DNA from: Stenotrophomonas sp. VV52
GTDB lineage: Bacteria; Pseudomonadota; Gammaproteobacteria; Xanthomonadales; Xanthomonadaceae
Assembly (NCBI RefSeq): GCF_002893095.1
Contig: NZ_PKQQ01000002.1
Coordinates: forward strand, 62,001 to 126,000
Direction: 5' to 3'
DNA length: 64,000 nucleotides
Shown: positions 1 through 64,000 of the stretch, piece by piece
Layout: each line of letters starts with the position of its first letter
How positions within the stretch are numbered: position 1 is the first letter of the stretch
Made by a program: the position numbers and the translations under genes
The notes under the pieces: model-generated
What the model saw: only the letters and a program-made list of their open reading frames with translations
Database searches by the model: none
What the model was told of the DNA's origin: nothing

Positions 1-23
1 ACATCTACATCCCTCTTCATCGG

Positions 24-52
24 AAAAAACAACGCCGGCCCAGTGCCGGCGT
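24..52 (-). terminator. Intrinsic terminator of the cytochrome c4 gene
   Basis: Read on the minus strand this is a 7-bp stem (CGCCGGC at 33-39 pairing with GCCGGCG at 45-51) followed after two bases by six T. It lies 67 bp past the cytochrome stop codon. Confidence 0.7.
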
Positions 53-118
53 GGTGGTGAACATAACCCGCCACCGGGGCGGGGTGCATCTGTCATCGGT
101 CCCGGTGCAGGTCCAGGC

Positions 119-910
119 TTACTGCGTCGCGCCAGCCCGCGGGGCGGCCGCAGCGACGTCGTCGGCGCGGTTGTGCAGGCCCTGCAGGTAGCTGCCCAGC
201 GCCTGGATTTCCTGTTCGGTCAGCGACTTGGCAATGCTGGCCATGATCTGGAAGTGCGCCTTGTCGGTTTCCTGGGTCACCCCGGCCTGGTACTCCTGCA
301 GCCGCCGCGCCACGTACGACGCATGTTGGCCGCCGATGTGCGGGTAGGCCGGGCCCGGATTACCCGCACCGGTCGGTCCATGGCAGGCCATGCACGCCGG
401 AATGCCGCGCTGGGCATCGCCGCCGCGATAGAGCTGCTGCCCGATCTCGAAGAACTTCATGCCCTTGTAGGGACCATCGCCGACCGCGCTGTCGTCGGCA
501 AGCCCGGCGCTGGCCTTCTGCGTTGCGAAATACGCACCGATGTCGCGCATGTCCTGCGGGGTGAGGTCCTGCACGAACGGCACCATCGCCGCCGAGGCCC
601 CGGAGGTGCGCTGCCCGTTGGCGATCAGCGCGATCTGCTGGGCCACGTAGCGTTCGCTCTGCCCGGCGATGCTGGGGTACATCTCCACGGTGGCGTTGCC
701 ATCGGCCGAGTGGCAGGCCGCACAGGCCGCAGCCTTGGCCTGGCCCGCCTTGGGGTCGCCCCAGGTGGTCTTGCTGAAATCGACTTCGAGCGACGCCGTG
801 CGCACCGGTGCATTGTCCGGCAGCGGGGTCACGGCGGTCTGGGCGACCGCAACAGCGGCCAACAGCGATACAGCAACAGCGGAAACGGCAAGAACGCGAG
901 CATGGCGCAT
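119..910 (-). CDS. Diheme cytochrome c4
   Basis: The 263-residue product starts with a hydrophobic signal peptide ending near AVAVAQ, so it is exported to the periplasm. Two haem-binding CxxCH motifs are visible: CAACH at residues 63-67 and CMACH at 173-177, one in each half of a duplicated fold. This is the c4 family, electron carriers between the bc1 complex and terminal oxidases. An in-frame ATG 45 bp further upstream exists, but the ATG at 910 is preceded by GGAG at 7 bp and places the signal peptide at the N-terminus. A terminator follows the gene and engB is divergent. The family call is firm; the redox partner is not visible. Confidence 0.92.
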   Translation of the reverse strand: MRHARVLAVSAVAVSLLAAVAVAQTAVTPLPDNAPVRTASLEVDFSKTTWGDPKAGQAKAAACAACHSADGNATVEMYPSIAGQSERYVAQQIALIANGQRTSGASAAMVPFVQDLTPQDMRDIGAYFATQKASAGLADDSAVGDGPYKGMKFFEIGQQLYRGGDAQRGIPACMACHGPTGAGNPGPAYPHIGGQHASYVARRLQEYQAGVTQETDKAHFQIMASIAKSLTEQEIQALGSYLQGLHNRADDVAAAAPRAGATQ

Positions 911-1041
911 GCGGAAGCTCCGTGTGGACCGGCCTGGCATGTGCAGGATGCACACGCGGGGATCGCCCGATTATCCATGCGCTTTCACGCCAGGGTCAAC
1001 GCGGCAGTGCGGCAAAACCGGTGGCGTGCGATCCTATGCGC

Positions 1042-1680
1042 ATGTCATTGCTCCTCGAACGCGCCCATTACCTGCTCTCGGCCCACAATATCCGGCAACT
1101 TCCGGACGACGTGGGGGCCGAAGTGGCCTTTGCCGGCCGCTCCAACGCCGGCAAATCCAGTGCCCTCAACGCCCTGACCCGCCAGAACAGCCTGGCCCGG
1201 GTCTCCAAGACCCCCGGCCGCACCCAGCAGCTGGTGTTCTTCGAGGTCACCCCGGAGGCCAAGCTGGTCGACCTGCCCGGGTACGGCTACGCCAAGGTGC
1301 CGCTGGACCTGCAGGCGCACTGGCAGGCCTTCATCGACCAGTACTTCCGCACCCGCGAGGCGCTGCGTGGCCTGGTGGTGGTGATGGACATCCGCCACCC
1401 GCTCAAGGACTACGACCGCCAGATGCTGGCCTATGCGGTCCGCCGCGGGCTGCCGGCGCACGCGCTGCTGACCAAGGCCGACAAGCTCGGCCGGGGCCAG
1501 CAGGGCATCGCCCTGCAGAAGGTACGCAAGGAACTGCAGTCCGCCTTTGGCGACACGGTGAGCGTGCAGACCTTCTCCGGTCCGGCCCGCCAGGGCGTGG
1601 ACGAAGCGCGCGCCATCATCGGTGGCTGGCTCGGCCTCAACACGCCCGCACCCGAAGCACCGGACGCGCCCGTCGCCTGA
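1042..1680 (+). CDS. engB: Ribosome biogenesis GTP-binding protein EngB (YsxC/YihA)
   Basis: A small GTPase of about 212 residues that acts in maturation of the large ribosomal subunit. The G1 loop GRSNAGKSS, G3 DLPG and G4 TKAD are all present in order, and the TPGRTQQ switch region is typical of this family. Two ATGs lie six bases apart (1036 and 1042); the second gives the usual MSLLLERAH start. The open frame runs further upstream without codon character of its own, so the longer version is rejected. The gene is divergent from the cytochrome c4 gene. Confidence 0.93.
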   Translation: MSLLLERAHYLLSAHNIRQLPDDVGAEVAFAGRSNAGKSSALNALTRQNSLARVSKTPGRTQQLVFFEVTPEAKLVDLPGYGYAKVPLDLQAHWQAFIDQYFRTREALRGLVVVMDIRHPLKDYDRQMLAYAVRRGLPAHALLTKADKLGRGQQGIALQKVRKELQSAFGDTVSVQTFSGPARQGVDEARAIIGGWLGLNTPAPEAPDAPVA

Positions 1681-1828
1681 TCCAGGCGCGTCAAGGGGTT
1701 CCCGATAGGATGCAGAAAACCGTCACGGCGACGCGACGGCTGGAACGGCCACGATATAGTGCGGCCTTGCGATGCGGGGTACCGAGCCCCACATCCCCGT
1801 CCTGACCAGAATCCCTGCGAGCCCCCCC

Positions 1829-3193
1829 TTGTCGAGCCCCAGCCACGTCGCCGAGACGCCGATCACCGACCGCAACGAACTGGTCGCCACGTTGGCCTCC
1901 GGCGAAAAGCCCAAGGCGCAGTGGCGCATCGGCACCGAGCACGAGAAGTTCGGCTTCCGCCTGGACGACCTGCGCCCGCCCACCTTCGACGGCGAGCGCG
2001 GCATCGAAGCGCTGCTGACCGGGCTGACCCGCTTCGGCTGGGCGCCGGTACAGGAGAACGGCCGCACCATCGCGCTGCTGCGCGACAACGCCTCGGTCAC
2101 CCTGGAACCGGCCGGGCAGCTGGAGCTGTCGGGCGCGGCGCTGGAGAGCATCCACCAGACCTGCGTGGAAACCGGCACGCATCTCAATGAAGTGGCGCAG
2201 GTGGCTGCGGAGCTGCAGCTCGGCTTCTTCGGCATGGGCTTCCAGCCGAAGTGGACGCGCGATGAAATGCCGTGGATGCCCAAGGGCCGCTACCGGATCA
2301 TGCGCGAGTACATGCCCAAGGTCGGTTCGCTGGGCCTGGACATGATGACCCGCACCTGCACGGTGCAGGTCAACCTGGACTACGCCGCCGAAGCGGACAT
2401 GGTGAAGAAGTTCCGCGTGTCGCTGGCGCTGCAGCCGATCGCCACCGCGCTGTTTGCCGACTCGCCGTTCACCGAAGGCAAGCCGAACGGCTACCTGAGC
2501 TATCGCTCGCACATCTGGACCGACACCGACGCCGACCGCACCGGCATGCTCGACTTCGTGTTCGAAGATGGCTTCGGCTATGAGCGTTACGTGGATTACC
2601 TGCTCGACGTGCCGATGTACTTCTCCTACCGCGACGGCGTTTACCACGACGCCAGCGGGCAGAGCTTCCGCGATTTCATGGTGGGCAAGCTGCCGGTGCT
2701 GCCGGGCCAGCTGCCGACCCTGCGCGACTGGTCGGACCACATGACCACCGCGTTCCCGGAAGTACGCCTGAAGAAATACCTGGAAATGCGCGGCGCCGAC
2801 GCCGGTCCGTGGAGCCGCCTGTGCGCGCTGCCGGCGTTCTGGGTGGGCCTGCTGTATGACGACGCGGCGCTGGATGCGGCGTGGGACCTGGTGCGTGACT
2901 TCAGCCTGGTCGAACGCCACGCACTGCGTGACGGCGTGCCGAAGCAGGCATTGAACCTGCCGTTCCGCAACGGCACCGTGCGCGACCTGGCGCGCGAGGC
3001 GCTGAAGATCGCGGTGGCCGGCCTGCAGCGCCGTGCGGCGCGCAATGCCGACGGCCAGGATGAAAGCCACTTCCTGGACGTGCTGCAGGAGATCGTGGAC
3101 TCGGGCCTGACCCCGGCCGAGCGAAAGCTGGCGCTGTACCACGGCGAGTGGGGCCAGAGCGTGGACCCGGTGTTCAAGCAGTTTGCGTATTGA
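1829..3193 (+). CDS. gshA: Glutamate-cysteine ligase, plant/alphaproteobacterial type
   Basis: Catalyses the first step of glutathione synthesis, joining glutamate and cysteine with ATP. The N-terminal [12 protein letters not shown] segment and the later [11 protein letters not shown] and [10 protein letters not shown] segments are typical of the GCS2/plant-type ligase. I place the start at TTG 1829 (454 residues, beginning [10 protein letters not shown]), which fits the length expected for this family; an ATG at 1772 in the same frame would add 19 residues of low-complexity sequence. A -10-like GATATAGT lies near 1752. A bidirectional terminator follows immediately. Glutathione made here is also the cofactor for frmA/frmB in this window. 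Confidence 0.9.
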
Positions 3194-3222
3194 AAAAAAC
3201 CCCGGCATTGCCGGGGTTTTTT
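3194..3222. terminator. Bidirectional intrinsic terminator
   Basis: ACCCCGGC-ATT-GCCGGGGT stem-loop with an A-run before and a T-run after, placed between two convergent genes (gshA and the alcohol dehydrogenase), so it can serve both strands. Confidence 0.85.
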
Positions 3223-3234
3223 CTATTTCGCTTC

Positions 3235-4287
3235 TTACGCGGCCAGCGTCGCCATGTCGATCACGAAGCGATAGCGCACGTCGTTCTTGGCCATGCGTTC
3301 CCAGGCTTCGTTGACGGTCTTGATATCGATCACTTCGACGTCGCTGACGATGTTGTGCTCGGCGCAGAAGTCCATCATTTCCTGGGTTTCGGCCATGCCG
3401 CCGATCGCCGAGCCGGTGATGTGCTTGCGACCGAACATCACGCTGGCGCCCATCAGCGGCGGATCCAGTTCGGTCAGCACGCCCACCAGGCACATGGTGG
3501 CGTCACGCTTGAGCAGCGACATGTACGGGTTGGTGTCGTGGCTGACCGGAATGGTGTTGAGCAGGAAGTCGAAGCTGCCGGCGTGGGCCTTCATCTGCGC
3601 CGGGTCGCGCGAGACCAGCACTTCATCGGCGCCCAGGCGCTTGGCGTCGGCACCCTTTTCCGGGGTGGTGGTGATCATCACCACGGTGGCGCCCATCGCC
3701 TTGGCGAACTTCACGCCCATGTGGCCGAGGCCACCCAGGCCGATCACGCCGACCTTCTGGCCGGGGCCGACCTTCCAGTGGCGCAGCGGCGAATAGGTGG
3801 TGATGCCGGCGCACAGCAGCGGTGCGGCGGCCTTGAGGTCCAGCTTTTCAGAGACCTTCACCACGAAGCGCTGCTCGACCACGATGTGGTCCGAATAGCC
3901 GCCGAAGGTCGGCTGGCCGCTGTCGCGCTCGGTACTGTTGTAGGTGAACGTGGCACCGTTGTGGCAGTACTGCTCCAGGTCCTGGTCGCAGGCTTCGCAG
4001 TGGCGGCAGGAGTCGACCATGCAGCCGACACCGGCGAAGTCGCCGACCTTCAGCCCGGTCACGCCGGCACCGACCTCGGTGACGCGGCCGATGATTTCAT
4101 GGCCCGGCACCATCGGGAACTTGGAGCCGCCCCAGTCGTCGCGGGCCTGGTGCAGGTCGGAATGGCAGATGCCGCTGTAGAGGATCTGGATGCGGACATC
4201 GCCGGCACCGACCGGGCGGCGTTCGAAGGAGAACGGCACCAGCGGCGCGGTCTGGTCGTGCACCGCATAGCCATGGGCAAGGGACAT
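3235..4287 (-). CDS. NAD(P)-dependent zinc alcohol dehydrogenase (YahK/cinnamyl-alcohol dehydrogenase type)
   Basis: A 350-residue cytosolic medium-chain dehydrogenase that interconverts alcohols and aldehydes. The catalytic zinc site is visible as GICHSD with GHE further on, the structural zinc ligands as the cysteine cluster around CRHCEACDQDLEQYC, and the nucleotide fold as GLGGLGHMG. The ATG at 4287 has AGGA 7 bp upstream; the longer frame to 4365 has no ribosome-binding site. The gene is divergent from a LysR regulator that probably controls it. Aldehyde preference cannot be read from the sequence. Confidence 0.9.
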   Translation of the reverse strand: MSLAHGYAVHDQTAPLVPFSFERRPVGAGDVRIQILYSGICHSDLHQARDDWGGSKFPMVPGHEIIGRVTEVGAGVTGLKVGDFAGVGCMVDSCRHCEACDQDLEQYCHNGATFTYNSTERDSGQPTFGGYSDHIVVEQRFVVKVSEKLDLKAAAPLLCAGITTYSPLRHWKVGPGQKVGVIGLGGLGHMGVKFAKAMGATVVMITTTPEKGADAKRLGADEVLVSRDPAQMKAHAGSFDFLLNTIPVSHDTNPYMSLLKRDATMCLVGVLTELDPPLMGASVMFGRKHITGSAIGGMAETQEMMDFCAEHNIVSDVEVIDIKTVNEAWERMAKNDVRYRFVIDMATLAA

Positions 4288-4347
4288 GGGGGTATCCTGG
4301 GATTTATGGAAAGGCGCTTTACAATACGCCCCGATCGGATAGGTATA

Positions 4348-4384
4348 CAGTCTGGATATCGGCATGATTCATCAAGGCAGACTG
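4348..4384. promoter_or_regulatory. Candidate LysR-type operator in the divergent promoter
   Basis: CAGTCTG (4348-4354) and its exact inverse CAGACTG (4378-4384) are spaced 30 bp centre to centre in the 104-bp gap between the dehydrogenase and the LysR gene. The site ends seven bases before the regulator's start, where autoregulation would act. The match is short, so this is a candidate only. Confidence 0.35.
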
Positions 4385-4391
4385 CACAATC

Positions 4392-5300
4392 GTGGCCACT
4401 GACAACCTCACCCACCTGGCTGCCTTTGCCGCCGTGGCGCGGCACCGCAGCTTCCGCCGCGCCGGCGCCGAGCTGGCGCTTTCCACCTCGGCGGTGAGCT
4501 ATGCGATCCGCGCGCTGGAAGAGCGCCTCGGCGTAGGGCTGTTCCACCGCACCACCCGCAGCGTGGCCCTGACCGAGGCCGGCCAGCGCCTGCTCGACCG
4601 GCTGCAGCCGGCGCTGGGCCAGGTGCACGACGCGCTGGAGGAGATGAACCACTTCCGCGCGGCGCCGGCCGGGCTGCTGCGCATCAATGCCACCCGCGCC
4701 GCCGTGCACACGCAGCTCGGCCCGCGCCTGGCCAGTTTCCTGCGCGCGCACCCGGACGTGCGGCTGGAAGTGGCGCAGGACGATGGTCTGGTGGACATCG
4801 TGGCCGAAGGCTATGACGCCGGGGTGCGCCTGCATGAGTTCGTGCCCGAAGACATGGTGGCGGTGCCGTTGGGGCCGCCGCTGCGCGGCCTGATCGTGGC
4901 TTCGCCAGCGTACCTGCGCGACCGCGGCGTTCCGCAGCATCCGCGCGAGCTGGTCGACCACGAATGCGTGCGCTTCCGCTTCGCCAGCGGGCATCTGTAC
5001 AAATGGCAGTTCGAGCGCGACGGGCAGGCGCTGGATATCGACGTTCCCGGGCGGCTGACGCTCGGCGACCAGCACACCGTGCTGCAGGCGGTGCTGGATG
5101 GACTGGGCCTGGCGTACGTGCTGGAGGATGCGGCGCGGCCCTGCCTGGAAGACGGTCGCCTGGTGGCGGTGCTGCAGGACTGGAGCGAGCCGTTCGCCGG
5201 CTGGGTGCTGTACTACCCGCGCCAGCGCCAGATGTCCTCGGCGCTGCGCGCGTTCGTGGACATGCTGCGCGACGGCTACGCGTCGCAGATTTCGTCGTAG
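4392..5300 (+). CDS. LysR-family transcriptional regulator
   Basis: A 302-residue DNA-binding regulator. The N-terminal winged helix-turn-helix covers about residues 6-65 (AFAAVARHRSFRRAGAELAL, then ALEERLGVGLFHRTTRSVAL), followed by a periplasmic-binding-like effector domain to the end. It starts with GTG. It is transcribed away from the zinc alcohol dehydrogenase across a 104-bp gap, the classic arrangement of a LysR protein and its target. The 3' end overlaps the convergent VOC gene by 25 bp. The effector is unknown; an aldehyde or phenolic is a guess from context. Confidence 0.88.
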   Translation: MATDNLTHLAAFAAVARHRSFRRAGAELALSTSAVSYAIRALEERLGVGLFHRTTRSVALTEAGQRLLDRLQPALGQVHDALEEMNHFRAAPAGLLRINATRAAVHTQLGPRLASFLRAHPDVRLEVAQDDGLVDIVAEGYDAGVRLHEFVPEDMVAVPLGPPLRGLIVASPAYLRDRGVPQHPRELVDHECVRFRFASGHLYKWQFERDGQALDIDVPGRLTLGDQHTVLQAVLDGLGLAYVLEDAARPCLEDGRLVAVLQDWSEPFAGWVLYYPRQRQMSSALRAFVDMLRDGYASQISS

Positions 5301-5683
5301 CCGCGACCCAGGAACTGCAGCAGGCAGAAGCCGTGGCCGAACGGATCGGCGAGCAGGGCGATGCGGCCCCAGGCGTGCGTGGCCGGTGCCTTCTCCACGC
5401 GTGCACCTACGGCGACCGCGCGCGCCAGCGCGGCATCCAGGTCGTGCACCACCCAGTCCAGGTGCACCGGCGTCCAGTGCCGGCGGTAATCGCGGCGGTC
5501 GCGCACCTGCGGCGTGGCCGCGCTGCCGGCGGGCTTCACCAGCAGGTAGATCGGGGCAGGGCCGCCGAGCAGTTCCACGCCGTCGGCGCCGAAGCGTCGG
5601 CCGGGACGCAGGTCGAAGGCGCGCGTGTAGAACGACAGCGCGGCATCGAGATCGTCGACGTCGATGTTGACCAGGAAGTCCAT
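5276..5683 (-). CDS. VOC-family (glyoxalase/bleomycin-resistance-like) protein
   Basis: A 135-residue single-module vicinal-oxygen-chelate protein. The start MDFLVNIDVDDLDAALSFYTRAF and the C-terminal LLADPFGHGFCLLQF are characteristic of the fold. Its enzymatic role is not evident; members include lyases, dioxygenases and drug-binding proteins. The ATG at 5683 is preferred over one 18 bp upstream because it begins the first beta strand. It is convergent with the LysR gene and overlaps its end by 25 bp. Confidence 0.78.
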   Translation of the reverse strand: MDFLVNIDVDDLDAALSFYTRAFDLRPGRRFGADGVELLGGPAPIYLLVKPAGSAATPQVRDRRDYRRHWTPVHLDWVVHDLDAALARAVAVGARVEKAPATHAWGRIALLADPFGHGFCLLQFLGRGYDEICDA

Positions 5684-5836
5684 GCGCGCACGATACCCCA
5701 CCCTTTGGGGCTACGTAGATTTACTGCCGCCTTCCGCACGAATTCATCTTTCAAATCGACGACAACGGAGTAACCATGGCGTCACCGGGCGGACCCCGAG
5801 GTTGCGGTCCGAGACCGGCTTACCCGGAGATCCACC

Positions 5837-6676
5837 ATGTCGCTCTCCCTGCCGTTCCGCAGAACCGCCATCGCTCTCTGCGCCTCCGTCACCGGCGTGC
5901 TCGCGTTCGCCCCGCAGGCGCATGCGGTGGAACCGCTGGACACCTTCAGCGCGCATGTCAGCGGGTACATCACTTCGTTCGATACCGAGATCCGCGCCGA
6001 TGGCGAAGGCAAACGCGGCACCGAGATCGACCTGCATCGCGACCTGGGCCTGGGCGACGACAACCTGATCGCCAACGTCGGGTTTACCTGGCGCCCGTGG
6101 GAGAACCACGAGTTCGCCGTGTCCTATTACACCCAGAGCGCCGACGCCACGCGCACCATCGAGCGCGACATCGAGTTCGACGGCACCCTGTACGAAGCAT
6201 CCAGCCGCATCCGTACCGATGTCGACGTCGACGCTTACGAGGCCTCGTATACCTGGTGGGCGGCGAACGAAAGCAGCTGGGCGCTGGGCCCGCGTGTCGG
6301 CCTGATCTGGTACCGCATGGAACTGGGCATAGACCTGGACGTGGACGTGGGCGGCAACCAGGGCGGTGCCTCCGCGAAGAGCAAAGTGTCGGCAGATGTA
6401 CCTGCGCCGATGATCGGCGGTGGCTGGCGCTGGACCCCGCTGGACGACTGGCGCCTGTCCGCCGATGTCGGCTACTTCACCATCAGCGTCGACGATATCG
6501 ACGGCGACATCTACTTCGGGCGTGCGGGCGTGGAGTGGTTCCCGTGGGAACGCGCCGGCTTCAGCCTGGACTACACCTACACCCGGATCGAAGCGGACGC
6601 CGACAAGACCAGCTTCACCGGTAACGTGAACTTCACCGACGCCGGGTTGCGACTGGGCTTCGTCTATCGGTTCTGA
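5837..6676 (+). CDS. Outer-membrane beta-barrel protein, function unknown
   Basis: A 279-residue protein with a signal peptide (cleavage after APQAHA) and a pattern of alternating hydrophobic strands ending in LRLGFVYRF; a terminal phenylalanine is the usual recognition signal of outer-membrane barrels. Acidic loops (EIRADGEGK, DVDVDAYE, DLDVDVGG) suggest cation-binding extracellular turns. GGAG lies 8 bp before the ATG. A second ATG with its own good Shine-Dalgarno sits 61 bp upstream in another frame; its product looks meaningless. No closer family is recognised. Confidence 0.7.
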   Translation: MSLSLPFRRTAIALCASVTGVLAFAPQAHAVEPLDTFSAHVSGYITSFDTEIRADGEGKRGTEIDLHRDLGLGDDNLIANVGFTWRPWENHEFAVSYYTQSADATRTIERDIEFDGTLYEASSRIRTDVDVDAYEASYTWWAANESSWALGPRVGLIWYRMELGIDLDVDVGGNQGGASAKSKVSADVPAPMIGGGWRWTPLDDWRLSADVGYFTISVDDIDGDIYFGRAGVEWFPWERAGFSLDYTYTRIEADADKTSFTGNVNFTDAGLRLGFVYRF

Positions 6677-6700
6677 TCGGCCGGTTCGCCCCACCGGAAG

Positions 6701-6714
6701 TTAAATCGATCTAA
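6701..6714. promoter_or_regulatory. 14-bp palindrome TTAAATCGATCTAA, candidate operator shared with the GH92 gene
   Basis: The near-perfect palindrome lies 37 bp before the GH43 start codon. The same motif (consensus TTARWTCGATCTAA) lies in front of the GH92 mannosidase at 57678-57691. The central CG and A/T-rich arms resemble LacI/GalR-family operators. No LacI gene lies in the window. Confidence 0.6.
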
Positions 6715-6750
6715 ACTCAACCCTCATCGACCAGTTCGGGAGGGCAGGGC

Positions 6751-7755
6751 ATGACGTTTCGCAGCACGCTGATCGCCGCGGCAGTGGTGGCAGCCGTTTC
6801 ATTCGGGGCCGCAGCGGCCCTCGCGGTACCGGCCGCCGCGCCGGCCATGTCGGGCAATCCGATCCTGCCGGGCTGGTACGCCGACCCGGAAGCGGCGGTG
6901 TTCAACAACCAGTACTGGATATTCCCCACCAGTTCGCGCGAGTACGCCGACCAGACCTCGTTCGACGCGTTTTCCTCGTCGGACCTGGTGACCTGGAAAA
7001 AGCACCCCGACGTGCTGAAGATGGAAGCGGTCTCGTGGGTGCGTGAGGCGATGTGGGCGCCTTCGGTGGTCGAGAAGGACGGCAAGTACTACTTCTTCTT
7101 CTCCGCCAATGACATCAAGAACGACCAGGAGCTCGGCGGCATCGGCGTTGCCGTGGCCGACAAGCCCGAAGGCCCATACAGAGACCTGCTAGGCAAGCCG
7201 CTGGTCGGCGCGTTCCACAACGGCGCGCAGCCAATCGACCAGTTCGTGTTCAAGGACGACGATGGGAGCTGGTACATGCTCTATGGCGGTTGGAAGCACG
7301 CCAATATCGTGCGGCTGAAAGATGACTTCACCGGCGTGCTGCCGTTCGCCGACGGCACCGTGTTCAAGGAAATCACCCCCGCACCGGAGTACGTGGAAGG
7401 CTCGCTGATGTTCAAGCGCGACGGCCGCTATTATTTCATGTGGTCGGAGGGCGGCTGGGGCGGGCCGGACTATTCGGTCGCGTACGCCATCGCCGACGCG
7501 CCGACCGGGCCGTTCAAGCGGATCGGACGCATCCTGCAGCAGGACCCGGCCATTGCCACCAGCGCCGGCCACCATTCGGTGATCCACGCCCCGGGCAGCG
7601 ACAACTGGTACATCGTCTATCACCGCCGTCCGTTGGGCGACAAGGCGCGTGACCATCGCGTCACCGCCATCGAGCGCATGTCCTTCGACGCGCAGGGACA
7701 TGTCCTCCCGGTCAGGATCACCCATGAGGGCGTTCCGGCCGATCCGATGCCCTGA
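6751..7755 (+). CDS. Secreted glycoside hydrolase family 43
   Basis: A 334-residue exported enzyme of the five-bladed propeller GH43 family, which removes arabinose, xylose or galactose residues from plant or microbial polysaccharides. The signal peptide covers about 30 residues. The catalytic base is expected in GWYADPEA, the pKa-modulating aspartate in the segment around QPIDQF, and the general acid in YVEGSLMF; the GKYYFFFSAND strand is typical. It has a 14-bp candidate operator upstream and an AraC-type regulator 150 bp downstream on the same strand. Substrate is not determined by the sequence. Confidence 0.88.
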   Translation: MTFRSTLIAAAVVAAVSFGAAAALAVPAAAPAMSGNPILPGWYADPEAAVFNNQYWIFPTSSREYADQTSFDAFSSSDLVTWKKHPDVLKMEAVSWVREAMWAPSVVEKDGKYYFFFSANDIKNDQELGGIGVAVADKPEGPYRDLLGKPLVGAFHNGAQPIDQFVFKDDDGSWYMLYGGWKHANIVRLKDDFTGVLPFADGTVFKEITPAPEYVEGSLMFKRDGRYYFMWSEGGWGGPDYSVAYAIADAPTGPFKRIGRILQQDPAIATSAGHHSVIHAPGSDNWYIVYHRRPLGDKARDHRVTAIERMSFDAQGHVLPVRITHEGVPADPMP

Positions 7756-7909
7756 TATGTGACCCAGGGCCAATATCCCCCGGGGGCGGGTTGTGGCACA
7801 GTCGGCCCCGGGGCTTGCCCGCTCCAACAGGCAGCGTCCTTCTCGGGGGGATCGCCGCGGCCTGGCAACCGGCGCGTGCAGGACCTTCCTCCCGATCACG
7901 GCGACGCCC

Positions 7910-8857
7910 ATGCCGCTGCTGAGGTTCAAGGATTTCGAGACCTATTCGGACGCCTTCGCCGGGGTGGACGGGATCCTGCGCGCGCTGTCGCCCAACCAGG
8001 GCGAGTGGATCCTGCATATGCTGGACGCGGGCGAGGTCACCGCCTCGCTGGGCCGCGACGGTGGGACCGGCGTGTACCACGGTCTCAATCATGCTGACCG
8101 CTACCTTGCCTACATGGCGCTGCCCGGCAGCGATACGGCCATGCAGGGCCAGGACACCTCCGACGATATGTTTGTCTGGTATCCGCCGCGTGCCGAGATC
8201 CACGGGCACACGCGGAAGATATCGCGCTTCATGGGGCTGAGCATGGACGCAGCCGCCGTGGTGCAGCGCGCACGCGAGGTGGCCGGGTTGTTCGATGAGC
8301 ATGTCGCGCGTACGCACGTCGTCAGCATCGGCCGCGTGGAAGTTGCCGAGATCGTCAAGCTGGTGACGCGTGCGCTGATGATCGACCTGGAAGATCCAAC
8401 GCTGTTCCAGGCGCCCAGCGTGCGCAAGGCCTTCAGCGGACAGGTCATCCACGCGTTGCTGCGCTGCATGGTGCTGGACAATCCCGAGGCGGTACGGCGT
8501 TCGCGCGGGCGTCCGCCGGTGCCGCGCAACGAGATCATCCGGCGCAGCCTCGACCACATCCACAAGGCCATCCGCGGGGACGCGGTGATCGGCGACCTGG
8601 TGCTCAGCGCCGGCACCTCACAGCGTTCGTTGAACCGCGCCTTCGACGAAGCCTTCGGCATGGGCCCACAGCAGTACTACATGCTCGAGCGCCTGCATGT
8701 GATCCGCAAGGCGCTGCGCGAAGCCCGGCCCGGCGACACCGTCACCAGCATCTGCAGCCAGTTCGGCGTCTGGGACCAAGGCCGATTCGCCGGCATGTAC
8801 CACCGCACCTTCGGCCTCCTGCCCTCGGTGGAACTGGCCGCAGCCCTATCCCGGTAG
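7910..8857 (+). CDS. AraC-family transcriptional regulator
   Basis: A 315-residue protein with a divergent N-terminal effector region and a C-terminal double helix-turn-helix (about residues 215-312; the VLSAGTSQRSLNRAFDEAFG and FGVWDQGRFAGMYHRTFG segments are the diagnostic ones). The ATG at 7910 (MPLLRFKDFE) is chosen over an upstream start whose extra 39 residues are arginine-rich and look non-coding. The stop codon TAG is itself the GTAG head of a REP element. Target unknown; the preceding GH43 gene or the following kinase are candidates. Confidence 0.82.
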   Translation: MPLLRFKDFETYSDAFAGVDGILRALSPNQGEWILHMLDAGEVTASLGRDGGTGVYHGLNHADRYLAYMALPGSDTAMQGQDTSDDMFVWYPPRAEIHGHTRKISRFMGLSMDAAAVVQRAREVAGLFDEHVARTHVVSIGRVEVAEIVKLVTRALMIDLEDPTLFQAPSVRKAFSGQVIHALLRCMVLDNPEAVRRSRGRPPVPRNEIIRRSLDHIHKAIRGDAVIGDLVLSAGTSQRSLNRAFDEAFGMGPQQYYMLERLHVIRKALREARPGDTVTSICSQFGVWDQGRFAGMYHRTFGLLPSVELAAALSR

Positions 8858-8878
8858 TGCCACGCCCTGCGTGGCAAC
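8854..8878 (+). repeat. GTAG-type REP element (single)
   Basis: GTAG followed by the imperfect palindrome TGCCACGCCCTGCGTGGCA. The GTAG overlaps and supplies the stop codon of the AraC regulator. Same subfamily as the pair at 54048-54116. Confidence 0.8.
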
Positions 8879-8890
8879 CACGCACCCCCA

Positions 8891-11692
8891 TCACCGTTCC
8901 TCCACCACCCCCAACACCGCCCGCACCCGCGTCGCCAGCGTCTCCACGCTGAAGGGCTTGCCGATCACCTGCACCCCCGGTTCGATCACCCCGTCGCGTT
9001 CCAGCGCATTGCGGCTGTAGCCGGTGGTGAACAGCACTTTCAGATCGGGTCGACGACGCAGCGCCTCATCGGCCAGCTCGCGGCCGTTGACCTCGGGCAT
9101 CACCACGTCGGTGAACAGCAGCGCGATGTCGGGGTGGCCGTCCAGCAGCGCCAGGGCGGGTGCCGCGCCTTCGGCCGACAGCACGTCGTAGCCCAACGCG
9201 GTGAGGGCATCCACCGAGAACTGGCGCACGGCCGGTTCGTCCTCCACCACCAGCACAAGCTCGCGCCCTTCATCGGGCAGTGCCGACTCGACCGCCACCG
9301 GGGCATCCACCACGGCCGCATCGGCAACCAGGCGCGGCAGGTACAGTTTTACGGTTGTGCCTTCGCCAATGGCCGAGCAAAGCTTCACGTGTCCAGCGGA
9401 CTGCTTTACGAAGCCGTACACCTGCGACAGTCCCAGCCCCGTACCCTGGCCGACCTGTTTGGTGGTGAAGAAGGGATCGAACGCCTTGGCGATGACGTCC
9501 TGCGACATGCCGACGCCATCATCCGCCACGGTGACGAGGATGTAATCGCCGCGCGGGATGCCCGGGTGGAGGTCGGTACTGGCGACGTCAACCGGGCAGT
9601 TGGACGTCTGCACTGCCAGATGGCCACCGGAGGGCATCGCATCGCGGGCGTTGACCACCAGGTTGAGAATCACGCTTTCCAGCTGGTTGGCATCGGCGAA
9701 CGTCAGCCACAGGTCGGAGGCCAGCGAGGTTTCCAGTCGGATGTTGCTGCCAAGCGAATGCACGAACAGGTCGGACATGCCCGCGACGAGCCCGTTGGCA
9801 TCCACCGGCACCGGCTGAAGCGGCTGCTGCCGGGAGAACGCGAGCAGCCGTTGGGTCAGCTGGGCGGCACGGTTGGCGCCGTCGATGGCCATGTCGATGT
9901 AGCGGGTGACCAGCGGATCGCTTTCGCCCAGGCGCATGGCGAGCAGGTCGAGCGGGCCGATCACGGCTGCCAGCATGTTGTTGAAGTCGTGCGCGATGCC
10001 GCCGGTCAGCTGGCCCACCGCTTCCATTTTCTGGCTCTGGCGCAGTGCATCTTCCACCCGGGTGCGTTCGGCCACTTCTTCGGCTACGCGGCTTTCCAGG
10101 TGCTCGTTCAATTCCTGCAGGCGGGCTTCAGCCTGCTTGCGGGCCGTGACCTCGATCGCGACCCCGACCACGCGCACGCAGCGGTCATCTTCGAAATGGC
10201 CCCGCCCGGTGGCTGCAACCCAACGCACCACGCCGTCTTCCTTGCCGATGGTGCGGTACTCGACGTCGTACACCGCACGCAGCGCAGGGTCGGCGGCGGC
10301 AGCGAACGCAGCGCTGGTGGCCTCGCGGTCCAGTGGATGCAGCCCGTTGTAGAAATCTTCCATCGCAACCTCGACCCCAGCCGAGATACCGAACATGGCC
10401 TTGGTGCGCGGTGGCCAGATCAGCACGTTGTGTACCAGGTCCACGTCCCAGAACCCCATGTCGCCCGCATCGGTGGCGAAGCGCAGGCGCTCTTCGCTTT
10501 CGGCCAGTGCAGCCTCGGCGGTCCTGCGTGCGGTCAGGTCGAGCATCGCACCGATCATGCGCAGCGGCTCGCCGCGTGGGCCCCGCAGCACCGTGCCACG
10601 GTCCAGCACGGAGGCGTAGCTGCCGTCGGCACGGCGGAAACGGTACTCCCCGTACCAGGCGCTGCCATCGCCGTCGATCACCTGATGGATATCGGCATCG
10701 ATCCGGGCACGGTCATCCGGGTGGATGTGGTCCAGCCACCATTGCGCATCGGTTTCCATCAGGACGTGGCCGAACAGCGCCCCCAACGCTTCGTTCCAGA
10801 CCACCTGGCCATCGGCCATGCGCCAGTCCCAGATCGCATCGTTGGTGGCGCGCGCGGCCAATCGGTAGCGTTCCTCGATCTCGTGATGGCGGGCTTCCGC
10901 GGCCTTGCGTTCGGTGATGTCCAGCGAAGTCCCGATCAGGCCCACCACGTTCCCGTCGGCATCGCGCAGTGGGGCTTTGGTTGACAGCCAGTGCGCTCGC
11001 CTGCCATCGGGGAAGCTCACCGTCTCCTCCAGCTGCTCGGACCGGCCGCTGGACATGATGCGTTCGTCGGCGGCCATCACCGCAGCGGCCTGGGCCGGAT
11101 CATTCAGCAGTTCGGCGTCGGTGCGCCCGACATATTTTTCCGGCGGCACACCGATCAGTTCAGTCGTGCCGTGGTTGCCGATCAGGAGACGGCCCTGGCG
11201 GTCCTTGGCATACACCACGCCCGGTGCGGCTTCGACGAATGAGCGCAGCAGTGTCTGGGCCTGGTCGCGTTCGGTCTCGATCTGGCGACGCTCGTCGATG
11301 TCGATCAACACGCCCTGGAACCCCAGTGGGCGCCCGTCCGGTGCCAGGTCGACGCGGCCGATCGCTTCCAGCCAGCGGTACTGACCTTCGGTATTGCGGG
11401 CGCGGTACTGGTGCGAATAGCGCCCGCCGCGTGCCATGGCGTCGTTGATCGCTTCCACCAGCCCGTCATGGTCTTCCGGGTGCACCGAACGCAGGATCTG
11501 CTGCAGCGGCAGTTCGTGCTGGGTGGCGCCCGCTTCCAGGCCGAAGGCCTGCACAAGACCGTCGTCCACCGTGACCTGGTCGTTGGTCACGTCCCAGAAC
11601 CAGGTGCCTACGATGGCGCCTGCCGCCATCGCCATTTTCACGCGCTCGGTGTCGCGCCGGCTGTGCTTGTCGGGTGGGTCCGTCAGGTTCAA
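8891..11692 (-). CDS. Hybrid sensor histidine kinase with four PAS domains and a receiver
   Basis: A 933-residue soluble kinase without membrane segments. Four PAS modules follow one another (about residues 20-135, 148-262, 272-390, 400-520), each ending in a typical PAC motif such as DITERKAAE. Then come a histidine phosphoacceptor domain (GGIAHDFNN, His about 568), an ATPase domain (N box [11 protein letters not shown] box GQGTGLGLS) and a C-terminal receiver (VVEDE, phospho-Asp about 862). Such kinases sense light, redox state or small ligands in the cytoplasm. The start at TTG 11692 is uncertain; ATG 11635 would remove 19 residues. No cognate output regulator is adjacent. Confidence 0.88.
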
Positions 11693-11796
11693 GGCGGTCT
11701 CGCGGGCGAAGGGCGGGCAGGACCCGCTAGATTATCCGAAGGTGCCTGACGGCCATGAACACGCCTTGACGGGACGCGGCCAGGCAGCTGAATGCT

Positions 11797-12747
11797 TCAT
11801 CCCGGATCGCCCAGTGCTGCACGCCGGGCACGGAACACTTCGGGTGTCTGCGGCTTCACGAACAGCGCCACCAGCTCCGGGTACTCCGCCTTCACCGCCT
11901 GCTCGATCCGGGTAATGCAGGCCTCGATCTGCGGGGTGGTGCGGTCGTCCTCGAACTCCGCGCTGAGCATGGCCACCACCTGCTCCGGTCCCATCTGCAT
12001 GGTGGTCACGCCGTTGGCGTTGCGCAGGTCGGGGTCCGTATTGGCCACCGCCAGGATGCGCCGGGCGACACTGGGGTGGGCGGGTTCGCCGACCAGCAGC
12101 CCCTTGGTCTCGCGCGCCAACAGGAACGCGGTGACCGCCAGCACGCCGGCAATGCACAGCGAGGCCACGCCATCCAACTCGGGCATGTCGAACCATTGTG
12201 CCGCTGCCAGGCCGGCTGCGGCGAAGGCCAGGCCGAGCAGGGCGGCGCTGTCTTCCAGCAACACGGTGAAGGTGGCGGGATCCTTGCTGCGCCGGAACGC
12301 CTCGAAGTAGCCCATGGTGCCCTTGGTGGCGCGGAATTCGCGCAATGCCACCCACCATGAAACGCCCTCGAACACGAAGGCGATGCCCAGCACCGTGTAG
12401 CTCAGTGCGTGGTTGGTGGCCGGCTCGGGGTTGCGGATATGCAGCACGCCCTCATACGCAGATACGCCAGCGCCGGCCGCGAACACCAGCAACGCGACGA
12501 TGAAGCTCCAGAAATACAGTTCGCGCCCGTAACCAAACGGGTGCACGGTGTCCGGTTTCTTGTCGGCCCGGTGCAGCCCGTACAGGAGCAGCACTTCATT
12601 GAGCGTGTCCACCAGCGAATGGACGCCTTCGCTGAGCATCGCCGAGCTGCCGGAGATGCCGGCCGCAGTGAACTTGGCGATGGCGATGCACAGGTTGCCG
12701 ACCAGGGCGGCGTATACAACCAGGCGCGAACCGGATGGCTTGGCCAT
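11797..12747 (-). CDS. Cation diffusion facilitator family transporter
   Basis: A 316-residue inner-membrane protein that exports divalent metal ions by proton antiport. Family signs are SAMLSEGVHSLVDTLNEVLL in the second helix and HPFGYGRELYFWSF, followed by five more hydrophobic segments and a cytoplasmic C-terminal domain. It starts five bases after the stop of the small zinc-ribbon gene, so the two form an operon that runs away from frmRAB. The metal (zinc, iron, manganese, cobalt) cannot be assigned. A stretch of 104 bp without features separates it from the hybrid kinase. Confidence 0.88.
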   Translation of the reverse strand: MAKPSGSRLVVYAALVGNLCIAIAKFTAAGISGSSAMLSEGVHSLVDTLNEVLLLYGLHRADKKPDTVHPFGYGRELYFWSFIVALLVFAAGAGVSAYEGVLHIRNPEPATNHALSYTVLGIAFVFEGVSWWVALREFRATKGTMGYFEAFRRSKDPATFTVLLEDSAALLGLAFAAAGLAAAQWFDMPELDGVASLCIAGVLAVTAFLLARETKGLLVGEPAHPSVARRILAVANTDPDLRNANGVTTMQMGPEQVVAMLSAEFEDDRTTPQIEACITRIEQAVKAEYPELVALFVKPQTPEVFRARRAALGDPG

Positions 12748-12752
12748 GTGAC

Positions 12753-13049
12753 TCAGGAGCGGAGCGTTACCACCGGGGTACGACTGTGCATCCGGGCGAG
12801 CTCGGCGCGCGGTGCAGCGGGCAGGGCACTGGCGTCCAGCCGCGCGTGGCTGATCGCCTGGTGCGAGCCGCAGCTCTCACAGCGGAACAGGGCTCCGCCG
12901 GGCAGGTGGATCAGCTGGCTGCCGCCACAGGAGGAGGTGGTGCCGCATTGTCCGCAGCCCACGGTGAGGGCCAGGATGCGTTCGACGGCGCCGGCGGCGG
13001 TGTAGTTCGCCTCGAAGGCGCGGACAACGAAGGTAGGGGCGTCGGGCAT
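12753..13049 (-). CDS. Small zinc-ribbon-like protein, function unknown
   Basis: A 98-residue protein with five cysteines in two clusters: VGCGQCG with a further SSCGG, and FRCESCGSH. This spacing suggests one or two structural zinc sites. The ATG at 13049 is preferred to one 39 bp upstream in a proline-rich stretch. It is the first gene of a two-gene operon with a cation-efflux transporter and is divergent from frmR, sharing a 121-bp promoter region that contains an FrmR-type operator. I do not recognise a named family. Confidence 0.65.
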   Translation of the reverse strand: MPDAPTFVVRAFEANYTAAGAVERILALTVGCGQCGTTSSCGGSQLIHLPGGALFRCESCGSHQAISHARLDASALPAAPRAELARMHSRTPVVTLRS

Positions 13050-13133
13050 CGTCGGTCCGCGAGGTGGTGGGGTGGAACGAGCATCCACGGTCCGCCGTGA
13101 CGGCCTCGTGCAGCGCCGGTGGGTGGGATGTGT

Positions 13134-13150
13134 ATACTATCCCCCAGTAT
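13134..13150. promoter_or_regulatory. FrmR/CsoR-type operator
   Basis: ATACT-ATCCCCC-AGTAT: inverted arms around a C-tract, the operator form known for the CsoR/RcnR/FrmR family. It lies 20 bp before the GTG of frmR and 84 bp from the divergent zinc-ribbon gene, so it could control both directions. Confidence 0.75.
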
Positions 13151-13170
13151 AGTTCTCTGGTCGCGCTGCC

Positions 13171-14587
<1,417 letters not shown>

Positions 14588-14604
14588 TCCCGGCGGAGCC
14601 TTCC

Positions 14605-15435
14605 ATGGAACGCATTGAACACCGCGCCGCCTTCGGCGGCTGGCAGGACGTGTACCAGCACCGCTCGGCGGTGCTGGGCTGCGAGATGAAGGTGGCGGTA
14701 TACCTGCCGCCGCAGGCCACCACGCAGAAACTGCCGGTGCTGTACTGGCTGAGCGGGCTGACCTGCACCGAGCAGAACTTCATCACCAAGGCCGGTGCGC
14801 AGCGCTATGCCGCCGAGCACGGGGTGATCCTGGTCGCGCCGGATACCAGCCCGCGCGGTGACGATGTGGCCGACGCGGAAGGCTACGACCTGGGCAAGGG
14901 GGCGGGGTTCTACCTCAATGCCACCGAGCAGCCGTGGGCGGCGCACTACCGCATGTACGACTACATCGTGGAGGAGCTGCCCGCGCTGATCGAAGCGCAC
15001 CTGCCGGCGACCGATGCACGCAGCATCAGCGGGCACTCGATGGGCGGGCATGGCGCGCTGGTGATCGCGCTGCGCAACCCGGGGCGCTACAGCAGCGTCT
15101 CGGCGTTCTCGCCGATCGTGGCCCCGACCCGGGTGCCGTGGGGGCAGAAGGCGTTCTCGGCGTACCTGGGCGAAGATCGCGCCGGCTGGGCGCAGTGGGA
15201 TGCGAGTGAGCTGGTGGCCAAGGCGGCGGAGAAATTGCCGCTGCTGGTCGACCAGGGGGCCGGCGATGAGTTCCTGGACAGCCAGCTGCAGCCGCAGTGG
15301 CTTCAGGCGGCGTGTACGGCGGTGGGGCATCCTCTGCAGCTGCGACTGCAGCCTGGGTATGACCACAGTTATTACTTCATCAGCAGCTTCATTGGTGAAC
15401 ACATCGCGTATCACGCCAAGGCGTTGCACGGTTGA
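14605..15435 (+). CDS. frmB: S-formylglutathione hydrolase
   Basis: A 276-residue alpha/beta-hydrolase that releases formate and glutathione, completing formaldehyde removal. The nucleophile elbow GHSMGGHG, the oxyanion region WLSGLTCTEQNF, and the C-terminal GYDHSYYF with the catalytic histidine are all present; the aspartate is expected in the DQGAGDEFL segment. It starts 17 bp after frmA. A convergent REP pair follows the stop. Confidence 0.96.
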   Translation: MERIEHRAAFGGWQDVYQHRSAVLGCEMKVAVYLPPQATTQKLPVLYWLSGLTCTEQNFITKAGAQRYAAEHGVILVAPDTSPRGDDVADAEGYDLGKGAGFYLNATEQPWAAHYRMYDYIVEELPALIEAHLPATDARSISGHSMGGHGALVIALRNPGRYSSVSAFSPIVAPTRVPWGQKAFSAYLGEDRAGWAQWDASELVAKAAEKLPLLVDQGAGDEFLDSQLQPQWLQAACTAVGHPLQLRLQPGYDHSYYFISSFIGEHIAYHAKALHG

Positions 15436-15452
15436 TTCTGTCGGCCTGTACG

Positions 15453-15510
15453 TGACACGCATGGCGTGTCACTACGTCGCCCATCGCGTAGCGACACGCC
15501 ATGCGTGTCC
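15453..15510. repeat. Inverted pair of GTAG-type REPs (GACACGCCATGCGTGTC subfamily)
   Basis: One unit on the minus strand (15453-15475) and one on the plus strand (15488-15510), tail to tail in the gap between the convergent frmB and RIO-kinase genes. The subfamily is the one surrounding the RAYT gene at 60.5 kb. Confidence 0.85.
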
Positions 15511-15539
15511 CACGCAGCCCAACCGACGCCGGTGGACAA

Positions 15540-16400
15540 TCAATCGTCCATTTCTTCCGCGGCTTCCCGACCTTGCTGGCGGATCAACGCTTCCTCGCGC
15601 GCGTCATTGATCGCATGGCGCACGCTGTCCAGGTCGATGGTCGATTCGTCATGCACGAAGGTGCCGGTCAGTTCGCTGTCCGGCCGCAGGTCGCCGGCCT
15701 CGAACAGCGCCCACATTTCCTCGCCATACCAGGTGTCCAGCAGCTCCGGCGCCGACCGGCCCAGATAGGCGGTCAGGTTGTTCACATCGCGCAGCAGCAT
15801 GCTGCGCGCGGCGTTGTTGCCACCGGCGCTGACCACCTGCGGGAAATCGATCACCACCGGGCCGTCCGGGCCCACCAGCACGTTGTACGGCGACAGGTCG
15901 CCGTGGATCAGGCCGCAGCACAGCATCAGCACCACCTGCCGCACCAGGATCTGGTGGAACTCACGGGCCTGGTCCGGGTCCAGCTCCACTTCGCCCAAGC
16001 GCGCGGCGGAGAACCCTTCGGCATCGGTCACCAGCTCCATCACCAGTACGCCGTGGAAATAGCCGTACGGCACCGGCACGCGCACCCCGGCGTCGCGCAG
16101 CTGGTACAGCGCGTCCACTTCGGTGTTCTTCCACGCTGTTTCCTGCTGCTTGCGGCCGTACTTGCTGGCCTTGCCCACGGCGCGCGCCTCGCGGCTGCCG
16201 CGCACCTTGCGGCCTTCCTGGTACTGCGTGCGCTGCTGGAAGCTGCGCTGCGCCATGTCCTTGTAGACCTTCGCGCAGCGCACATCGTCGCCGCTGCGCA
16301 CCACGTACACGGCTGCTTCCTTGCCGCTCTTCAGCGGCCGCAGCACCTCGTCGATGACGCCGTCTTCGATCAGCGCCTGCAGGCTTTCGGGGGTCTTCAC
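15540..16400 (-). CDS. RIO1-like atypical serine/threonine protein kinase (PA4780 family)
   Basis: A 286-residue kinase. The nucleotide loop region LKSGKEAAVYVV, the catalytic loop HGDLSPYNVLV and the metal-binding VIDFPQ match RIO kinases. The bacterial PA4780 family normally begins with (M/V)KTP, so I chose the GTG at 16400; a GTG at 16466 would add 22 residues. Biological substrates are unknown. The gene is convergent with frmB across a REP pair. Confidence 0.85.
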   Translation of the reverse strand: MKTPESLQALIEDGVIDEVLRPLKSGKEAAVYVVRSGDDVRCAKVYKDMAQRSFQQRTQYQEGRKVRGSREARAVGKASKYGRKQQETAWKNTEVDALYQLRDAGVRVPVPYGYFHGVLVMELVTDAEGFSAARLGEVELDPDQAREFHQILVRQVVLMLCCGLIHGDLSPYNVLVGPDGPVVIDFPQVVSAGGNNAARSMLLRDVNNLTAYLGRSAPELLDTWYGEEMWALFEAGDLRPDSELTGTFVHDESTIDLDSVRHAINDAREEALIRQQGREAAEEMDD

Positions 16401-16530
16401 GTAGTCTCGGTCAGGGGGCGGCGCCAGGACGCCGGCCAGCAAGGAAAGGGGCGGCGATTCTCGCACCTTCGCGGCGGCCGGGCCAATCGCCGGGGCCCGG
16501 CCGGTTCAGCCAGGGCCCATGGGCGCGGGT

Positions 16531-17319
16531 TCAGGGCAGGGCCTGGGTGCCGCGCAGGACCGGGTAGGGGTTGAGCGACTCGCCCTTCCACCACTGCTTT
16601 TCCGGACCCAGGCGGTGGATCTCGAAGTGCAGGTGCGGGGCGTCGGGGCTGGCGTTGCCGGTGTGGCCGACGTAGCCGATCACCTCGCCGCGCTTGATCG
16701 TTTTCTTCTCGGCCAACCCGTCGGCGTAGCGCTGCAGATGGGCGTAGTAGTAGCAGTACTTGCCGCTGGGCTCGAACTGGTAGACGGTCAGGCCGCCGCG
16801 CTCGCTGTCGAACAGTTTTTCCACCGTGCCGTCGGCCACCGCCAGCACCGGGGTGCCCTCGGCAGCGAGGATATCGATGGCGTCATGCACCCGGCCCTCG
16901 CTGCGCGCGTCGGTGAAGGTGTCCTGCAGCTGTGCGGCGGTGATGCCCTGCACGGGAAGCAGCAGCGCCGACGGCGCTACGGCGTTGGCGGGGGCTGCGG
17001 CCACAGCGGCGGTCCCGGGCGCGGGTGTGGTCCCGGCCCCGGTAGAGCCAGGCCCTGCCTGGCTGCCTTTCGGCGCATCAGGGGTCACCGCCAGCCGGGC
17101 AGGGCCCGGCTCTACCGGGTGGGGGTCCGGGGCTACGGCCAGCCGGGCAGAGCCCGGCTCTACCGGCGGGGTGGGTTCCGACGCCACGGGCACCCCCGAG
17201 GTAGCGCCGGGCTCTGCCCGGCCGCCTGCAACCTCGGACGGCGTACCGGTGTCCGAAGCCAGCAACCACCACCCGGCCACCCCGATCACCACGCCCAGCG
17301 CCAGCAGTCGCGTCAGCAT
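16531..17319 (-). CDS. M23-family metallopeptidase with a REP-derived linker
   Basis: A 262-residue protein anchored by one N-terminal membrane helix, with a C-terminal M23 peptidase domain (about residues 125-255) that cuts peptidoglycan cross-links or acts as a regulator of them. Zinc ligands are visible as the H and D of GRVHDAID and as HLHFE; GHTGNASPDAPHLHFE is typical. Residues 32-94, between helix and catalytic domain, are encoded by four GTAG-type REP elements in both orientations, giving repeats such as VEPGSARLA and VEPGPARLA. The start is six bases after the upstream L,D-transpeptidase gene, whose last codons hold the AGGAG ribosome-binding site. Confidence 0.9.
   Translation of the reverse strand: MLTRLLALGVVIGVAGWWLLASDTGTPSEVAGGRAEPGATSGVPVASEPTPPVEPGSARLAVAPDPHPVEPGPARLAVTPDAPKGSQAGPGSTGAGTTPAPGTAAVAAAPANAVAPSALLLPVQGITAAQLQDTFTDARSEGRVHDAIDILAAEGTPVLAVADGTVEKLFDSERGGLTVYQFEPSGKYCYYYAHLQRYADGLAEKKTIKRGEVIGYVGHTGNASPDAPHLHFEIHRLGPEKQWWKGESLNPYPVLRGTQALP
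17042..17225. repeat. Four GTAG-type REP elements inside the M23 peptidase gene
   Basis: Units at 17042-17065 (+), 17093-17115 (-), 17141-17163 (-) and 17201-17225 (+), each with the GCCGGGC-type palindrome next to GTAG/CTAC. All are translated in frame without a stop codon. Confidence 0.85.
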
Positions 17320-17325
17320 TGTCGT

Positions 17326-18291
17326 TTACTCCTGCATGATGACGGGCACCGACGCGTCCACCGCGTCGGCGACCCGAAGGGCATCCCAGTTGGTCATGCG
17401 CACGCAGCCGTGCGATTCAGTCTTGCCCACGTGGCCCGGCTCCGGCGTACCGTGCAGGCCGTAATGCGGTTTGGAAATATCAATCCACACCGGACCCACG
17501 GGATTGTTCGGACCCGGCGGAATCGTCGCCTTTTTATCGCCCTTCTTCGCATCCCAGAACAGCTTCGGGTTGTAGTGGAACGGCGGATCGCGCGAGATGC
17601 CCAGGATCTTCCACTCGCCGATCGGCAGCGGATCGTGCTGGCTGCCCGAAGACACCGGCACCTGTGCGTACACCTTGCCCGCCGCGTCGTACAGGCGCAG
17701 CGTCGAATCGGACTTGTCGATCACCAGCTTGGCCGCCTTCGGCAACGCCGTCGGCGCAATGTTCGGCACCTGGATCTGGCTGCCGGCCTTGCCCAGGTCC
17801 ACGCCCGGGTTGAGGGTCTGCAGCAGCTTGGGATCGGCATGGAACCGCTCGCCCAGCGACTCGGCGACCGAGGCATAGCCCAGCGCTGTCATCTTCGCCT
17901 GGTCGGCAGGCTTCTTCGGCACCGGCAGGAACGGCCCGGCCACGTCTTCCGCAGTCAGCGTGTAGGTCGCGAGCGGCCCCGCAGCGTCGGGCTGCAATGC
18001 CTGCCAGGTGGCATCGTCCAGCTCACCGCTGACCTTCAGCCCTTTCGCGGCCTGGAATCCCGCCACCGCGCGCTTCTGGTTCGAGCCCAGCACGCCATCG
18101 ATCTGCCCGGGCGAGAACTGCGCGCGATCCAGCAGCACCTGCGCGTGCAGGTCCGAACGTGGGCCGGTAGCGAGCGTGGCCTCCTCTGCAATGGGCGCAG
18201 GAAGCGCGGCAGGGGCCTGCGCCATCACCGGCGAAGCGGCAGCGAGGGCCAGGGCAAGCAGGGAAACGGAAGCAGGCAGTCGCAGCAGCAT
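17326..18291 (-). CDS. L,D-transpeptidase (YkuD) with peptidoglycan-binding domain
   Basis: A 321-residue exported enzyme. A signal peptide (ALALAAASPVMAQ) is followed by a peptidoglycan-binding helix bundle (about residues 45-100), a linker, and a YkuD domain (about 190-321) with the active-site motif HG(x)n SHGCVRM; the cysteine is the nucleophile. It makes 3-3 cross-links or attaches proteins to the wall. The ATG at 18291 is the only start that puts the signal peptide first. It forms an operon with the M23 peptidase downstream (six-base gap), so synthesis and cleavage of cross-links may be coordinated. Confidence 0.92.
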   Translation of the reverse strand: MLLRLPASVSLLALALAAASPVMAQAPAALPAPIAEEATLATGPRSDLHAQVLLDRAQFSPGQIDGVLGSNQKRAVAGFQAAKGLKVSGELDDATWQALQPDAAGPLATYTLTAEDVAGPFLPVPKKPADQAKMTALGYASVAESLGERFHADPKLLQTLNPGVDLGKAGSQIQVPNIAPTALPKAAKLVIDKSDSTLRLYDAAGKVYAQVPVSSGSQHDPLPIGEWKILGISRDPPFHYNPKLFWDAKKGDKKATIPPGPNNPVGPVWIDISKPHYGLHGTPEPGHVGKTESHGCVRMTNWDALRVADAVDASVPVIMQE

Positions 18292-18389
18292 CGGGTCATC
18301 CGGAATGGGTTCGTCCTCACCATGCCGGAGCGCGCTGCGCAGAATCCGTGAAATGCCTGACGGCCGGCTGACCGTCAGGCGGTGACGCC

Positions 18390-18734
18390 TCAACGCACGT
18401 CGCGCATTTCCCAATGATGGCCGGCGAGCAGGCGCAGGCGCTGCTTGAACACGTCGCTGTCGATCTTCGTCTTGACGGTCAGGTTGACGCGCAGGTCCTT
18501 CTGCTCACCGGTGACGGTGGCATCGGGGTCGGTGGCGCCCCACTGCAGCTCCACCGCATCCGGGTCGGGCTGCTTCGCACGCCAGCGCTCGAACAGCGCA
18601 GTGGAGCGCAGGGCCTCCTGCAGCTCCTCGGCGAATCCGGCGGCGCCCTGGGAGTGGAACGAAAGGTCGGTGTCGCTGCCGCGCGCCTTGGCGGGGTCCG
18701 GCAGGCTGATGCTGTACTGCACTACTGACGACAT
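18390..18734 (-). CDS. Conserved hypothetical protein
   Basis: A 114-residue soluble protein rich in charged residues (MSSVVQYSISLPDP to HHWEMRDVR), with no signal peptide or membrane segment. AAGGAG precedes the ATG at a good distance, and codon use matches its neighbours, so it is a real gene. It lies 98 bp upstream of the L,D-transpeptidase on the same strand. I do not recognise a family. Confidence 0.6.
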   Translation of the reverse strand: MSSVVQYSISLPDPAKARGSDTDLSFHSQGAAGFAEELQEALRSTALFERWRAKQPDPDAVELQWGATDPDATVTGEQKDLRVNLTVKTKIDSDVFKQRLRLLAGHHWEMRDVR

Positions 18735-18801
18735 GATGGTCTCCTTGAGTCGCGCAAGACTGCCAGAACCGAGGTGGAATCGATGTGCAGGGCAGGGCGG
18801 A

Positions 18802-19746
18802 TCAAGCCGTAAACGTATGCGGCTCGTCGGCAAACCCGACCGTCACCGCGCCCTTGCCCACGTTGACCATGCCGGTCAGGCTCATCACCGTCTCGTACAG
18901 CTCCACCCCGTGCGCCTTGCAGGTCTCGCGCAGGCCGGCGTAGCCCGGCAGCGTCTGCAGGTCGGCCAGTTCACCGCCATAGCTGACGCAGACGGTCGGC
19001 GAGAGCAGCCCGGCCCGGACCCGCTGGCCGACGAACTCGAACAGCTTCTGCACCGCGTTGTCGAAGCCCTTGATCTTGGCCACCGGCCCGGTTTCGCCAC
19101 GGAAGCCGTGCAGCACCGGCTTGATGTCCAGCGCGCTACCCAGTGCGGCGCTGATCAGGCCCACGCTGCGGTCGCCCTTGTGGCGGGCGCGGGCGCGCAG
19201 GTAGTACAGGTCGCGGGTGACCATGTAGCCGTGCACGTTCTGCGACAGCTGCTCCAGCCGCTCGCGGATCTGCTGCACGCCGGCACCGCTGTCGCGCAGG
19301 CGCACCGCTTCCACCGCGGTGATGCCCTGGGCGGCGAACAGGTTCTGGGTGTCCAGCACGCGCAGCGCGAACGGCGAGTTGTAACCGGCCGCCTGGCGCA
19401 CCGGCTTGTAGTCGTTGAGGATCGCGAAGCTGGCCTGCATCGCGTTGTCATAGATCGGGCTGCGGGTCTTGGTGATCGTCATGCAGAACACATGGTCGTA
19501 ATCGATCACCAGCTTGCCCAGGAACAGGTCGCGGATCTGCGCGACGCTGAAGGGAATGGTTTCGGCCTCGGCGCCGTTCTCGGCAACGTGGGCATGCAGG
19601 AAACTCAAGGTCGCCTGCTCGTCGCGGTGGTCGGCCAGCACGGCCTCGCCGATCCGGACGGTAATGCGCAGCACCACGATGTTGTGTTGCTGGATGAAGT
19701 CCTGCGGTAGATCACAGGCAGAGTCGACCACGATTCCGATGCGCAT
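18802..19746 (-). CDS. DegV-family fatty-acid-binding protein
   Basis: A 314-residue protein of the DegV (EDD fold) family. RIGIVVDSACDLP at the start and the TITKTRSPIYDNAM segment are typical. Family members bind a fatty acyl chain; in Firmicutes they work with a fatty acid kinase, but no kinase gene is visible here. Its ATG is at 19746. The role in proteobacteria is not established. Confidence 0.82.
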   Translation of the reverse strand: MRIGIVVDSACDLPQDFIQQHNIVVLRITVRIGEAVLADHRDEQATLSFLHAHVAENGAEAETIPFSVAQIRDLFLGKLVIDYDHVFCMTITKTRSPIYDNAMQASFAILNDYKPVRQAAGYNSPFALRVLDTQNLFAAQGITAVEAVRLRDSGAGVQQIRERLEQLSQNVHGYMVTRDLYYLRARARHKGDRSVGLISAALGSALDIKPVLHGFRGETGPVAKIKGFDNAVQKLFEFVGQRVRAGLLSPTVCVSYGGELADLQTLPGYAGLRETCKAHGVELYETVMSLTGMVNVGKGAVTVGFADEPHTFTA

Positions 19747-19837
19747 CCTGTTTGCCCCCTCCAGGCAGGGTGTCCGTTCGAAAATGTGAAAGCTATCTCA
19801 AAACGCGTCCGCTTACCTGACCGCGCGGGTCAGCTTC

Positions 19838-19866
19838 GGCGATGCCGGATTCTGCCCGGCATCGCC
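19838..19866 (-). terminator. Strong stem-loop after the amidohydrolase pair
   Basis: GGCGATGCCGG and CCGGCATCGCC form an 11-bp perfect stem with a seven-base loop, starting about ten bases beyond the stop codon at 19875. There is no T-run, so it may stabilise the 3' end rather than terminate. Confidence 0.4.
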
Positions 19867-19874
19867 ACCCCACC

Positions 19875-21136
19875 TTAGCGTGAGTATGCCCGCGGTTCGC
19901 TCCCGGCCGGCGCCGCGTAGCGGTCGCGCAGCTCGGTCTGGCGCGAGCGCATCGGCATGGCCCGGCCACCCAGCCAGACCTGCTCGGCATAGTGGCCCAC
20001 GTCCAGCGGGTCGCCTTCCCACAGCACCAGGTCGGCCAGCTTGCCCGGCTCGATGCTGCCCACCTTGTCGCCCACCCCCAGCGCCTGTGCCGGCACCCGG
20101 GTCAGCCCGGCCAGGCCGTCCTGCCAGGGCAGGCCGTTGGCCACCGCGTTGCCGGCCAGCTGGCGCATCTTGCGCGCGTTGTGCGAGGGGTCGTCGCGCT
20201 GGGTGAAGCTGACCGGCACGCCGGCGGCGCGCAGGCGTGCGGCGTTTTCCAGCGTGGCGCCCAGCTGGTCGAAGCTGGCCGGCAGGTTGCCCAGCGCGTC
20301 GACGAACACCGGCACCCCGGCCTGCGCCAACTGCGGGGCCACCCGCCAGGCTTCAGCGCCGCCGGCGATGGCGATCTTCACCTTCTCGCGCGCGGCCCAG
20401 CGCAGCAGCTGGCGGATGTCGGCGGCGCGGTCCACTTCGACCACCAGGCGTCCCTGGCCGGCCAGGTAGCGGGCCAGCGTGGCGCGCCCGGCCGGCGTGA
20501 GCAGGGCATGCGGCGAATCGACCGGGACCCGGCCGCGCGCTTCGCTCACCATCTGCTCCAGCAGCATCCACTGCGCGGCGCGCGAGTTGCCGGTGAGTTC
20601 GGCGGCCGAAGAGCCCAGCCGCAGGTACAGCGCCAGCGGCCCGATCGGGTCGGCGCTGCCGTCCAGGCGCATCACCCCGCCCTGGCCGGCGACGAAGCCG
20701 CCGCCGCTGTTCGCACCCAGCGCGGTAAAGCCGATGCCGTCCAGCCGCGCGACCGGAATCAGCACCGACGACGGGTTGTAGGCCAGGGTCACATCGAATT
20801 CCGGACGCAGCGGCTGGTCTTCCAGCTTCAGCGTGCTGTCTACCGTGGTCGACTCGCCGGACACCTCTTCGATGCCGATGTCGGTGATGCCGCCGAACAG
20901 CGCCGGGGTCAGCGGGCGGCCGTTGGCCTCCACCACGGTCACCCCGGCCGGCGCGGCCAGGCCGGTGCCGACCGCGCGGATCACCCCGCCCTGGACCAGC
21001 ACGTCGCTGTGCTCCAGGCTGCCGCGCGCCGTGGCGGTGTGCACCGTGGCATTGCGCACCAGCAGGTCCTGCGCCCAGCTGGCCGGTGCCGCCGCCAGCA
21101 GCGCCAGCGCCAGCAGTGAAGCCTTCGAACGCGCGC

Positions 21137-21140
<4 letters not shown>
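19875..21140 (-). CDS. Amidohydrolase-like protein lacking the metal-binding HxH
   Basis: A 421-residue exported protein with a signal peptide (LALLAAAPASWAQ) and the amidohydrolase N- and C-terminal beta-sandwich (LLVRNATVHTATARG; GSIEPGKLADLVLWEGDPLD). Where active members have HxH after the first strand, this protein reads TPALFGGITDIG, and no HxD-type histidines are seen later. It probably has no hydrolase activity alone. It overlaps the upstream intact amidohydrolase by ATGA, so the two are translated together and may form a heterodimer. Confidence 0.82.
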
Positions 21141-22546
<1,406 letters not shown>

Positions 22547-22706
22547 GTTGTCCCCGATGCAGCGTGAAAGATCGTTCCGCGACGCTAGCCGCTGGGCGAG
22601 GCGTTGCCAAGTGACCAAGCGCACGGTGCGACCGTTTCCGGCTTGCTTATTCGTTCAAGCCCATGACAATTGGCCCACGAATACAGAGGCGGAACGGAAC
22701 CGGGCA

Positions 22707-23483
22707 ATGAAGAACAAGCAGGAAATCGTCGAGAACTGGCTGCCGCGCTACACCGGCGTGCCCTTGGACCAGTTCGGCCCGCACGTGCTGCTGACCAACT
22801 TCAGTGGCTACCTGCACGTGTTTTCCCACCTCACCGGCGCGCCGGTGCAGGGCCTGGACCGGCCGATGGCGAGCGTGACCCACGACGGCATCACGCTCAT
22901 CAACTTCGGCATGGGCAGCCCCAACGCGGCCATCGTGATGGACCTGCTCTCGGCGGTGATGCCCAAGGCGGTGCTGTTCCTCGGCAAGTGCGGGGGGCTG
23001 AAGCGCAAGAACCAGCTGGGCGACCTGATCCTGCCGATCGCCGCGATCCGCGGTGAGGGTACCTCCAGTGACTACCTGCCGCCGGAAGTGCCGGCGCTGC
23101 CGGCCTTCGCGCTGCAGCGGGCGGTGTCCACCACCATCCGCGACCTCGGCCACGACTACTGGACCGGCACCGTCTACACCACCAACCGGCGGGTCTGGGA
23201 GCACGACGAGGCGTTCAAGGAGCGCCTGCGGCTGATGCGCTGCATGGCCATCGACATGGAAACGGCCACCCTGTTCGCGGCCGGTTTCGCCAACCACATC
23301 CCGATCGGGGCGCTGCTGCTGGTCTCGGACCAGCCGATGATCCCGGACGGGGTCAAGACCGAGGCGTCCGACGCCAAGGTCAGCTCGCAGTTCGTCGAAA
23401 ACCATATCCAGATCGGCATCGAGGCGCTTAAGCTTATACGGCGCAACGGCAAGTCGGTCCGACACCTGCGCTTTGACGAGTGA
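22707..23483 (+). CDS. amn: AMP nucleosidase, short form
   Basis: A 258-residue enzyme of the purine nucleoside phosphorylase fold, expected to cleave AMP to adenine and ribose 5-phosphate. NFGMGSPNAAIVMDLL, GKCGGL and the catalytic DMETATLFAAGF are all seen. It corresponds to the catalytic C-terminal part of E. coli Amn and lacks the N-terminal regulatory domain, as is usual in Xanthomonadaceae. It is divergent from the amidohydrolase pair and followed 53 bp later by a DUF924 gene. Confidence 0.86.
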   Translation: MKNKQEIVENWLPRYTGVPLDQFGPHVLLTNFSGYLHVFSHLTGAPVQGLDRPMASVTHDGITLINFGMGSPNAAIVMDLLSAVMPKAVLFLGKCGGLKRKNQLGDLILPIAAIRGEGTSSDYLPPEVPALPAFALQRAVSTTIRDLGHDYWTGTVYTTNRRVWEHDEAFKERLRLMRCMAIDMETATLFAAGFANHIPIGALLLVSDQPMIPDGVKTEASDAKVSSQFVENHIQIGIEALKLIRRNGKSVRHLRFDE

Positions 23484-23536
23484 TGGCATTGGCAGGGGTG
23501 GACGCCGGGATGGCGCGCCGCCCGCAGGGGCAGTGA

Positions 23537-24076
23537 ATGGACGTGGCGGCAAACATCGTGGAGTTCTGGCGCGACGCGGGACCGGAGAAATGGTTCGCGC
23601 GCGATGACGCGTTCGATGCGCGTTTCCGCGAGATGTTCCAGGAGGAGCACTTCGCGGCGGCAAAGCGTGCGCGTGAGCATTGGCTGGCCACGTCCGAGGG
23701 CGCGCTGGCGCTGATGATCCTGCTCGACCAGTTCCCCCGCAACTGCTTCCGCGACACCGCCCATTCCTACGCCACCGACGGGCTGGCCCGCCACTACGCC
23801 ATGCGCGCGGTGGAAGAGGGGCTGGACCTGGAACTGGTGCCGAAGCTGCGCGCTTTCATCTACCTGCCGTTCGAACATTCGGAAGATCCGCAGGACCAGG
23901 AGCGGTCCGTGGCGATGTTCGATGTGCTCGGCGACAAGGAGTACCTGCAGTACGCCGAGCTGCACCGCGACATCATCCGGCGCTTCGGGCGGTTTCCGCA
24001 TCGGAATGCGGTGCTTGGGCGGATGCCTACGGCGGAGGAACTGGATTTCCTGGCTGAGGGTGGGTTTGCCGGCTGA
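23537..24076 (+). CDS. DUF924-family protein
   Basis: A 179-residue all-helical protein, recognisable by LIEFW-like start (VEFWRDAGPEKWF), LILLDQFPRNCFRDT, and the C-terminal FGRFPHRNAVLGR. The fold resembles tetratricopeptide proteins; function is unknown. It follows amn on the same strand and is closed by one REP and a bidirectional terminator. Confidence 0.85.
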   Translation: MDVAANIVEFWRDAGPEKWFARDDAFDARFREMFQEEHFAAAKRAREHWLATSEGALALMILLDQFPRNCFRDTAHSYATDGLARHYAMRAVEEGLDLELVPKLRAFIYLPFEHSEDPQDQERSVAMFDVLGDKEYLQYAELHRDIIRRFGRFPHRNAVLGRMPTAEELDFLAEGGFAG

Positions 24077-24089
24077 TTCGTTGGCGCGT

Positions 24090-24112
24090 TGACACGCATG
24101 GCGTGTCACTAC
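24090..24112 (-). repeat. Single GTAG-type REP (GACACGCCATGCGTGTC subfamily)
   Basis: Minus-strand unit 14 bp after the DUF924 stop codon, next to a terminator. Confidence 0.8.
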
Positions 24113-24129
24113 GCTGCGGCGGATCGCCC

Positions 24130-24162
24130 AAAAAAAACGCCGGCACTGCCGGCGTTTTTTTT
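24130..24162. terminator. Bidirectional intrinsic terminator
   Basis: CGCCGGC-ACT-GCCGGCG with eight A before and eight T after, between the convergent DUF924 and glutaredoxin-rhodanese genes. Confidence 0.88.
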
Positions 24163-24175
24163 CCGCGTTGTGCGA

Positions 24176-25102
24176 TCAATACTTCGGCACGCTGTTGTCC
24201 ACCGCATCCGACCAGGCGTCGATGCCGCCGGTGATGTTGTAAACCTTGCTGAAGCCCAGCGCACGGAACTGCTCGGCGGCCTGCGCGCTGCGGCCACCGT
24301 GGTGGCACAGGAAGGCCAGCGGGGTGTCCTTGGGCAGGGCTTCCAGGCGGGCGCGGTTATCGCCGTCGAAGGTTTCGAACGCACCGTCGATGGCGGCGAT
24401 GGCGCGCTCGTCGGCCGGGCGCACGTCCACGATGGTCACGCTGCCGGCGCGGCGCTGGTCGTCGGCGTCGCGCACCGACAGCTCCTGCACGGCCTTCGGC
24501 GCGTTCGGGTTGTCGATGGCCAGGCCCTTGCCGCGGATGTCGTCCACCCAGTCGATGGTGATGCCTTCGGCGCGGCGCGCGCTGGCCAGGTCGAACTGCA
24601 CGCGCAGGCCGTTGGACTCGGCAGCGATGGCGTTGTCGTCGTGCGGGGCCAGCTGGAAGTTCGGCTGGAACTGCGCGTCGATGCCCAGCTGCAGGGCGGC
24701 GCCGGGGGCGTCGGCCAGCGCGCCGCGCAGCATTTCCACGGCGGCCGGGGTCACGGTGATGCGCGGCGGGGTGCGGTCCGGGGCGGCCAGGCCGAGCACG
24801 CTGCTCAGCTCACCGCTGCTGGCCATCTGCAGGATGATGTCGCTGCCGCCAACCAGTTCGCCTTCGATGTACAGCTGCGGGATCGTCGGCCAGTCGCCGT
24901 AGGCCTTGATGCCTTCGCGGATCTCGGCGTCGGCCAGCACGTTGACGTGGGCGAACTCCACGCCCAGGTCCTGCAGCGCGCCCACGGCCTTGGCCGAGAA
25001 CCCGCACTGCGGCATGGTCGGCTGGCCCTTCATGAACAGCACGACGCGGTTGGCGGTGAGGATGGATTCGATGCGCGAGCGCAGGGCGGGATCAAGGGAC
25101 AT
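24176..25102 (-). CDS. grxD: Monothiol glutaredoxin (Grx4) fused to an A-type-carrier-like and a rhodanese domain
   Basis: A 308-residue three-part protein. Residues 1-105 are a CGFS monothiol glutaredoxin (PQCGFS, Cys33; WPTIPQLYI), which normally binds a 2Fe-2S cluster with glutathione. Residues about 112-203 look like an IscA/HesB fold (ITVTPAAVEMLRGAL, then GLAIDNPNAP) but hold no cysteine, so cluster binding there is unlikely. Residues about 215-308 are a rhodanese with active-site CHHGGRS (Cys266). It probably moves sulfur or Fe-S clusters. Convergent with DUF924. Confidence 0.9.
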   Translation of the reverse strand: MSLDPALRSRIESILTANRVVLFMKGQPTMPQCGFSAKAVGALQDLGVEFAHVNVLADAEIREGIKAYGDWPTIPQLYIEGELVGGSDIILQMASSGELSSVLGLAAPDRTPPRITVTPAAVEMLRGALADAPGAALQLGIDAQFQPNFQLAPHDDNAIAAESNGLRVQFDLASARRAEGITIDWVDDIRGKGLAIDNPNAPKAVQELSVRDADDQRRAGSVTIVDVRPADERAIAAIDGAFETFDGDNRARLEALPKDTPLAFLCHHGGRSAQAAEQFRALGFSKVYNITGGIDAWSDAVDNSVPKY

Positions 25103-25160
25103 GGCGTTCAGGGTCCGGAGTTTCGAACCGCTCATTCTACGCCGCATGGCATCATGGGGC

Positions 25161-25997
25161 ATGACTGTCCCGGAAACGTTGCATCGCATTCCCCGCCGCC
25201 CGTGGCGCTGGCTCCCCTGGCTGGTGGCCTCCCAGATGCTGGTGGTACTGGCCTGGTGGGCCTGGGGCTGGGCCGTCGGCCTGCCGCTGATGGTGGCCTC
25301 GCACGCGCTGTTCATGGTGCCGGTGTTCCTGCCCAACAGCCGTTTCTACGCGCCGGTGCTGAGCCGCCTGCCCGGGCCGGCGCCGCACGTATGGCTGACC
25401 CTCGATGACGGCCCTTCGGCCGAGACCCCGGCGGTGCTGGACCTGCTCGACCGCTACCAGGCCAAGGCCACCTTCTTCATGGTCGGCGAGCGCGCCGCCG
25501 CCCAGCCGGCACTGGTGCGCCAGGTGCTGGCGCGTGGCCATGACCTGGGCAACCACAGCCACAGCCACCCGCAGACCCGGTTCTGGCGGCTGGGCCCGGC
25601 GACGATGGCCGACGAAATCGCCCGCTGCCAGCAGACCCTGACCGACATCGCCGGCAGCCCGCCGCGCTGGTACCGCTCGGTGGTAGGCATGACCAACCCG
25701 TTCGTCGCCCCGGCGCTGAAGCGCTGGGACCTGACCCGGGTCGGCTGGAGCGCGCGCGGCTTCGACGGCGTGGACTGCCAGCCGCAGCAGGTCGTTGACC
25801 GCGTTGTGACTGACCTGAAACCCGGCGCGATCGTGCTGCTGCATGAAGGCGCTGCGCACGGTCACAACCTCGCGATCATTGAAGCGGTGTTGCAGGCGAT
25901 GCAGAAGCGCGGTCTGCAGGCAGTGCTGCCGGATGCGCCTGCTCCCACTGCTGGTGAACCCAGCTGCCCAGCGAGGCCTGCGCCCACAGCAGGGTGA
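25161..25997 (+). CDS. Polysaccharide deacetylase (NodB-type)
   Basis: A 278-residue membrane-bound enzyme. Two hydrophobic segments at the N-terminus (residues about 15-60) are followed by a NodB domain: LTLDDGPS holds the catalytic base and first metal ligand, and NHSHSHP the two metal histidines; LLHEGA is the last conserved motif. It removes acetyl groups from a sugar polymer, perhaps of the envelope. The ATG at 25161 is chosen over one 15 bp earlier. The C-terminal 40 residues (PAPTAGEPSCPARPAPTAG) are low-complexity and overlap a convergent gene by 122 bp. Confidence 0.85.
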   Translation: MTVPETLHRIPRRPWRWLPWLVASQMLVVLAWWAWGWAVGLPLMVASHALFMVPVFLPNSRFYAPVLSRLPGPAPHVWLTLDDGPSAETPAVLDLLDRYQAKATFFMVGERAAAQPALVRQVLARGHDLGNHSHSHPQTRFWRLGPATMADEIARCQQTLTDIAGSPPRWYRSVVGMTNPFVAPALKRWDLTRVGWSARGFDGVDCQPQQVVDRVVTDLKPGAIVLLHEGAAHGHNLAIIEAVLQAMQKRGLQAVLPDAPAPTAGEPSCPARPAPTAG

Positions 25998-26259
25998 TCG
26001 ACAGGCCCAGCGCCAGCACGCCGGTGACCCGGCGGCGCTGGTGCTGCAGCGCGCAGCCGATGCCCAGCAGCAGGCCCACGATGGTCACGCCCAGGCTGAC
26101 GAACAGCATCACCAGCACCGCGACCGGCACGTCCTGCATGTCCGCGTAGCGGGGCAGGTGCGCTACGTGCGCGGTGACCGCAAACAGCACCAGGGCCACC
26201 AGGCTCACCACCAGTGCGGCAACACCCAGCGCGGAATGGCGGGGCCCGGTCCTGGTCAT
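25876..26259 (-). CDS. Small membrane protein, function unknown
   Basis: A 127-residue protein with three hydrophobic segments (ALGVAALVVSLVALVLFAV, VAVLVMLFVSLGVTIVGLLL and GVLALGLSITLLWAQ) suggesting an inner-membrane protein like the DUF4190 type. It overlaps the methyltransferase gene by four bases (ATGA), so it belongs to that operon. Its 3' end runs antisense to the last 122 bp of the deacetylase gene. Confidence 0.6.
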   Translation of the reverse strand: MTRTGPRHSALGVAALVVSLVALVLFAVTAHVAHLPRYADMQDVPVAVLVMLFVSLGVTIVGLLLGIGCALQHQRRRVTGVLALGLSITLLWAQASLGSWVHQQWEQAHPAALPADRASASPATPLQ

Positions 26260-27014
26260 GCGATCTCCCCGCGCACGGCAACCACCAACCAGTTGTTGAA
26301 CGGCGTATTGCCATACAGCGGCGTCATCTGCAGCTGCAGCCCGGCCGCTTCCAGCGGTGCACGCACGCTGGCTGCGTCCGGATAATGGCGCGGGCGCGTG
26401 CCCATCCAGCCCACCAGATGGGCCAGCATGTCGGTGACGCGGGTGGTGCGGTCGCGGCCGCTGTTGTCGGCCAGCGTGGTGCGGATCACCAGTCGGCCAC
26501 CGGGCGCAACGCGCGCTGCTGCATCGCGCAGCAACACCGGTTGGGCCTCGGCCGGCAGGTACTGCAGCACATCCAGCAGGGCCACGCTGCCGTGGTGGTC
26601 GGGCAGGGCAGCACTGGCGTCCACGCAGTCGAAACGCGCCTCGGCCAGCGCCGCACGCGCACCGGCGCGCTGCGCGCGGGCAATCTTGTCGGCATCGATA
26701 TCCACGCCCAGATACGGCTGGCTGCGGTCATGCTGGCGCAGCACATGGGCCAGCAGGCCCAGCCCGCAGCCGATGTCCAGCAGCGGGCGCGAACACGGTG
26801 CCAGCGCCGCCAGCACGCCCGGGTACAGCGGGTCGCTGCCGAGCTTGCCGCGGCTGTAGTAGTAATCGCGGCGGTTGCCGAAGCGGTGCGCCGGGCGGTA
26901 CGCCTCGGCGATGCGGTGGGCCTGTTTCCTGGCCAGTGGTGATGCGTCCGTGCTCAGCGTGCTGCTCCGTTGTCCAAGAGGTTGCGCGCCACTGGCAAGG
27001 CCAGGCGCGTCCAT
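26256..27014 (-). CDS. SAM-dependent class I methyltransferase
   Basis: A 252-residue enzyme with the SAM-binding LLDIGCGLGLLAHVL, the acidic strand-2 end LGVDID, and VALLDVLQYL as motif II. RIAEAYRPAHRFGNRRDYYYSRGKL precedes the core. The only in-frame ATG is at 27014, overlapping the upstream SGNH hydrolase by 61 bp. Substrate unknown. It is third in an operon alaA, SGNH hydrolase, methyltransferase, small membrane protein. Confidence 0.82.
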   Translation of the reverse strand: MDAPGLASGAQPLGQRSSTLSTDASPLARKQAHRIAEAYRPAHRFGNRRDYYYSRGKLGSDPLYPGVLAALAPCSRPLLDIGCGLGLLAHVLRQHDRSQPYLGVDIDADKIARAQRAGARAALAEARFDCVDASAALPDHHGSVALLDVLQYLPAEAQPVLLRDAAARVAPGGRLVIRTTLADNSGRDRTTRVTDMLAHLVGWMGTRPRHYPDAASVRAPLEAAGLQLQMTPLYGNTPFNNWLVVAVRGEIA

Positions 27015-27577
27015 TCGGTGTACATCGCGGCGGACGGATGCAGGCCGTCTTCGACCAGCATCGCCGGTTCGGCACCGCGTTCGCGGCTGACGGGCGTGAT
27101 GTCCACGAAGGCCACGCCATGGTCGGCGCAGATCGCCTTCGCGGCGGCATTGTAGGCGTCCAGCTCGCGTGCGATCTGCGCGGGATCACGCTTGTTGTCT
27201 CGTGCGAATGGAGTCACACCCCAGTCCGGAATCGACAGCACCAGCACGCGCTTGGGGCGGTCTTCAGCAAACGCGATCGCGCGCTGCAGCAGCGCGGTGA
27301 AGCGCGGGCGGTAGTCGTCCACGCTGCGTCCGCGATACTGGTCGTTGACCCCGATCAGCAGGCTGACGAAGCCGAACGGACCCTGCGGTGCGGCGGCATC
27401 GATGCCTGCATCCAGCTCGTCGGTGGTCCAGCCGGTGGTGGCGATGATCTGCGGCTCGGCCACCACGTGACCGGCCTCCTGCAGCGCCGTGGCCAGCTGC
27501 ACCGGCCAACGCCCCGCCGGGGCCACGCCTTCACCGATGGTGTACGAATCGCCCAGCGCCAGGTAGGAAACCGCCAC
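26954..27577 (-). CDS. SGNH/GDSL-family esterase
   Basis: A 207-residue cytosolic hydrolase. Block I YLALGDSYTIGEG (nucleophile serine), block III LIGVNDQ and block V VEDGLHPS (catalytic Asp/His) are present. The GTG at 27577, directly after the alaA stop, is preferred to one at 27592 inside alaA. Substrate (acyl ester, thioester or acetyl-sugar) is undefined. It is co-transcribed with alaA. Confidence 0.85.
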   Translation of the reverse strand: MAVSYLALGDSYTIGEGVAPAGRWPVQLATALQEAGHVVAEPQIIATTGWTTDELDAGIDAAAPQGPFGFVSLLIGVNDQYRGRSVDDYRPRFTALLQRAIAFAEDRPKRVLVLSIPDWGVTPFARDNKRDPAQIARELDAYNAAAKAICADHGVAFVDITPVSRERGAEPAMLVEDGLHPSAAMYTEWTRLALPVARNLLDNGAAR

Positions 27578-27578
27578 C

Positions 27579-28853
27579 TCAGGCCACCGCACTGCGCGGC
27601 TTGAGGGGCACTACCTTGGTATTGGCTTCAGCGCGGCGCGCCAGCGCCCGGTCGATGCGCGCGAACACATCGCGCATCACCTCGGCCTCCGGCAGCAGGG
27701 TCACGCGGAAGTGGTGGCGGTAGGGCACGTTGAAGCTCGAGCCCGGCACCACCAGCACGCCTTCCTGGTTCATCAGGTCGAGTGCGAAATCGTGGTCGTC
27801 GAAACTGCGCGCCGCGTCGCCCACCACCGCCGGGAACGCATACAGCGCACCGGCCGGCGCCACCAGCGAAAGGTGCTCGCTGGCGTTGCAGGCCTCGATC
27901 ACCGCACGCCGGGTTTCATACAGGCGGCCACCGGGCGCGCACAGCACCGACACCGTGTCCGGCCCGTTCACCGCCGCATCGATGGCGTACTGGCCCGGCA
28001 CGTTCGCACACAGGCGCAGCGCGCTGAGCAGGTCCATCGCCGCGCGGAACTCGCCCAGGCGCTCGGCGGCGCCGGACAGCATCGCCCAGCCCACGCGCCA
28101 GCCGCAGGCGCGATGCACCTTGCTCAGGCCGCTGAAGGTGATGCACGGGTGCTCGCCGGCCAGTGGGGCCACCGGCTGGAACTGCGCGCCGTCGTACAGG
28201 ATCTGGTCGTAGATCTCATCGACCATCAGCAGCAGGTTGTGCTTGGCCGCAACGGCGACAATGCGCTCCAGCAGCTCGCGCGGGTAGCTGGCGCCGCTGG
28301 GGTTGTTCGGGTTGATCAGCACGATCGCGCGGGTGCGCGAGGACACCAGCGATTCGATCTCCACCGGGTCCGGCTGGAAGTTGTTCTCCGGCGCGCAGCG
28401 GTAGTACACCGGGCGGCCGTCGTTGAGGATGGTCGCCGCCGACCACAGCGGGTAGTCGGGCGAGGGCACAAGCACTTCGTCGCCGGGGTTGAGCAGGGCG
28501 CGCAGCGACAGGTCGATCAGCTCGCTCACCCCGTTGCCGATGAACACCCGGTCCGGGTGCGCGTCGGGGGCGCCACGGCGGGCATACGCGGCGGCAATCG
28601 CCTCGCGTGCCTCGGGCAGGCCCTGCTGGTGGGTGTAGGGGTCGGTGCGGCCCATGTCGTCGGCAATGGCGCGCTGCAGGTGCTCCGGCGCGCGGAACCC
28701 GAAGTTGCCCGGGTTGCCGATGTTCAGCTTGATCAGCTTGCGCCCCTGTGCCTCCAGCTCCCGCGCTCGCCGCGCCAGTTCGCCCCGGATCTCGTAGCGG
28801 ACTTCGGACAGGCGCTCGCGGGTAGCAAGCGGCTTCAGCGGGGGCGTTGACAT
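27579..28853 (-). CDS. alaA: Alanine-synthesising aminotransferase (AlaA-like)
   Basis: A 424-residue PLP-dependent class I aminotransferase. The PLP lysine is in FSGLSK (about Lys245), preceded by VDEIYDQILYDG and INPNNPSGA; LRLCANVPGQYAI and APGGRLYE match the AlaA/YfbQ subgroup, which transfers nitrogen from glutamate to pyruvate. The ATG is at 28853, divergent from rsgA with an 85-bp gap. First gene of a four-gene operon. Confidence 0.86.
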   Translation of the reverse strand: MSTPPLKPLATRERLSEVRYEIRGELARRARELEAQGRKLIKLNIGNPGNFGFRAPEHLQRAIADDMGRTDPYTHQQGLPEAREAIAAAYARRGAPDAHPDRVFIGNGVSELIDLSLRALLNPGDEVLVPSPDYPLWSAATILNDGRPVYYRCAPENNFQPDPVEIESLVSSRTRAIVLINPNNPSGASYPRELLERIVAVAAKHNLLLMVDEIYDQILYDGAQFQPVAPLAGEHPCITFSGLSKVHRACGWRVGWAMLSGAAERLGEFRAAMDLLSALRLCANVPGQYAIDAAVNGPDTVSVLCAPGGRLYETRRAVIEACNASEHLSLVAPAGALYAFPAVVGDAARSFDDHDFALDLMNQEGVLVVPGSSFNVPYRHHFRVTLLPEAEVMRDVFARIDRALARRAEANTKVVPLKPRSAVA

Positions 28854-28938
28854 GACTGGGCCGTGGTTTCGGGCATGGAAATCGCATGGTAGCGGAAATG
28901 CTGCGGTGCGGTTGCAGCCCTTCGCCTAGAATGGGGCC

Positions 28939-30027
28939 ATGAGCGAACCGATCGACTTCCGCGCCCTGCAGACCATGGGCTGGCCCTGGGCAGGCGCCCC
29001 CGAGCTGCCGGCCTGGCAGGCCCTGTTCGACGCCCACCCGCAGGCCCGCCCGGGCCGGGTGGTCGAACAGCACCGGACCGGCTACGTGGTGGCCGACGCC
29101 CCGGGCGCGGCGATCAAGACCGAATCGCCCGCCGAATGGCAGCGCCCGCGCTTCCCCAGCCACGAACGTGCGGCGGTGGGCGACTGGGTGCTGCTGGAAG
29201 GCAACCTGATCGTGGCGCTGCTGCCCCGCCGTACCGCAATCAAGCGCGGTGCAGCGGGCGAGCATTACCACCAGCAGGTGATCGCGGCCAACATCGATAC
29301 CGTGTTCATCGTCTGCGGGCTGGATTCGGACTTCAACCCGCGCCGGATCGAGCGCTACCTGATGCTGGTCGGCGGCGGTGGCGCGCGCCCGGTGGTGGTG
29401 CTGACCAAGGCCGACCAGACCGAATACAGCGAAGATGCCCTGGCCGTGCTCGAAGAGCTGGCTGCACAGGACATCCCGCTGCTGGCCATCAACGGCCGCG
29501 ACCCGGCCAGCGCCAGCGCGCTTCTGCCATGGCTGGGCGCCGGCCAGACCGTGGTCCTGGTCGGTTCCTCCGGCACCGGCAAGTCGACCCTGACCAATAC
29601 GCTGCTCGGCTACGAGCTGATGAAGACCGCCGAAGTGCGCGGCAACGACTCCAAGGGCCGCCACACCACCACCCACCGCGCGCTGATTCCAATGCCCTCC
29701 GGCGCCTGCCTGATCGACACCCCCGGCATGCGCGAGCTCAAGCCCACCGGTGAAGAAGCGCTGGGCGAAGTGGGCTTTGCCGACGTCGAAGCGCTGGCCG
29801 AACAGTGCCGCTTCCGCGACTGCGCCCACCAGCGCGAGCCCGGCTGCGCCGTGCGCGCGGCCATCGACTCCGGCGAGCTGGACGAAGAGCGGCTGCTGAA
29901 CTACTTCAAGCTGAAGGAAGAAGTGGCGGCGGCCGCTGCCAAGCTGGCAGTGCGCCAGGCGCAGCAGGCGATTGAACGCAAGCACGTGAGCAAGGGCGCC
30001 CAGTGGCGCCCGACCAAGAAGCGGTAA
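28939..30027 (+). CDS. rsgA: Ribosome small-subunit-dependent GTPase RsgA
   Basis: A 362-residue circularly permuted GTPase that checks the 30S subunit late in assembly. After an OB-fold, the motifs come in permuted order: TKAD (G4), GSSGTGKST (G1), and DTPGMREL (G3), then a C-terminal zinc-binding segment CRFRDCAHQREPGC. The ATG at 28939 is in good context. Divergent from alaA. Confidence 0.95.
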   Translation: MSEPIDFRALQTMGWPWAGAPELPAWQALFDAHPQARPGRVVEQHRTGYVVADAPGAAIKTESPAEWQRPRFPSHERAAVGDWVLLEGNLIVALLPRRTAIKRGAAGEHYHQQVIAANIDTVFIVCGLDSDFNPRRIERYLMLVGGGGARPVVVLTKADQTEYSEDALAVLEELAAQDIPLLAINGRDPASASALLPWLGAGQTVVLVGSSGTGKSTLTNTLLGYELMKTAEVRGNDSKGRHTTTHRALIPMPSGACLIDTPGMRELKPTGEEALGEVGFADVEALAEQCRFRDCAHQREPGCAVRAAIDSGELDEERLLNYFKLKEEVAAAAAKLAVRQAQQAIERKHVSKGAQWRPTKKR

Positions 30028-30036
30028 CGCCTGGCG

Positions 30037-30459
30037 TCATTGGTAGGCGCCGCTTTGGATGGCGCTCAATAGCCGCATGACCGAGTCGCGACCGGCGGGG
30101 GTGTCCATTACCTCGGCCGGGGCCCGACCGCCCAGGGCCGGCTGCGGCCGCTGGATCCAGTCGCCCACCCACCGCTCCACATCGAAGGTGCCGGCCTCAG
30201 CTCTGTCTGGCTCGGCCGCCAGCATGTCTTCAACGCGGTTGATGAGCTCCGTCACGCCGGGCGCGGACTGCCCGTTAGTTCCTGCGCACAGGGACTCTTC
30301 GCGCATCTTCTTGATGGAGTCGGCTTTGGGGCTGTGCACGAAGGTCTGGAAAGTGACGGTGCCGTCGAATATCCCATCAATGGGCTCTCTGACCACCTGG
30401 TAAGGCACGCCATCGCGCTCGATCCAGCCCTCTTTGGCAAGCGGCGCCCCGCGTAGCAA
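30037..30459 (-). CDS. DUF2384 (MbcA/ParS/Xre antitoxin C-terminal) protein without partner
   Basis: About 140 residues. The C-terminal 50 (WVGDWIQRPQPALGGRAPA, then DSVMRLLSAIQSGAY) match the toxin-binding domain of MbcA/ParS/Xre antitoxins. The region before it (GWIERDGVPYQVVREPIDGI) is codon-biased and looks real. No RES-type toxin gene is adjacent. Only a TTG (30459) gives this full length; ATG 30306 would give 89 residues. The poor start suggests loss of the 5' end, or a partner elsewhere. It is convergent with rsgA, nine bases from its stop. Confidence 0.65.
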   Translation of the reverse strand: MLRGAPLAKEGWIERDGVPYQVVREPIDGIFDGTVTFQTFVHSPKADSIKKMREESLCAGTNGQSAPGVTELINRVEDMLAAEPDRAEAGTFDVERWVGDWIQRPQPALGGRAPAEVMDTPAGRDSVMRLLSAIQSGAYQ

Positions 30460-30593
30460 GGCCCTGAAGGCCGGACCTTGACCGGAAGCTGGTGCCCCAG
30501 AGCTGACGCTTCCCGCACGGAGTGCGCCCGTCCGGACGCACGAGCCGCCCGCGTACCCTGCCCACCCCGCGCCGACCCTGCTACTGTCTCTGT

Positions 30594-31850
30594 ATGAACA
30601 GCGCGCCCATGACCATGGACCGTGACGTAGCCCACCACACGGCGCTGGACGCCCGGCTGGTGGAGGCGGTTGGCGGCATCCGCCTGCTGACGTTGACCAG
30701 CTGGCCAGCCGCGCTCCAGGCCCCGTTTCTCGCCAGTGTTGCGCGTGGGCAACCGGTACTGCCGGTGCTGGAATATCCAAAGCTCGATTTCACCGACACC
30801 CGCCGCGAACTGGCCGCGCTCAGCGCCCAGTGCGACCTCAGCCACCCGCTGGGGCTGTACATCCAGCGTTCGGCCCACAGCTGGGACCTGGCCGCCGGCC
30901 TGCTGGAATCGCTGGGTACCGCTGAAGTGGACCGCTATTCGGTAGAGCTCTTCGGATCACCCGAGCAGCCGTTGCCCGGCAACGGCCCCAGCACGCGCGA
31001 GGCGGCCCGGCATTTCATCCAGATCGCGCAGGAGCTGGATCACGAGCTGCTGGCTCCGGAGGAGCAGGTACCGGTTTCGGCGACCGCGCTGCAGCTGCAA
31101 TTGCAGAGCGACCTGGACGCCTTCTTCGAATCGCGCATCATCAGCGTGCAGCTGGACCCGGAACTGATCTCCAAGGCGGCCGCCGGTCCCACCCGCATCC
31201 GCCTGCGCACCAGTGCGCGCTTCAGCGCCTACGACCGTGCGCAACTCTTCCATCACGAAGCGCTGGTGCATTCGCTTACCGCGCTCAATGGGCGTGAACA
31301 GCCGCACCTGCCCAGTCTTGCGCTGTCCTCGCCGCGCGTGACCGCTACCCAGGAAGGCTTGGCGACGTTTGCCGAACAGATCACCGGCAGCATCGATATC
31401 GAGCGGCTCAAGCGCATCAGCCTGCGTACCGAAGCCATTGCGATGGCGCGCGAAGGCGCGGACTTCATCCAGGTGTTCCGCTATTTCTGCGATGCGGGGC
31501 AGAGCAACGAAGAGAGCTTTGCGTCCGCGCAGCGCGTGTTCCGTGGCGTGCCGGCTACGGGTGGCGCGGCGTTTACGAAGGACACCGTTTACCTGCGTGG
31601 TCTGGTCTCGGTGCATACCTTCTTCCGTCACATGCTGGCTGAGGACCGCCTGCAGAATTGCCGTTGGCTGTTCGCGGGGAAGATGTCGCTAACCGATGCA
31701 ATTGATTTTGCGCCGCTGTTCGAAGAGGGCATCCTGCGGCCACCGCGCTGGTTGCCGCACTGGGTGAGTCGTGCGAATGGGTTGGCGGGGATGCTGGCGT
31801 TCTCCTTGTTCGCCAATCGCATACGGATGGATCAGCTGGCGGCGGAATGA
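30594..31850 (+). CDS. QEGLA-motif protein (DUF1704), gluzincin-like metallopeptidase
   Basis: A 418-residue cytosolic protein with the name-giving motif QEGLATFAEQ and a HEALVH (HExxxH) site 60 residues before it, the arrangement of DUF1704 peptidases annotated as flavohaemoglobin-expression modulators. Related eukaryotic proteins are tubulin-tyrosine carboxypeptidases; the bacterial substrate is unknown. The ATG at 30594 is chosen; a second ATG lies 15 bp later. It is divergent from the DUF2384 gene. Confidence 0.82.
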   Translation: MNSAPMTMDRDVAHHTALDARLVEAVGGIRLLTLTSWPAALQAPFLASVARGQPVLPVLEYPKLDFTDTRRELAALSAQCDLSHPLGLYIQRSAHSWDLAAGLLESLGTAEVDRYSVELFGSPEQPLPGNGPSTREAARHFIQIAQELDHELLAPEEQVPVSATALQLQLQSDLDAFFESRIISVQLDPELISKAAAGPTRIRLRTSARFSAYDRAQLFHHEALVHSLTALNGREQPHLPSLALSSPRVTATQEGLATFAEQITGSIDIERLKRISLRTEAIAMAREGADFIQVFRYFCDAGQSNEESFASAQRVFRGVPATGGAAFTKDTVYLRGLVSVHTFFRHMLAEDRLQNCRWLFAGKMSLTDAIDFAPLFEEGILRPPRWLPHWVSRANGLAGMLAFSLFANRIRMDQLAAE

Positions 31851-31885
31851 GTTGCCGCTACGCGCAATGCTGTACCCGTTCGTTT

Positions 31886-31915
31886 GGATGTCCGCTCTTG
31901 GCCGAAAGCAGACAT
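31886..31915 (+). repeat. 30-bp palindromic repeat, copy 1
   Basis: Begins GGATGTCCGCT and ends CGAAAGCAGACAT; arms are inverted copies. A second copy in the same orientation is at 33194-33223. The pair brackets the truncated protease. Confidence 0.65.
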
Positions 31916-31934
31916 GCGCCGGCATTTATACGCG

Positions 31935-32888
31935 TCATTGGTGGACGCCGGTACTTCTCTCGTGCACCCCATCTGACGCTCCCCCTGCGAGCATTGTCCG
32001 AGGGCGGCTGGCTACATGCATTAAATGGGAAACTAGCCAAGCGCGTGTTTCTGGGCGCCAACTGATAACAGGGTTTCCTGCGGGCAGCGCATGCCACTGG
32101 ACGTCATGGTTGGCATCCATGATCCCGCTTTTGAAGTTCAGGGGAAATAGCACTTGCGGACCACCTACGGTCTGACTGTAGTTGCTATAGATCAATTGAT
32201 CGTCGCAATGCGCTGCGGTGATAATCCCCTTCTCCAGTGTTGTCTTATGCATCACGGCGAAGCCGGTAGTGCATGTTCTGCCGTTAGCTTGAAGTATTCC
32301 GCCGCCGGCGGTGTAGGCCAGGTTGCGCGGGACTGAGGCGCCAGGGATAAGTTCCACCTTCAGCTTCGTCGCACGTTGGATATCCTCGACGGCATCCTTG
32401 TACTCGTCAACATCCCCGCCGCTTATTCGAACTTGAATCATTCCGAGCTCGGGGCGACCAATGATTCCGGTGGCTCGCGGTATCAACTCCGTGATTCTGG
32501 AAATGGACTTGCTCAACACCGCCTTGAACTCTTGCTCGGTGTAGAGGTAGCCCGGTTCGAACTCCACCCCAACTAGTGATCCTGACACAGTGATTTGTTG
32601 TCGACTCTCCATCGCAGCACCCTTGAGCCCAACAAGGATGTGTTGATCGGGGGACGATTCAACCGATATGAACGCAACTCGATCACGATAGCGCGACCGC
32701 AGTGCGTCAATATAGGGGGGAAGTTCGGACTCGATTTGCAGCCGTCTTCTTGCCACCTCCAGCGATACACCGCTATTAGCCATGTAAGATTTAGCGGCGG
32801 CGTCAGCTTCTGCGTTCGTCCCACCTGGGGGCACGGCCATAAGCCCGTGGGCCGAAGCTAGAACTAGAACCAGCGGAGCAAGCATCAT
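31935..32888 (-). pseudogene. Truncated trypsin-like (S1) serine protease
   Basis: The frame starts with a signal peptide (MMLAPLVLVLASAHG) after a strong GGAGG and a propeptide-like region. A protease core follows with the catalytic histidine in ITAAHCDD and a probable catalytic aspartate in NHDVQWHALPAG. The serine motif GDSGG, expected about 90 residues later, is missing, and the last 45 residues (about 32070 downward) lose family character. No continuation is found in the other frames. The gene is AT-richer than its neighbours, which suggests transfer. I call it a 3'-truncated pseudogene; a shorter functional protein is less likely. Confidence 0.65.
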
Positions 32889-32903
32889 CGGTGTTTCCTC
32901 CAT

Positions 32904-33563
32904 AATTAACCGAGTGGTGGGATCGCCCTGGACCCCACACGGAGGGTAGCAACCCTAGCGCGAACATTCTTGGCTCAGTGCCCGCAGGTTCTCTGTACGT
33001 GACTGATTTCACTCTTTCACGGCACCCATTTCGCCAAACACTCTAACCATTGGATCTGGTCCGATTGCTCTTCGCGGCCGAGCAATCGTCGGTTTGACGC
33101 TTCAGCAGGTGGATAAGCTAGCTCGGCATGCCGCGGTGCATGTCGCATCTAGATAGCAGTACGCCTGGCCTGCGCGTGAAGTTTGGTGTTGCCGATGTCC
33201 GCTTGTGGGCGAAAGTGGACATCCGGTGAGGATGGTGCCTGCCTGGGCGATTCAGTTCGATGGCTTGAGGGTGTCTCCGATGTTCGACGAGACGGCTCGC
33301 ACGCGATGTTGGTGAATACAGATGCACTCATTGGTCTGCTAAAGGAGCAACTGGTGCAGCTTCTTCAACATCACTTGGAATACCTGCGGATAGAGCTTTT
33401 ACCGCGCGACCTGGCGCGCTGACCGACTCAGTTTCAACGTTCCTTGATCAATGTCGCAATTTGGAACACCCGAGTTCGCACGTAAGAATCCTTTAATCTT
33501 CCGCTAGCACCATGGCGACGCACCTGCACCCCGCAGGCCATCTCCATCTTGCAACGGACCCTC
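32904..33563. other. AT-richer intergenic stretch
   Basis: About 660 bp without a convincing gene. It carries a palindromic repeat (33194-33223) and a short frame at 33306-33422 whose product (LLKEQLVQLLQHHLEYLRIELL) looks helical but matches nothing I know. The base composition is lower in GC than the flanks. The promoter of the TonB receptor must lie in its last 200 bp; no clear Fur box was seen. Confidence 0.5.
33194..33223 (+). repeat. 30-bp palindromic repeat, copy 2
   Basis: Begins GATGTCCGCTT and ends CGAAAGTGGACATC. Same orientation as copy 1 at 31886, 1.3 kb away. Confidence 0.65.
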
Positions 33564-35858
33564 ATGCTCAACCGACCCCTGACGATCGCCGTGGCGATCG
33601 CGCTGTGCGCTGCCAATGCAAATGCCGCCGACGTAGATGCCGCGCTTGGCGTCGACTCGGCTGCCACCGCCCGCACGCTGGACGCCGTCTCCGTCATCGG
33701 CCAGGGCGAGACCCGTCAGGTGCAGCGCATCACCATCGCTGACAAGCAGGTGTTGCCGCCTGGCACCAGCGCACAGAAGATCCTCGACCGGCTGCCCGGC
33801 GTGTCGGTGCAGTCGAACGACGCCTTCGGCGCCAACGAAGAATCCCAGACCATCAGCCTGCGCGGCTTCGACAAGAGCCGCTTGGGCTACACGCTCGACG
33901 GCCTGCCGCTGGGCGACAACAGCTACGGCAACTACAACGGCCTGAGCATCGCGCGTGCGCTGATCGCCGAGAACCTGGCCGGCGCCGAGCTCTCGCAGGG
34001 CATCGGCTCGCTGGGCGTGGCCTCCACCAGCAACCTGGGCGGCACCATACAGTACTTCTCGCAGGACCCGTCCACCGAGTTCGGTGGGCGTGCCAGCGTC
34101 ACCGTGGGCGATGACAACCAGCGGCGCGGCTACCTGCGCGTGGACACCGGCGACCTCAACGGCTTCTCGGCCTATGTCTCCGGGGTACACCAGGACGCCG
34201 ACATGTGGGCCGAGCCGAACCAGAACCAGACTACCCGCCAGTTCAACGCCAAGGCGGTGTGGCAGGTGGGCGACCATCGCTTTGGCGCCTTCGCGGCCAC
34301 CTCGCGGGTCAGCCAGGCCAACTACGCTTACCTCTCCAAGAGCATGCTCGCCCGTGGCCTGGGCTGGGACTGGAACATCTACGCACCGGACTGGGACCGG
34401 GCCCTGGCGGCCGCCTACTGCGCACCGGCGACGTACAACGCGCAGCGCTGTGAGTTCAGCGGCGGCGTCAACAGCATCGACGATGCGTACTACCAGAGCC
34501 GTGCGCTGCGCGACGACAACCTGTACTCGCTCGACGCCGACTTCGCACTGGGCGACACCGCCCGCCTGAAGCTGCTCGGTTACCACCATGAGAACCGCGG
34601 CCAGGGCCACTGGTGGGCACCCGGCCAGCCGTCCAACCCGGGCACGCCGCAGGCGCTGCCCATCTCCATCCGCAGCACCAACTACACCATCAACCGGCAG
34701 GGCATCACCGCCGCGCTGAGCTGGCAGTGGGGCCTGCACGAGCTGGAAGCGGGGCTGTGGTACGAGCGCAACGACCACAACGTGGAGCGCAACTTCTACT
34801 ACATCACCGGCCCGTTCCTGGACGACGGCTATCTGAACTACCCGAACCGCCGCCTGTTCGACCAGGACTACGACATCCGCACGCGCCAGTTCTACGTGCA
34901 GGACCGCATGCGCTTCATGGATGACCGCCTGACCGTGGATGTGGGTATCAAGAGCCCGAACACCCGCATGACGGCAGTTTCAAAGCCGGGCACCGAGGCC
35001 AGCTACGCCTCGGGCACGCTCACTGCGAAGGAATCGGTGCTGCCGCAGGCAGGTATCGGCTTCAAGCTCAGTCCGAGGAATGAGCTGTTCGCGTCCTACT
35101 CTGAGAACATCGCTGCCTTCATCGGTGGCGGCAGCGGCGGCCCGCTGCAGGTCTCGCCGGAGTCGTTCGCGGCCAGCGTGGATGATCTGGAGCCGGAGAA
35201 GTCGCGGACGCTGGAAGCAGGCTTCCGCACCTTTGGCGAGAAGTACCAGGCCTCAATCGCGGCCTACCACGTGATGTTCGACAACCGCCTGCTATCGCTC
35301 AATCCGTGTACCAGCATTGAGATGGGCACCCGCCCGGAGTGCATCACGCGCTTCATCAACGTCGGTTCGGTGAAGAGCCAAGGTGCGGAGCTGACCTTCA
35401 TCCTCAAGCCGGTGGAAGGGCTGCAGTGGTACAACGCGGTGTCGTGGAACAAGACCACCTATGAAGATGACTACATCTCCGGCGGTGTAGTGGTGCCGGT
35501 GGCCGGGAAGATCACCGTGGATACGCCGCAGCAGATGGTGTCCAGTGAGATCAGCTGGAACCGGGATGGCTTCTTTGCCAGCCTGCGCGGCAAGTACACC
35601 GGCAAGCGGTACTACACGTATACCAACGACCAGTCGGTACCGGGCGTGACCACGTTTGATGCGGGTATGGGGTACTCGTTCGGGCCGGGCATGGGGCTGC
35701 GGGACGTCAAGGTGGCGCTGAATGCGACCAACCTGACCAACAAGCGGTATGCCGGGCAGCTGAGCTCGTTTGCGCCGACTGACCCGAATGGAACTCGGTA
35801 TGCGATTCATGCAAGCGCGCCGCGCCAACTGTTCCTGACCTTCGGCGCGGAATTCTGA
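33564..35858 (+). CDS. TonB-dependent outer-membrane receptor
   Basis: A 764-residue receptor that imports a ligand with energy from TonB. A signal peptide ending ANANAAD is followed by a plug domain (about residues 40-160; DRLPGVSVQSND, ISLRGFD, LDGLPLGDNSYG, SNLGGTIQYFSQDP) and a 22-strand barrel finishing in RQLFLTFGAEF, with the terminal phenylalanine. The extended ligand loops have no recognisable motif. The ATG at 33564 begins the signal peptide. No neighbouring transporter gene shows the ligand; a siderophore or a carbohydrate is possible. A REP pair follows the stop. Confidence 0.9.
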   Translation: MLNRPLTIAVAIALCAANANAADVDAALGVDSAATARTLDAVSVIGQGETRQVQRITIADKQVLPPGTSAQKILDRLPGVSVQSNDAFGANEESQTISLRGFDKSRLGYTLDGLPLGDNSYGNYNGLSIARALIAENLAGAELSQGIGSLGVASTSNLGGTIQYFSQDPSTEFGGRASVTVGDDNQRRGYLRVDTGDLNGFSAYVSGVHQDADMWAEPNQNQTTRQFNAKAVWQVGDHRFGAFAATSRVSQANYAYLSKSMLARGLGWDWNIYAPDWDRALAAAYCAPATYNAQRCEFSGGVNSIDDAYYQSRALRDDNLYSLDADFALGDTARLKLLGYHHENRGQGHWWAPGQPSNPGTPQALPISIRSTNYTINRQGITAALSWQWGLHELEAGLWYERNDHNVERNFYYITGPFLDDGYLNYPNRRLFDQDYDIRTRQFYVQDRMRFMDDRLTVDVGIKSPNTRMTAVSKPGTEASYASGTLTAKESVLPQAGIGFKLSPRNELFASYSENIAAFIGGGSGGPLQVSPESFAASVDDLEPEKSRTLEAGFRTFGEKYQASIAAYHVMFDNRLLSLNPCTSIEMGTRPECITRFINVGSVKSQGAELTFILKPVEGLQWYNAVSWNKTTYEDDYISGGVVVPVAGKITVDTPQQMVSSEISWNRDGFFASLRGKYTGKRYYTYTNDQSVPGVTTFDAGMGYSFGPGMGLRDVKVALNATNLTNKRYAGQLSSFAPTDPNGTRYAIHASAPRQLFLTFGAEF

Positions 35859-35859
35859 C

Positions 35860-35941
35860 GTAGTGCCGGCCGCCGGCCGGCTCCACGTGGTCTACGTCTC
35901 GTTCGACATACCGCCTGGAGCCGGCCAGCGGCCGGCACTAC
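35860..35941. repeat. Inverted pair of GTAG-type REPs (GCCGGCCGCCGGCCGGC subfamily)
   Basis: Units 35860-35885 (+) and 35917-35941 (-), starting one base after the TGA of the TonB receptor. Together they can form a long hairpin and may act as the terminator between the convergent genes. Confidence 0.85.
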
Positions 35942-35979
35942 GAGGGTCGGGTGCGGCCGGCCGTTCGGGGCGTGACCGC

Positions 35980-36720
35980 TCAGAACATATGCAACCCACC
36001 GTTCACCGCATAATCCGCCCCAGTGACGTACGCGGCATCATCCGAAGCCAGCCACGCACACAGGCTGGCCACTTCTTCAGGCTTCCCCAACCGCCGGATC
36101 GGCACCGATCCGGCCAGGCGGTCCAACACATCCGGCGGGAAGCTGCTGATCGACTGGCTGGCGATATACCCGGGCGAGATGGTATTCACCGTCACCCCAC
36201 GCGTGGCCACCTCATTGGCCAGTGCCCGGCTGAACCCATGCATCGCCGCCTTGGCGGTGGCAAAGTTCACCTGGCCGATCTGGCCCTTGTGCGCGCTCAC
36301 CGAGCCGATGTTCACGATCCGGCCCCACCCGCGCGATGCCATGCCATCAATCACCTGCTTGGTGATGTTGAACAACGCATGCAGGTTCGAGCCCATCACC
36401 GCGTTCCAGTCGTCCTGGCTCATCTGCCGGAACAGCACGTCGCGGCTGCCGCCCGCATTGTTGACCAGCACGTCGATCTCACCGACTTCGGCCTTCACCT
36501 TGGCGAAGGCGGCCACCGTGGACTGCCAGTCGGCCGCGTTGCCTTCGGAGGCGATGAAGTCAAAGCCCAGCTCGCGCTGTTCGCGCAGCCATGCGGCTTT
36601 GCGTGGCGAATCCGGTGCGCAGCCAGCCACCACCGTATGGCCGTTGCGGGCCAGTTTCTGGCAGATGGCGGTGCCCACGCTGCCCATGCCGCTGGTGACG
36701 TATGCAATGCGAAGGGTCAT
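35980..36720 (-). CDS. phbB: Acetoacetyl-CoA reductase-like SDR protein with Phe in place of the catalytic Tyr
   Basis: A 246-residue short-chain dehydrogenase whose sequence follows PhaB/PhbB from end to end: TSGMGSVGTAI cofactor turn, LVNNAGGSRD, VNIGSVSAHKGQIGQ, and a C-terminus GADYAVNGGLHMF. PhbB reduces acetoacetyl-CoA for polyhydroxybutyrate. In the YxxxK motif the tyrosine is replaced: the protein reads VNFATAK, with Phe153 encoded by TTT (36262-36264) and Lys157 kept. Activity may be reduced or changed. It lies downstream of the CitMHS gene, 16 bp apart, on the same strand. Confidence 0.85.
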   Translation of the reverse strand: MTLRIAYVTSGMGSVGTAICQKLARNGHTVVAGCAPDSPRKAAWLREQRELGFDFIASEGNAADWQSTVAAFAKVKAEVGEIDVLVNNAGGSRDVLFRQMSQDDWNAVMGSNLHALFNITKQVIDGMASRGWGRIVNIGSVSAHKGQIGQVNFATAKAAMHGFSRALANEVATRGVTVNTISPGYIASQSISSFPPDVLDRLAGSVPIRRLGKPEEVASLCAWLASDDAAYVTGADYAVNGGLHMF

Positions 36721-36736
36721 CTCGATATCTCCAGGA

Positions 36737-38065
36737 TCAGGCCGCGAAGGGATACAGCGCGCACAGCAGGCTGCCGAACATCAGCACCAGTGAGACCATC
36801 ACCGCCCATTTCAGGGTGAACTTCTGATGGTCGGCGAACTCAACCTTGGCCAAGCCCACCAGCAGGTAGGTCGAAGGAACCAGCGGGCTGAGCAGATGCA
36901 CCGGCTGGCCGGCCAGCGAGGCGCGCGCCATTTCCACGGGGGTGATGCCGTAGTTGCCGGCCGCCTCGGACAGGATCGGCAGCACGCCGAAGTAGAAGGC
37001 GTCGTTGGACATGAAGAAGGTGAACGGCATCGAGGCCAGCGCGGTGATCACCGCCAGGTACGGGCCCCAGGCATCGGGAATGACCGCCAGGAAGCTTCGC
37101 GACATCGCCTCCACCATGCCGGTGTTGTTGAGGATGCCGGTGAAGATGCCCGCTGCGAAGATCAGCGACACCACCGAAAGCACGTTGCCGGCATGGTTGA
37201 CCACGCGGCGGCGCTGCTCGGCCAGGTTCGGGTAGTTGATCACCAGTGCGATCGCAAAGCCGACCATGAACAGCACCGGCATCGGCAGCACGCCCATCAC
37301 CAGCGCGGTCATCAGGGCCAGGGTCAAGGCCAGGTTCACCCACAGCAGCTTCGGGCGCTTGGTGTCTTCGGCATCTTCCACGGTGGGCAGCGAGCCGTCG
37401 TCTGACACGCTGGAATCCATCCAGCTGCCACCCGTCGGCAGCTTCACCACGCCCAGGCGGCGGCGTTCCTTCAGGCCCAGGTACCACGCCAGCAGCAGCA
37501 CCGACGCACAGGCCAGCACCATCGCCGGAATCAGCGGCACGAACACATCGGCCGGGTCCACGTGCAGCGCCGTGGCCGCGCGTGCGGTCGGTCCGCCCCA
37601 CGGGGTGAGGTTCATCACACCGCCGGCCAGGATGGTCACGCAGGTCATGTTCAACGCGTTCATGCCCAGGCGCTGGTACAGCGGCAGCATGGCGGAGACG
37701 GTGATCATGTAGGTGGTGGAGCCGTCGCCATCCAGCGAGATCAGCATCGCCAGCGCCGCTGTGCCGAGCACGATCTTCATCGGGTCGCCCTTGACCAGGC
37801 GCAGGATGATCCGCACCAGCGGATCGAACAGGCCGGCGTCGATCATCACCCCGAAGTACAGGATGGCGAACATCAGCATCACGCCGGTGGGCGCGATCTT
37901 CTTGATGCCGTCGAGCATCATCTGGTCGATACCCGCACCGAACCCGCCCACCAGCGCGAACAGGATGGGAATGGTGATCAGCGCGACCAGCGGCGACAGT
38001 CGTTTGCTCATGATCAAGTACATGAACGTAATGACCATGCCAAAACCGAGGATGCTCAGCATCAT
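36737..38065 (-). CDS. CitMHS-family citrate-metal:proton symporter
   Basis: A 442-residue inner-membrane protein with about twelve hydrophobic segments. LISLDGDGSTTYMITVSAMLP, NLTPWGGPTARAA and FMSNDAFYFGVLPIL are conserved in CitM/CitH/CitN, which import citrate complexed to a divalent metal ion with protons. The start is ATG 38065, with GGA nine bases upstream; a TTG 18 bp earlier is less likely. Upstream lies an OprP-type porin on the same strand, and a two-component system is divergent. Together they form a citrate-uptake module. Confidence 0.9.
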   Translation of the reverse strand: MMLSILGFGMVITFMYLIMSKRLSPLVALITIPILFALVGGFGAGIDQMMLDGIKKIAPTGVMLMFAILYFGVMIDAGLFDPLVRIILRLVKGDPMKIVLGTAALAMLISLDGDGSTTYMITVSAMLPLYQRLGMNALNMTCVTILAGGVMNLTPWGGPTARAATALHVDPADVFVPLIPAMVLACASVLLLAWYLGLKERRRLGVVKLPTGGSWMDSSVSDDGSLPTVEDAEDTKRPKLLWVNLALTLALMTALVMGVLPMPVLFMVGFAIALVINYPNLAEQRRRVVNHAGNVLSVVSLIFAAGIFTGILNNTGMVEAMSRSFLAVIPDAWGPYLAVITALASMPFTFFMSNDAFYFGVLPILSEAAGNYGITPVEMARASLAGQPVHLLSPLVPSTYLLVGLAKVEFADHQKFTLKWAVMVSLVLMFGSLLCALYPFAA

Positions 38066-38089
38066 CTGCGGGTTTCCTTGCAAGGGGGG

Positions 38090-39271
38090 TTAGAAATCGA
38101 ACTGCAGGCGGCCGGTGACCGCGCGGGTGTGGTCCACGGTGGCCGCCGCCAGGTAATCGCGGTTGCGGCTGTCGATCAGGTTCAGCATGAAGCGCAGGTT
38201 CGGGCGCATGTACCAGTTGCCGCCCAGCGTCCACGCCTCGGTGCGTGCGTCGATCAGGTCCGGCTGGCCGAACAGGTGCTGCTCGCCGCGCATCTGGTCG
38301 TAGCGCAGCGCCAGCTCGAAGGCGCCGGCCTTGTGCCGGATGTCCTTGATGCGTGCGAAGCGACCGGTCTTGCGGTCGTAGCCGCGCGACTCGCCGGTCA
38401 CGAACCAGCTGAGCATGCCGTAGCCGGCCAGCACCGTGCCGCGCTGGCTGCCATCATCGAAGGTGGCGCCACTGAACTCGCCCTGCCAGCTCAACGGGCC
38501 ACGCACCTGCGCGTACTCCAGCGACCACTTGTTCACGTCGGTGTCGCGGCCAGCCGAGAAGTCGATCAACGTCAGGCGGCTGTTGTCGGAGAGGTGCCCG
38601 GCCGGGCGCGGGCGGATCCGCAGGGCCGGCACGCCGTTTGCGCCGGGGGTGTCGTAGCGCTCGTGCGCCAGCGAAAGGCCCAGGTGCAGCACGTTGCCCG
38701 CGGTGGCGCCCGGCGCCCAGGTGGCACGGCCGCCGGCCGCACGGCCCTTCACCTGCCATGCGTCGATGCTTTCCAGGCTGTAGGCGCTGGCCGCCCAGGT
38801 CATGTCGTCCTTGGCGGCCTGCCACGAGGCACCCAGCCTGTACAGCGGCGCCAGCGTGGTGCCGGCATTGCCGCGCTCCAGGAAGCTGCCGTAGTTGGAA
38901 CCGGTGCGGTCGTCCAGCGAGAAGAACTGCTTGAACTGGCCGATGCTGAGCTTGCCGCCGCTGAAGTCGCGGCTGACATACACGTCCTTGGCTTCCACCT
39001 GGTCGCCGGAGAAGTCCGCTTCCAGCTTGTAGTCCACCACGAAGAACTTGCCCGAGACATCCAGCCAGGCGCGGCGGATCTCGGTGTCGTCCTTGTTCGG
39101 AGTGCCGCGCGAATCGTTGTCGAAGTCGGCGAAATCCAGGTGCAGGCGACCGCCGAGGGTGGCGGTGACCAGGCGGTCGGCGTCGGTATCGTCGGCGGCC
39201 CAGAGCGGGGCGGCGGCCAACAGCAGGGTGCAGGCGGCCAGCCCGCGGCAGCGCAGGAGTTGGTGGTGCAT
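38090..39271 (-). CDS. OprO/OprP-family outer-membrane porin, probably for tricarboxylates
   Basis: A 393-residue barrel protein: signal peptide ending PLWAAD, then the family pattern GGRLHLDFADFDND, RRAWLDVSGKFF, DVYVSRDFSGGKLSIGQFKQFFSLD, and a C-terminal VTGRLQFDF. OprP of Pseudomonas is phosphate-selective, but here the gene is 24 bp upstream of a citrate transporter, so citrate or similar anions are the likelier cargo. The ATG at 39271 is preferred; one at 39289 is possible. Divergent from the tctD-like regulator, 186 bp apart. Confidence 0.87.
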   Translation of the reverse strand: MHHQLLRCRGLAACTLLLAAAPLWAADDTDADRLVTATLGGRLHLDFADFDNDSRGTPNKDDTEIRRAWLDVSGKFFVVDYKLEADFSGDQVEAKDVYVSRDFSGGKLSIGQFKQFFSLDDRTGSNYGSFLERGNAGTTLAPLYRLGASWQAAKDDMTWAASAYSLESIDAWQVKGRAAGGRATWAPGATAGNVLHLGLSLAHERYDTPGANGVPALRIRPRPAGHLSDNSRLTLIDFSAGRDTDVNKWSLEYAQVRGPLSWQGEFSGATFDDGSQRGTVLAGYGMLSWFVTGESRGYDRKTGRFARIKDIRHKAGAFELALRYDQMRGEQHLFGQPDLIDARTEAWTLGGNWYMRPNLRFMLNLIDSRNRDYLAAATVDHTRAVTGRLQFDF

Positions 39272-39457
39272 GAACCCTCCCAGGTACATGGCGTGGGAGG
39301 GCAGGGCACCGGGGCCGCGCATTCCCGCAGGTTGTCGATGGCGCAGCCTAGAGCGGGGAAGCTGTCATCCACCTGTCGGCGCCTGTTGCAGCGCAGCGCA
39401 ACCCACGAAACACGCCGCTCGCGCTAGGATTCCCGCAACGTTCCCCATTCCTGCCCC

Positions 39458-40147
39458 ATGCGCATCCTGCTGGTCGAAGACAATCCGGACCTGGCCGACG
39501 CCATCGTTCGCCGCATGCGCCGCAGCGGCCACGCGGTGGATTGGCAGAGCGACGGCCTGGCCGCCGCCAGCGTGCTGCGCTACCAGAGTTTCGACCTGGT
39601 GGTGCTGGACATCGGCCTGCCCAAGCTCGACGGCCTGCGCGTGCTGGCCGGCATGCGCGAGCGTGGCGACGCCACACCCGTACTCATGCTGACCGCGCGC
39701 GATGGCATTGAAGACCGCGTGCAGGCGCTGGACGTGGGTGCGGATGATTACCTGGGCAAGCCGTTCGACTTCCGCGAATTCGAGGCGCGCTGCCGCGTGC
39801 TGCTGCGACGCACGCGCGGACAGGCCAGCGAAGTGGTGCAGATTGGCGGCTTCCAGTTCGACAACGCCTCGCATCGGGTGAGCCTGGATGGGCAGCCGAT
39901 CGAGCTGCCCAACCGTGAGTACCGCCTGCTGGAAATCCTGATGGGCCGGCTGGGCCACGTGGTGGGCAAGGATGAGATCGGCAATGGCTTGTTCGGCTTC
40001 GACGACGAGGCCGGTCCTAATGCCATCGAGCTTTACGTCGGCCGCCTGCGAAAGAAGTTGGCCGACGCACCGCTGCGCATCGTCACCGTGCGCGGCAGTG
40101 GCTACCTGCTCGAAGCCATCGACGGCGCGCCCGATGCCCAAGGCTGA
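39458..40147 (+). CDS. OmpR-family response regulator (TctD-like)
   Basis: A 229-residue regulator with a receiver (LLVEDNPD acidic pocket, phospho-Asp51 in VVLDIGLP, Lys in LGKPFD) and a C-terminal winged helix (about residues 130-222; LPNREYRLLEILM and LYVGRLRKKL). TctD regulates tricarboxylate uptake in Salmonella; the divergent porin-CitMHS operon is the obvious target. Its end overlaps the kinase gene by 14 bp. Confidence 0.9.
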   Translation: MRILLVEDNPDLADAIVRRMRRSGHAVDWQSDGLAAASVLRYQSFDLVVLDIGLPKLDGLRVLAGMRERGDATPVLMLTARDGIEDRVQALDVGADDYLGKPFDFREFEARCRVLLRRTRGQASEVVQIGGFQFDNASHRVSLDGQPIELPNREYRLLEILMGRLGHVVGKDEIGNGLFGFDDEAGPNAIELYVGRLRKKLADAPLRIVTVRGSGYLLEAIDGAPDAQG

Positions 40148-41519
40148 AACCCGCGCCCCCAGCTCGCTGCGGCGCACGCTCACCCTGTACCTGGGCGTGC
40201 TGCTGGCGGTGTTCGCGGTGGCGTTGCTGTTCGCCGCGCGCGACTACGGCCAGCGTGCCGCCAACCGGTCCTACGACCATCTGCTGGTGTCGTCCGCCTT
40301 GTCCATCATCGACTCGGTGGCGCTGGTGGATGCGCAGTGGCAGGTGGATCTTCCCTATGCCTCGCTCGACCTGCTGGCGATGGCGCCGGATGATCGCGTG
40401 TTCTACCGCGTCTATGACGCGAAGGGCCGCACGGTCACTGGTTACCCGGACCTGCCGCCGCCGCCACGCACGCCCACCGACGAACCGCAGTTGTTCGATG
40501 CGCAGTACAGCGGGGAAACCGTTCGGTTCGTAGTGGTGTCGCGTCGCGTTTCATCGCCCTCGGCCCAGGCTGAAGTGCGGGTGCAGGTGGGACAGACCCG
40601 CTTGGCGCGCGAAGCGGTGGCGCAGGAGATCGTCAACCGTGCGTTGATCGCCATTGTGGTTCTTTCGCTTCTGTCGTTGGCACTGGTCGCGTTCGGCGTA
40701 CACCGCGCGTTCCGTCCGCTGGTGAAGGTGGAGCGCGAACTCTCGCGGCGCGAGCCGTCCGACCTGAGCCCGTTGGACGCCCGCGTGCCGCGCGAGATGG
40801 ACCAGATGGTGGCCGCCTTGAATCGCTTCATGGCGCGCTTGTCCACCAGCAATGAAACCCTGCGCGCCTTCATGGCCGAAGCCGCCCACCAGATGCGCAC
40901 CCCGTTGGCCGCGCTGCGCGCCCAGGCACAGCTCGCACTGGACGACGAAGACCCCGAAGACATGCACCGCAGTTTGGTCGCCATCGACCGCAACGCCACC
41001 CACATGAGCCGCCTGCTCAACCAGCTGCTCAGCGATGCCAGCGTCATCCACCGTTCCAACCTGCAGCGCTTCGCGCCGGTGGACATGGTGGAAACCGTGC
41101 ACCAGGCGCTGCATGAAGCGCTGCCGCAGGCGTTGCCGGCCCCGCGCGTGCAGCTGGCCGTAGGTGTGGCATCCAGCCGCGTGCAGGGCGACGCGCTGCT
41201 GCTGCGCGAAGCGATCAAGAACCTGATCGACAACGCCATCAAATACGGCGGCGACGGCCCGCTGCAGGTGGCGCTCACCGAAGAAGCACAGCACTGCGTC
41301 ATCACCATTGCCGACCATGGCCCGGGCATTCCACCCGGCGACGCCGAGCGCGTCTTCGAGCGTTTCGCCCGCGGCGAAGAAGCCCCCGCGGGCGGGGCAG
41401 GGCTGGGCTTGGCCATCGTCAAGCGCGTAGTGGATAGCCACGGCGGCCACATCGACCTGAGCAACCGCCCGGGCGGCGGGCTGGTTGCCACCATTCGTTT
41501 GCCGAGGCTGCACGCATGA
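40134..41519 (+). CDS. Sensor histidine kinase (TctE-like)
   Basis: A 461-residue membrane kinase with two transmembrane helices (about residues 17-37 and 168-190) bounding a 130-residue periplasmic sensor of the TctE type, then a HAMP-like region, a phosphoacceptor helix AEAAHQMRTPLAAL (His252), N box NLIDNAIKYG and G boxes DHGPGIP and GAGLGLAI. It phosphorylates the regulator encoded just upstream. Its stop overlaps the next gene by ATGA, so a periplasmic binding protein is co-translated. Confidence 0.9.
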   Translation: MPKAETRAPSSLRRTLTLYLGVLLAVFAVALLFAARDYGQRAANRSYDHLLVSSALSIIDSVALVDAQWQVDLPYASLDLLAMAPDDRVFYRVYDAKGRTVTGYPDLPPPPRTPTDEPQLFDAQYSGETVRFVVVSRRVSSPSAQAEVRVQVGQTRLAREAVAQEIVNRALIAIVVLSLLSLALVAFGVHRAFRPLVKVERELSRREPSDLSPLDARVPREMDQMVAALNRFMARLSTSNETLRAFMAEAAHQMRTPLAALRAQAQLALDDEDPEDMHRSLVAIDRNATHMSRLLNQLLSDASVIHRSNLQRFAPVDMVETVHQALHEALPQALPAPRVQLAVGVASSRVQGDALLLREAIKNLIDNAIKYGGDGPLQVALTEEAQHCVITIADHGPGIPPGDAERVFERFARGEEAPAGGAGLGLAIVKRVVDSHGGHIDLSNRPGGGLVATIRLPRLHA

Positions 41520-42595
41520 TGCGCACTACCCTCATTCCTGGCGCGCTCGCGCGGGTGATGCGCCCGTCGGGCATGGCCCTGCTGCTCATCAGTGGCCATG
41601 CTCTGGCTGCACCCGGCGACATCCAGCGCTTCCCGGCCAACGGCACAGCCACGTCGGAACTGCGCATCCACGGTTCGACAGACATCGAAGTCTTCAGCAC
41701 CGTCATCGCCGACTACCAGCGCCTGTACCCGGGCACGGAGGTTGTATACGAAGATGTCATCACCCAGGACATGTACGCCCAGTACCTGCGCGACCGGAAC
41801 CGTCCCGACGGCCCGGACATGCTGATCAGCAGCGGCATGGACCTGCAGGCCAAGCTGGTCAACGACGGCTACGCCCTCTCGCACCGCTCCCCGCAGACCG
41901 AAGCACTGCCCGCGTGGGCGCAGTGGCGGCATGAAGCCTTCGGCATCAGCTACGAACCGGTAGCGATGGTCTACAACACCCGCACCCTGCCAGCCGCCCG
42001 CGTCCCCCGCACCCGCAGCCAGCTGCTGGAACTGCTGCGCGCCCCGGATGCCCCGCTGGCCGGCAAGGTGGGCACGTACGACGTGGAACGAAGCAGCGTG
42101 GGGTATCTGCTTGCCACCCAGGACGGCCAGCGCGGCAGCATGGCGGGTGCATTGCTGGGCGCGCTCGGCGACAACCAGGTGCAGCTGGAAGAGCGCACGG
42201 GTGTGTTGCTGGACAAGGTAAGCAGCGGCCAACTCTCACTGGTCTACAACGTGCTGGGTTCGTACGCGCAGGCGCGGATTGATGCAGGTGCCCCACTGGG
42301 AATAGTGGAGCCGGAGGACTACACGCTGGTAGTCCTGCGCACCGCCGTGATTCCGCGCACGGCCCACAACGCCACCGAAGCACGGCGCTTCCTCGATTAC
42401 CTGCTGTCACCACGAGGCCAGCAGGTGCTATCCCGTGAAGCCAGGCTCATGTCGATCCTCCCCAACCAGCGCAGCCCGACGCCGGGGCGCAGCTACCGCC
42501 CGATCCTGCTGGGCCCGGGGTTGCTGGTCTACCTGGATGGCCTGAAACGCCGCCAGTTCCTGGACGCCTGGAAGGGCAGTACCCAGCCCCGCTGA
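41516..42595 (+). CDS. Periplasmic substrate-binding protein (iron/thiamine-type fold) in the sensor operon
   Basis: A 359-residue exported protein of the extracellular solute-binding class (ELRIHGSTDIEVFSTVIADYQ, then YEDVITQDMY, AFGISYEPVAMVYNTRTL, and FLDYLLSPRGQQVLS near the C-terminus). The signal peptide is MALLLISGHALAA. It is joined by ATGA to the kinase gene, and no ABC permease or ATPase is near. It most likely presents a carboxylate ligand to the sensor domain of the kinase rather than to an ABC transporter. Ligand is not visible in the sequence. Confidence 0.82.
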   Translation: MMRTTLIPGALARVMRPSGMALLLISGHALAAPGDIQRFPANGTATSELRIHGSTDIEVFSTVIADYQRLYPGTEVVYEDVITQDMYAQYLRDRNRPDGPDMLISSGMDLQAKLVNDGYALSHRSPQTEALPAWAQWRHEAFGISYEPVAMVYNTRTLPAARVPRTRSQLLELLRAPDAPLAGKVGTYDVERSSVGYLLATQDGQRGSMAGALLGALGDNQVQLEERTGVLLDKVSSGQLSLVYNVLGSYAQARIDAGAPLGIVEPEDYTLVVLRTAVIPRTAHNATEARRFLDYLLSPRGQQVLSREARLMSILPNQRSPTPGRSYRPILLGPGLLVYLDGLKRRQFLDAWKGSTQPR

Positions 42596-42599
42596 CTCG

Positions 42600-42697
42600 G
42601 TAGCGCCGGGCTCTGCCCGGCCGCTCTTCGTTGCGCGCCGACCATCAACGAATTCGCAGGTAATTCACCCCGGTAGATCCACGCCCTGCGTGGATGC
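42600..42697 (+). repeat. Two direct GTAG-type REP elements of different subfamilies
   Basis: 42600-42623 (GCCGGGCTCTGCCCGGC type) and 42673-42697 (ATCCACGCCCTGCGTGGAT type), both on the plus strand between the binding-protein gene and the LuxR regulator. Confidence 0.8.
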
Positions 42698-42735
42698 TCT
42701 TCGCGCCAACCCAAACCCCCCCCCTACAATGCCCC

Positions 42736-43389
42736 ATGAGCGAAATCACCATCCTCGTGGCCGACGACCACCCGCTACTCCGCGCCGCCGTGGTCCATTC
42801 CCTGCGCCAGGCCCTCCCGGCCGTCCAGGTCATCGAAGTCGCCAGCGCGCAGTCGCTCGAAGCGGCGTTGAACCAGCACCCCGAAATCGAACTCGTCCTC
42901 CTCGACCTCACCATGCCCGGCGCCCGGGGCTTCTCCTCACTGCTCCACGTACGAGGCTCGCACCCGGACATCCCGGTGGTGATCGTCTCCTCCAACGACC
43001 ACCCCCGCGTCATCCGCCGCGCCCAGCAGTTCGGTGCCGCTGGCTTCATTCCCAAATCGGCCCCGGCAGAAACCATCGGCCAGGCCGTCGCCGCCGTCCT
43101 CGACGGCAGCCTCTGGTTCCCCGCCATGGCCGCAGAGCGCTCCGAATCCGACGCCCTGCTCGCCGCCCGCCTCGCCCAGCTCACCCCGCAGCAGTTCCGC
43201 GTCCTGCTCTCGCTCGCAGATGGCCTGCTCAACAAACAGATCGCCTACGAACTGGGCCTGGCCGAAAACACCGTAAAGGTGCACGTCACCGCCATCCTCA
43301 AAAAGCTCGAATGCCACAGCCGCACCCAGGCCGCCGTGCTGGTGAAGGCGTTGGAACCCGAAGGTGACGCAGGCGCAGACCTGACGTAA
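42736..43389 (+). CDS. LuxR/NarL-family response regulator
   Basis: A 217-residue regulator with a receiver domain (VADDHPLLR, phospho-Asp57 in LLDLTMPGARG, Lys in IPKSAP) and a LuxR-type helix-turn-helix (about residues 150-205, GLLNKQIAYELGLAENTVKVH). The likely partner is the hybrid kinase encoded convergently 2.2 kb downstream; a SymE/HEPN cassette separates the two. The start MSEITI has an ATG at 42736. Confidence 0.88.
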   Translation: MSEITILVADDHPLLRAAVVHSLRQALPAVQVIEVASAQSLEAALNQHPEIELVLLDLTMPGARGFSSLLHVRGSHPDIPVVIVSSNDHPRVIRRAQQFGAAGFIPKSAPAETIGQAVAAVLDGSLWFPAMAAERSESDALLAARLAQLTPQQFRVLLSLADGLLNKQIAYELGLAENTVKVHVTAILKKLECHSRTQAAVLVKALEPEGDAGADLT

Positions 43390-43457
43390 CACCGAGCTCG
43401 ACACGTCCGCTTCAGGCCGGCGTGACATCGGACTCCGCTTGGCCGCATCGGCCCGAC

Positions 43458-43746
43458 GTAGCGCCGGGCTCTGCCCGGCCGCGTCCGGCGTCGGAACTGG
43501 AACCGGAACCGGCACCGGCACCGGCACCGGCGGCGGCGGCGGCGGTAGGGTCGCACCCCAGTCGACCGCCGACCTTGCTCATCAGCGCGATGGGGCATGA
43601 CCCAAACCGAAGACAGGCTTCTCTCCGTCCGCTATCACCGAGCATCCGCGCGGACACTCAAACAAGAGCACGTTGCCCTCAAGCTGCGGCCAGTGCTTCA
43701 TAGCACGCATAACACATCCGCTCGGCCGGGCAGAGCCCGGCGCTAC
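43458..43746. repeat. REP cluster with a GGCACC/GGC simple repeat
   Basis: Within the 630-bp gap without a gene (43390-44022): a REP at 43458-43482 (+), a G/C microsatellite of CCGGAA, CCGGCA and CGG units at about 43492-43545, a partial copy of the 147-bp cassette repeat at 43544-43604, and a REP at 43723-43746 (-). No coding capacity was found. Confidence 0.75.
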
Positions 43747-43858
43747 GGTGGGAATGTGTTGATCGCGACGTTCAGTAGTGCGTGCCTATCGAAACCTCAA
43801 TATCATTCCAAACAAGCAATTTCACTTTGCGTGCGGCGTGGCGCATGGTGTTGCCTCG

Positions 43859-44003
43859 GAGCCTGAAAACTCCTCAAACACGCAGCTGTGGATGTCCAAT
43901 GTCGGGAGGGTGGCGAAATACAACACCCTCGCGGAAATACGTCATGCCGTGTGTGTTTGAGCGGTTTCAGCCTCCCGACTCCCTCGCCATTCCGGCGAGG
44001 GAG
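43859..44003 (+). promoter_or_regulatory. Structured leader of the SymE-like gene
   Basis: Three inverted repeats can form in part exclusively: 43859-43882 with 43950-43973 (imperfect, about 20 of 24), GTCGGGAGG (43901-43909) with CCTCCCGAC (43971-43979), and the perfect CTCCCTCGCC/GGCGAGGGAG hairpin (43979-44003) that ends eight bases before the Shine-Dalgarno. Alternative folding or an antisense RNA may control translation. Confidence 0.45.
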
Positions 44004-44022
44004 ACTTCCACGGAGGTGGCAA

Positions 44023-44349
44023 ATGCGTCGTTCGAATTCCGAAGTTCCCTCAACCGAGCAACCCCAGACCCGTATCGGCATGCATGCGCCCGATACGCTG
44101 CGCATTGGCTCGCTTAGCCACCCTGGCGGTGTGCCAATGCCCGACGGTGGGCGCATTCCTTGCCTGATGTTGCGTGGCATGTGGATGGAGCGATTTGAGC
44201 TGCCGGTGGGTGGCAAGGTGATCGTGGAAGTGGAGCCGAAGCGGATCACGTTGACGCTGGATGAAACGCCGATTCCGGTGCCGTACCGGTATCGCGATCA
44301 TGCGCCGAAGAAGAAGCGTCGCGCGACAGATGCCGATGGACAAATGTGA
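44023..44349 (+). CDS. SymE-like type I toxin
   Basis: A 108-residue protein. The core IPCLMLRGMWMERFELPVGGKVIVEVEPKRITLTL matches the SymE family, an AbrB-like fold toxin described as an RNA endonuclease or DNA-condensing protein under control of an antisense RNA (SymR) in E. coli. A lysine-rich tail KKKRR follows. CGGAGG lies six bases before the ATG; the longer upstream frame has no start signal. A strongly folded leader precedes it. The REP repeat begins two bases after the stop. Confidence 0.72.
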   Translation: MRRSNSEVPSTEQPQTRIGMHAPDTLRIGSLSHPGGVPMPDGGRIPCLMLRGMWMERFELPVGGKVIVEVEPKRITLTLDETPIPVPYRYRDHAPKKKRRATDADGQM

Positions 44350-44351
44350 TC

Positions 44352-44498
44352 GGTAGGGTCGCATCCCAATCGACCGCAGACCATGGTTGTGCGGTCGGTA
44401 GGGCATGACATTCGGCGGAGAAGCGCGTTTCGGTTTGGGGTCATGCCTTTGTCGCGGTGATCACCGTTACGTGCAGTCGACCGGGGTGCGACCCTACC
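44352..44498. repeat. 147-bp repeat, left copy (inverted REP pair with conserved spacer)
   Basis: Begins GGTAGGGTCGCATCCC and ends GGGGTGCGACCCTACC; inside are CCATGGTTGTGCGGTCGGTA and the two halves GGGCATGAC and GTCATGCC. A near-identical copy lies at 45467-45614, the other side of the Abi/HEPN gene, in the same orientation. Confidence 0.88.
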
Positions 44499-44662
44499 AA
44501 GCGGGTCATGCACGTTGTGGATCCATACCGCGCTTCTACGGCAGAAGTCTCGTCAGACTAGTTCTGCGCTTTCCGTAGGGCGCGCCTGATGGTGGAGATA
44601 TGTCATTCCCCACAGAATGACTGGGCGGATCGACCGCGCTTGTCTTCGAGAGCATCACCCTG

Positions 44663-44693
44663 AAAAAAGACTGGCCCCGCGAACGGGGCCAGT
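44663..44693 (-). terminator. Minus-strand intrinsic terminator without an annotated gene
   Basis: ACTGGCCCCG and CGGGGCCAGT form a 10-bp stem with a four-base loop, with six A on its left that become a T-run on the minus strand. No minus-strand gene lies upstream of it; a transcript ending here would be antisense to the start of the Abi gene. Confidence 0.65.
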
Positions 44694-44799
44694 ACGTACC
44701 TAGTGTCATCACCAGTAATGGTGGCTGGGAGAGGACGTGTTCCTAGGGCGGCAAGCGAAGGCTATCAGAACCTCCTGCTGGAGCAAAGTGAAGCGAAAG

Positions 44800-45471
44800 A
44801 TGGACTGGCACCAGATGGAGCGCAACTTCTCGGCCGCAAGGATCGGGCGATACAAGGTCGCTCGCGGGGGCGACAGAGTGTTGGCGGTTTCAGACTACTC
44901 CCGGAACCTGCACCTGGCAGAGTCGATGATGCCGATGCTCAACGTGCTTGAGGTTGGACTCCGTAACGCGCTCTATGAACGCCTTGCCTGCTTGTATCGA
45001 AGGGAGGACTGGTGGGTTGAGTGGAGCGGTCGGTCCGAGTTCGCCCGATTATCGCGCTCGGTAGAGGAGGCCAAAAGCAAGTTGACGACCCGTCGAGAAC
45101 GAGTCATTCCCGACAAGGTTCTGGCTGAGCTCACGTTCGGTTTCTGGTGCACTCTCTTCAATGCAAGCTACCAAGGCGAACTATGGAAAGAACTTCGCTT
45201 GGCGTTTCCGGCCTGTCCTCGGGACGAACGGAAACGGCGCACAGTTTGCGGCGCGTTGAATCAGGTGCGCGCGCTTCGGAATCGCGTCTTCCATCACGAG
45301 CCGCTCCTTTGGATGAAGCCAAATCTCAGTGAGCAACATGGCAAAGGCGTAATGGTCGTCGGTTGGATCGATCCTGCCCTCGCCGCATGGTTGGCGAGGC
45401 ATGATCGATTTCCGGACATCTGGCCGGATGGGCCACGAAGCTGCATGGACCGATCCGACGGGGCCTGGTAG
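44800..45471 (+). CDS. Abi-family protein with a HEPN RNase motif
   Basis: A 223-residue protein of the Abi_2 type (AbiD/AbiF), which act in abortive infection. The N-terminal MERNFSAARIGRYKVARGGD and LNVLEVGLRNALYERLA are typical. The C-terminal NQVRALRNRVFHHEPL holds the HEPN catalytic pattern R-N-x3-H (Arg160, His165), found in metal-independent RNases. GTG 44737 would add 21 residues. The stop codon TAG is the GTAG head of the right 147-bp repeat. Codon bias is weaker than in neighbours, which fits transfer. No separate antitoxin protein is present. Confidence 0.8.
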   Translation: MDWHQMERNFSAARIGRYKVARGGDRVLAVSDYSRNLHLAESMMPMLNVLEVGLRNALYERLACLYRREDWWVEWSGRSEFARLSRSVEEAKSKLTTRRERVIPDKVLAELTFGFWCTLFNASYQGELWKELRLAFPACPRDERKRRTVCGALNQVRALRNRVFHHEPLLWMKPNLSEQHGKGVMVVGWIDPALAAWLARHDRFPDIWPDGPRSCMDRSDGAW

Positions 45472-45614
45472 GGTCGCATCCCAATCGACCGCCAACCATG
45501 GTTGTGCGGTCGGTAGGGCATGACCTGCGGCGGAGAAGCGCGTTTTCGGTTTCAGGTCATGCCTTCGTCGCACGTATCACCGTTACGTGCAGTCGACCGG
45601 GGTGCGACCCTACC
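45467..45614. repeat. 148-bp repeat, right copy
   Basis: Same sequence order as the copy at 44352-44498 with few changes (for example GCAGACC against GCCAACC). Its GTAG forms the stop codon of the Abi gene at its left end. Confidence 0.88.
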
Positions 45615-45632
45615 AAAGCGGTCCCTGCGGAG

Positions 45633-48281
45633 TTATGCCCTGTGCCGCACCAGCAACTGCGTCATCAACGCCCGCAACGCCGGCGGGCGGACCGGCTTGG
45701 AGAGGAAGCCCCAGCCATTCTCTGCTGCATGCGCCTTCAGCGCGTCGTCGCGCTCGGCGGTGACCAGGATCACCGGCGGGCGCGCCTGCCATAGTTCGCA
45801 CAGATGCTCGTACAGGTCCGGACCATGCCACTGGCCCATGCGTACGTCCAGCAGCAACAACTGTGGCACGTTGAAGGTGGAGGCGATCTCCAGCGCGGCC
45901 TGCGGGCCATCTGCCAGCTCCACCACGCAGCCCCAGCGCTCCAGCAGGGCGCGGGTGGCGGCGCACACGCGCGGGTCGTCGTCAATGCTCCATACCCGGC
46001 ACTGGCGCAGCGGGCTGTCGTCGCCCGCATCCACGGGTGCCACGGGTGCGGGCGCAGGCGCGGGAATCGCGGCCGCATCGCCCAGCGCCACCGTTACCGC
46101 GAATACGCTGCCTTGGCCTAAGGTGGAACGAAGGCTGATGCGGTGGCCCAACAGGCGGCCGATGCGCTCCACGATTGCCAACCCCAACCCGGCGCCGCGC
46201 TCCTGGTCCACGCCATCGTCCAGCCGGCGGAACTCTTCGAAGATCTCACCCTGCAGGCTTTCCGGAATGCCCGGGCCCTGGTCGTGCACTTCAATGCGCA
46301 GCTGGTCGCCCACGCGCCGGCAGCCGATCAACACCCGACCGCGCGGGGTGTAGCGCAGTGCGTTGGAAAGGAAATTCTGCAGGATGCGGCGCAGCAGCGC
46401 TTCATCGCTGACCACCACGGCGCGCGTGTCTACCCAGTCCAGCTGCAGGCCACGGCTCTGCGCGGCAATGCCGAACTCGCGCGCCAGCGTTTCCAGCAGC
46501 GGTGACAGCGCAAACGCGTGCACGTGCGTCTGCAATGTACCCGACTCCAGCCGCGAGATATCCAGCAGGCTGTTGAGGATGGAGTCCTGCGCCGCCAGTG
46601 CGGCATCCACATGCTCGCTCAGCTCTCGCGCATCGCCACTCAACTTGCCGCGCAGTACCGATACGAACATGCGCGCGGCATTCAACGGCTGCAGCAGGTC
46701 ATGCACAGCCGAGGCCACGAAGCGACTCTTGTAGCGGTTGGCCCGCTCGGCCTCGCGGCGCGCTTCGTCCAGGTCGCGGGTGCGCTCGGCCACGCGGTGT
46801 TCCAGCGCGTCGGCCAGCGAGCGTAGTTCGCGTGCGGTGTTCTTGTAGGCGGTGATGTCGGCGTAGCTGGTGACGAAGCCGCCGTCCGGCAGCGGGTTGC
46901 CGCGGATCTCCAGCACGGTGCCGTCGTCTTTCTCGCTCTCGCGCATGTGCGGGCGGCCGCTGCGCAGGTGGTTCAGGCGGCGCTCGATGGCCTCTTCAAT
47001 CGGACCGGGGCCAAGCAGGCCGCGCCGGGCGTTGAAGCGGAAGGCGTCGGCAATCGGGCGCCCCACCTGGATCAGGTCCGGCGGGAAGCGGAACAGTTCC
47101 AGGTAGCGCGCGTTCCACGCCACCAGCCGTTGTTCGCTGTCGATCACCACCACGCCCTGCGGCAGGTGGGCGAGGCTGCGGGCCAGGCCGCTGTCGGCCT
47201 GCTGCGCGGCCTGCAGGATGCCGTCCTGCGCGGTACGCAGTTCCTGTGCGTGCTGCTGAAGCACCGCTTCCAGCTCCAGCCGGCTGCGCTGGCGGTGCGA
47301 TGCCAGGCGGCGCCGCTGCTGCACGAACAGGGTAAGGAAGCACAGCGCCAGCCAGATGCCGCCCGCCGCCAGCGCGGTGCTGCGGCCCACGGCGGCGCTG
47401 GCACCGGCGTCGTGCAGCAGGTGCAGCTTCCAGTGCGGGTCGATCAGTACATAGGTCTGCCACAGCACAGGGCGGGGCAGGGAAGGTTGCTCCAGCCGCA
47501 CCATGCGGCCGCCGTCCTCCAGCAGGTTCAGCGTGCGCGAACGCAACGGCTGCAGCGAGCGGTCGGCGTACTGGCGGGTCGCCAGCATTTCTCGGCGCTC
47601 GGCCGGGGCGAGTGGGCGCAGCAGGCGGTAGCGCCAGTCATCGTGGTTGGACAGGAACACCACGTCGTGCGCGTCGCTGGCCATCACGATGTCCGGGCTC
47701 TGCAGCCATTCCTGTTCCAGCGCACGCAGTTCGATCTTGATCGCAATCACGCCGAGCACGCTGCCGTCGGTGTCGCGGATCGCCTGCGAGAGGAAGTAGC
47801 CCGGCACCGCCGTGGTCATGCCGATGCCGTAGAACCGCCCGCTGCCCTTTTCCATGGCCTGCTGGAAGTAGGGGCGGTAGCTGTAGTCCTCGCCCACGTT
47901 GGTGGTGGGCTGGTCCCAATTGCTGGCGGCCACGGCCACGCCATGGCGGTCGATCAGGGTGAGGGTGGAAGCGCGGGTTACGTTGTTGGCCTGCTGCAGT
48001 TTCAGGTTGAGACGGTGGCGCTCGGCATCATCCAGCGGCTGGCGCAATGCCTGCTGCAGGTCCGGGTCCAGCGCCATCACCTGCGGCAGGGTGCCGAAGC
48101 GGTCGATGCGCTGCTGCAGGGATTGCGCGTACAGGTCGAGCTGGCGGCGCACCTGGGTGCTTTCGGCCGCAAGGGCGCGCTGTTGCGCATAGCGGCCGGC
48201 AACAAGGCCGGCCAGCAGCGTACCGCCCACCATGACCAGCAGGGTCAGAAGCAGCGGGCGGTAGCGGGAGACGCGATACAT
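45633..48281 (-). CDS. Hybrid histidine kinase with DctB-like sensor, PAS and receiver
   Basis: An 882-residue membrane kinase. Helix 1 (residues 9-30) and helix 2 (about 303-322) enclose a double-Cache-type periplasmic sensor (GEDYSYRPYFQQAMEKGSGRF is the C4-dicarboxylate-sensor motif). Then follow a PAS domain (about 372-485), a coiled coil, a phosphoacceptor helix (SAVHDLLQPLNAARM, His527), an ATPase domain (NFLSNALRYT, GAGLGLAI) and a receiver (SIDDDPR, phospho-Asp812, LSKP). Probably senses succinate/malate/fumarate and controls dctA and the porin gene next to it, through the LuxR regulator at 42.7 kb. Confidence 0.9.
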   Translation of the reverse strand: MYRVSRYRPLLLTLLVMVGGTLLAGLVAGRYAQQRALAAESTQVRRQLDLYAQSLQQRIDRFGTLPQVMALDPDLQQALRQPLDDAERHRLNLKLQQANNVTRASTLTLIDRHGVAVAASNWDQPTTNVGEDYSYRPYFQQAMEKGSGRFYGIGMTTAVPGYFLSQAIRDTDGSVLGVIAIKIELRALEQEWLQSPDIVMASDAHDVVFLSNHDDWRYRLLRPLAPAERREMLATRQYADRSLQPLRSRTLNLLEDGGRMVRLEQPSLPRPVLWQTYVLIDPHWKLHLLHDAGASAAVGRSTALAAGGIWLALCFLTLFVQQRRRLASHRQRSRLELEAVLQQHAQELRTAQDGILQAAQQADSGLARSLAHLPQGVVVIDSEQRLVAWNARYLELFRFPPDLIQVGRPIADAFRFNARRGLLGPGPIEEAIERRLNHLRSGRPHMRESEKDDGTVLEIRGNPLPDGGFVTSYADITAYKNTARELRSLADALEHRVAERTRDLDEARREAERANRYKSRFVASAVHDLLQPLNAARMFVSVLRGKLSGDARELSEHVDAALAAQDSILNSLLDISRLESGTLQTHVHAFALSPLLETLAREFGIAAQSRGLQLDWVDTRAVVVSDEALLRRILQNFLSNALRYTPRGRVLIGCRRVGDQLRIEVHDQGPGIPESLQGEIFEEFRRLDDGVDQERGAGLGLAIVERIGRLLGHRISLRSTLGQGSVFAVTVALGDAAAIPAPAPAPVAPVDAGDDSPLRQCRVWSIDDDPRVCAATRALLERWGCVVELADGPQAALEIASTFNVPQLLLLDVRMGQWHGPDLYEHLCELWQARPPVILVTAERDDALKAHAAENGWGFLSKPVRPPALRALMTQLLVRHRA

Positions 48282-48301
48282 GGCGTCAGTTTACGGTGTA
48301 C

Positions 48302-48330
48302 CGGCGGGTGCACGTTGCGTGCACCCGCCG
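48302..48330. terminator. Perfect 13-bp hairpin after the porin gene
   Basis: CGGCGGGTGCACG-TTG-CGTGCACCCGCCG, lying between the porin stop (48338) and the kinase start. There is no T-run; it may attenuate read-through from porin into kinase or protect the porin mRNA. Confidence 0.5.
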
Positions 48331-48337
48331 TGGGATA

Positions 48338-49504
48338 TCAGAAGTGGACCTGCGCACGCAGCTCGAAGATTTCCGGCTTGGTCCGCACACCACGACGGCT
48401 CGCATCGGCCCACACGTAGTTCGCCTGGAACTTGAAGTGGCTGGTCAGGTACCAGTTCGCACCCACGGTCCAGTCGTGCTGGCGGCCGCCAAACACGTCG
48501 GCGTCGTCCAGGTCGATACGGCTGTAACGGGCCAGCAGTTCCACCGCGCCGTAGTTGTGGGCGGGCTTCACGTTGGCCACGGCGCCGGCGTTGTACGTGC
48601 GCGATTCGCCGGTGACGATCCAGCTGGCCATGGCGTACTGGCCATCACCGGTGTAATCCGGCTTGCCGTCACGGGTGACGGTGGTGCGCAGCGCTTCGGC
48701 CTGCACCGAGAACGGGCCACGGATCCAGATGCCTTCCACGCCGGTACGGCGAATCTGGTCGGCGGTGACCAGTGCGCCGGAATCGACCAGGCGGATGTCG
48801 GTCAGGCCGGCTTCCGGGCGGGCGCGCAGGCGGGCGCTGGCTTCGTGGTGCACGTCGCGGCCGTCGCGGTAACCGCGCGGGTTTTCCTGCGAATAGGCCA
48901 AGCCGAGGTGGATCACGTCGCCGGGTGCCTTCACCGGGGTCCACACGCCGCGCACGGCCTGGGTGGTGCCGGGGTTGTCACCCTGCAGGTCCTTGCCACC
49001 GTAGGCGCCGACCTGCATCAGGTAGGCCGGGCGCTCCAGCACCCATTCGGCACCGGTGCGGCGGCCGGCGTAGAACGCCTGCACGGGCAGGGCGGTTTCC
49101 ATGAAGCTGCCGGCGCGCGAGGAGGTGTTGGCGTCCAGGCCCACCGGGGTCTTCATGTAACCGAAGCGGAAGCGGCCAACGTCCTTGCCGAACAGGGCCT
49201 TGCTCTCGAAGCGGAAGAACACGTCCAGCCAGGTGTCGGACTGGAAGTCGTAGTACACCATGGCGTCGTACACGCCCTTCTTCTTCAGGGTGGCGCCGAA
49301 TTCCTTGCGGCGCACGGCGTCGTCGTCTTCAAAGGCGTTGTTGCCGGAGAAGTCGTTGAGGTCGTAGGCGATGTTGCCGGTGGCGGCCAGTTCGGTGCCG
49401 TCGTTGAAGGCGACCTTGGTGGGCCAGTTGTCCCAATCTGCGGCGGACGCAGCGAGTGGGGCGGAAAGGGCGGTCAGTGCAACAAACAGGGGGGTCAGGC
49501 GCAT
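48338..49504 (-). CDS. OprO/OprP-family porin, probably for C4-dicarboxylates
   Basis: A 388-residue outer-membrane barrel with signal peptide (ALSAPLAASAAD) and OprP pattern: KKKGVYDAMVYYDFQ, GYMKTPVGLDANTSS, VTGESRTYNAGA and a C-terminal FELRAQVHF. It is a paralogue of the porin at 38.1 kb. It sits between a C4-dicarboxylate sensor and, divergently, dctA, so dicarboxylate is its probable cargo, whatever the phosphate label of the family. The gap of 260 bp to dctA holds both promoters; no clear sigma-54 site was found. Confidence 0.87.
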   Translation of the reverse strand: MRLTPLFVALTALSAPLAASAADWDNWPTKVAFNDGTELAATGNIAYDLNDFSGNNAFEDDDAVRRKEFGATLKKKGVYDAMVYYDFQSDTWLDVFFRFESKALFGKDVGRFRFGYMKTPVGLDANTSSRAGSFMETALPVQAFYAGRRTGAEWVLERPAYLMQVGAYGGKDLQGDNPGTTQAVRGVWTPVKAPGDVIHLGLAYSQENPRGYRDGRDVHHEASARLRARPEAGLTDIRLVDSGALVTADQIRRTGVEGIWIRGPFSVQAEALRTTVTRDGKPDYTGDGQYAMASWIVTGESRTYNAGAVANVKPAHNYGAVELLARYSRIDLDDADVFGGRQHDWTVGANWYLTSHFKFQANYVWADASRRGVRTKPEIFELRAQVHF

Positions 49505-49764
49505 GGAGTGGGTCTGGCTTCAAAAAAGTGGGGCAGTACAAGAACGGCCGCGAGCGGGAAAACTGTGGGCCCACAAGGCCCGGAACGACACGGCCACCCG
49601 CCGCCGTGGGGGCGCGGTGCCGTTGCAGTGTAGGCACTGGGGCTGGCTGAACAGGGGGGCTAGTACCAATAGGTTATCTGCGTGGCGATGCAGCCGGCGT
49701 AAAAAGACCACGCCCGATGCCGCCGCCTGCGGCCGGCATCCCCGTGACACTGCCGGAGTTTCCC

Positions 49765-51114
49765 ATGCACGTTCCCACCGCTGCCCCGCTTGCAGCCAAG
49801 CCGTTGCCGTTCTATCGCCAGCTGTATTTCCAGGTGGTGGTGGCGATCGTGCTGGGCGCCATCCTCGGCCATTACGAGCCGGCCTTCGCCGAGTCGCTCA
49901 AGCCGCTGGGCGATGGCTTCATCAAGCTGGTGAAGATGATCATCGCCCCGGTGATCTTCCTGACCATCGTCACCGGCATCGCCGGCATGACCCACCTGCG
50001 TACCGTGGGCCGGGTGTTCGCCAAGTCGATGGCGTACTTCCTGTTCTTCTCCACCCTGGCGCTGATCGTGGGCATGGTGGTGGCGCACGTGGTGCAGCCC
50101 GGCGCCGGCATGAACATCAACCCGGCCGACCTGGACCAGACCGCGGTGCACAGCTACGTGGAGAAGTCCCACGAGCTGACCCTCACCGGCTTCGTGATGG
50201 ACATCATTCCGGCCACGCTGGTCAGCGCGTTCGTGGATGGCAACATCCTGCAGGTGCTGTTCGTGGCGGTGCTGTTCGGTATTTCGCTGGCCCTGGTGGG
50301 TGAGCGCGGCCGCCCGGTGCTGACCTTCCTGGAAGCCCTCACCGCCCCGGTGTTCCGCCTGGTGCACATCCTGATGAAGGCCGCGCCGATCGGTGCGTTC
50401 GGTGCCATCGCCTTCACCATCGGCAAGTACGGGGTGGGGTCGCTGATCAATCTGGCCTGGCTGGTGGGTTCGTTCTACCTCACCGCGTTCCTGTTCGTGG
50501 CGGTGATCCTGGGCGTGGTCTGCCGCCTGTGCGGGTTCTCGGTGTTCAAGCTGGCCCGCTACCTGAAGGCCGAGCTGCTGCTGGTGCTGGGTACCTCGTC
50601 CTCCGAATCGGCGCTGCCGTCGCTGATGGAAAAGATGGAAAAGGCCGGCTGCAGCAAGTCGGTGGTGGGCCTGGTGGTTCCGACCGGTTACTCGTTCAAC
50701 CTGGACGGCACCAACATCTACATGACCCTGGCGGCGCTGTTCATCGCCCAAGCCACCAATACCGAACTGACCCTGGGCCACCAGATCGCGCTGCTGCTGG
50801 TGGCGATGCTGAGCTCCAAGGGTGCCGCCGGCGTGACCGGTGCGGGCTTCATCACCCTGGCCGCTACCCTGGCGGTGGTGCCGGAAGTGCCGGTGGCCGG
50901 CATGGCACTGATCCTGGGCGTGGACCGCTTCATGAGCGAATGCCGCTCGCTGACCAACTTCATTGGCAACGCGGTGGCCACCGTGGTGGTCTCGCGCTGG
51001 GAAGGCGCGCTGGACCGCGACCGCCTGGCGCTGGCGCTGGACGGTCGCGAAGCCGAGCTGCCGCCGCTGGCCACCGACGACCTGCCGTCGCCGCTGCCGG
51101 CCCCGGCCCGCTGA
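49765..51114 (+). CDS. dctA: C4-dicarboxylate:cation symporter DctA
   Basis: A 449-residue inner-membrane carrier of the glutamate/aspartate-sodium symporter fold, importing succinate, fumarate and malate. [18 protein letters not shown] (serine-rich re-entrant loop), [16 protein letters not shown], and [22 protein letters not shown] (ligand-binding) are diagnostic. The ATG at 49765 has GGAG seven bases upstream. It is followed by a strong terminator and maeB; a porin gene is divergent. Confidence 0.95.
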
Positions 51115-51152
51115 GGTTGACCCCTTACACGCCCTCCCCCCGAGTGTGTGTG

Positions 51153-51196
51153 GCCGGGCCCCGCTGTCCTCCCGGGCGGCGGGGCCCGGCTTTTTT
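51153..51196 (+). terminator. Intrinsic terminator of dctA
   Basis: GCCGGGCCCCGC pairs with GCGGGGCCCGGC (12 bp) across a 14-base loop, followed by six T. Confidence 0.88.
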
Positions 51197-51376
51197 CAAT
51201 GCAGTATCCTGATGATGTCGTCTGTCATCGGAACCCGGCAGGCTGGCAGCACATACGCCAGCGAACGGCCTGTTTTGTGCGGTCGCAGCACCATCGCGAC
51301 AGCGTAGCGACAGGTCCGCCCACGCCAACGGGGGTATGATCCCCTGTTCCTCTCGCCCATTCATCTGCAGAAAGCG

Positions 51377-53665
51377 ATGTCCAACGAAGATTTCAAACAG
51401 GCCGCCCTCGACTATCACCGCATGTCGCCGCCGGGCAAGATCAAGGTCACGGCGACCAAGCCGATGCTGACCCAGCGCGACCTGTCGTTGGCCTATTCGC
51501 CGGGCGTGGCACACGCCTGTGAAGCGATCATGGCCGACCCGCAGCAGGCCAGCGAGCTCACCGCGCGCGGCAACCTGGTGGCGGTGATCTCCAACGGTAC
51601 TGCCGTGCTGGGCCTGGGCAACATCGGCCCGCTCGCCGGCAAGCCGGTGATGGAAGGCAAGGGCGTGCTGTTCCAGAAGTTCGCCGGCATCGATGTGTTC
51701 GACATCGAAATCAATGAAAACGACCCGGACAAGCTGGTCGACATCATTGCCTCGCTGGAGCCGACCTTCGGCGGCATCAACCTGGAAGACATCAAGGCGC
51801 CGGAGTGCTTCGTGGTGGAGCGCAAGCTGCGCGAGCGCATGAACATTCCGGTGTTCCATGACGACCAGCACGGCACCGCGATCATCGTGGGTGCAGCGGT
51901 GCTGAACGCCATGGTGGTCACCGGCAAGAAGATCGAGGAAGTGAAGCTGGCCACCACCGGCATGGGCGCGGCGGGCGTGTCGTGCGTGAACATGCTGGTT
52001 TCGCTGGGCCTGAAGCCGGAGAACATCCTGGCCTTCGACCGCGAGGGCGTGATCCACACCGGCCGTGCCGACCTGGATCCGGAAAAGAAACGTTACGCGC
52101 GCGACACCGACAAGCGCACGCTGGCCGAGATCGTCGACGGCGCGGATATCTTCCTGGGCCTGTCGGCCCCGGGCATCCTCACCGCGGACATGGTCAAGAC
52201 CATGGCCAAGGACCCGGTGATCTTCGCGCTGGCCAACCCGACCCCGGAAATCATGCCGGAAGTGGCGCGCAGCGTGCGCCCGGACGCGCTGATCGGCACC
52301 GGTCGTTCGGACTACCCGAACCAGATCAACAACGTGCTGTGCTTCCCGTACCTGTTCCGCGGTGCGCTGGACGTCGGGGCCACCGCGATCAACGAAGAAA
52401 TGAAGATCGCCTGCGTGCATGCGATCGCCGCGATGGCACGCCGCGAAGCCAGCGACCTGGGTTCGGCCTATGGCGATGAAACCCCGAGCTTCGGCCGCGA
52501 TTACCTGATTCCGCGCCCGTTCGACCGCCGCCTGCTGGTGGAGCTGTCGGCCGCCGTGGCCCAGGCCGCGATGGATTCGGGCGTGGCGACGCGTCCGGTG
52601 GCCGACATGGGCGCCTACCGCGAGAAGCTGGCGCAGTTCGTGTACCGCACCAGCCTGATGATGAAGCCGGTCTACGACCGCGCGCGCGCCGACAAGCAGC
52701 GCGTGGTGTATGCCGAAGGCGAAGAGGAAGTGGTGCTGCGCGCAGTCCAGAACGTGGTCGACGAAGGCCTGGCCTTCCCGATCCTGATCGGCCGCCCGGA
52801 CGTGATCGAGTCGCGCATCGAGCGCATGGGCCTGCGCATGAAGGCAGGCACCGACTTCGATGTGACCAACATCAACGACGATCCGCGCTTCAACGAGTAC
52901 TGGCAGTACTACCACAACCTCACCGGCCGTCGTGGCGTGACGGTTGCGGCGGCGAAGAACCTGATGCGTTCGCGCCCGACCCTGATCGCGGCGGTGATGG
53001 TGGCGCGCGGCGAAGCCGACGCCATGCTGACCGGCGTGGTCGGCCGCTTCCACAAGAAGCTGGGCTATGTGCGCAGCGTGCTGCCGCTGGAATCGAAGGT
53101 CACCTCGACCTCGGCGATGACCGGTGTGATCAACCAGCAGGGCGTGTTCTTCTTCGTGGACACCCACGTGCAGGAAGACCCGACCGCCGAGCAGATCTGC
53201 GAAGCCACGCTGCAGGCGGCCTACCGCATGAAGCTGTTCGGGATCGAGCCGAAGGTGGCGCTGCTGTCGCACTCCAACTTCGGCAGCCACGATTCCAGGG
53301 ACGCGCTGAAGATGCGTACCGTGCGCACCCTGCTGCTCAAGCGCAACCCGCGTTTGAACGTGGACGGTGAAATGCAGGGCGACACCGCATGGGACGAAGC
53401 GCTGCGCCAGAAGCTGCTGCCGGACAGCACGCTGAAGGGCCGCGCCAACCTGTTCGTGCTGCCCAACCTGGAAGCGGCCAACATCGCCTACAACCTGGTG
53501 CGCGTGTTCACCGACGGCGTGGCGATCGGCCCGATCCTGATGGGCGTAGCCAAGCCGGCGCACATCCTCACCACCAGCGCGACCTCGCGCCGCGTGTTGA
53601 ACATGACCGCGATTGCGGCCGTGGATGCGCAAATCCGCAAGACGCTGGAAGCGGAAAAGGCCTGA
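51377..53665 (+). CDS. maeB: NADP-dependent malic enzyme with phosphotransacetylase-like domain
   Basis: A 762-residue enzyme that converts malate to pyruvate and carbon dioxide. Residues 1 to about 430 form the malic enzyme ([46 protein letters not shown] for NADP, NPTPEI). Residues about 430-760 are the PTA-like domain common to MaeB, thought to be regulatory. It lies 260 bp after dctA behind its own promoter, so malate entry and use are neighbours. The stop codon is the loop of its own terminator. Confidence 0.96.
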
Positions 53666-53674
53666 GGCCTTTTT
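53655..53674 (+). terminator. maeB terminator built on the stop codon
   Basis: AAAAGGCC-TGA-GGCCTTTTT: the stem's left arm encodes the last codons, the loop is the TGA stop, and the right arm runs into the T-tract. Confidence 0.75.
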
Positions 53675-53686
53675 CGGTTCCAGCAT

Positions 53687-53799
53687 GGAACGTGCAACGC
53701 ACGTTCCTGTTTCGCGCAGCGAAACGCGGATCGGGTAGCTACCGACCGCTGGTCGGTAGACCTTGAAGAAGGGATCGGTGCAACGCACCGGTCCCTTTT
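53687..53799. repeat. Run of small hairpins with one REP-like unit
   Basis: In the 490-bp gap without a gene after maeB: GGAACGTGC-AAC-GCACGTTCC (53687-53707), GTTTCGCG-CAGCGAAAC (about 53709-53726), a GTAG unit with CTACCGACCGCTGGTCGGTAG (53735-53762), and GGGATCGGTGC-AAC-GCACCGGTCCC with TTTT (53771-53799), which looks like a second terminator. The rest, to 54047, shows nothing recognisable. Confidence 0.6.
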
Positions 53800-54047
53800 G
53801 CATTTGACCTGCTGCCATGTCCCCGCAGCCGCACCGTAACCCGGATGCAACCTCGCACTGGCCCAATATGCCCACGCGGCCCGGCTTGGCAGTGGTCCCA
53901 AGGATCCTGCCACCCCGGGCCCGACCACTTCCTCCCCCTGGAATGGCGCCATGCGCATTCGTCCTGCAAAGCGGTACTTCAAGCAGTTGTTCGCGTTGTA
54001 CGCCGGGTTGGTAGGCGCGCGGTAACGAAGGGTTTCCTCCCCGCACG

Positions 54048-54116
54048 GTAGAGCCACGCCCTGCGTGGCTGCATTCCGGTCAGGCCACGGCAAAGCCACG
54101 CAGGGCGTGGCTCTAC
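54048..54116. repeat. Inverted pair of GTAG-type REPs (GCCACGCCCTGCGTGGC subfamily)
   Basis: Units 54048-54072 (+) and 54093-54116 (-), 40 bp beyond the GH92 stop codon, between convergent maeB and GH92. Confidence 0.85.
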
Positions 54117-54156
54117 CGGGGTCCATCCATCGTTGGAAAGACCTCCGGTTACCGGA

Positions 54157-57100
54157 TCAAGGCGCCAACAACTCCACCTCAGCCAACTGCGCCCGCCCGG
54201 ACCCTTCCACCCGCAACCGGTACTCGGCGTACCGGCCCGGCTTGGAAATCCGGAACGGCCGGGTCTGCTGCGACCACTCGAAGGTCTCACCCGTACGCTG
54301 ATCCAGGGTGGTCCATGCGCCACCGGCCGTGCGCGCCTCCAGCGTCCACTTCGCCCCACGAATCGGCGAATTGCCACTGGTCAGCGTGTACATCGTCGGC
54401 GCACCCTCGGCCACGCCGGTGAACACCACGGTCCCTGCGCCGCCAAACGGCACCACCGTACCCGCGTCATCATCAATCAGCGCCGCCAGCTCGCGGCCAT
54501 TCTCCGCCGTCGCCCGCGCGCCCTTGCCCAGCAGGTCATGCAGGATCGCCGGGCGCTCACCGCGCGCGGTCAACGAACGCGGCGCGTCATCCGGCCCGGT
54601 GCCCCAAGTGGACGGCGCCGGCCCCATTTCAAAGTCCAGCGTCGCGCCCTTTGCGATCACATCGTGCGGCACCCAGGTCTTGGTCCACGGCTTGCCGTTG
54701 AGCTTCAACGACTGCACGTAGATGTTGCGGTCGGAGTTGTTCGGCGCATTCACGGTCAGCACCGCGCCGCCCTGCAGCTCCACCTTGGCGTGCTTGAACG
54801 CCGGCGAGCCGATCGCATACTCCGGCGACCCCATGCGCAGCGGGTACAGGCCCAGCGAGGCCAGCACGTACCAGGCCGAGGTCTCGCCATTGTCTTCATC
54901 GCCCGGATACCCCTGGCCGATCTCGCTGCCCACATACAGGCGCGACAGGATCTCGCGCACATGCTGCTGGGTCTTCCACGGCTGCCCCGCGTACAGGTAC
55001 ATCCACGGAATGTGGTGCGAGGGCTGGTTGCTGTGCGCGTACATGCCCATGCGCACGTCGCGCGCTTCGGTCATTTCATGGATGGTGCCGCCGTAGGAAC
55101 CGGAGAAGGCCGGGTCGGCGGTTTCCGGCGTGCTGAAGAACGTATCCAGCTTCTCGGCCAGCTTGGCGCGGCCACCGTACAGGCCGGCCAGGCCTTCGCC
55201 GTCGTGCGCGGCGGTGAAGGCAAACGTCCAGCCGTTGGATTCGGTGTAGTCGTGGCCCCATACGCGCGGGTCGTACTTCTTCGCGTCCACGCGCCAGCTG
55301 CCGTCGTCGTTGCGGCCCTGGAAGAAGCCAGCGGCGGGGTCGAACACGGTGCTGTACACGCCGGCGCGCGCGCGGAAGTACGCGGCTTCGGTGGCGTAAC
55401 GCTCACGCGCGGCCGCACTGTTGGCACGCTTGGCCAGCGCCTCGGCCATGTTGGCGATGCCGAAGTCGTTGAGCGCGCCTTCCATCGTCCACGACATGCC
55501 TTCGTGCACGTCGGCACTGGCGTAGCCGCGGAAGGTGGAGCGGTCCATCCCCTTGCGGCCGACATGGCGGTCCGGCGGCACCACCGTCGCGTTCTTCAGC
55601 GCCGCCTGGTAGGCCTCGTCCGGGTCGAACCCCGTGATGCCCTTGAGGTAGGCATCGGCGAAAGCCACGTCGGAGCTGGTGCCCACCATCAGGTCGGCGT
55701 AGCCCGGCGAGGACCAGCGTGCTACCCAGCCACCGGCGCGGTACTGCTCCAGGAAGCCCTGCACCAGCGCACCGGCATCGTCCGGGGTGAACAGCGCATA
55801 GGCCGGCCAGGTGGTGCGGAAGGTGTCCCAGAAGCCGTTGTTGACGTACACCTTGCCGTCGCGGATCGGCGCGAAGCTGCGCGCGGCGCTGCCGTCGGTG
55901 TTGTTGTCCTCGGCGCTGGCCTGGCTGGCGTAACGCCAGTCCGGTGCCGCCGCCGTGCCGGCGTTCTCGAAGCCCGAGTTGGGATACAGGTACAGCCGGT
56001 ACAGGCTGGAATACAGCGTGGTCTTCTGGTCGTCGCTGGCCTGGCCGATGTCGAAGCGGGCCAGGCGCTGGTCCCAGGCGTCCTGCGCACGCGCGGCGAC
56101 GCTGTCCAGAGTGTCGGCGCTGGACAGCTCCAGGGCCAGGTTGTGGCGGGCCTGTTCCACCGAAATGAGCGAGGTGGCGATGCGCATGTTCACGCGGCGG
56201 TCGCTGCCGACATCGAACTTGATGTACCCCGTCGGGCGGCCGGTGTCGATGCGGCCGCTGCTGCGCCAGGGCCTGTCGAAGCTGGCCACCACGTACATGC
56301 GGGTGGCGCCGTTGGAGAGGCCGCTGCGCACGTCGGTATAGCCGGACAGGGTCTGCGTGGCCGCGTCCAGGGTCAGCCCGCCGCGTGCGTCCACGTTGTC
56401 GAACAGCAGGTTGGCGTCGCCCTCCTTCGGGAAGTCGAACTGGAACAGCGCGGCATGGTCGGTCGGCGCGATGGCGGCGGCGATGCCGTTGTCGAAGCGC
56501 ACCGCATAGCGGTACGGGCGCGCGCTTTCGTTGTCGCGGTCGAAGGCGAGGGCGCGCTTGGCGCGGTCGGCTTCGGGCACGCCACGGCTGGCCGAGGGCA
56601 TCACCTGGAAGGTCTGGCGGTCGCCCATCCACGGGCTGGGCTGGTGGCTCAGGGCCAGCGCCTGCAGCTGCGGGCGGTTGTCGGCGTTGTTCTGCTCGTT
56701 CCAGCGGTACAGCCAGTTCAGCGCGCCGGCGTCGGTGACCGGGGTCCAGAAGTTGAAGCCGTGCGGCACCGCCGTGGCGGGGAAGTTGTTGCCGCGCGAG
56801 AAGGTGCCGTTGGCCTGGGTACCGCGGGTGGTGAGCACCCAGTCGGAGGGGCGGGCCGGCGCGGTGCGCGGCTGGCTGTCCAGGCGCACGTCGTCGATCC
56901 AGCCCGACACCGGGGCGTTCGCGGCGCTGGCCAGGGCCAACTCCACGCCGACCACGCGGCGGCCGCGCAGCGCGGGCACGTCGCCCAGGCGCACCGACTT
57001 GTGCGCCCACTGCTGCGGGTACAGCGTCTTGGAGTCGCCCTGTGCCTTGGCGCCGAGCGCGATGCCGTGCAGGTCGCGCGCGTCGCTGGCCGACACGCGG

Positions 57101-57486
57101 CTGCCGTCGTCCAGCACCAGGTCGAGCGAGACGTAGGTGGAGGCCATGGTGTCGTCGCCGACGATCTCCGGGAGCACCAGCCAGGACAGGGTGGTGTCGG
57201 CGTCGACGGTCACATCGGTGGCGAACAGCTTCGTGCTGGCGGTGCCGCCGGCGCTGGCGTAGTGCAGGGCATGCAGGCCGCTGTAGCCCACCCCCGGCTT
57301 GGCCGCGTACGGCGCCTTCGGGCCCGCGCCGATTTTCACCTGCACGCCGTTGGTGCTGGCCTGCGGGGCCGGTTCACCCGGCTCGAACGAGGTCTGCAGG
57401 CCCTGCGCGAAGGCGGGCGAGCAGGCCAGGGCAAGCGCGAGCGGAAGCAGGGCGCGGCGGGCAGGGCGGGGGTGCGGCAGGGTCAT
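54157..57486 (-). CDS. Secreted GH92 alpha-mannosidase
   Basis: A 1109-residue exported calcium-dependent exo-alpha-mannosidase family member. Signal peptide (LALALACSPAFAQ), an N-terminal jelly-roll region (to about 170), a GH92 beta-sandwich (about 215-440) and the catalytic (alpha/alpha)6 barrel (about 460-930). GTIHEMTEARD carries the general acid, GYPGDEDNGETSAWY the base aspartates, and GMYAHSNQPSHHIPWMY the conserved core. A discoidin-like domain closes the protein. It would trim mannose from glycans such as N-glycans. GGAG lies eight bases before the ATG at 57486; the longer frame has no signal peptide at its start. A palindrome at 57678 is shared with the GH43 gene. Confidence 0.93.
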   Translation of the reverse strand: MTLPHPRPARRALLPLALALACSPAFAQGLQTSFEPGEPAPQASTNGVQVKIGAGPKAPYAAKPGVGYSGLHALHYASAGGTASTKLFATDVTVDADTTLSWLVLPEIVGDDTMASTYVSLDLVLDDGSRVSASDARDLHGIALGAKAQGDSKTLYPQQWAHKSVRLGDVPALRGRRVVGVELALASAANAPVSGWIDDVRLDSQPRTAPARPSDWVLTTRGTQANGTFSRGNNFPATAVPHGFNFWTPVTDAGALNWLYRWNEQNNADNRPQLQALALSHQPSPWMGDRQTFQVMPSASRGVPEADRAKRALAFDRDNESARPYRYAVRFDNGIAAAIAPTDHAALFQFDFPKEGDANLLFDNVDARGGLTLDAATQTLSGYTDVRSGLSNGATRMYVVASFDRPWRSSGRIDTGRPTGYIKFDVGSDRRVNMRIATSLISVEQARHNLALELSSADTLDSVAARAQDAWDQRLARFDIGQASDDQKTTLYSSLYRLYLYPNSGFENAGTAAAPDWRYASQASAEDNNTDGSAARSFAPIRDGKVYVNNGFWDTFRTTWPAYALFTPDDAGALVQGFLEQYRAGGWVARWSSPGYADLMVGTSSDVAFADAYLKGITGFDPDEAYQAALKNATVVPPDRHVGRKGMDRSTFRGYASADVHEGMSWTMEGALNDFGIANMAEALAKRANSAAARERYATEAAYFRARAGVYSTVFDPAAGFFQGRNDDGSWRVDAKKYDPRVWGHDYTESNGWTFAFTAAHDGEGLAGLYGGRAKLAEKLDTFFSTPETADPAFSGSYGGTIHEMTEARDVRMGMYAHSNQPSHHIPWMYLYAGQPWKTQQHVREILSRLYVGSEIGQGYPGDEDNGETSAWYVLASLGLYPLRMGSPEYAIGSPAFKHAKVELQGGAVLTVNAPNNSDRNIYVQSLKLNGKPWTKTWVPHDVIAKGATLDFEMGPAPSTWGTGPDDAPRSLTARGERPAILHDLLGKGARATAENGRELAALIDDDAGTVVPFGGAGTVVFTGVAEGAPTMYTLTSGNSPIRGAKWTLEARTAGGAWTTLDQRTGETFEWSQQTRPFRISKPGRYAEYRLRVEGSGRAQLAEVELLAP

Positions 57487-57677
57487 GCAGGGATCTCCCG
57501 GGTGGGACAGGCGGCAGGGCAAGCCCGCATCGGCGACCTCGGCAGACAGCAGCGCGCCGGCCGCCCGGGAAGGGCAGTCGAAGCGATGCAGGTCCGGCGG
57601 GGGACGGGCCATGCGATCGGGTGTTTGATCGGAACGCGTCCGATCCTGCAACACCCGGAGCGGCTCCGCAAGTGAAA

Positions 57678-57691
57678 TTAGTTCGATCTAA
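57678..57691. promoter_or_regulatory. 14-bp palindrome TTAGTTCGATCTAA, candidate operator
   Basis: Lies 191 bp before the GH92 start and 120 bp before the divergent zinc-finger gene. It differs at two of 14 positions from the site before GH43 (6701-6714), and the match extends to TCGATCTAAAC on the right. Confidence 0.6.
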
Positions 57692-57811
57692 ACCCCGAAA
57701 AATCGCATGTCCGGGTTTCCGGGCGGCTGCGCGGCGCCGGACCGGCGGCATCGCGCGGTGGCCCCCGGGTGCTAGAATCGTGGCCCTCGCAATCCCTTTC
57801 GTGTCCACGCC

Positions 57812-58009
57812 ATGAGCCATACCGCCACCGCGCCCGCCAATGCTGAAAAGCGTTACACCGTGCACCGCAGCGACCTGCCGCTGAGCTGCCCGACGCCGGA
57901 GATGGCGCTGTGGAACTCGCACCCGCGCGTGTACCTGCCGATCGAAGACGAGGCCAACGGCGAAGCCGCGTGCCCGTACTGCGGTTCGGTGTTCGTGCTG
58001 GCCGACTGA
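57812..58009 (+). CDS. Zinc-finger (zf-CHCC) protein
   Basis: A 65-residue protein with the pattern LSCP (Cys), NSHPRVYLPI (His) and CPYCGSVFVL (two Cys), the zf-CHCC family related to the NDUFS6/NUMM subunit of complex I; bacterial function is unclear. It starts the plus-strand run of envelope genes, 16 bp before a glycosyltransferase. Confidence 0.85.
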   Translation: MSHTATAPANAEKRYTVHRSDLPLSCPTPEMALWNSHPRVYLPIEDEANGEAACPYCGSVFVLAD

Positions 58010-58025
58010 GCAGGCACCACTGGAC

Positions 58026-59138
58026 ATGCGCCGATTGACCGTGGTGCAGCTGCTGCCGGCGCTGCACTCCGGCGGGGTCGAGCGCTCAACGCTGGAAATT
58101 GCCGCCGCGCTGGTCGCGGCCGGGCACCGTGCGATCGTGGTGTCGGCCGGTGGCCGGCTGGTGGAACCGCTGCTGGCCAGCGGCGCCGAACACCTCACTC
58201 TGGACATCGGCCGCAAGTCGATGTGGACGCTGCGCCACGTGCGCACGCTGCGCAATCTGCTGGCTGAAACGGGTGCGGACATCGTGCATGCCCGCTCGCG
58301 GCTGCCGGCCTGGCTGGGGCTGTATGCGGTGCGCAACCTGCCCGCCGCCACGCGCCCGCACTGGGTCACCACCGTGCACGGGCTGAATTCGCCCAGCCGC
58401 TACAGCGCGGTGATGACCAGTGGCGAACGGGTGATCTGCGTCTCCAACACCGTGCGCGAGTTCGTGCGCACCCATTACCCGAGCGTGCCGGCCGAGCGCC
58501 TGCAGGTGATTCCGCGTGGCGTGGACGTGGCCCAGTTCCCGCGCGTGGGCCGGCAGGACCGGCGCCCACGGCTGGCGGTGGACGCGCAGCATCCGGCCCT
58601 GGCCGGTGATGCGCCGCTGCTGTTGCTGCCCGGACGTGGCACCCGGCTCAAGGGGCATGGCCACGGGCTGACGCTGCTGGCCGGGCTGCATGCCGCCGGG
58701 GTGCCGGCGAAGCTGTGGATGCCGGGTACCCGTGAGCCGGGACGCGAACGCTACGTGGACGAGCTTGAGGCGCAGGCGCGCAGCCTGGGCGTCGCAGACG
58801 CGGTGCTGATGACGCCACCCACCTCGCGCATCGCAGAAGCGTATGCAGCCAGCGACCTGGTGCTGCAGCTGTCCGACAAACCGGAGGCCTTCGGCCGCAC
58901 CGTGGTCGAATCGCTGTCGGTGGGCCGACCTGTACTGGGCTGGAACCACGGCGGCGTGGGCGAGCTCCTGCAACATCTCCAGCCGTCGGGCGCGGTACCC
59001 TTGGGCGACGCCGACGCTCTGCTGGCGCGCGCGCTGCAGTTGCTGGCGCAGCCGCCGGCGCTGCCTTCGCGTATTCCGTTCACCCTGCAGGCGATGCAAC
59101 GTGACACGCTCCAGCTCTATACCTCCCTCGCTGGCTGA
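58026..59138 (+). CDS. GT4-family glycosyltransferase
   Basis: A 370-residue GT-B enzyme. Its start VVQLLPALHSGGVERSTLEIA holds the glycine-rich acceptor-domain loop; LLPGRGTRLKGHGHGL and SDKPEAFGRTVVESLSVGRPVLGW (EX7E-type nucleotide-sugar site) mark the donor domain. It probably adds a sugar in lipopolysaccharide core or O-chain assembly, as the next gene encodes an O-antigen-ligase-like protein that overlaps it by 38 bp. Confidence 0.88.
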   Translation: MRRLTVVQLLPALHSGGVERSTLEIAAALVAAGHRAIVVSAGGRLVEPLLASGAEHLTLDIGRKSMWTLRHVRTLRNLLAETGADIVHARSRLPAWLGLYAVRNLPAATRPHWVTTVHGLNSPSRYSAVMTSGERVICVSNTVREFVRTHYPSVPAERLQVIPRGVDVAQFPRVGRQDRRPRLAVDAQHPALAGDAPLLLLPGRGTRLKGHGHGLTLLAGLHAAGVPAKLWMPGTREPGRERYVDELEAQARSLGVADAVLMTPPTSRIAEAYAASDLVLQLSDKPEAFGRTVVESLSVGRPVLGWNHGGVGELLQHLQPSGAVPLGDADALLARALQLLAQPPALPSRIPFTLQAMQRDTLQLYTSLAG

Positions 59139-60483
59139 GCCGCTGAAGGCGCCGGGTTCGCCGGGCTTCCGCGCGGGCCGCTGGGCGCCGTGGTGGGTGA
59201 TCGCCTTCGTGGCGATGCTGCCGCTGCCCGGCATTGCCGAAACCGTGCTGGGGCTGGGGGCGATCTATGCCGCAGCGCGCATGGTGCAGCTGCGCCTGCA
59301 GGGCAAGCAGCGCATGCTCAGCAGCCCGGCGTGGGCGCTGACCAGCATCCTGTTCCTGGGCTACTGGCTGCCGCAGGCATTTTCCGCCTTCGACGCGATC
59401 GACCCCGGCACGGCGTGGCGCAAGACGGCGGCCGGGCTGCGCTACCTGCCTTTCATGTGGCTGGTGGCGATTGCGGTGGGCACGCCGGACCGGCGCGCGC
59501 TGACCTTGAAGGGCATTGCGGTCATCACCGGCATCTGGACGCTGGACGGCCTGGCGCAGGCGGCGTTCGGCACCAGCCCGCTGTTCTGGTCGATGGACCA
59601 GGTGAAATGGGCGATCAGTGGCCACGGCCTGTGCCCGCCGGCGGAAATGGCGGCGGCGGATCGATTGAGTGGCGTGCTGGGCCCGTGCAACCTGAAGTTC
59701 GGCCAGGTGCTGGCGAGCCTGTCGCCGTTCCTGTTGTTTGCCGCTGCCGCGCGGTTCGGGCGCTGGGGCTGGATGGTGTCCGCTGCGGCGCTGGGCGTGG
59801 TGCTGGTACTGGCGGGTTCGCGCGCGGCGTGGCTCACCTATGCACTGGTGCTGGTGTTCTCTGGCTGGCGCCTGCTTGGCGCACGCACGCTGCTGGCCTG
59901 CGTGGCGGTGGGGCTGGTGGTGGCGATCGGGCTGGGCGTGGGTTCCTCGCAGGTCCGAGAGCGCCTGGAGCGCACCGCGATGGCGTGGGAAGGCGAGAGC
60001 GACGGCGTCAACCAGGCGTTGTCCGGACGCGCACAGATCTGGGCGGCGGCGGGCTGCATGATCGAACAGCATCCCATCAACGGCGTAGGCGCCCGCGGTT
60101 TCCGCGACGCGTACCCGGAGTGCAATCCGCGCCCGGAAGCGCAGGAAGTATGGGGGGACGGTCCGGCACTGCACGCGCACCAGATCCTGCTGGAAATCCT
60201 GGCTGAAACCGGCGTGCTGGGCCTGCTGCTGTGGCTGGCCGCAGCGGCACAGGCATGGCGCGCCTGGCGTTTCGCACCGAAGGCCGCGCGGGAACGCGCG
60301 CGCCCGGCGATGCTCGCATTGGCGGTCACCGTGTTCCCGCTCAACACCCACCTGGCGTTCTATTCCACCTTCTGGGGTGGTCTGACATTGTTGCTGGCCG
60401 CCCTGTACGCAGGCAGCCTTCTTGCCAGCGAAGCCCCAACGCAGGGTGATCCCGCGCAAACGGTACCCCGCGGTGCGCACTGA
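59101..60483 (+). CDS. O-antigen-ligase-family (WaaL-like) membrane protein
   Basis: A 460-residue inner-membrane protein with about eleven hydrophobic segments and a large periplasmic loop (about residues 305-365) containing SGRAQIWAAAGCMIEQHPINGVG and the histidine in LHAHQILLEILAETG, as in WaaL/Wzy_C proteins, which transfer or polymerise O-chains. The first plausible start is GTG 59101 inside the GT4 gene; no ATG lies before the first helix. A REP pair follows three bases after the stop. Confidence 0.85.
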   Translation: MTRSSSIPPSLAEPLKAPGSPGFRAGRWAPWWVIAFVAMLPLPGIAETVLGLGAIYAAARMVQLRLQGKQRMLSSPAWALTSILFLGYWLPQAFSAFDAIDPGTAWRKTAAGLRYLPFMWLVAIAVGTPDRRALTLKGIAVITGIWTLDGLAQAAFGTSPLFWSMDQVKWAISGHGLCPPAEMAAADRLSGVLGPCNLKFGQVLASLSPFLLFAAAARFGRWGWMVSAAALGVVLVLAGSRAAWLTYALVLVFSGWRLLGARTLLACVAVGLVVAIGLGVGSSQVRERLERTAMAWEGESDGVNQALSGRAQIWAAAGCMIEQHPINGVGARGFRDAYPECNPRPEAQEVWGDGPALHAHQILLEILAETGVLGLLLWLAAAAQAWRAWRFAPKAARERARPAMLALAVTVFPLNTHLAFYSTFWGGLTLLLAALYAGSLLASEAPTQGDPAQTVPRGAH

Positions 60484-60486
60484 CGC

Positions 60487-60553
60487 GTAGCGACACGCCA
60501 TGCGTGTCCCATGGACGGTCGGCACCGCGCGGACACGCATGGCGTGTCCCTAC
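60487..60553. repeat. Inverted REP pair downstream of the RAYT gene
   Basis: Units 60487-60510 (+) and 60531-60553 (-), both of the GACACGCCATGCGTGTC subfamily. The right unit's GTAG (minus strand) supplies the stop codon of the RAYT gene. Confidence 0.9.
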
Positions 60554-60981
60554 AGGCCTCTGCACCAGGCGTAGGGGTATTCGCCTGCCTGTTCTGCCAG
60601 CCCCGCGCGCAGGGGATTGGCCACGATGTAACGTGCGGCCTCGATCAACGACTCTTCACGCCGCAGCGCATGGTCGTGATACCCCTTTTGCCACACCCGA
60701 TCGCCACCGATCAGCCGACTGCTGCGCGATTTGAAGATGTTCATGCAGGTGGCGAGGGTTCCCGATTTCAGCTCCATCAACCAGTGGACGTGGTCGGGCA
60801 TCACCACCCAGGCGTGTGTGCGGCTGCGGCCGCTGCGTTCGATGTGGCGCAGGGCATCGATCACGGCATGGGCGTTGCCGGGAACCTCGAACAGAGGTTG
60901 CCGACCGCGGGTGACGGTGGTGAGGATGTAGATGGCCCCCACGGCCGAGAACCGCCCGCGTTGGAGGCGTGAACTGGACAT
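60550..60981 (-). CDS. rayT: REP-associated tyrosine transposase (RAYT)
   Basis: A 143-residue single-strand nuclease of the Y1/HUH class. HVH of VVMPDHVHWLME (His64, His66) binds the metal and Tyr101 in WQKGYHDHALRREE is the catalytic tyrosine; YIVANPLRAGL follows as usual. RAYTs cut and join REP DNA and are thought to spread REP elements. Five REP units of one subfamily flank the gene and match others at 15.5, 24.1 and 63.5 kb. The ATG at 60981 starts the domain; the frame further upstream is REP sequence. Confidence 0.93.
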   Translation of the reverse strand: MSSSRLQRGRFSAVGAIYILTTVTRGRQPLFEVPGNAHAVIDALRHIERSGRSRTHAWVVMPDHVHWLMELKSGTLATCMNIFKSRSSRLIGGDRVWQKGYHDHALRREESLIEAARYIVANPLRAGLAEQAGEYPYAWCRGL

Positions 60982-61038
60982 GCGGAAAGGTTGCCGCGGC
61001 GGCGGCAGCGAACATATCGGCAAGGGACGCAATTCCGC

Positions 61039-61145
61039 GTAGGGACACGCCACGCGTGTCTGCGCGGGGTGGCTGGCGGTGCGTGGGACACGCATGGCGT
61101 GTCGCTACGGGCGGTGCATGCGGGTAGTGACACGCCATGCGTGTC
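61039..61145. repeat. Three REP units upstream of the RAYT gene
   Basis: 61039-61060 (+), 61085-61108 (-) and 61124-61145 (+), GACACGCCATGCGTGTC subfamily, the first with one substitution in the palindrome (GCCACGCG). Confidence 0.9.
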
Positions 61146-61185
61146 AACGCGGGTCCCGGCAACGCGCGACGCCTACGCCCAATCG

Positions 61186-62106
61186 TTACTTGTAATAGTC
61201 GCTCCGCCCACCCGGCTGCCGCTTGAACCGCCGGTGGATCCACAGATACTGGTCCGGGGCCTCGCGGACCATCGCTTCGATCGCCTGGTTGACCCGCGCA
61301 GTATCCGCTTCGACGTCCTCACTGGGGAAGTTCTCCAGCGGCGCACCGATCTTCAGGAAATACTTCCCACCTTCGCGGCGATGGAAGTACGGAATCACCG
61401 CACACCCGGTCATCCGCGCCAACTGGTGCGTCGCCGTAATTGTCGAGGCGGTATGCCCGAAGAACGGCACGAACACCGTGTCCTTGCCGCGCATGTCCTG
61501 GTCCGGCGCGTACCACAGGAAGCCGCCCTTCTTCAGATGCCGCACCGTGGCGCGGATGTCTTCATTGGCATACATCGCCTTGGCGTAACGCAGCCGGCCG
61601 AACTTCACCGCCCACTCGTACACCGGATTGCGGTGCTTGCGGTACATGCCCGACAGGTCCACGTGGTCGCACAGCAGCCGTCCGCACATCTCCAGGGTCA
61701 TGAAGTGGCCCGAGACCAGCAGCACGCCACGGCCTTCGGCCTGCATGCGCTTGAGGTGCTCCAGTCCTTCCACCTCGACCTTGGGGCGGATGCTGTCGAT
61801 ACTGCCCCACCAGGCCCGCGCGAATTCGAAGATGCCCACGCCCAGTGCGTCGAAGCTGTCGCGTAGCAGGCGCTGGCGCCAGGCGTCGTCCTTTTCGGGG
61901 AAGCACAGCTTGAGGTTCACCTCGGCCGCGCGACGGCGGCTGCTGGCCACGTGGTAGGCCACGGTGCCCACGCCACGGCCCAGCGCGCGCTGCAGGCCCC
62001 AGGGCAGCCGGGCGATCACGAAGGCGGCCAGGATGAAGGCGAAGGTCGGCCAGTGCCGGGGATTGCGCAGGGACGGCCGGGTGGCGGTGGAAGCGTTATC
62101 GGACAT
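61186..62106 (-). CDS. lpxL: Lipid A biosynthesis acyltransferase (LpxL/HtrB type)
   Basis: A 306-residue inner-membrane enzyme that adds a secondary acyl chain to Kdo2-lipid IVA. One N-terminal membrane segment (FILAAFVIARLPWGL) precedes the acyltransferase domain with the catalytic SGHFMTLEMCGR (HX4D/E-type) and LWYAPDQDMRG, VFVPFFGHTASTITATHQLAR. It is divergent from waaA by 67 bp, so two lipid A-Kdo steps share a promoter region. Confidence 0.9.
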   Translation of the reverse strand: MSDNASTATRPSLRNPRHWPTFAFILAAFVIARLPWGLQRALGRGVGTVAYHVASSRRRAAEVNLKLCFPEKDDAWRQRLLRDSFDALGVGIFEFARAWWGSIDSIRPKVEVEGLEHLKRMQAEGRGVLLVSGHFMTLEMCGRLLCDHVDLSGMYRKHRNPVYEWAVKFGRLRYAKAMYANEDIRATVRHLKKGGFLWYAPDQDMRGKDTVFVPFFGHTASTITATHQLARMTGCAVIPYFHRREGGKYFLKIGAPLENFPSEDVEADTARVNQAIEAMVREAPDQYLWIHRRFKRQPGGRSDYYK

Positions 62107-62173
62107 GCCCCGATTCTAAGTCATGCGGCGGCCGCGCATGTCTTTCCCGGTGCCGCTCCCGTATCCTCCGTAC

Positions 62174-63472
62174 ATGCGTAAAAGCCCTGTCGAATGGATC
62201 CTGCGCGGCCTGTACTCGGTCGTGCTGTACCTGCTGTTGCCGATCACCGTGTACCACCTGGTCTGGCGGGGTTTCCGGGTGCGCGAGTACTTCCAGCGCT
62301 GGGACGAGCGCTACGCGTCCTACCCGCATTCCAGCGCCCAGCCCCGAGTCTGGCTGCACGCGGTGTCGGTGGGCGAGGTGAACGCGGCCGCGCCGCTGGT
62401 CAACGCGCTGCGCCAGCTGCGCCCGGACATCCGTTGGGTGATCACCACCATCACCCCGACCGGCTCTGAACGGGTGCGTTCGCTGTGGGGCGATGCGGTC
62501 GACCACGTGTACCTGCCCTACGACGTGCCCGGCAGCGTCGGCCGCTTCCTGGGCCACTTCAAGCCCAGCCTGGCGCTGATCCTGGAAACCGAGCTGTGGC
62601 CGAACCTGCTGTTTGGTTGCCGCGACCGTGGCATTCCGGTGTACATCCTCAACGCGCGGCTGTCGGCCCGCTCGCTGCGCGGCTACCGCCTGCTGCGACC
62701 GCTGATCGGACGCACCCTGCGCACCGTGACCTGCGTGGCCGCGCAGTCGGCCGACGATGCCGAACGCTTCATCCAACTGGGTGCGCTGCCCGAGCAGGTG
62801 CAGCCGCTGGGCAACCTGAAGTTCGACATCGCCACCCCGAACGTGCGCGAGTTCACCGCCCACTTCCACGCGGCCGTGCCGGGCACACGCCCGGTGTGGA
62901 TCGCCGCCAGCACCCATGAGGGCGAGGAGCAGGCCACCATCGACCTGCACCGGCGCCTGCGCGCGGAAATTCCCGGCCTGCTGCTGCTGTGGGCGCCGCG
63001 CCATCCCGAGCGGTTCCCCCGGGTCGAAGCGCTGGCGCGCGAACAGGGCTGGAAGGTCAGCACGCGCCGCCAGCAGCAGTGGCCGCAGGCCGACAGCGAT
63101 GTGTTCGTGATCGACACGCTGGGCGAGTTGATGGCGTTCTACGGCTGCGCGCAGGTCGCCTTCGTCGGTGGCAGCCTGCAGCCGATCGGCGGGCACAACC
63201 TGCTTGAGCCGGCCGCGATGGGCACCGCCACGGTGACCGGCCCGCACCTGCACAACTTCGCCGAGATTTCCCGGCGCATGCGCGAAGCCGGCGCGGTGCT
63301 GATTGAAGAGGATGTGGCTGGCGTGGGTGATGCTCTGCTGGCGCTGTTGCGCGATCCCGAAGCCCGCGAAGACATGGCCAGTGCCGGCTGCGCGCTGGTC
63401 AGCAACGGGCGTGGCGCGTTGAAGCGCACGGTGGAATTGATAGCGCCCAAATTGCCGCCGCCGTTGGGGTGA
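62174..63472 (+). CDS. waaA: Kdo transferase WaaA (KdtA)
   Basis: A 432-residue GT30 enzyme that attaches Kdo to lipid IVA at the inner membrane. An N-terminal helix (GLYSVVLYLLLPITVYHLV) is followed by WLHAVSVGEVNAAAPLV, ILETELWPNLL, WIAASTHEGEE and GHNLLEPAAMGT, all family signatures. ATG 62174 is preferred to one at 62123 because it opens the membrane anchor. A REP pair and a terminator follow. Confidence 0.95.
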   Translation: MRKSPVEWILRGLYSVVLYLLLPITVYHLVWRGFRVREYFQRWDERYASYPHSSAQPRVWLHAVSVGEVNAAAPLVNALRQLRPDIRWVITTITPTGSERVRSLWGDAVDHVYLPYDVPGSVGRFLGHFKPSLALILETELWPNLLFGCRDRGIPVYILNARLSARSLRGYRLLRPLIGRTLRTVTCVAAQSADDAERFIQLGALPEQVQPLGNLKFDIATPNVREFTAHFHAAVPGTRPVWIAASTHEGEEQATIDLHRRLRAEIPGLLLLWAPRHPERFPRVEALAREQGWKVSTRRQQQWPQADSDVFVIDTLGELMAFYGCAQVAFVGGSLQPIGGHNLLEPAAMGTATVTGPHLHNFAEISRRMREAGAVLIEEDVAGVGDALLALLRDPEAREDMASAGCALVSNGRGALKRTVELIAPKLPPPLG

Positions 63473-63479
63473 CCTCGGC

Positions 63480-63546
63480 GTAGTGACACGCCATGCGTGT
63501 CCGCGCGGTGCCGGCGATCCGTGGGACACGCATGGCGTGTCGCTAC
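63480..63546. repeat. Inverted REP pair after waaA
   Basis: Units 63480-63501 (+) and 63523-63546 (-), GACACGCCATGCGTGTC subfamily, directly in front of a bidirectional terminator. Confidence 0.88.
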
Positions 63547-63547
63547 G

Positions 63548-63577
63548 AAAAAGCCACCCTTTCGGGTGGCTTTTTTT
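63548..63577. terminator. Bidirectional intrinsic terminator
   Basis: GCCACCC-TTTC-GGGTGGC with A-run before and seven T after, between convergent waaA and the TolC-family gene. Confidence 0.88.
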
Positions 63578-63598
63578 GGTTCCTGCGTTACGCCGCGG

Positions 63599-64000
63599 TC
63601 AGTTGTTGACCGTGGTGCTCGGCGTTGCCGCCTGCTGGGTCAGCAGGCGGTTGATGTCCTGCAGTTCGGCGATGTCCAGCACGCCCACTGCCTGGCCCAG
63701 CAACAGCCGGTTCTGCAGGAAGGTGTAGCGGGCGTTGGCGTACTCGAGCTGGGCCGCGAACAGGATGCGCTGGTTCTGGATCACGTCCAGCACGGTGCGG
63801 GTACCCACTTCCAGGCCCACCTGCGAGGCGTCATACGCGCTCTGTGCCGAAACCACCGCCAGGCGGCGCGCTTCCACTTCGCTGATGCCTGCCTTCAGGG
63901 TCTGGTAGGCGTTGCGGGTGTTGCGGTCCAGGGCGCGCTTCTGCTGCTCGTAACCGTCCTGGGCGATGTCGCGCTGGGCCAGGGCCTGGCGCACGCCGGA
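63599..64000 (-). CDS. tolC: TolC-family outer-membrane efflux protein, C-terminal part
   Basis: The last 133 or so residues of a TolC-like channel; the gene continues beyond the window. The helical repeat shows NAYQTLKAGISEVEARRLAV, YDASQVGLEVGTRTVLDVIQNQRILFAAQLEYANARYTFLQNRL, which is the conserved second-repeat helix pair of TolC. TolC is the outer duct of type I secretion and multidrug pumps. A position next to waaA is usual in Xanthomonadaceae. Confidence 0.88.
   Translation of the reverse strand, partial: SGVRQALAQRDIAQDGYEQQKRALDRNTRNAYQTLKAGISEVEARRLAVVSAQSAYDASQVGLEVGTRTVLDVIQNQRILFAAQLEYANARYTFLQNRLLLGQAVGVLDIAELQDINRLLTQQAATPSTTVNN

Follow-up and report, generated by a model that had tools for sequence, protein, structure and literature searches.

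The window analysed here, 64,000 nt of DNA from Stenotrophomonas sp. VV52, carries two neighbouring cell-wall genes on its minus strand. The features relevant to this report are the following.

16531..17319, minus strand: gene for a putatively membrane-anchored M23 metallopeptidase of 262 aa (open reading frame; Pfam PF01551, E 2.2e-21)
17260..17316, minus strand: N-terminal helix, aa 2-20 (helix in the predicted model)
16966..17259, minus strand: predicted disordered linker, aa 21-118 (coil, block pLDDT about 45-60)
16606..16890, minus strand: M23 catalytic domain, aa 144-238 (Pfam; H145, D149, H229, H231)
17326..18414, minus strand: L,D-transpeptidase gene (YkuD and PG_binding_1; Pfam on 17326-18300), the upstream partner

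The Peptidase_M23 assignment (76.3 bits against a Pfam cut-off of 28.7) identifies the 262-aa protein as a putative peptidase; the protein reaches no NCBIfam cut-off. H145/D149 and H229/H231, which we take to be the M23 metal ligands HxxxD and HxH, are unchanged in 30 of 30 aligned orthologues. Judging from its residues, the helix at aa 2-20 probably serves as a membrane anchor, and it is followed in the predicted model by low-confidence coil from about residue 21 to residue 120. The true start of the transpeptidase is probably further in than that of the listed open reading frame. A transpeptidase-related gene lies upstream on the same strand in 64/64 orthologous M23 loci, with 3-6 nt between its stop codon and the ATG of the peptidase. 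A 610-aa open frame runs antisense over both cell-wall genes (window 16519-18351, plus strand) and is probably a by-product of high GC content.

The codons of the linker contain four copies of a repetitive extragenic palindrome (REP) of the GTAG type. All four match the pattern GTAGNGCCNGGCNNTGCCNGGC with zero mismatches, carry an exact GTAG at the foot of the stem and are found by a stem scanner as near-perfect palindromes with a short loop. They belong to what we call class A (GCCNGGC..GCCNGGC). Numbered in protein order, they are:

17201..17222, plus strand: REP 1, antisense, exact match; codes for GRAEPGAT, aa 33-40
17142..17163, minus strand: REP 2, sense, exact match; codes for VEPGSARL, aa 53-60
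17094..17115, minus strand: REP 3, sense, exact match; codes for VEPGPARL, aa 69-76
17042..17063, plus strand: REP 4, antisense, exact match; codes for SQAGPGST, aa 86-93

These exact matches confirm what a preliminary description of the locus had proposed, namely four GTAG-type REPs, two per orientation, all inside the peptidase gene and open in its frame. The same description overstated their share when it held that the linker is made of REPs: the cores account for 88 of the 294 nt that encode aa 21-118 (about 30%), and the remainder is spacer. REPs 1, 2 and 4 are preserved in another genome of the same species (L131) and in a sister species (L132), where REP 2 has one base change. REP 3 is likely the tandem partner of REP 2, going by a 46-nt direct repeat (D1, 85%, 48-nt spacing). 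An assembly artefact is an unlikely source of the four REPs, because the L131 genome, which is a single contig, and the sister species share them.

The linker copies are members of a large genomic population. The REP pattern has 191 matches at one mismatch or fewer in the 4.43-Mb genome and none when it is read backwards; a second class with GGCC stems (class B) has 190 copies and a control count of 0. A BLAST search of the REP stretch against its own genome gave 75 matches, self included, among them matches at other sites with 97-100% identity across about 28 nt. The concern, raised with the first description, that GC-rich proline/glycine codons merely resemble REPs by chance is practically untenable: in 26/64 orthologues a loose stem-loop scan does match a catalytic-part site that is no REP (at the identical place in the four inspected), but the consensus occurs here exactly four times with near-identical copies across the genome, codon shuffles of the linker produced a match in 0/3000 cases, synonymous recodings of the same protein did so in 57/3000 and never gave more than 2, and the 55 REP-free orthologous linkers hold no copy at two mismatches or fewer and one at three. 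Since the loose scan matched that catalytic-part site, consensus REPs were chosen for these controls.

Most copies lie between genes, in agreement with the earlier statement that REPs are normally extragenic. We examined 100 exact class A copies (7 in the window and a genome sample of 93, restricted to those that lie 300 nt or more inside their loci and with same-context copies merged), and found 15 in open reading frames predicted by a codon model trained on the window. By our judgement, eight of the 100 have coding sequence on both sides: four in the M23 gene, two in FtsY and a single copy each in ScpB and L230. A further two lie at the 3' ends of open frames (L145 and L187), both in antisense frame 2, and that of L145 overlaps a Pfam match in its final residues. 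Four lie near 5' ends and are probably untranslated, and the copy in L186 was placed in neither the internal nor the end group. For class B, 2/30 copies fall in open frames, both in 5' parts. The frames with REPs in their 5' parts (L144, L167, L200, L205, L238 and L255) were left out as probable start overcalls, a judgement from coding margins and domain positions. Elsewhere in the window, two class B copies, one of which has a mismatch, lie at 35860-35941, just past a gene that ends at 35858, and three class A copies at 42600, 43458 and 43725 are outside predicted genes.

The window also encodes a candidate mobiliser:

60550..61095, minus strand: REP-associated tyrosine transposase (RAYT; NCBIfam NF047646, 141 bits against a cut-off of 80; Y1_Tnp match)

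It is one of three Y1_Tnp genes in the genome and passes NF047646. The flanks examined contain no class A or class B REP, and no class A copy lies beside any of the three RAYTs in loci of 2.6-3.3 kb. Class B copies occur near one of them only (L175, several copies, 1263-1956), an arrangement typical of a REPtron. The missing class A flank bears on the mobiliser of class A and not on the identity of the repeats.

M23 orthologues were collected at E<=1e-60 from 64 of 91 genomes of the genus, our own included, and as the first description had suggested, the REP units in each linker were counted after alignment. Their number ranges from zero to five. Intact linker REPs are present in eight orthologues: four each in our genome, L131 and L132, five in L133, three in L010, two in L027 and one each in L023 and L139. 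L134 has two decayed class A REPs, one and two mismatches off, and scores 0 in the loose scan because its GTAG is lost. The remaining 55 have none; L130 (one place, three mismatches) and L140 (one, four mismatches) were counted among these. No REP-free orthologue has the same linker (0/55): their tethers consist of other sequence with 36-65% Pro + Ala (median 50%). The stretch before the catalytic part measures 118 aa in our protein and in L131, and 75-118 aa among the eight carriers; in the 56 orthologues that lack intact REPs it has 63-95 aa, which upholds the proposal that REPs have lengthened the tether. The accompanying proposal that their number varies between strains stands for the comparison between species; within the species, our genome and the one other conspecific genome have all four in the M23 linker, as does the sister species, and strain variation appears in another gene, FtsY (these strain-level counts cover two genomes). 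Carriers were also found among named contigs with relatives: of the best 80 of 90, four have linker REPs (Stenotrophomonas sp. ISL-67, S. rhizophila DE0483, Stenotrophomonas sp. PS02289 and sp. 278), in linkers identical to those of L133, L010, L023 and L027, and none of the records in this set named as another genus has them. Genomic REP abundance was rejected as the reason for carriage, with medians of 148 in the eight carriers and 105 in the 56 others (P 0.30).

A tree of the catalytic part, with a bootstrap that is not fully settled, places six sequences in one starred carrier clade (ours, L131, L132, L010, L133 and the decayed L134) and L023, L027 and L139 in a second. Presence and absence on this tree require three changes, at least two of them by starred branches. 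The second clade has class B REPs only, and ours has class A REPs plus one class B copy in L133. Two classes in two clades thus imply that REPs entered the M23 linker at least twice. The arrays then apparently grew by tandem duplication, since REPs of the same orientation are evenly spaced: by 48 nt in our gene (two copies), 39 nt in L133 (three) and 51 nt in L010 (three). Gaps in the alignment of our sequence with L131 and L132 measure 12, 18 and 27 nt, all multiples of three, and all fall in spacers and none in a REP, so that the arrays appear to have changed by whole-codon insertions and deletions. No empty insertion site was mapped for the REPs of our clade.

The M23 linker is not the only protein segment with internal REPs. 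In our genome they also occur in the N-terminal region of FtsY, in the tail of ScpB and in the linker of a SPOR-domain protein, in each case outside Pfam domains:

L007:924-1790, minus strand: SPOR-domain membrane protein with an in-frame class A REP in a Pro/Ala linker (outside the 100-copy sample)
L159:1163-2146, minus strand: ScpB, whose acidic C-terminal tail contains an in-frame REP (VEPGSARL)

No Pfam or NCBIfam profile matches L230, a partial open frame (717 aa) with a REP inside it. Among the best 30 matches of the 89 genomes with a match to each protein, REPs are present in 4/30 FtsY and 6/30 SPOR orthologues. The disordered N-terminal region of FtsY has two in-frame REPs here (L296) and one in the conspecific genome G101 (L305); the second lies in a segment absent from G101, and the open frames of 465 and 438 aa differ by 27 codons. 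The SPOR protein shares the anchor-linker-domain plan of the M23 protein, and its orthologues (L266-L271) have class A REPs in our genome, G101 and G102 and class B REPs in G002, G116 and G124.

The internal REPs appear to be restricted in frame. A sense REP leaves two frames open and closes the third by its own TAG, and an antisense REP leaves all three open; the palindrome is therefore stop-free in five of six frames. All intact linker REPs of the eight M23 carriers use sense frame 0 (VEPGSARL type) or antisense frame 2 (SRAEPGST, SQAGPGST and GRPTAGAT types). Counted once per gene, orientation and REP class, there are nine internal events. Six of six sense events are in frame 0 (M23, ScpB, FtsY, L230, SPOR class A and SPOR class B), and three of three antisense events are in frame 2 (M23 class A, M23 class B and FtsY). 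That nine events should all be confined to these two of the five open frames has a probability of 1/64 x 1/27, or P about 6e-4 (6.4e-5 with the two gene-end cases added), values from few events in a test made after the data were seen. Because the REP is a palindrome, sense frame 0 and antisense frame 2 mirror each other, and both give EPGS-like, proline/glycine-rich peptides without net charge. The unused open class A frames would encode RAGLCPA (Cys, +1), QPGRARLY (Tyr, +2) and AGQSPAL. Peptide chemistry accounts for the rule only in part, since the disorder score of AGQSPAL is not much different from that of VEPGSARL.

Of 82 REPs sampled in a second species (G025), 18 lie in predicted open frames, either at their ends, in a frame composed of a REP array or without a coding signal upstream, and by judgement none of the 82 is internal. 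Two REPs at gene 3' ends are in other frames. A further copy, in L337, lies in antisense frame 0 at 117 aa into an open frame without coding signal upstream, and would break the rule if translated. G025 also contains a tandem array of seven REPs (L362:6135-6392); it forms a repetitive open frame of 85 aa (repeat PGMARRYRVH), which is probably spurious.

How may extragenic palindromes have become part of a peptidase? We consider it probable that these palindromes are mobile, that disordered protein tolerates them and that the reading frame acts as a filter. GTAG REPs, which a REP-associated tyrosine transposase presumably moved, would have entered the codons of a pre-existing disordered Pro/Ala-rich M23 tether. 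Insertions may have survived because this tether tolerates added residues and the palindrome rarely introduces a stop. The survivors would be those in the two mirror-equivalent frames that give Pro/Gly-rich peptides without net charge, VEPGSARL in sense and SRAEPGST in antisense, and duplication of a REP together with its spacer, along with whole-codon changes, would then have made the tether longer. The position, identity and frame of the REPs, their distribution among orthologues, the two classes in two clades and the frame-keeping change are read directly from the aligned genes. Tolerance rather than benefit is the interpretation that we suggest for them, and an effect on the reach of the enzyme is conceivable.

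A broader proposal, which we put forward only tentatively, is that in this Stenotrophomonas clade REPs are mobile, translatable linker modules for flexible parts of envelope, division and chromosome proteins (the M23 peptidase, the SPOR protein, FtsY and ScpB). Either orientation gives nearly the same disordered EPGS-type peptide because the REP is a palindrome, so that such modules could lengthen tethers recurrently and in strain-variable number, with the DNA palindrome conserved as well. Domestication, as the first description termed it, is unlikely in our estimate; the REP residues would then themselves be under selection because the peptidase, on a longer tether, gets to where it belongs in the cell wall, and REP number would tune the length. 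The tether is the longest of 64 (the next measures 107 aa), its four REPs are preserved in three related genomes, REPs occur in the M23 linker of two clades, and a protein of the same plan, the SPOR protein, carries them too; yet 55/64 orthologues do without recognisable REPs on tethers down to 63 aa, REP order, orientation and class vary among related species, and the REPs of L134 are decaying.

It appears more improbable still that REPs act mainly as mRNA or DNA hairpins of the transpeptidase-peptidase pair, for example by stabilising the upstream message or slowing ribosomes, and that the protein merely tolerates them. The constant upstream position of the transpeptidase would suit such a role. 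The predicted mRNA fold of the REP stretch is also unusually stable, with -158.4 kcal/mol compared to -115.5 kcal/mol for shuffles (z -8.85), and against codon shuffles z ranges from -3.8 to -7.1 in five carriers of our clade (ours, L131, L132, L133 and L010). However, L023, L027 and L139, which carry antisense REPs only, have z of -0.5, -2.4 and 0.2, inside the range of eight REP-free linkers (0.9 to -2.9). Large paired hairpins require REPs in opposite orientation, and the three in L010 share one. Translation would moreover open hairpins.

Silent sites are the second line of evidence for a role of the nucleic acid. At four-fold sites, co-positioned REPs show 0/35 changes compared to 81/469 elsewhere (three comparisons pooled), with P 0.0015, or about 0.04 on the assumption of a single visible lineage; the latter value is fairer because REPs were recognised by pattern match in one partner. 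The M23 genes of our genome and G102 contribute 0/21 against 23/132 to this pool by codon alignment, and a DNA alignment of their silent sites, which was not pooled, gives 0/25 against 18/123. Three SPOR comparisons were left out of the pool: G002/G124, with REPs aligned out of register (2/2 changed), ours with G002, with REPs at different places (0/2 changed), and ours with G101 (0/7 changed). Between our M23 gene and L131, 1/27 silent sites in or next to REPs changed compared to 3/148 elsewhere, which argues against a hairpin role. The apparent conservation of silent sites in REPs is not predicted by pure tolerance and so counts against the reading that we prefer. The pattern is at most suggestive, and could come from gene conversion, from recency or from selection that acts on the palindrome. 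Two further candidates were rejected: a known RNA family, since the six Rfam matches (microRNAs and isrG) score far below their gathering thresholds, and a promoter or terminator role, since there is no promoter-like site and the two terminator-like sites lie at 17515-17530, outside the REPs.

If REP number in such linkers does not matter, the tether would be a gauge of how much translated mobile DNA a disordered segment accepts. If the number does matter, a selfish repeat would have a part in how cell-wall enzymes and division proteins evolve. In either case one linker, followed through 64 orthologues with zero to five units, allows REPs that code for protein to be compared, and the orientation-and-frame rule can be tested across thousands of genomes.

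The enzyme has the catalytic fold and metal-site residues in common with the LytM/M23 endopeptidases DipM, LytM and MepM; unlike in these proteins, the M23 domain is preceded here by a helix and a long, predicted disordered tether. The repeats have relatives in the S. maltophilia REPtron, as far as it is described in the parts of the report covered: a 23-nt GTAG REP with an 8-bp perfect stem and the loop GCT, cleaved at CT by its transposase TnpA-REP (PMC8266576). By our reading this description fits class B here, GTAGTGCCGGCCGCTGGCCGGC, unlike the class A REPs of the M23 gene. The Rickettsia palindromic elements of Ogata et al., in the account consulted in part, are selfish elements of about 150 bp that lie in frame in many unrelated genes and encode a conserved peptide (PMC10969869). 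Both are palindromes inserted in frame in unrelated genes; the unit here measures 22-24 nt and forms arrays of several copies, whereas a Rickettsia element brings a coding frame of its own at a length of about 150 bp, and for this reason of size an identity with Rickettsia elements was rejected. The border is not sharp, since RPE-4 and RPE-6 have been counted among CGTC repeats, according to the sections seen of a 2013 survey (PMC3733652).

The same sections of that survey (PMC3733652) report GTAG/CGTC REPs translated inside open reading frames singly, as dimers and in clusters, with S. maltophilia tRNA pseudouridine synthase genes among the examples and with REP clusters coding for 43-82 aa in Thauera and R. 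conorii, and they name flexible linkers or loops as places that tolerate REPs. They also describe different REPs at about the same recB site in two Xanthomonas species, so that repeated entry at one gene site has a precedent. Among the REP-bearing genes named in the sections covered there is no M23 peptidase; nor do these sections give a frame rule or count the REPs of a single linker orthologue by orthologue. A literature search through titles and the beginnings of abstracts, with supplements and most subscription papers outside its scope, likewise found no M23 peptidase with REPs and no REP frame rule. Intragenic GTAG REPs and their tolerance in linkers are thus already known; the new element is an M23 case with an unusually clear comparative record.
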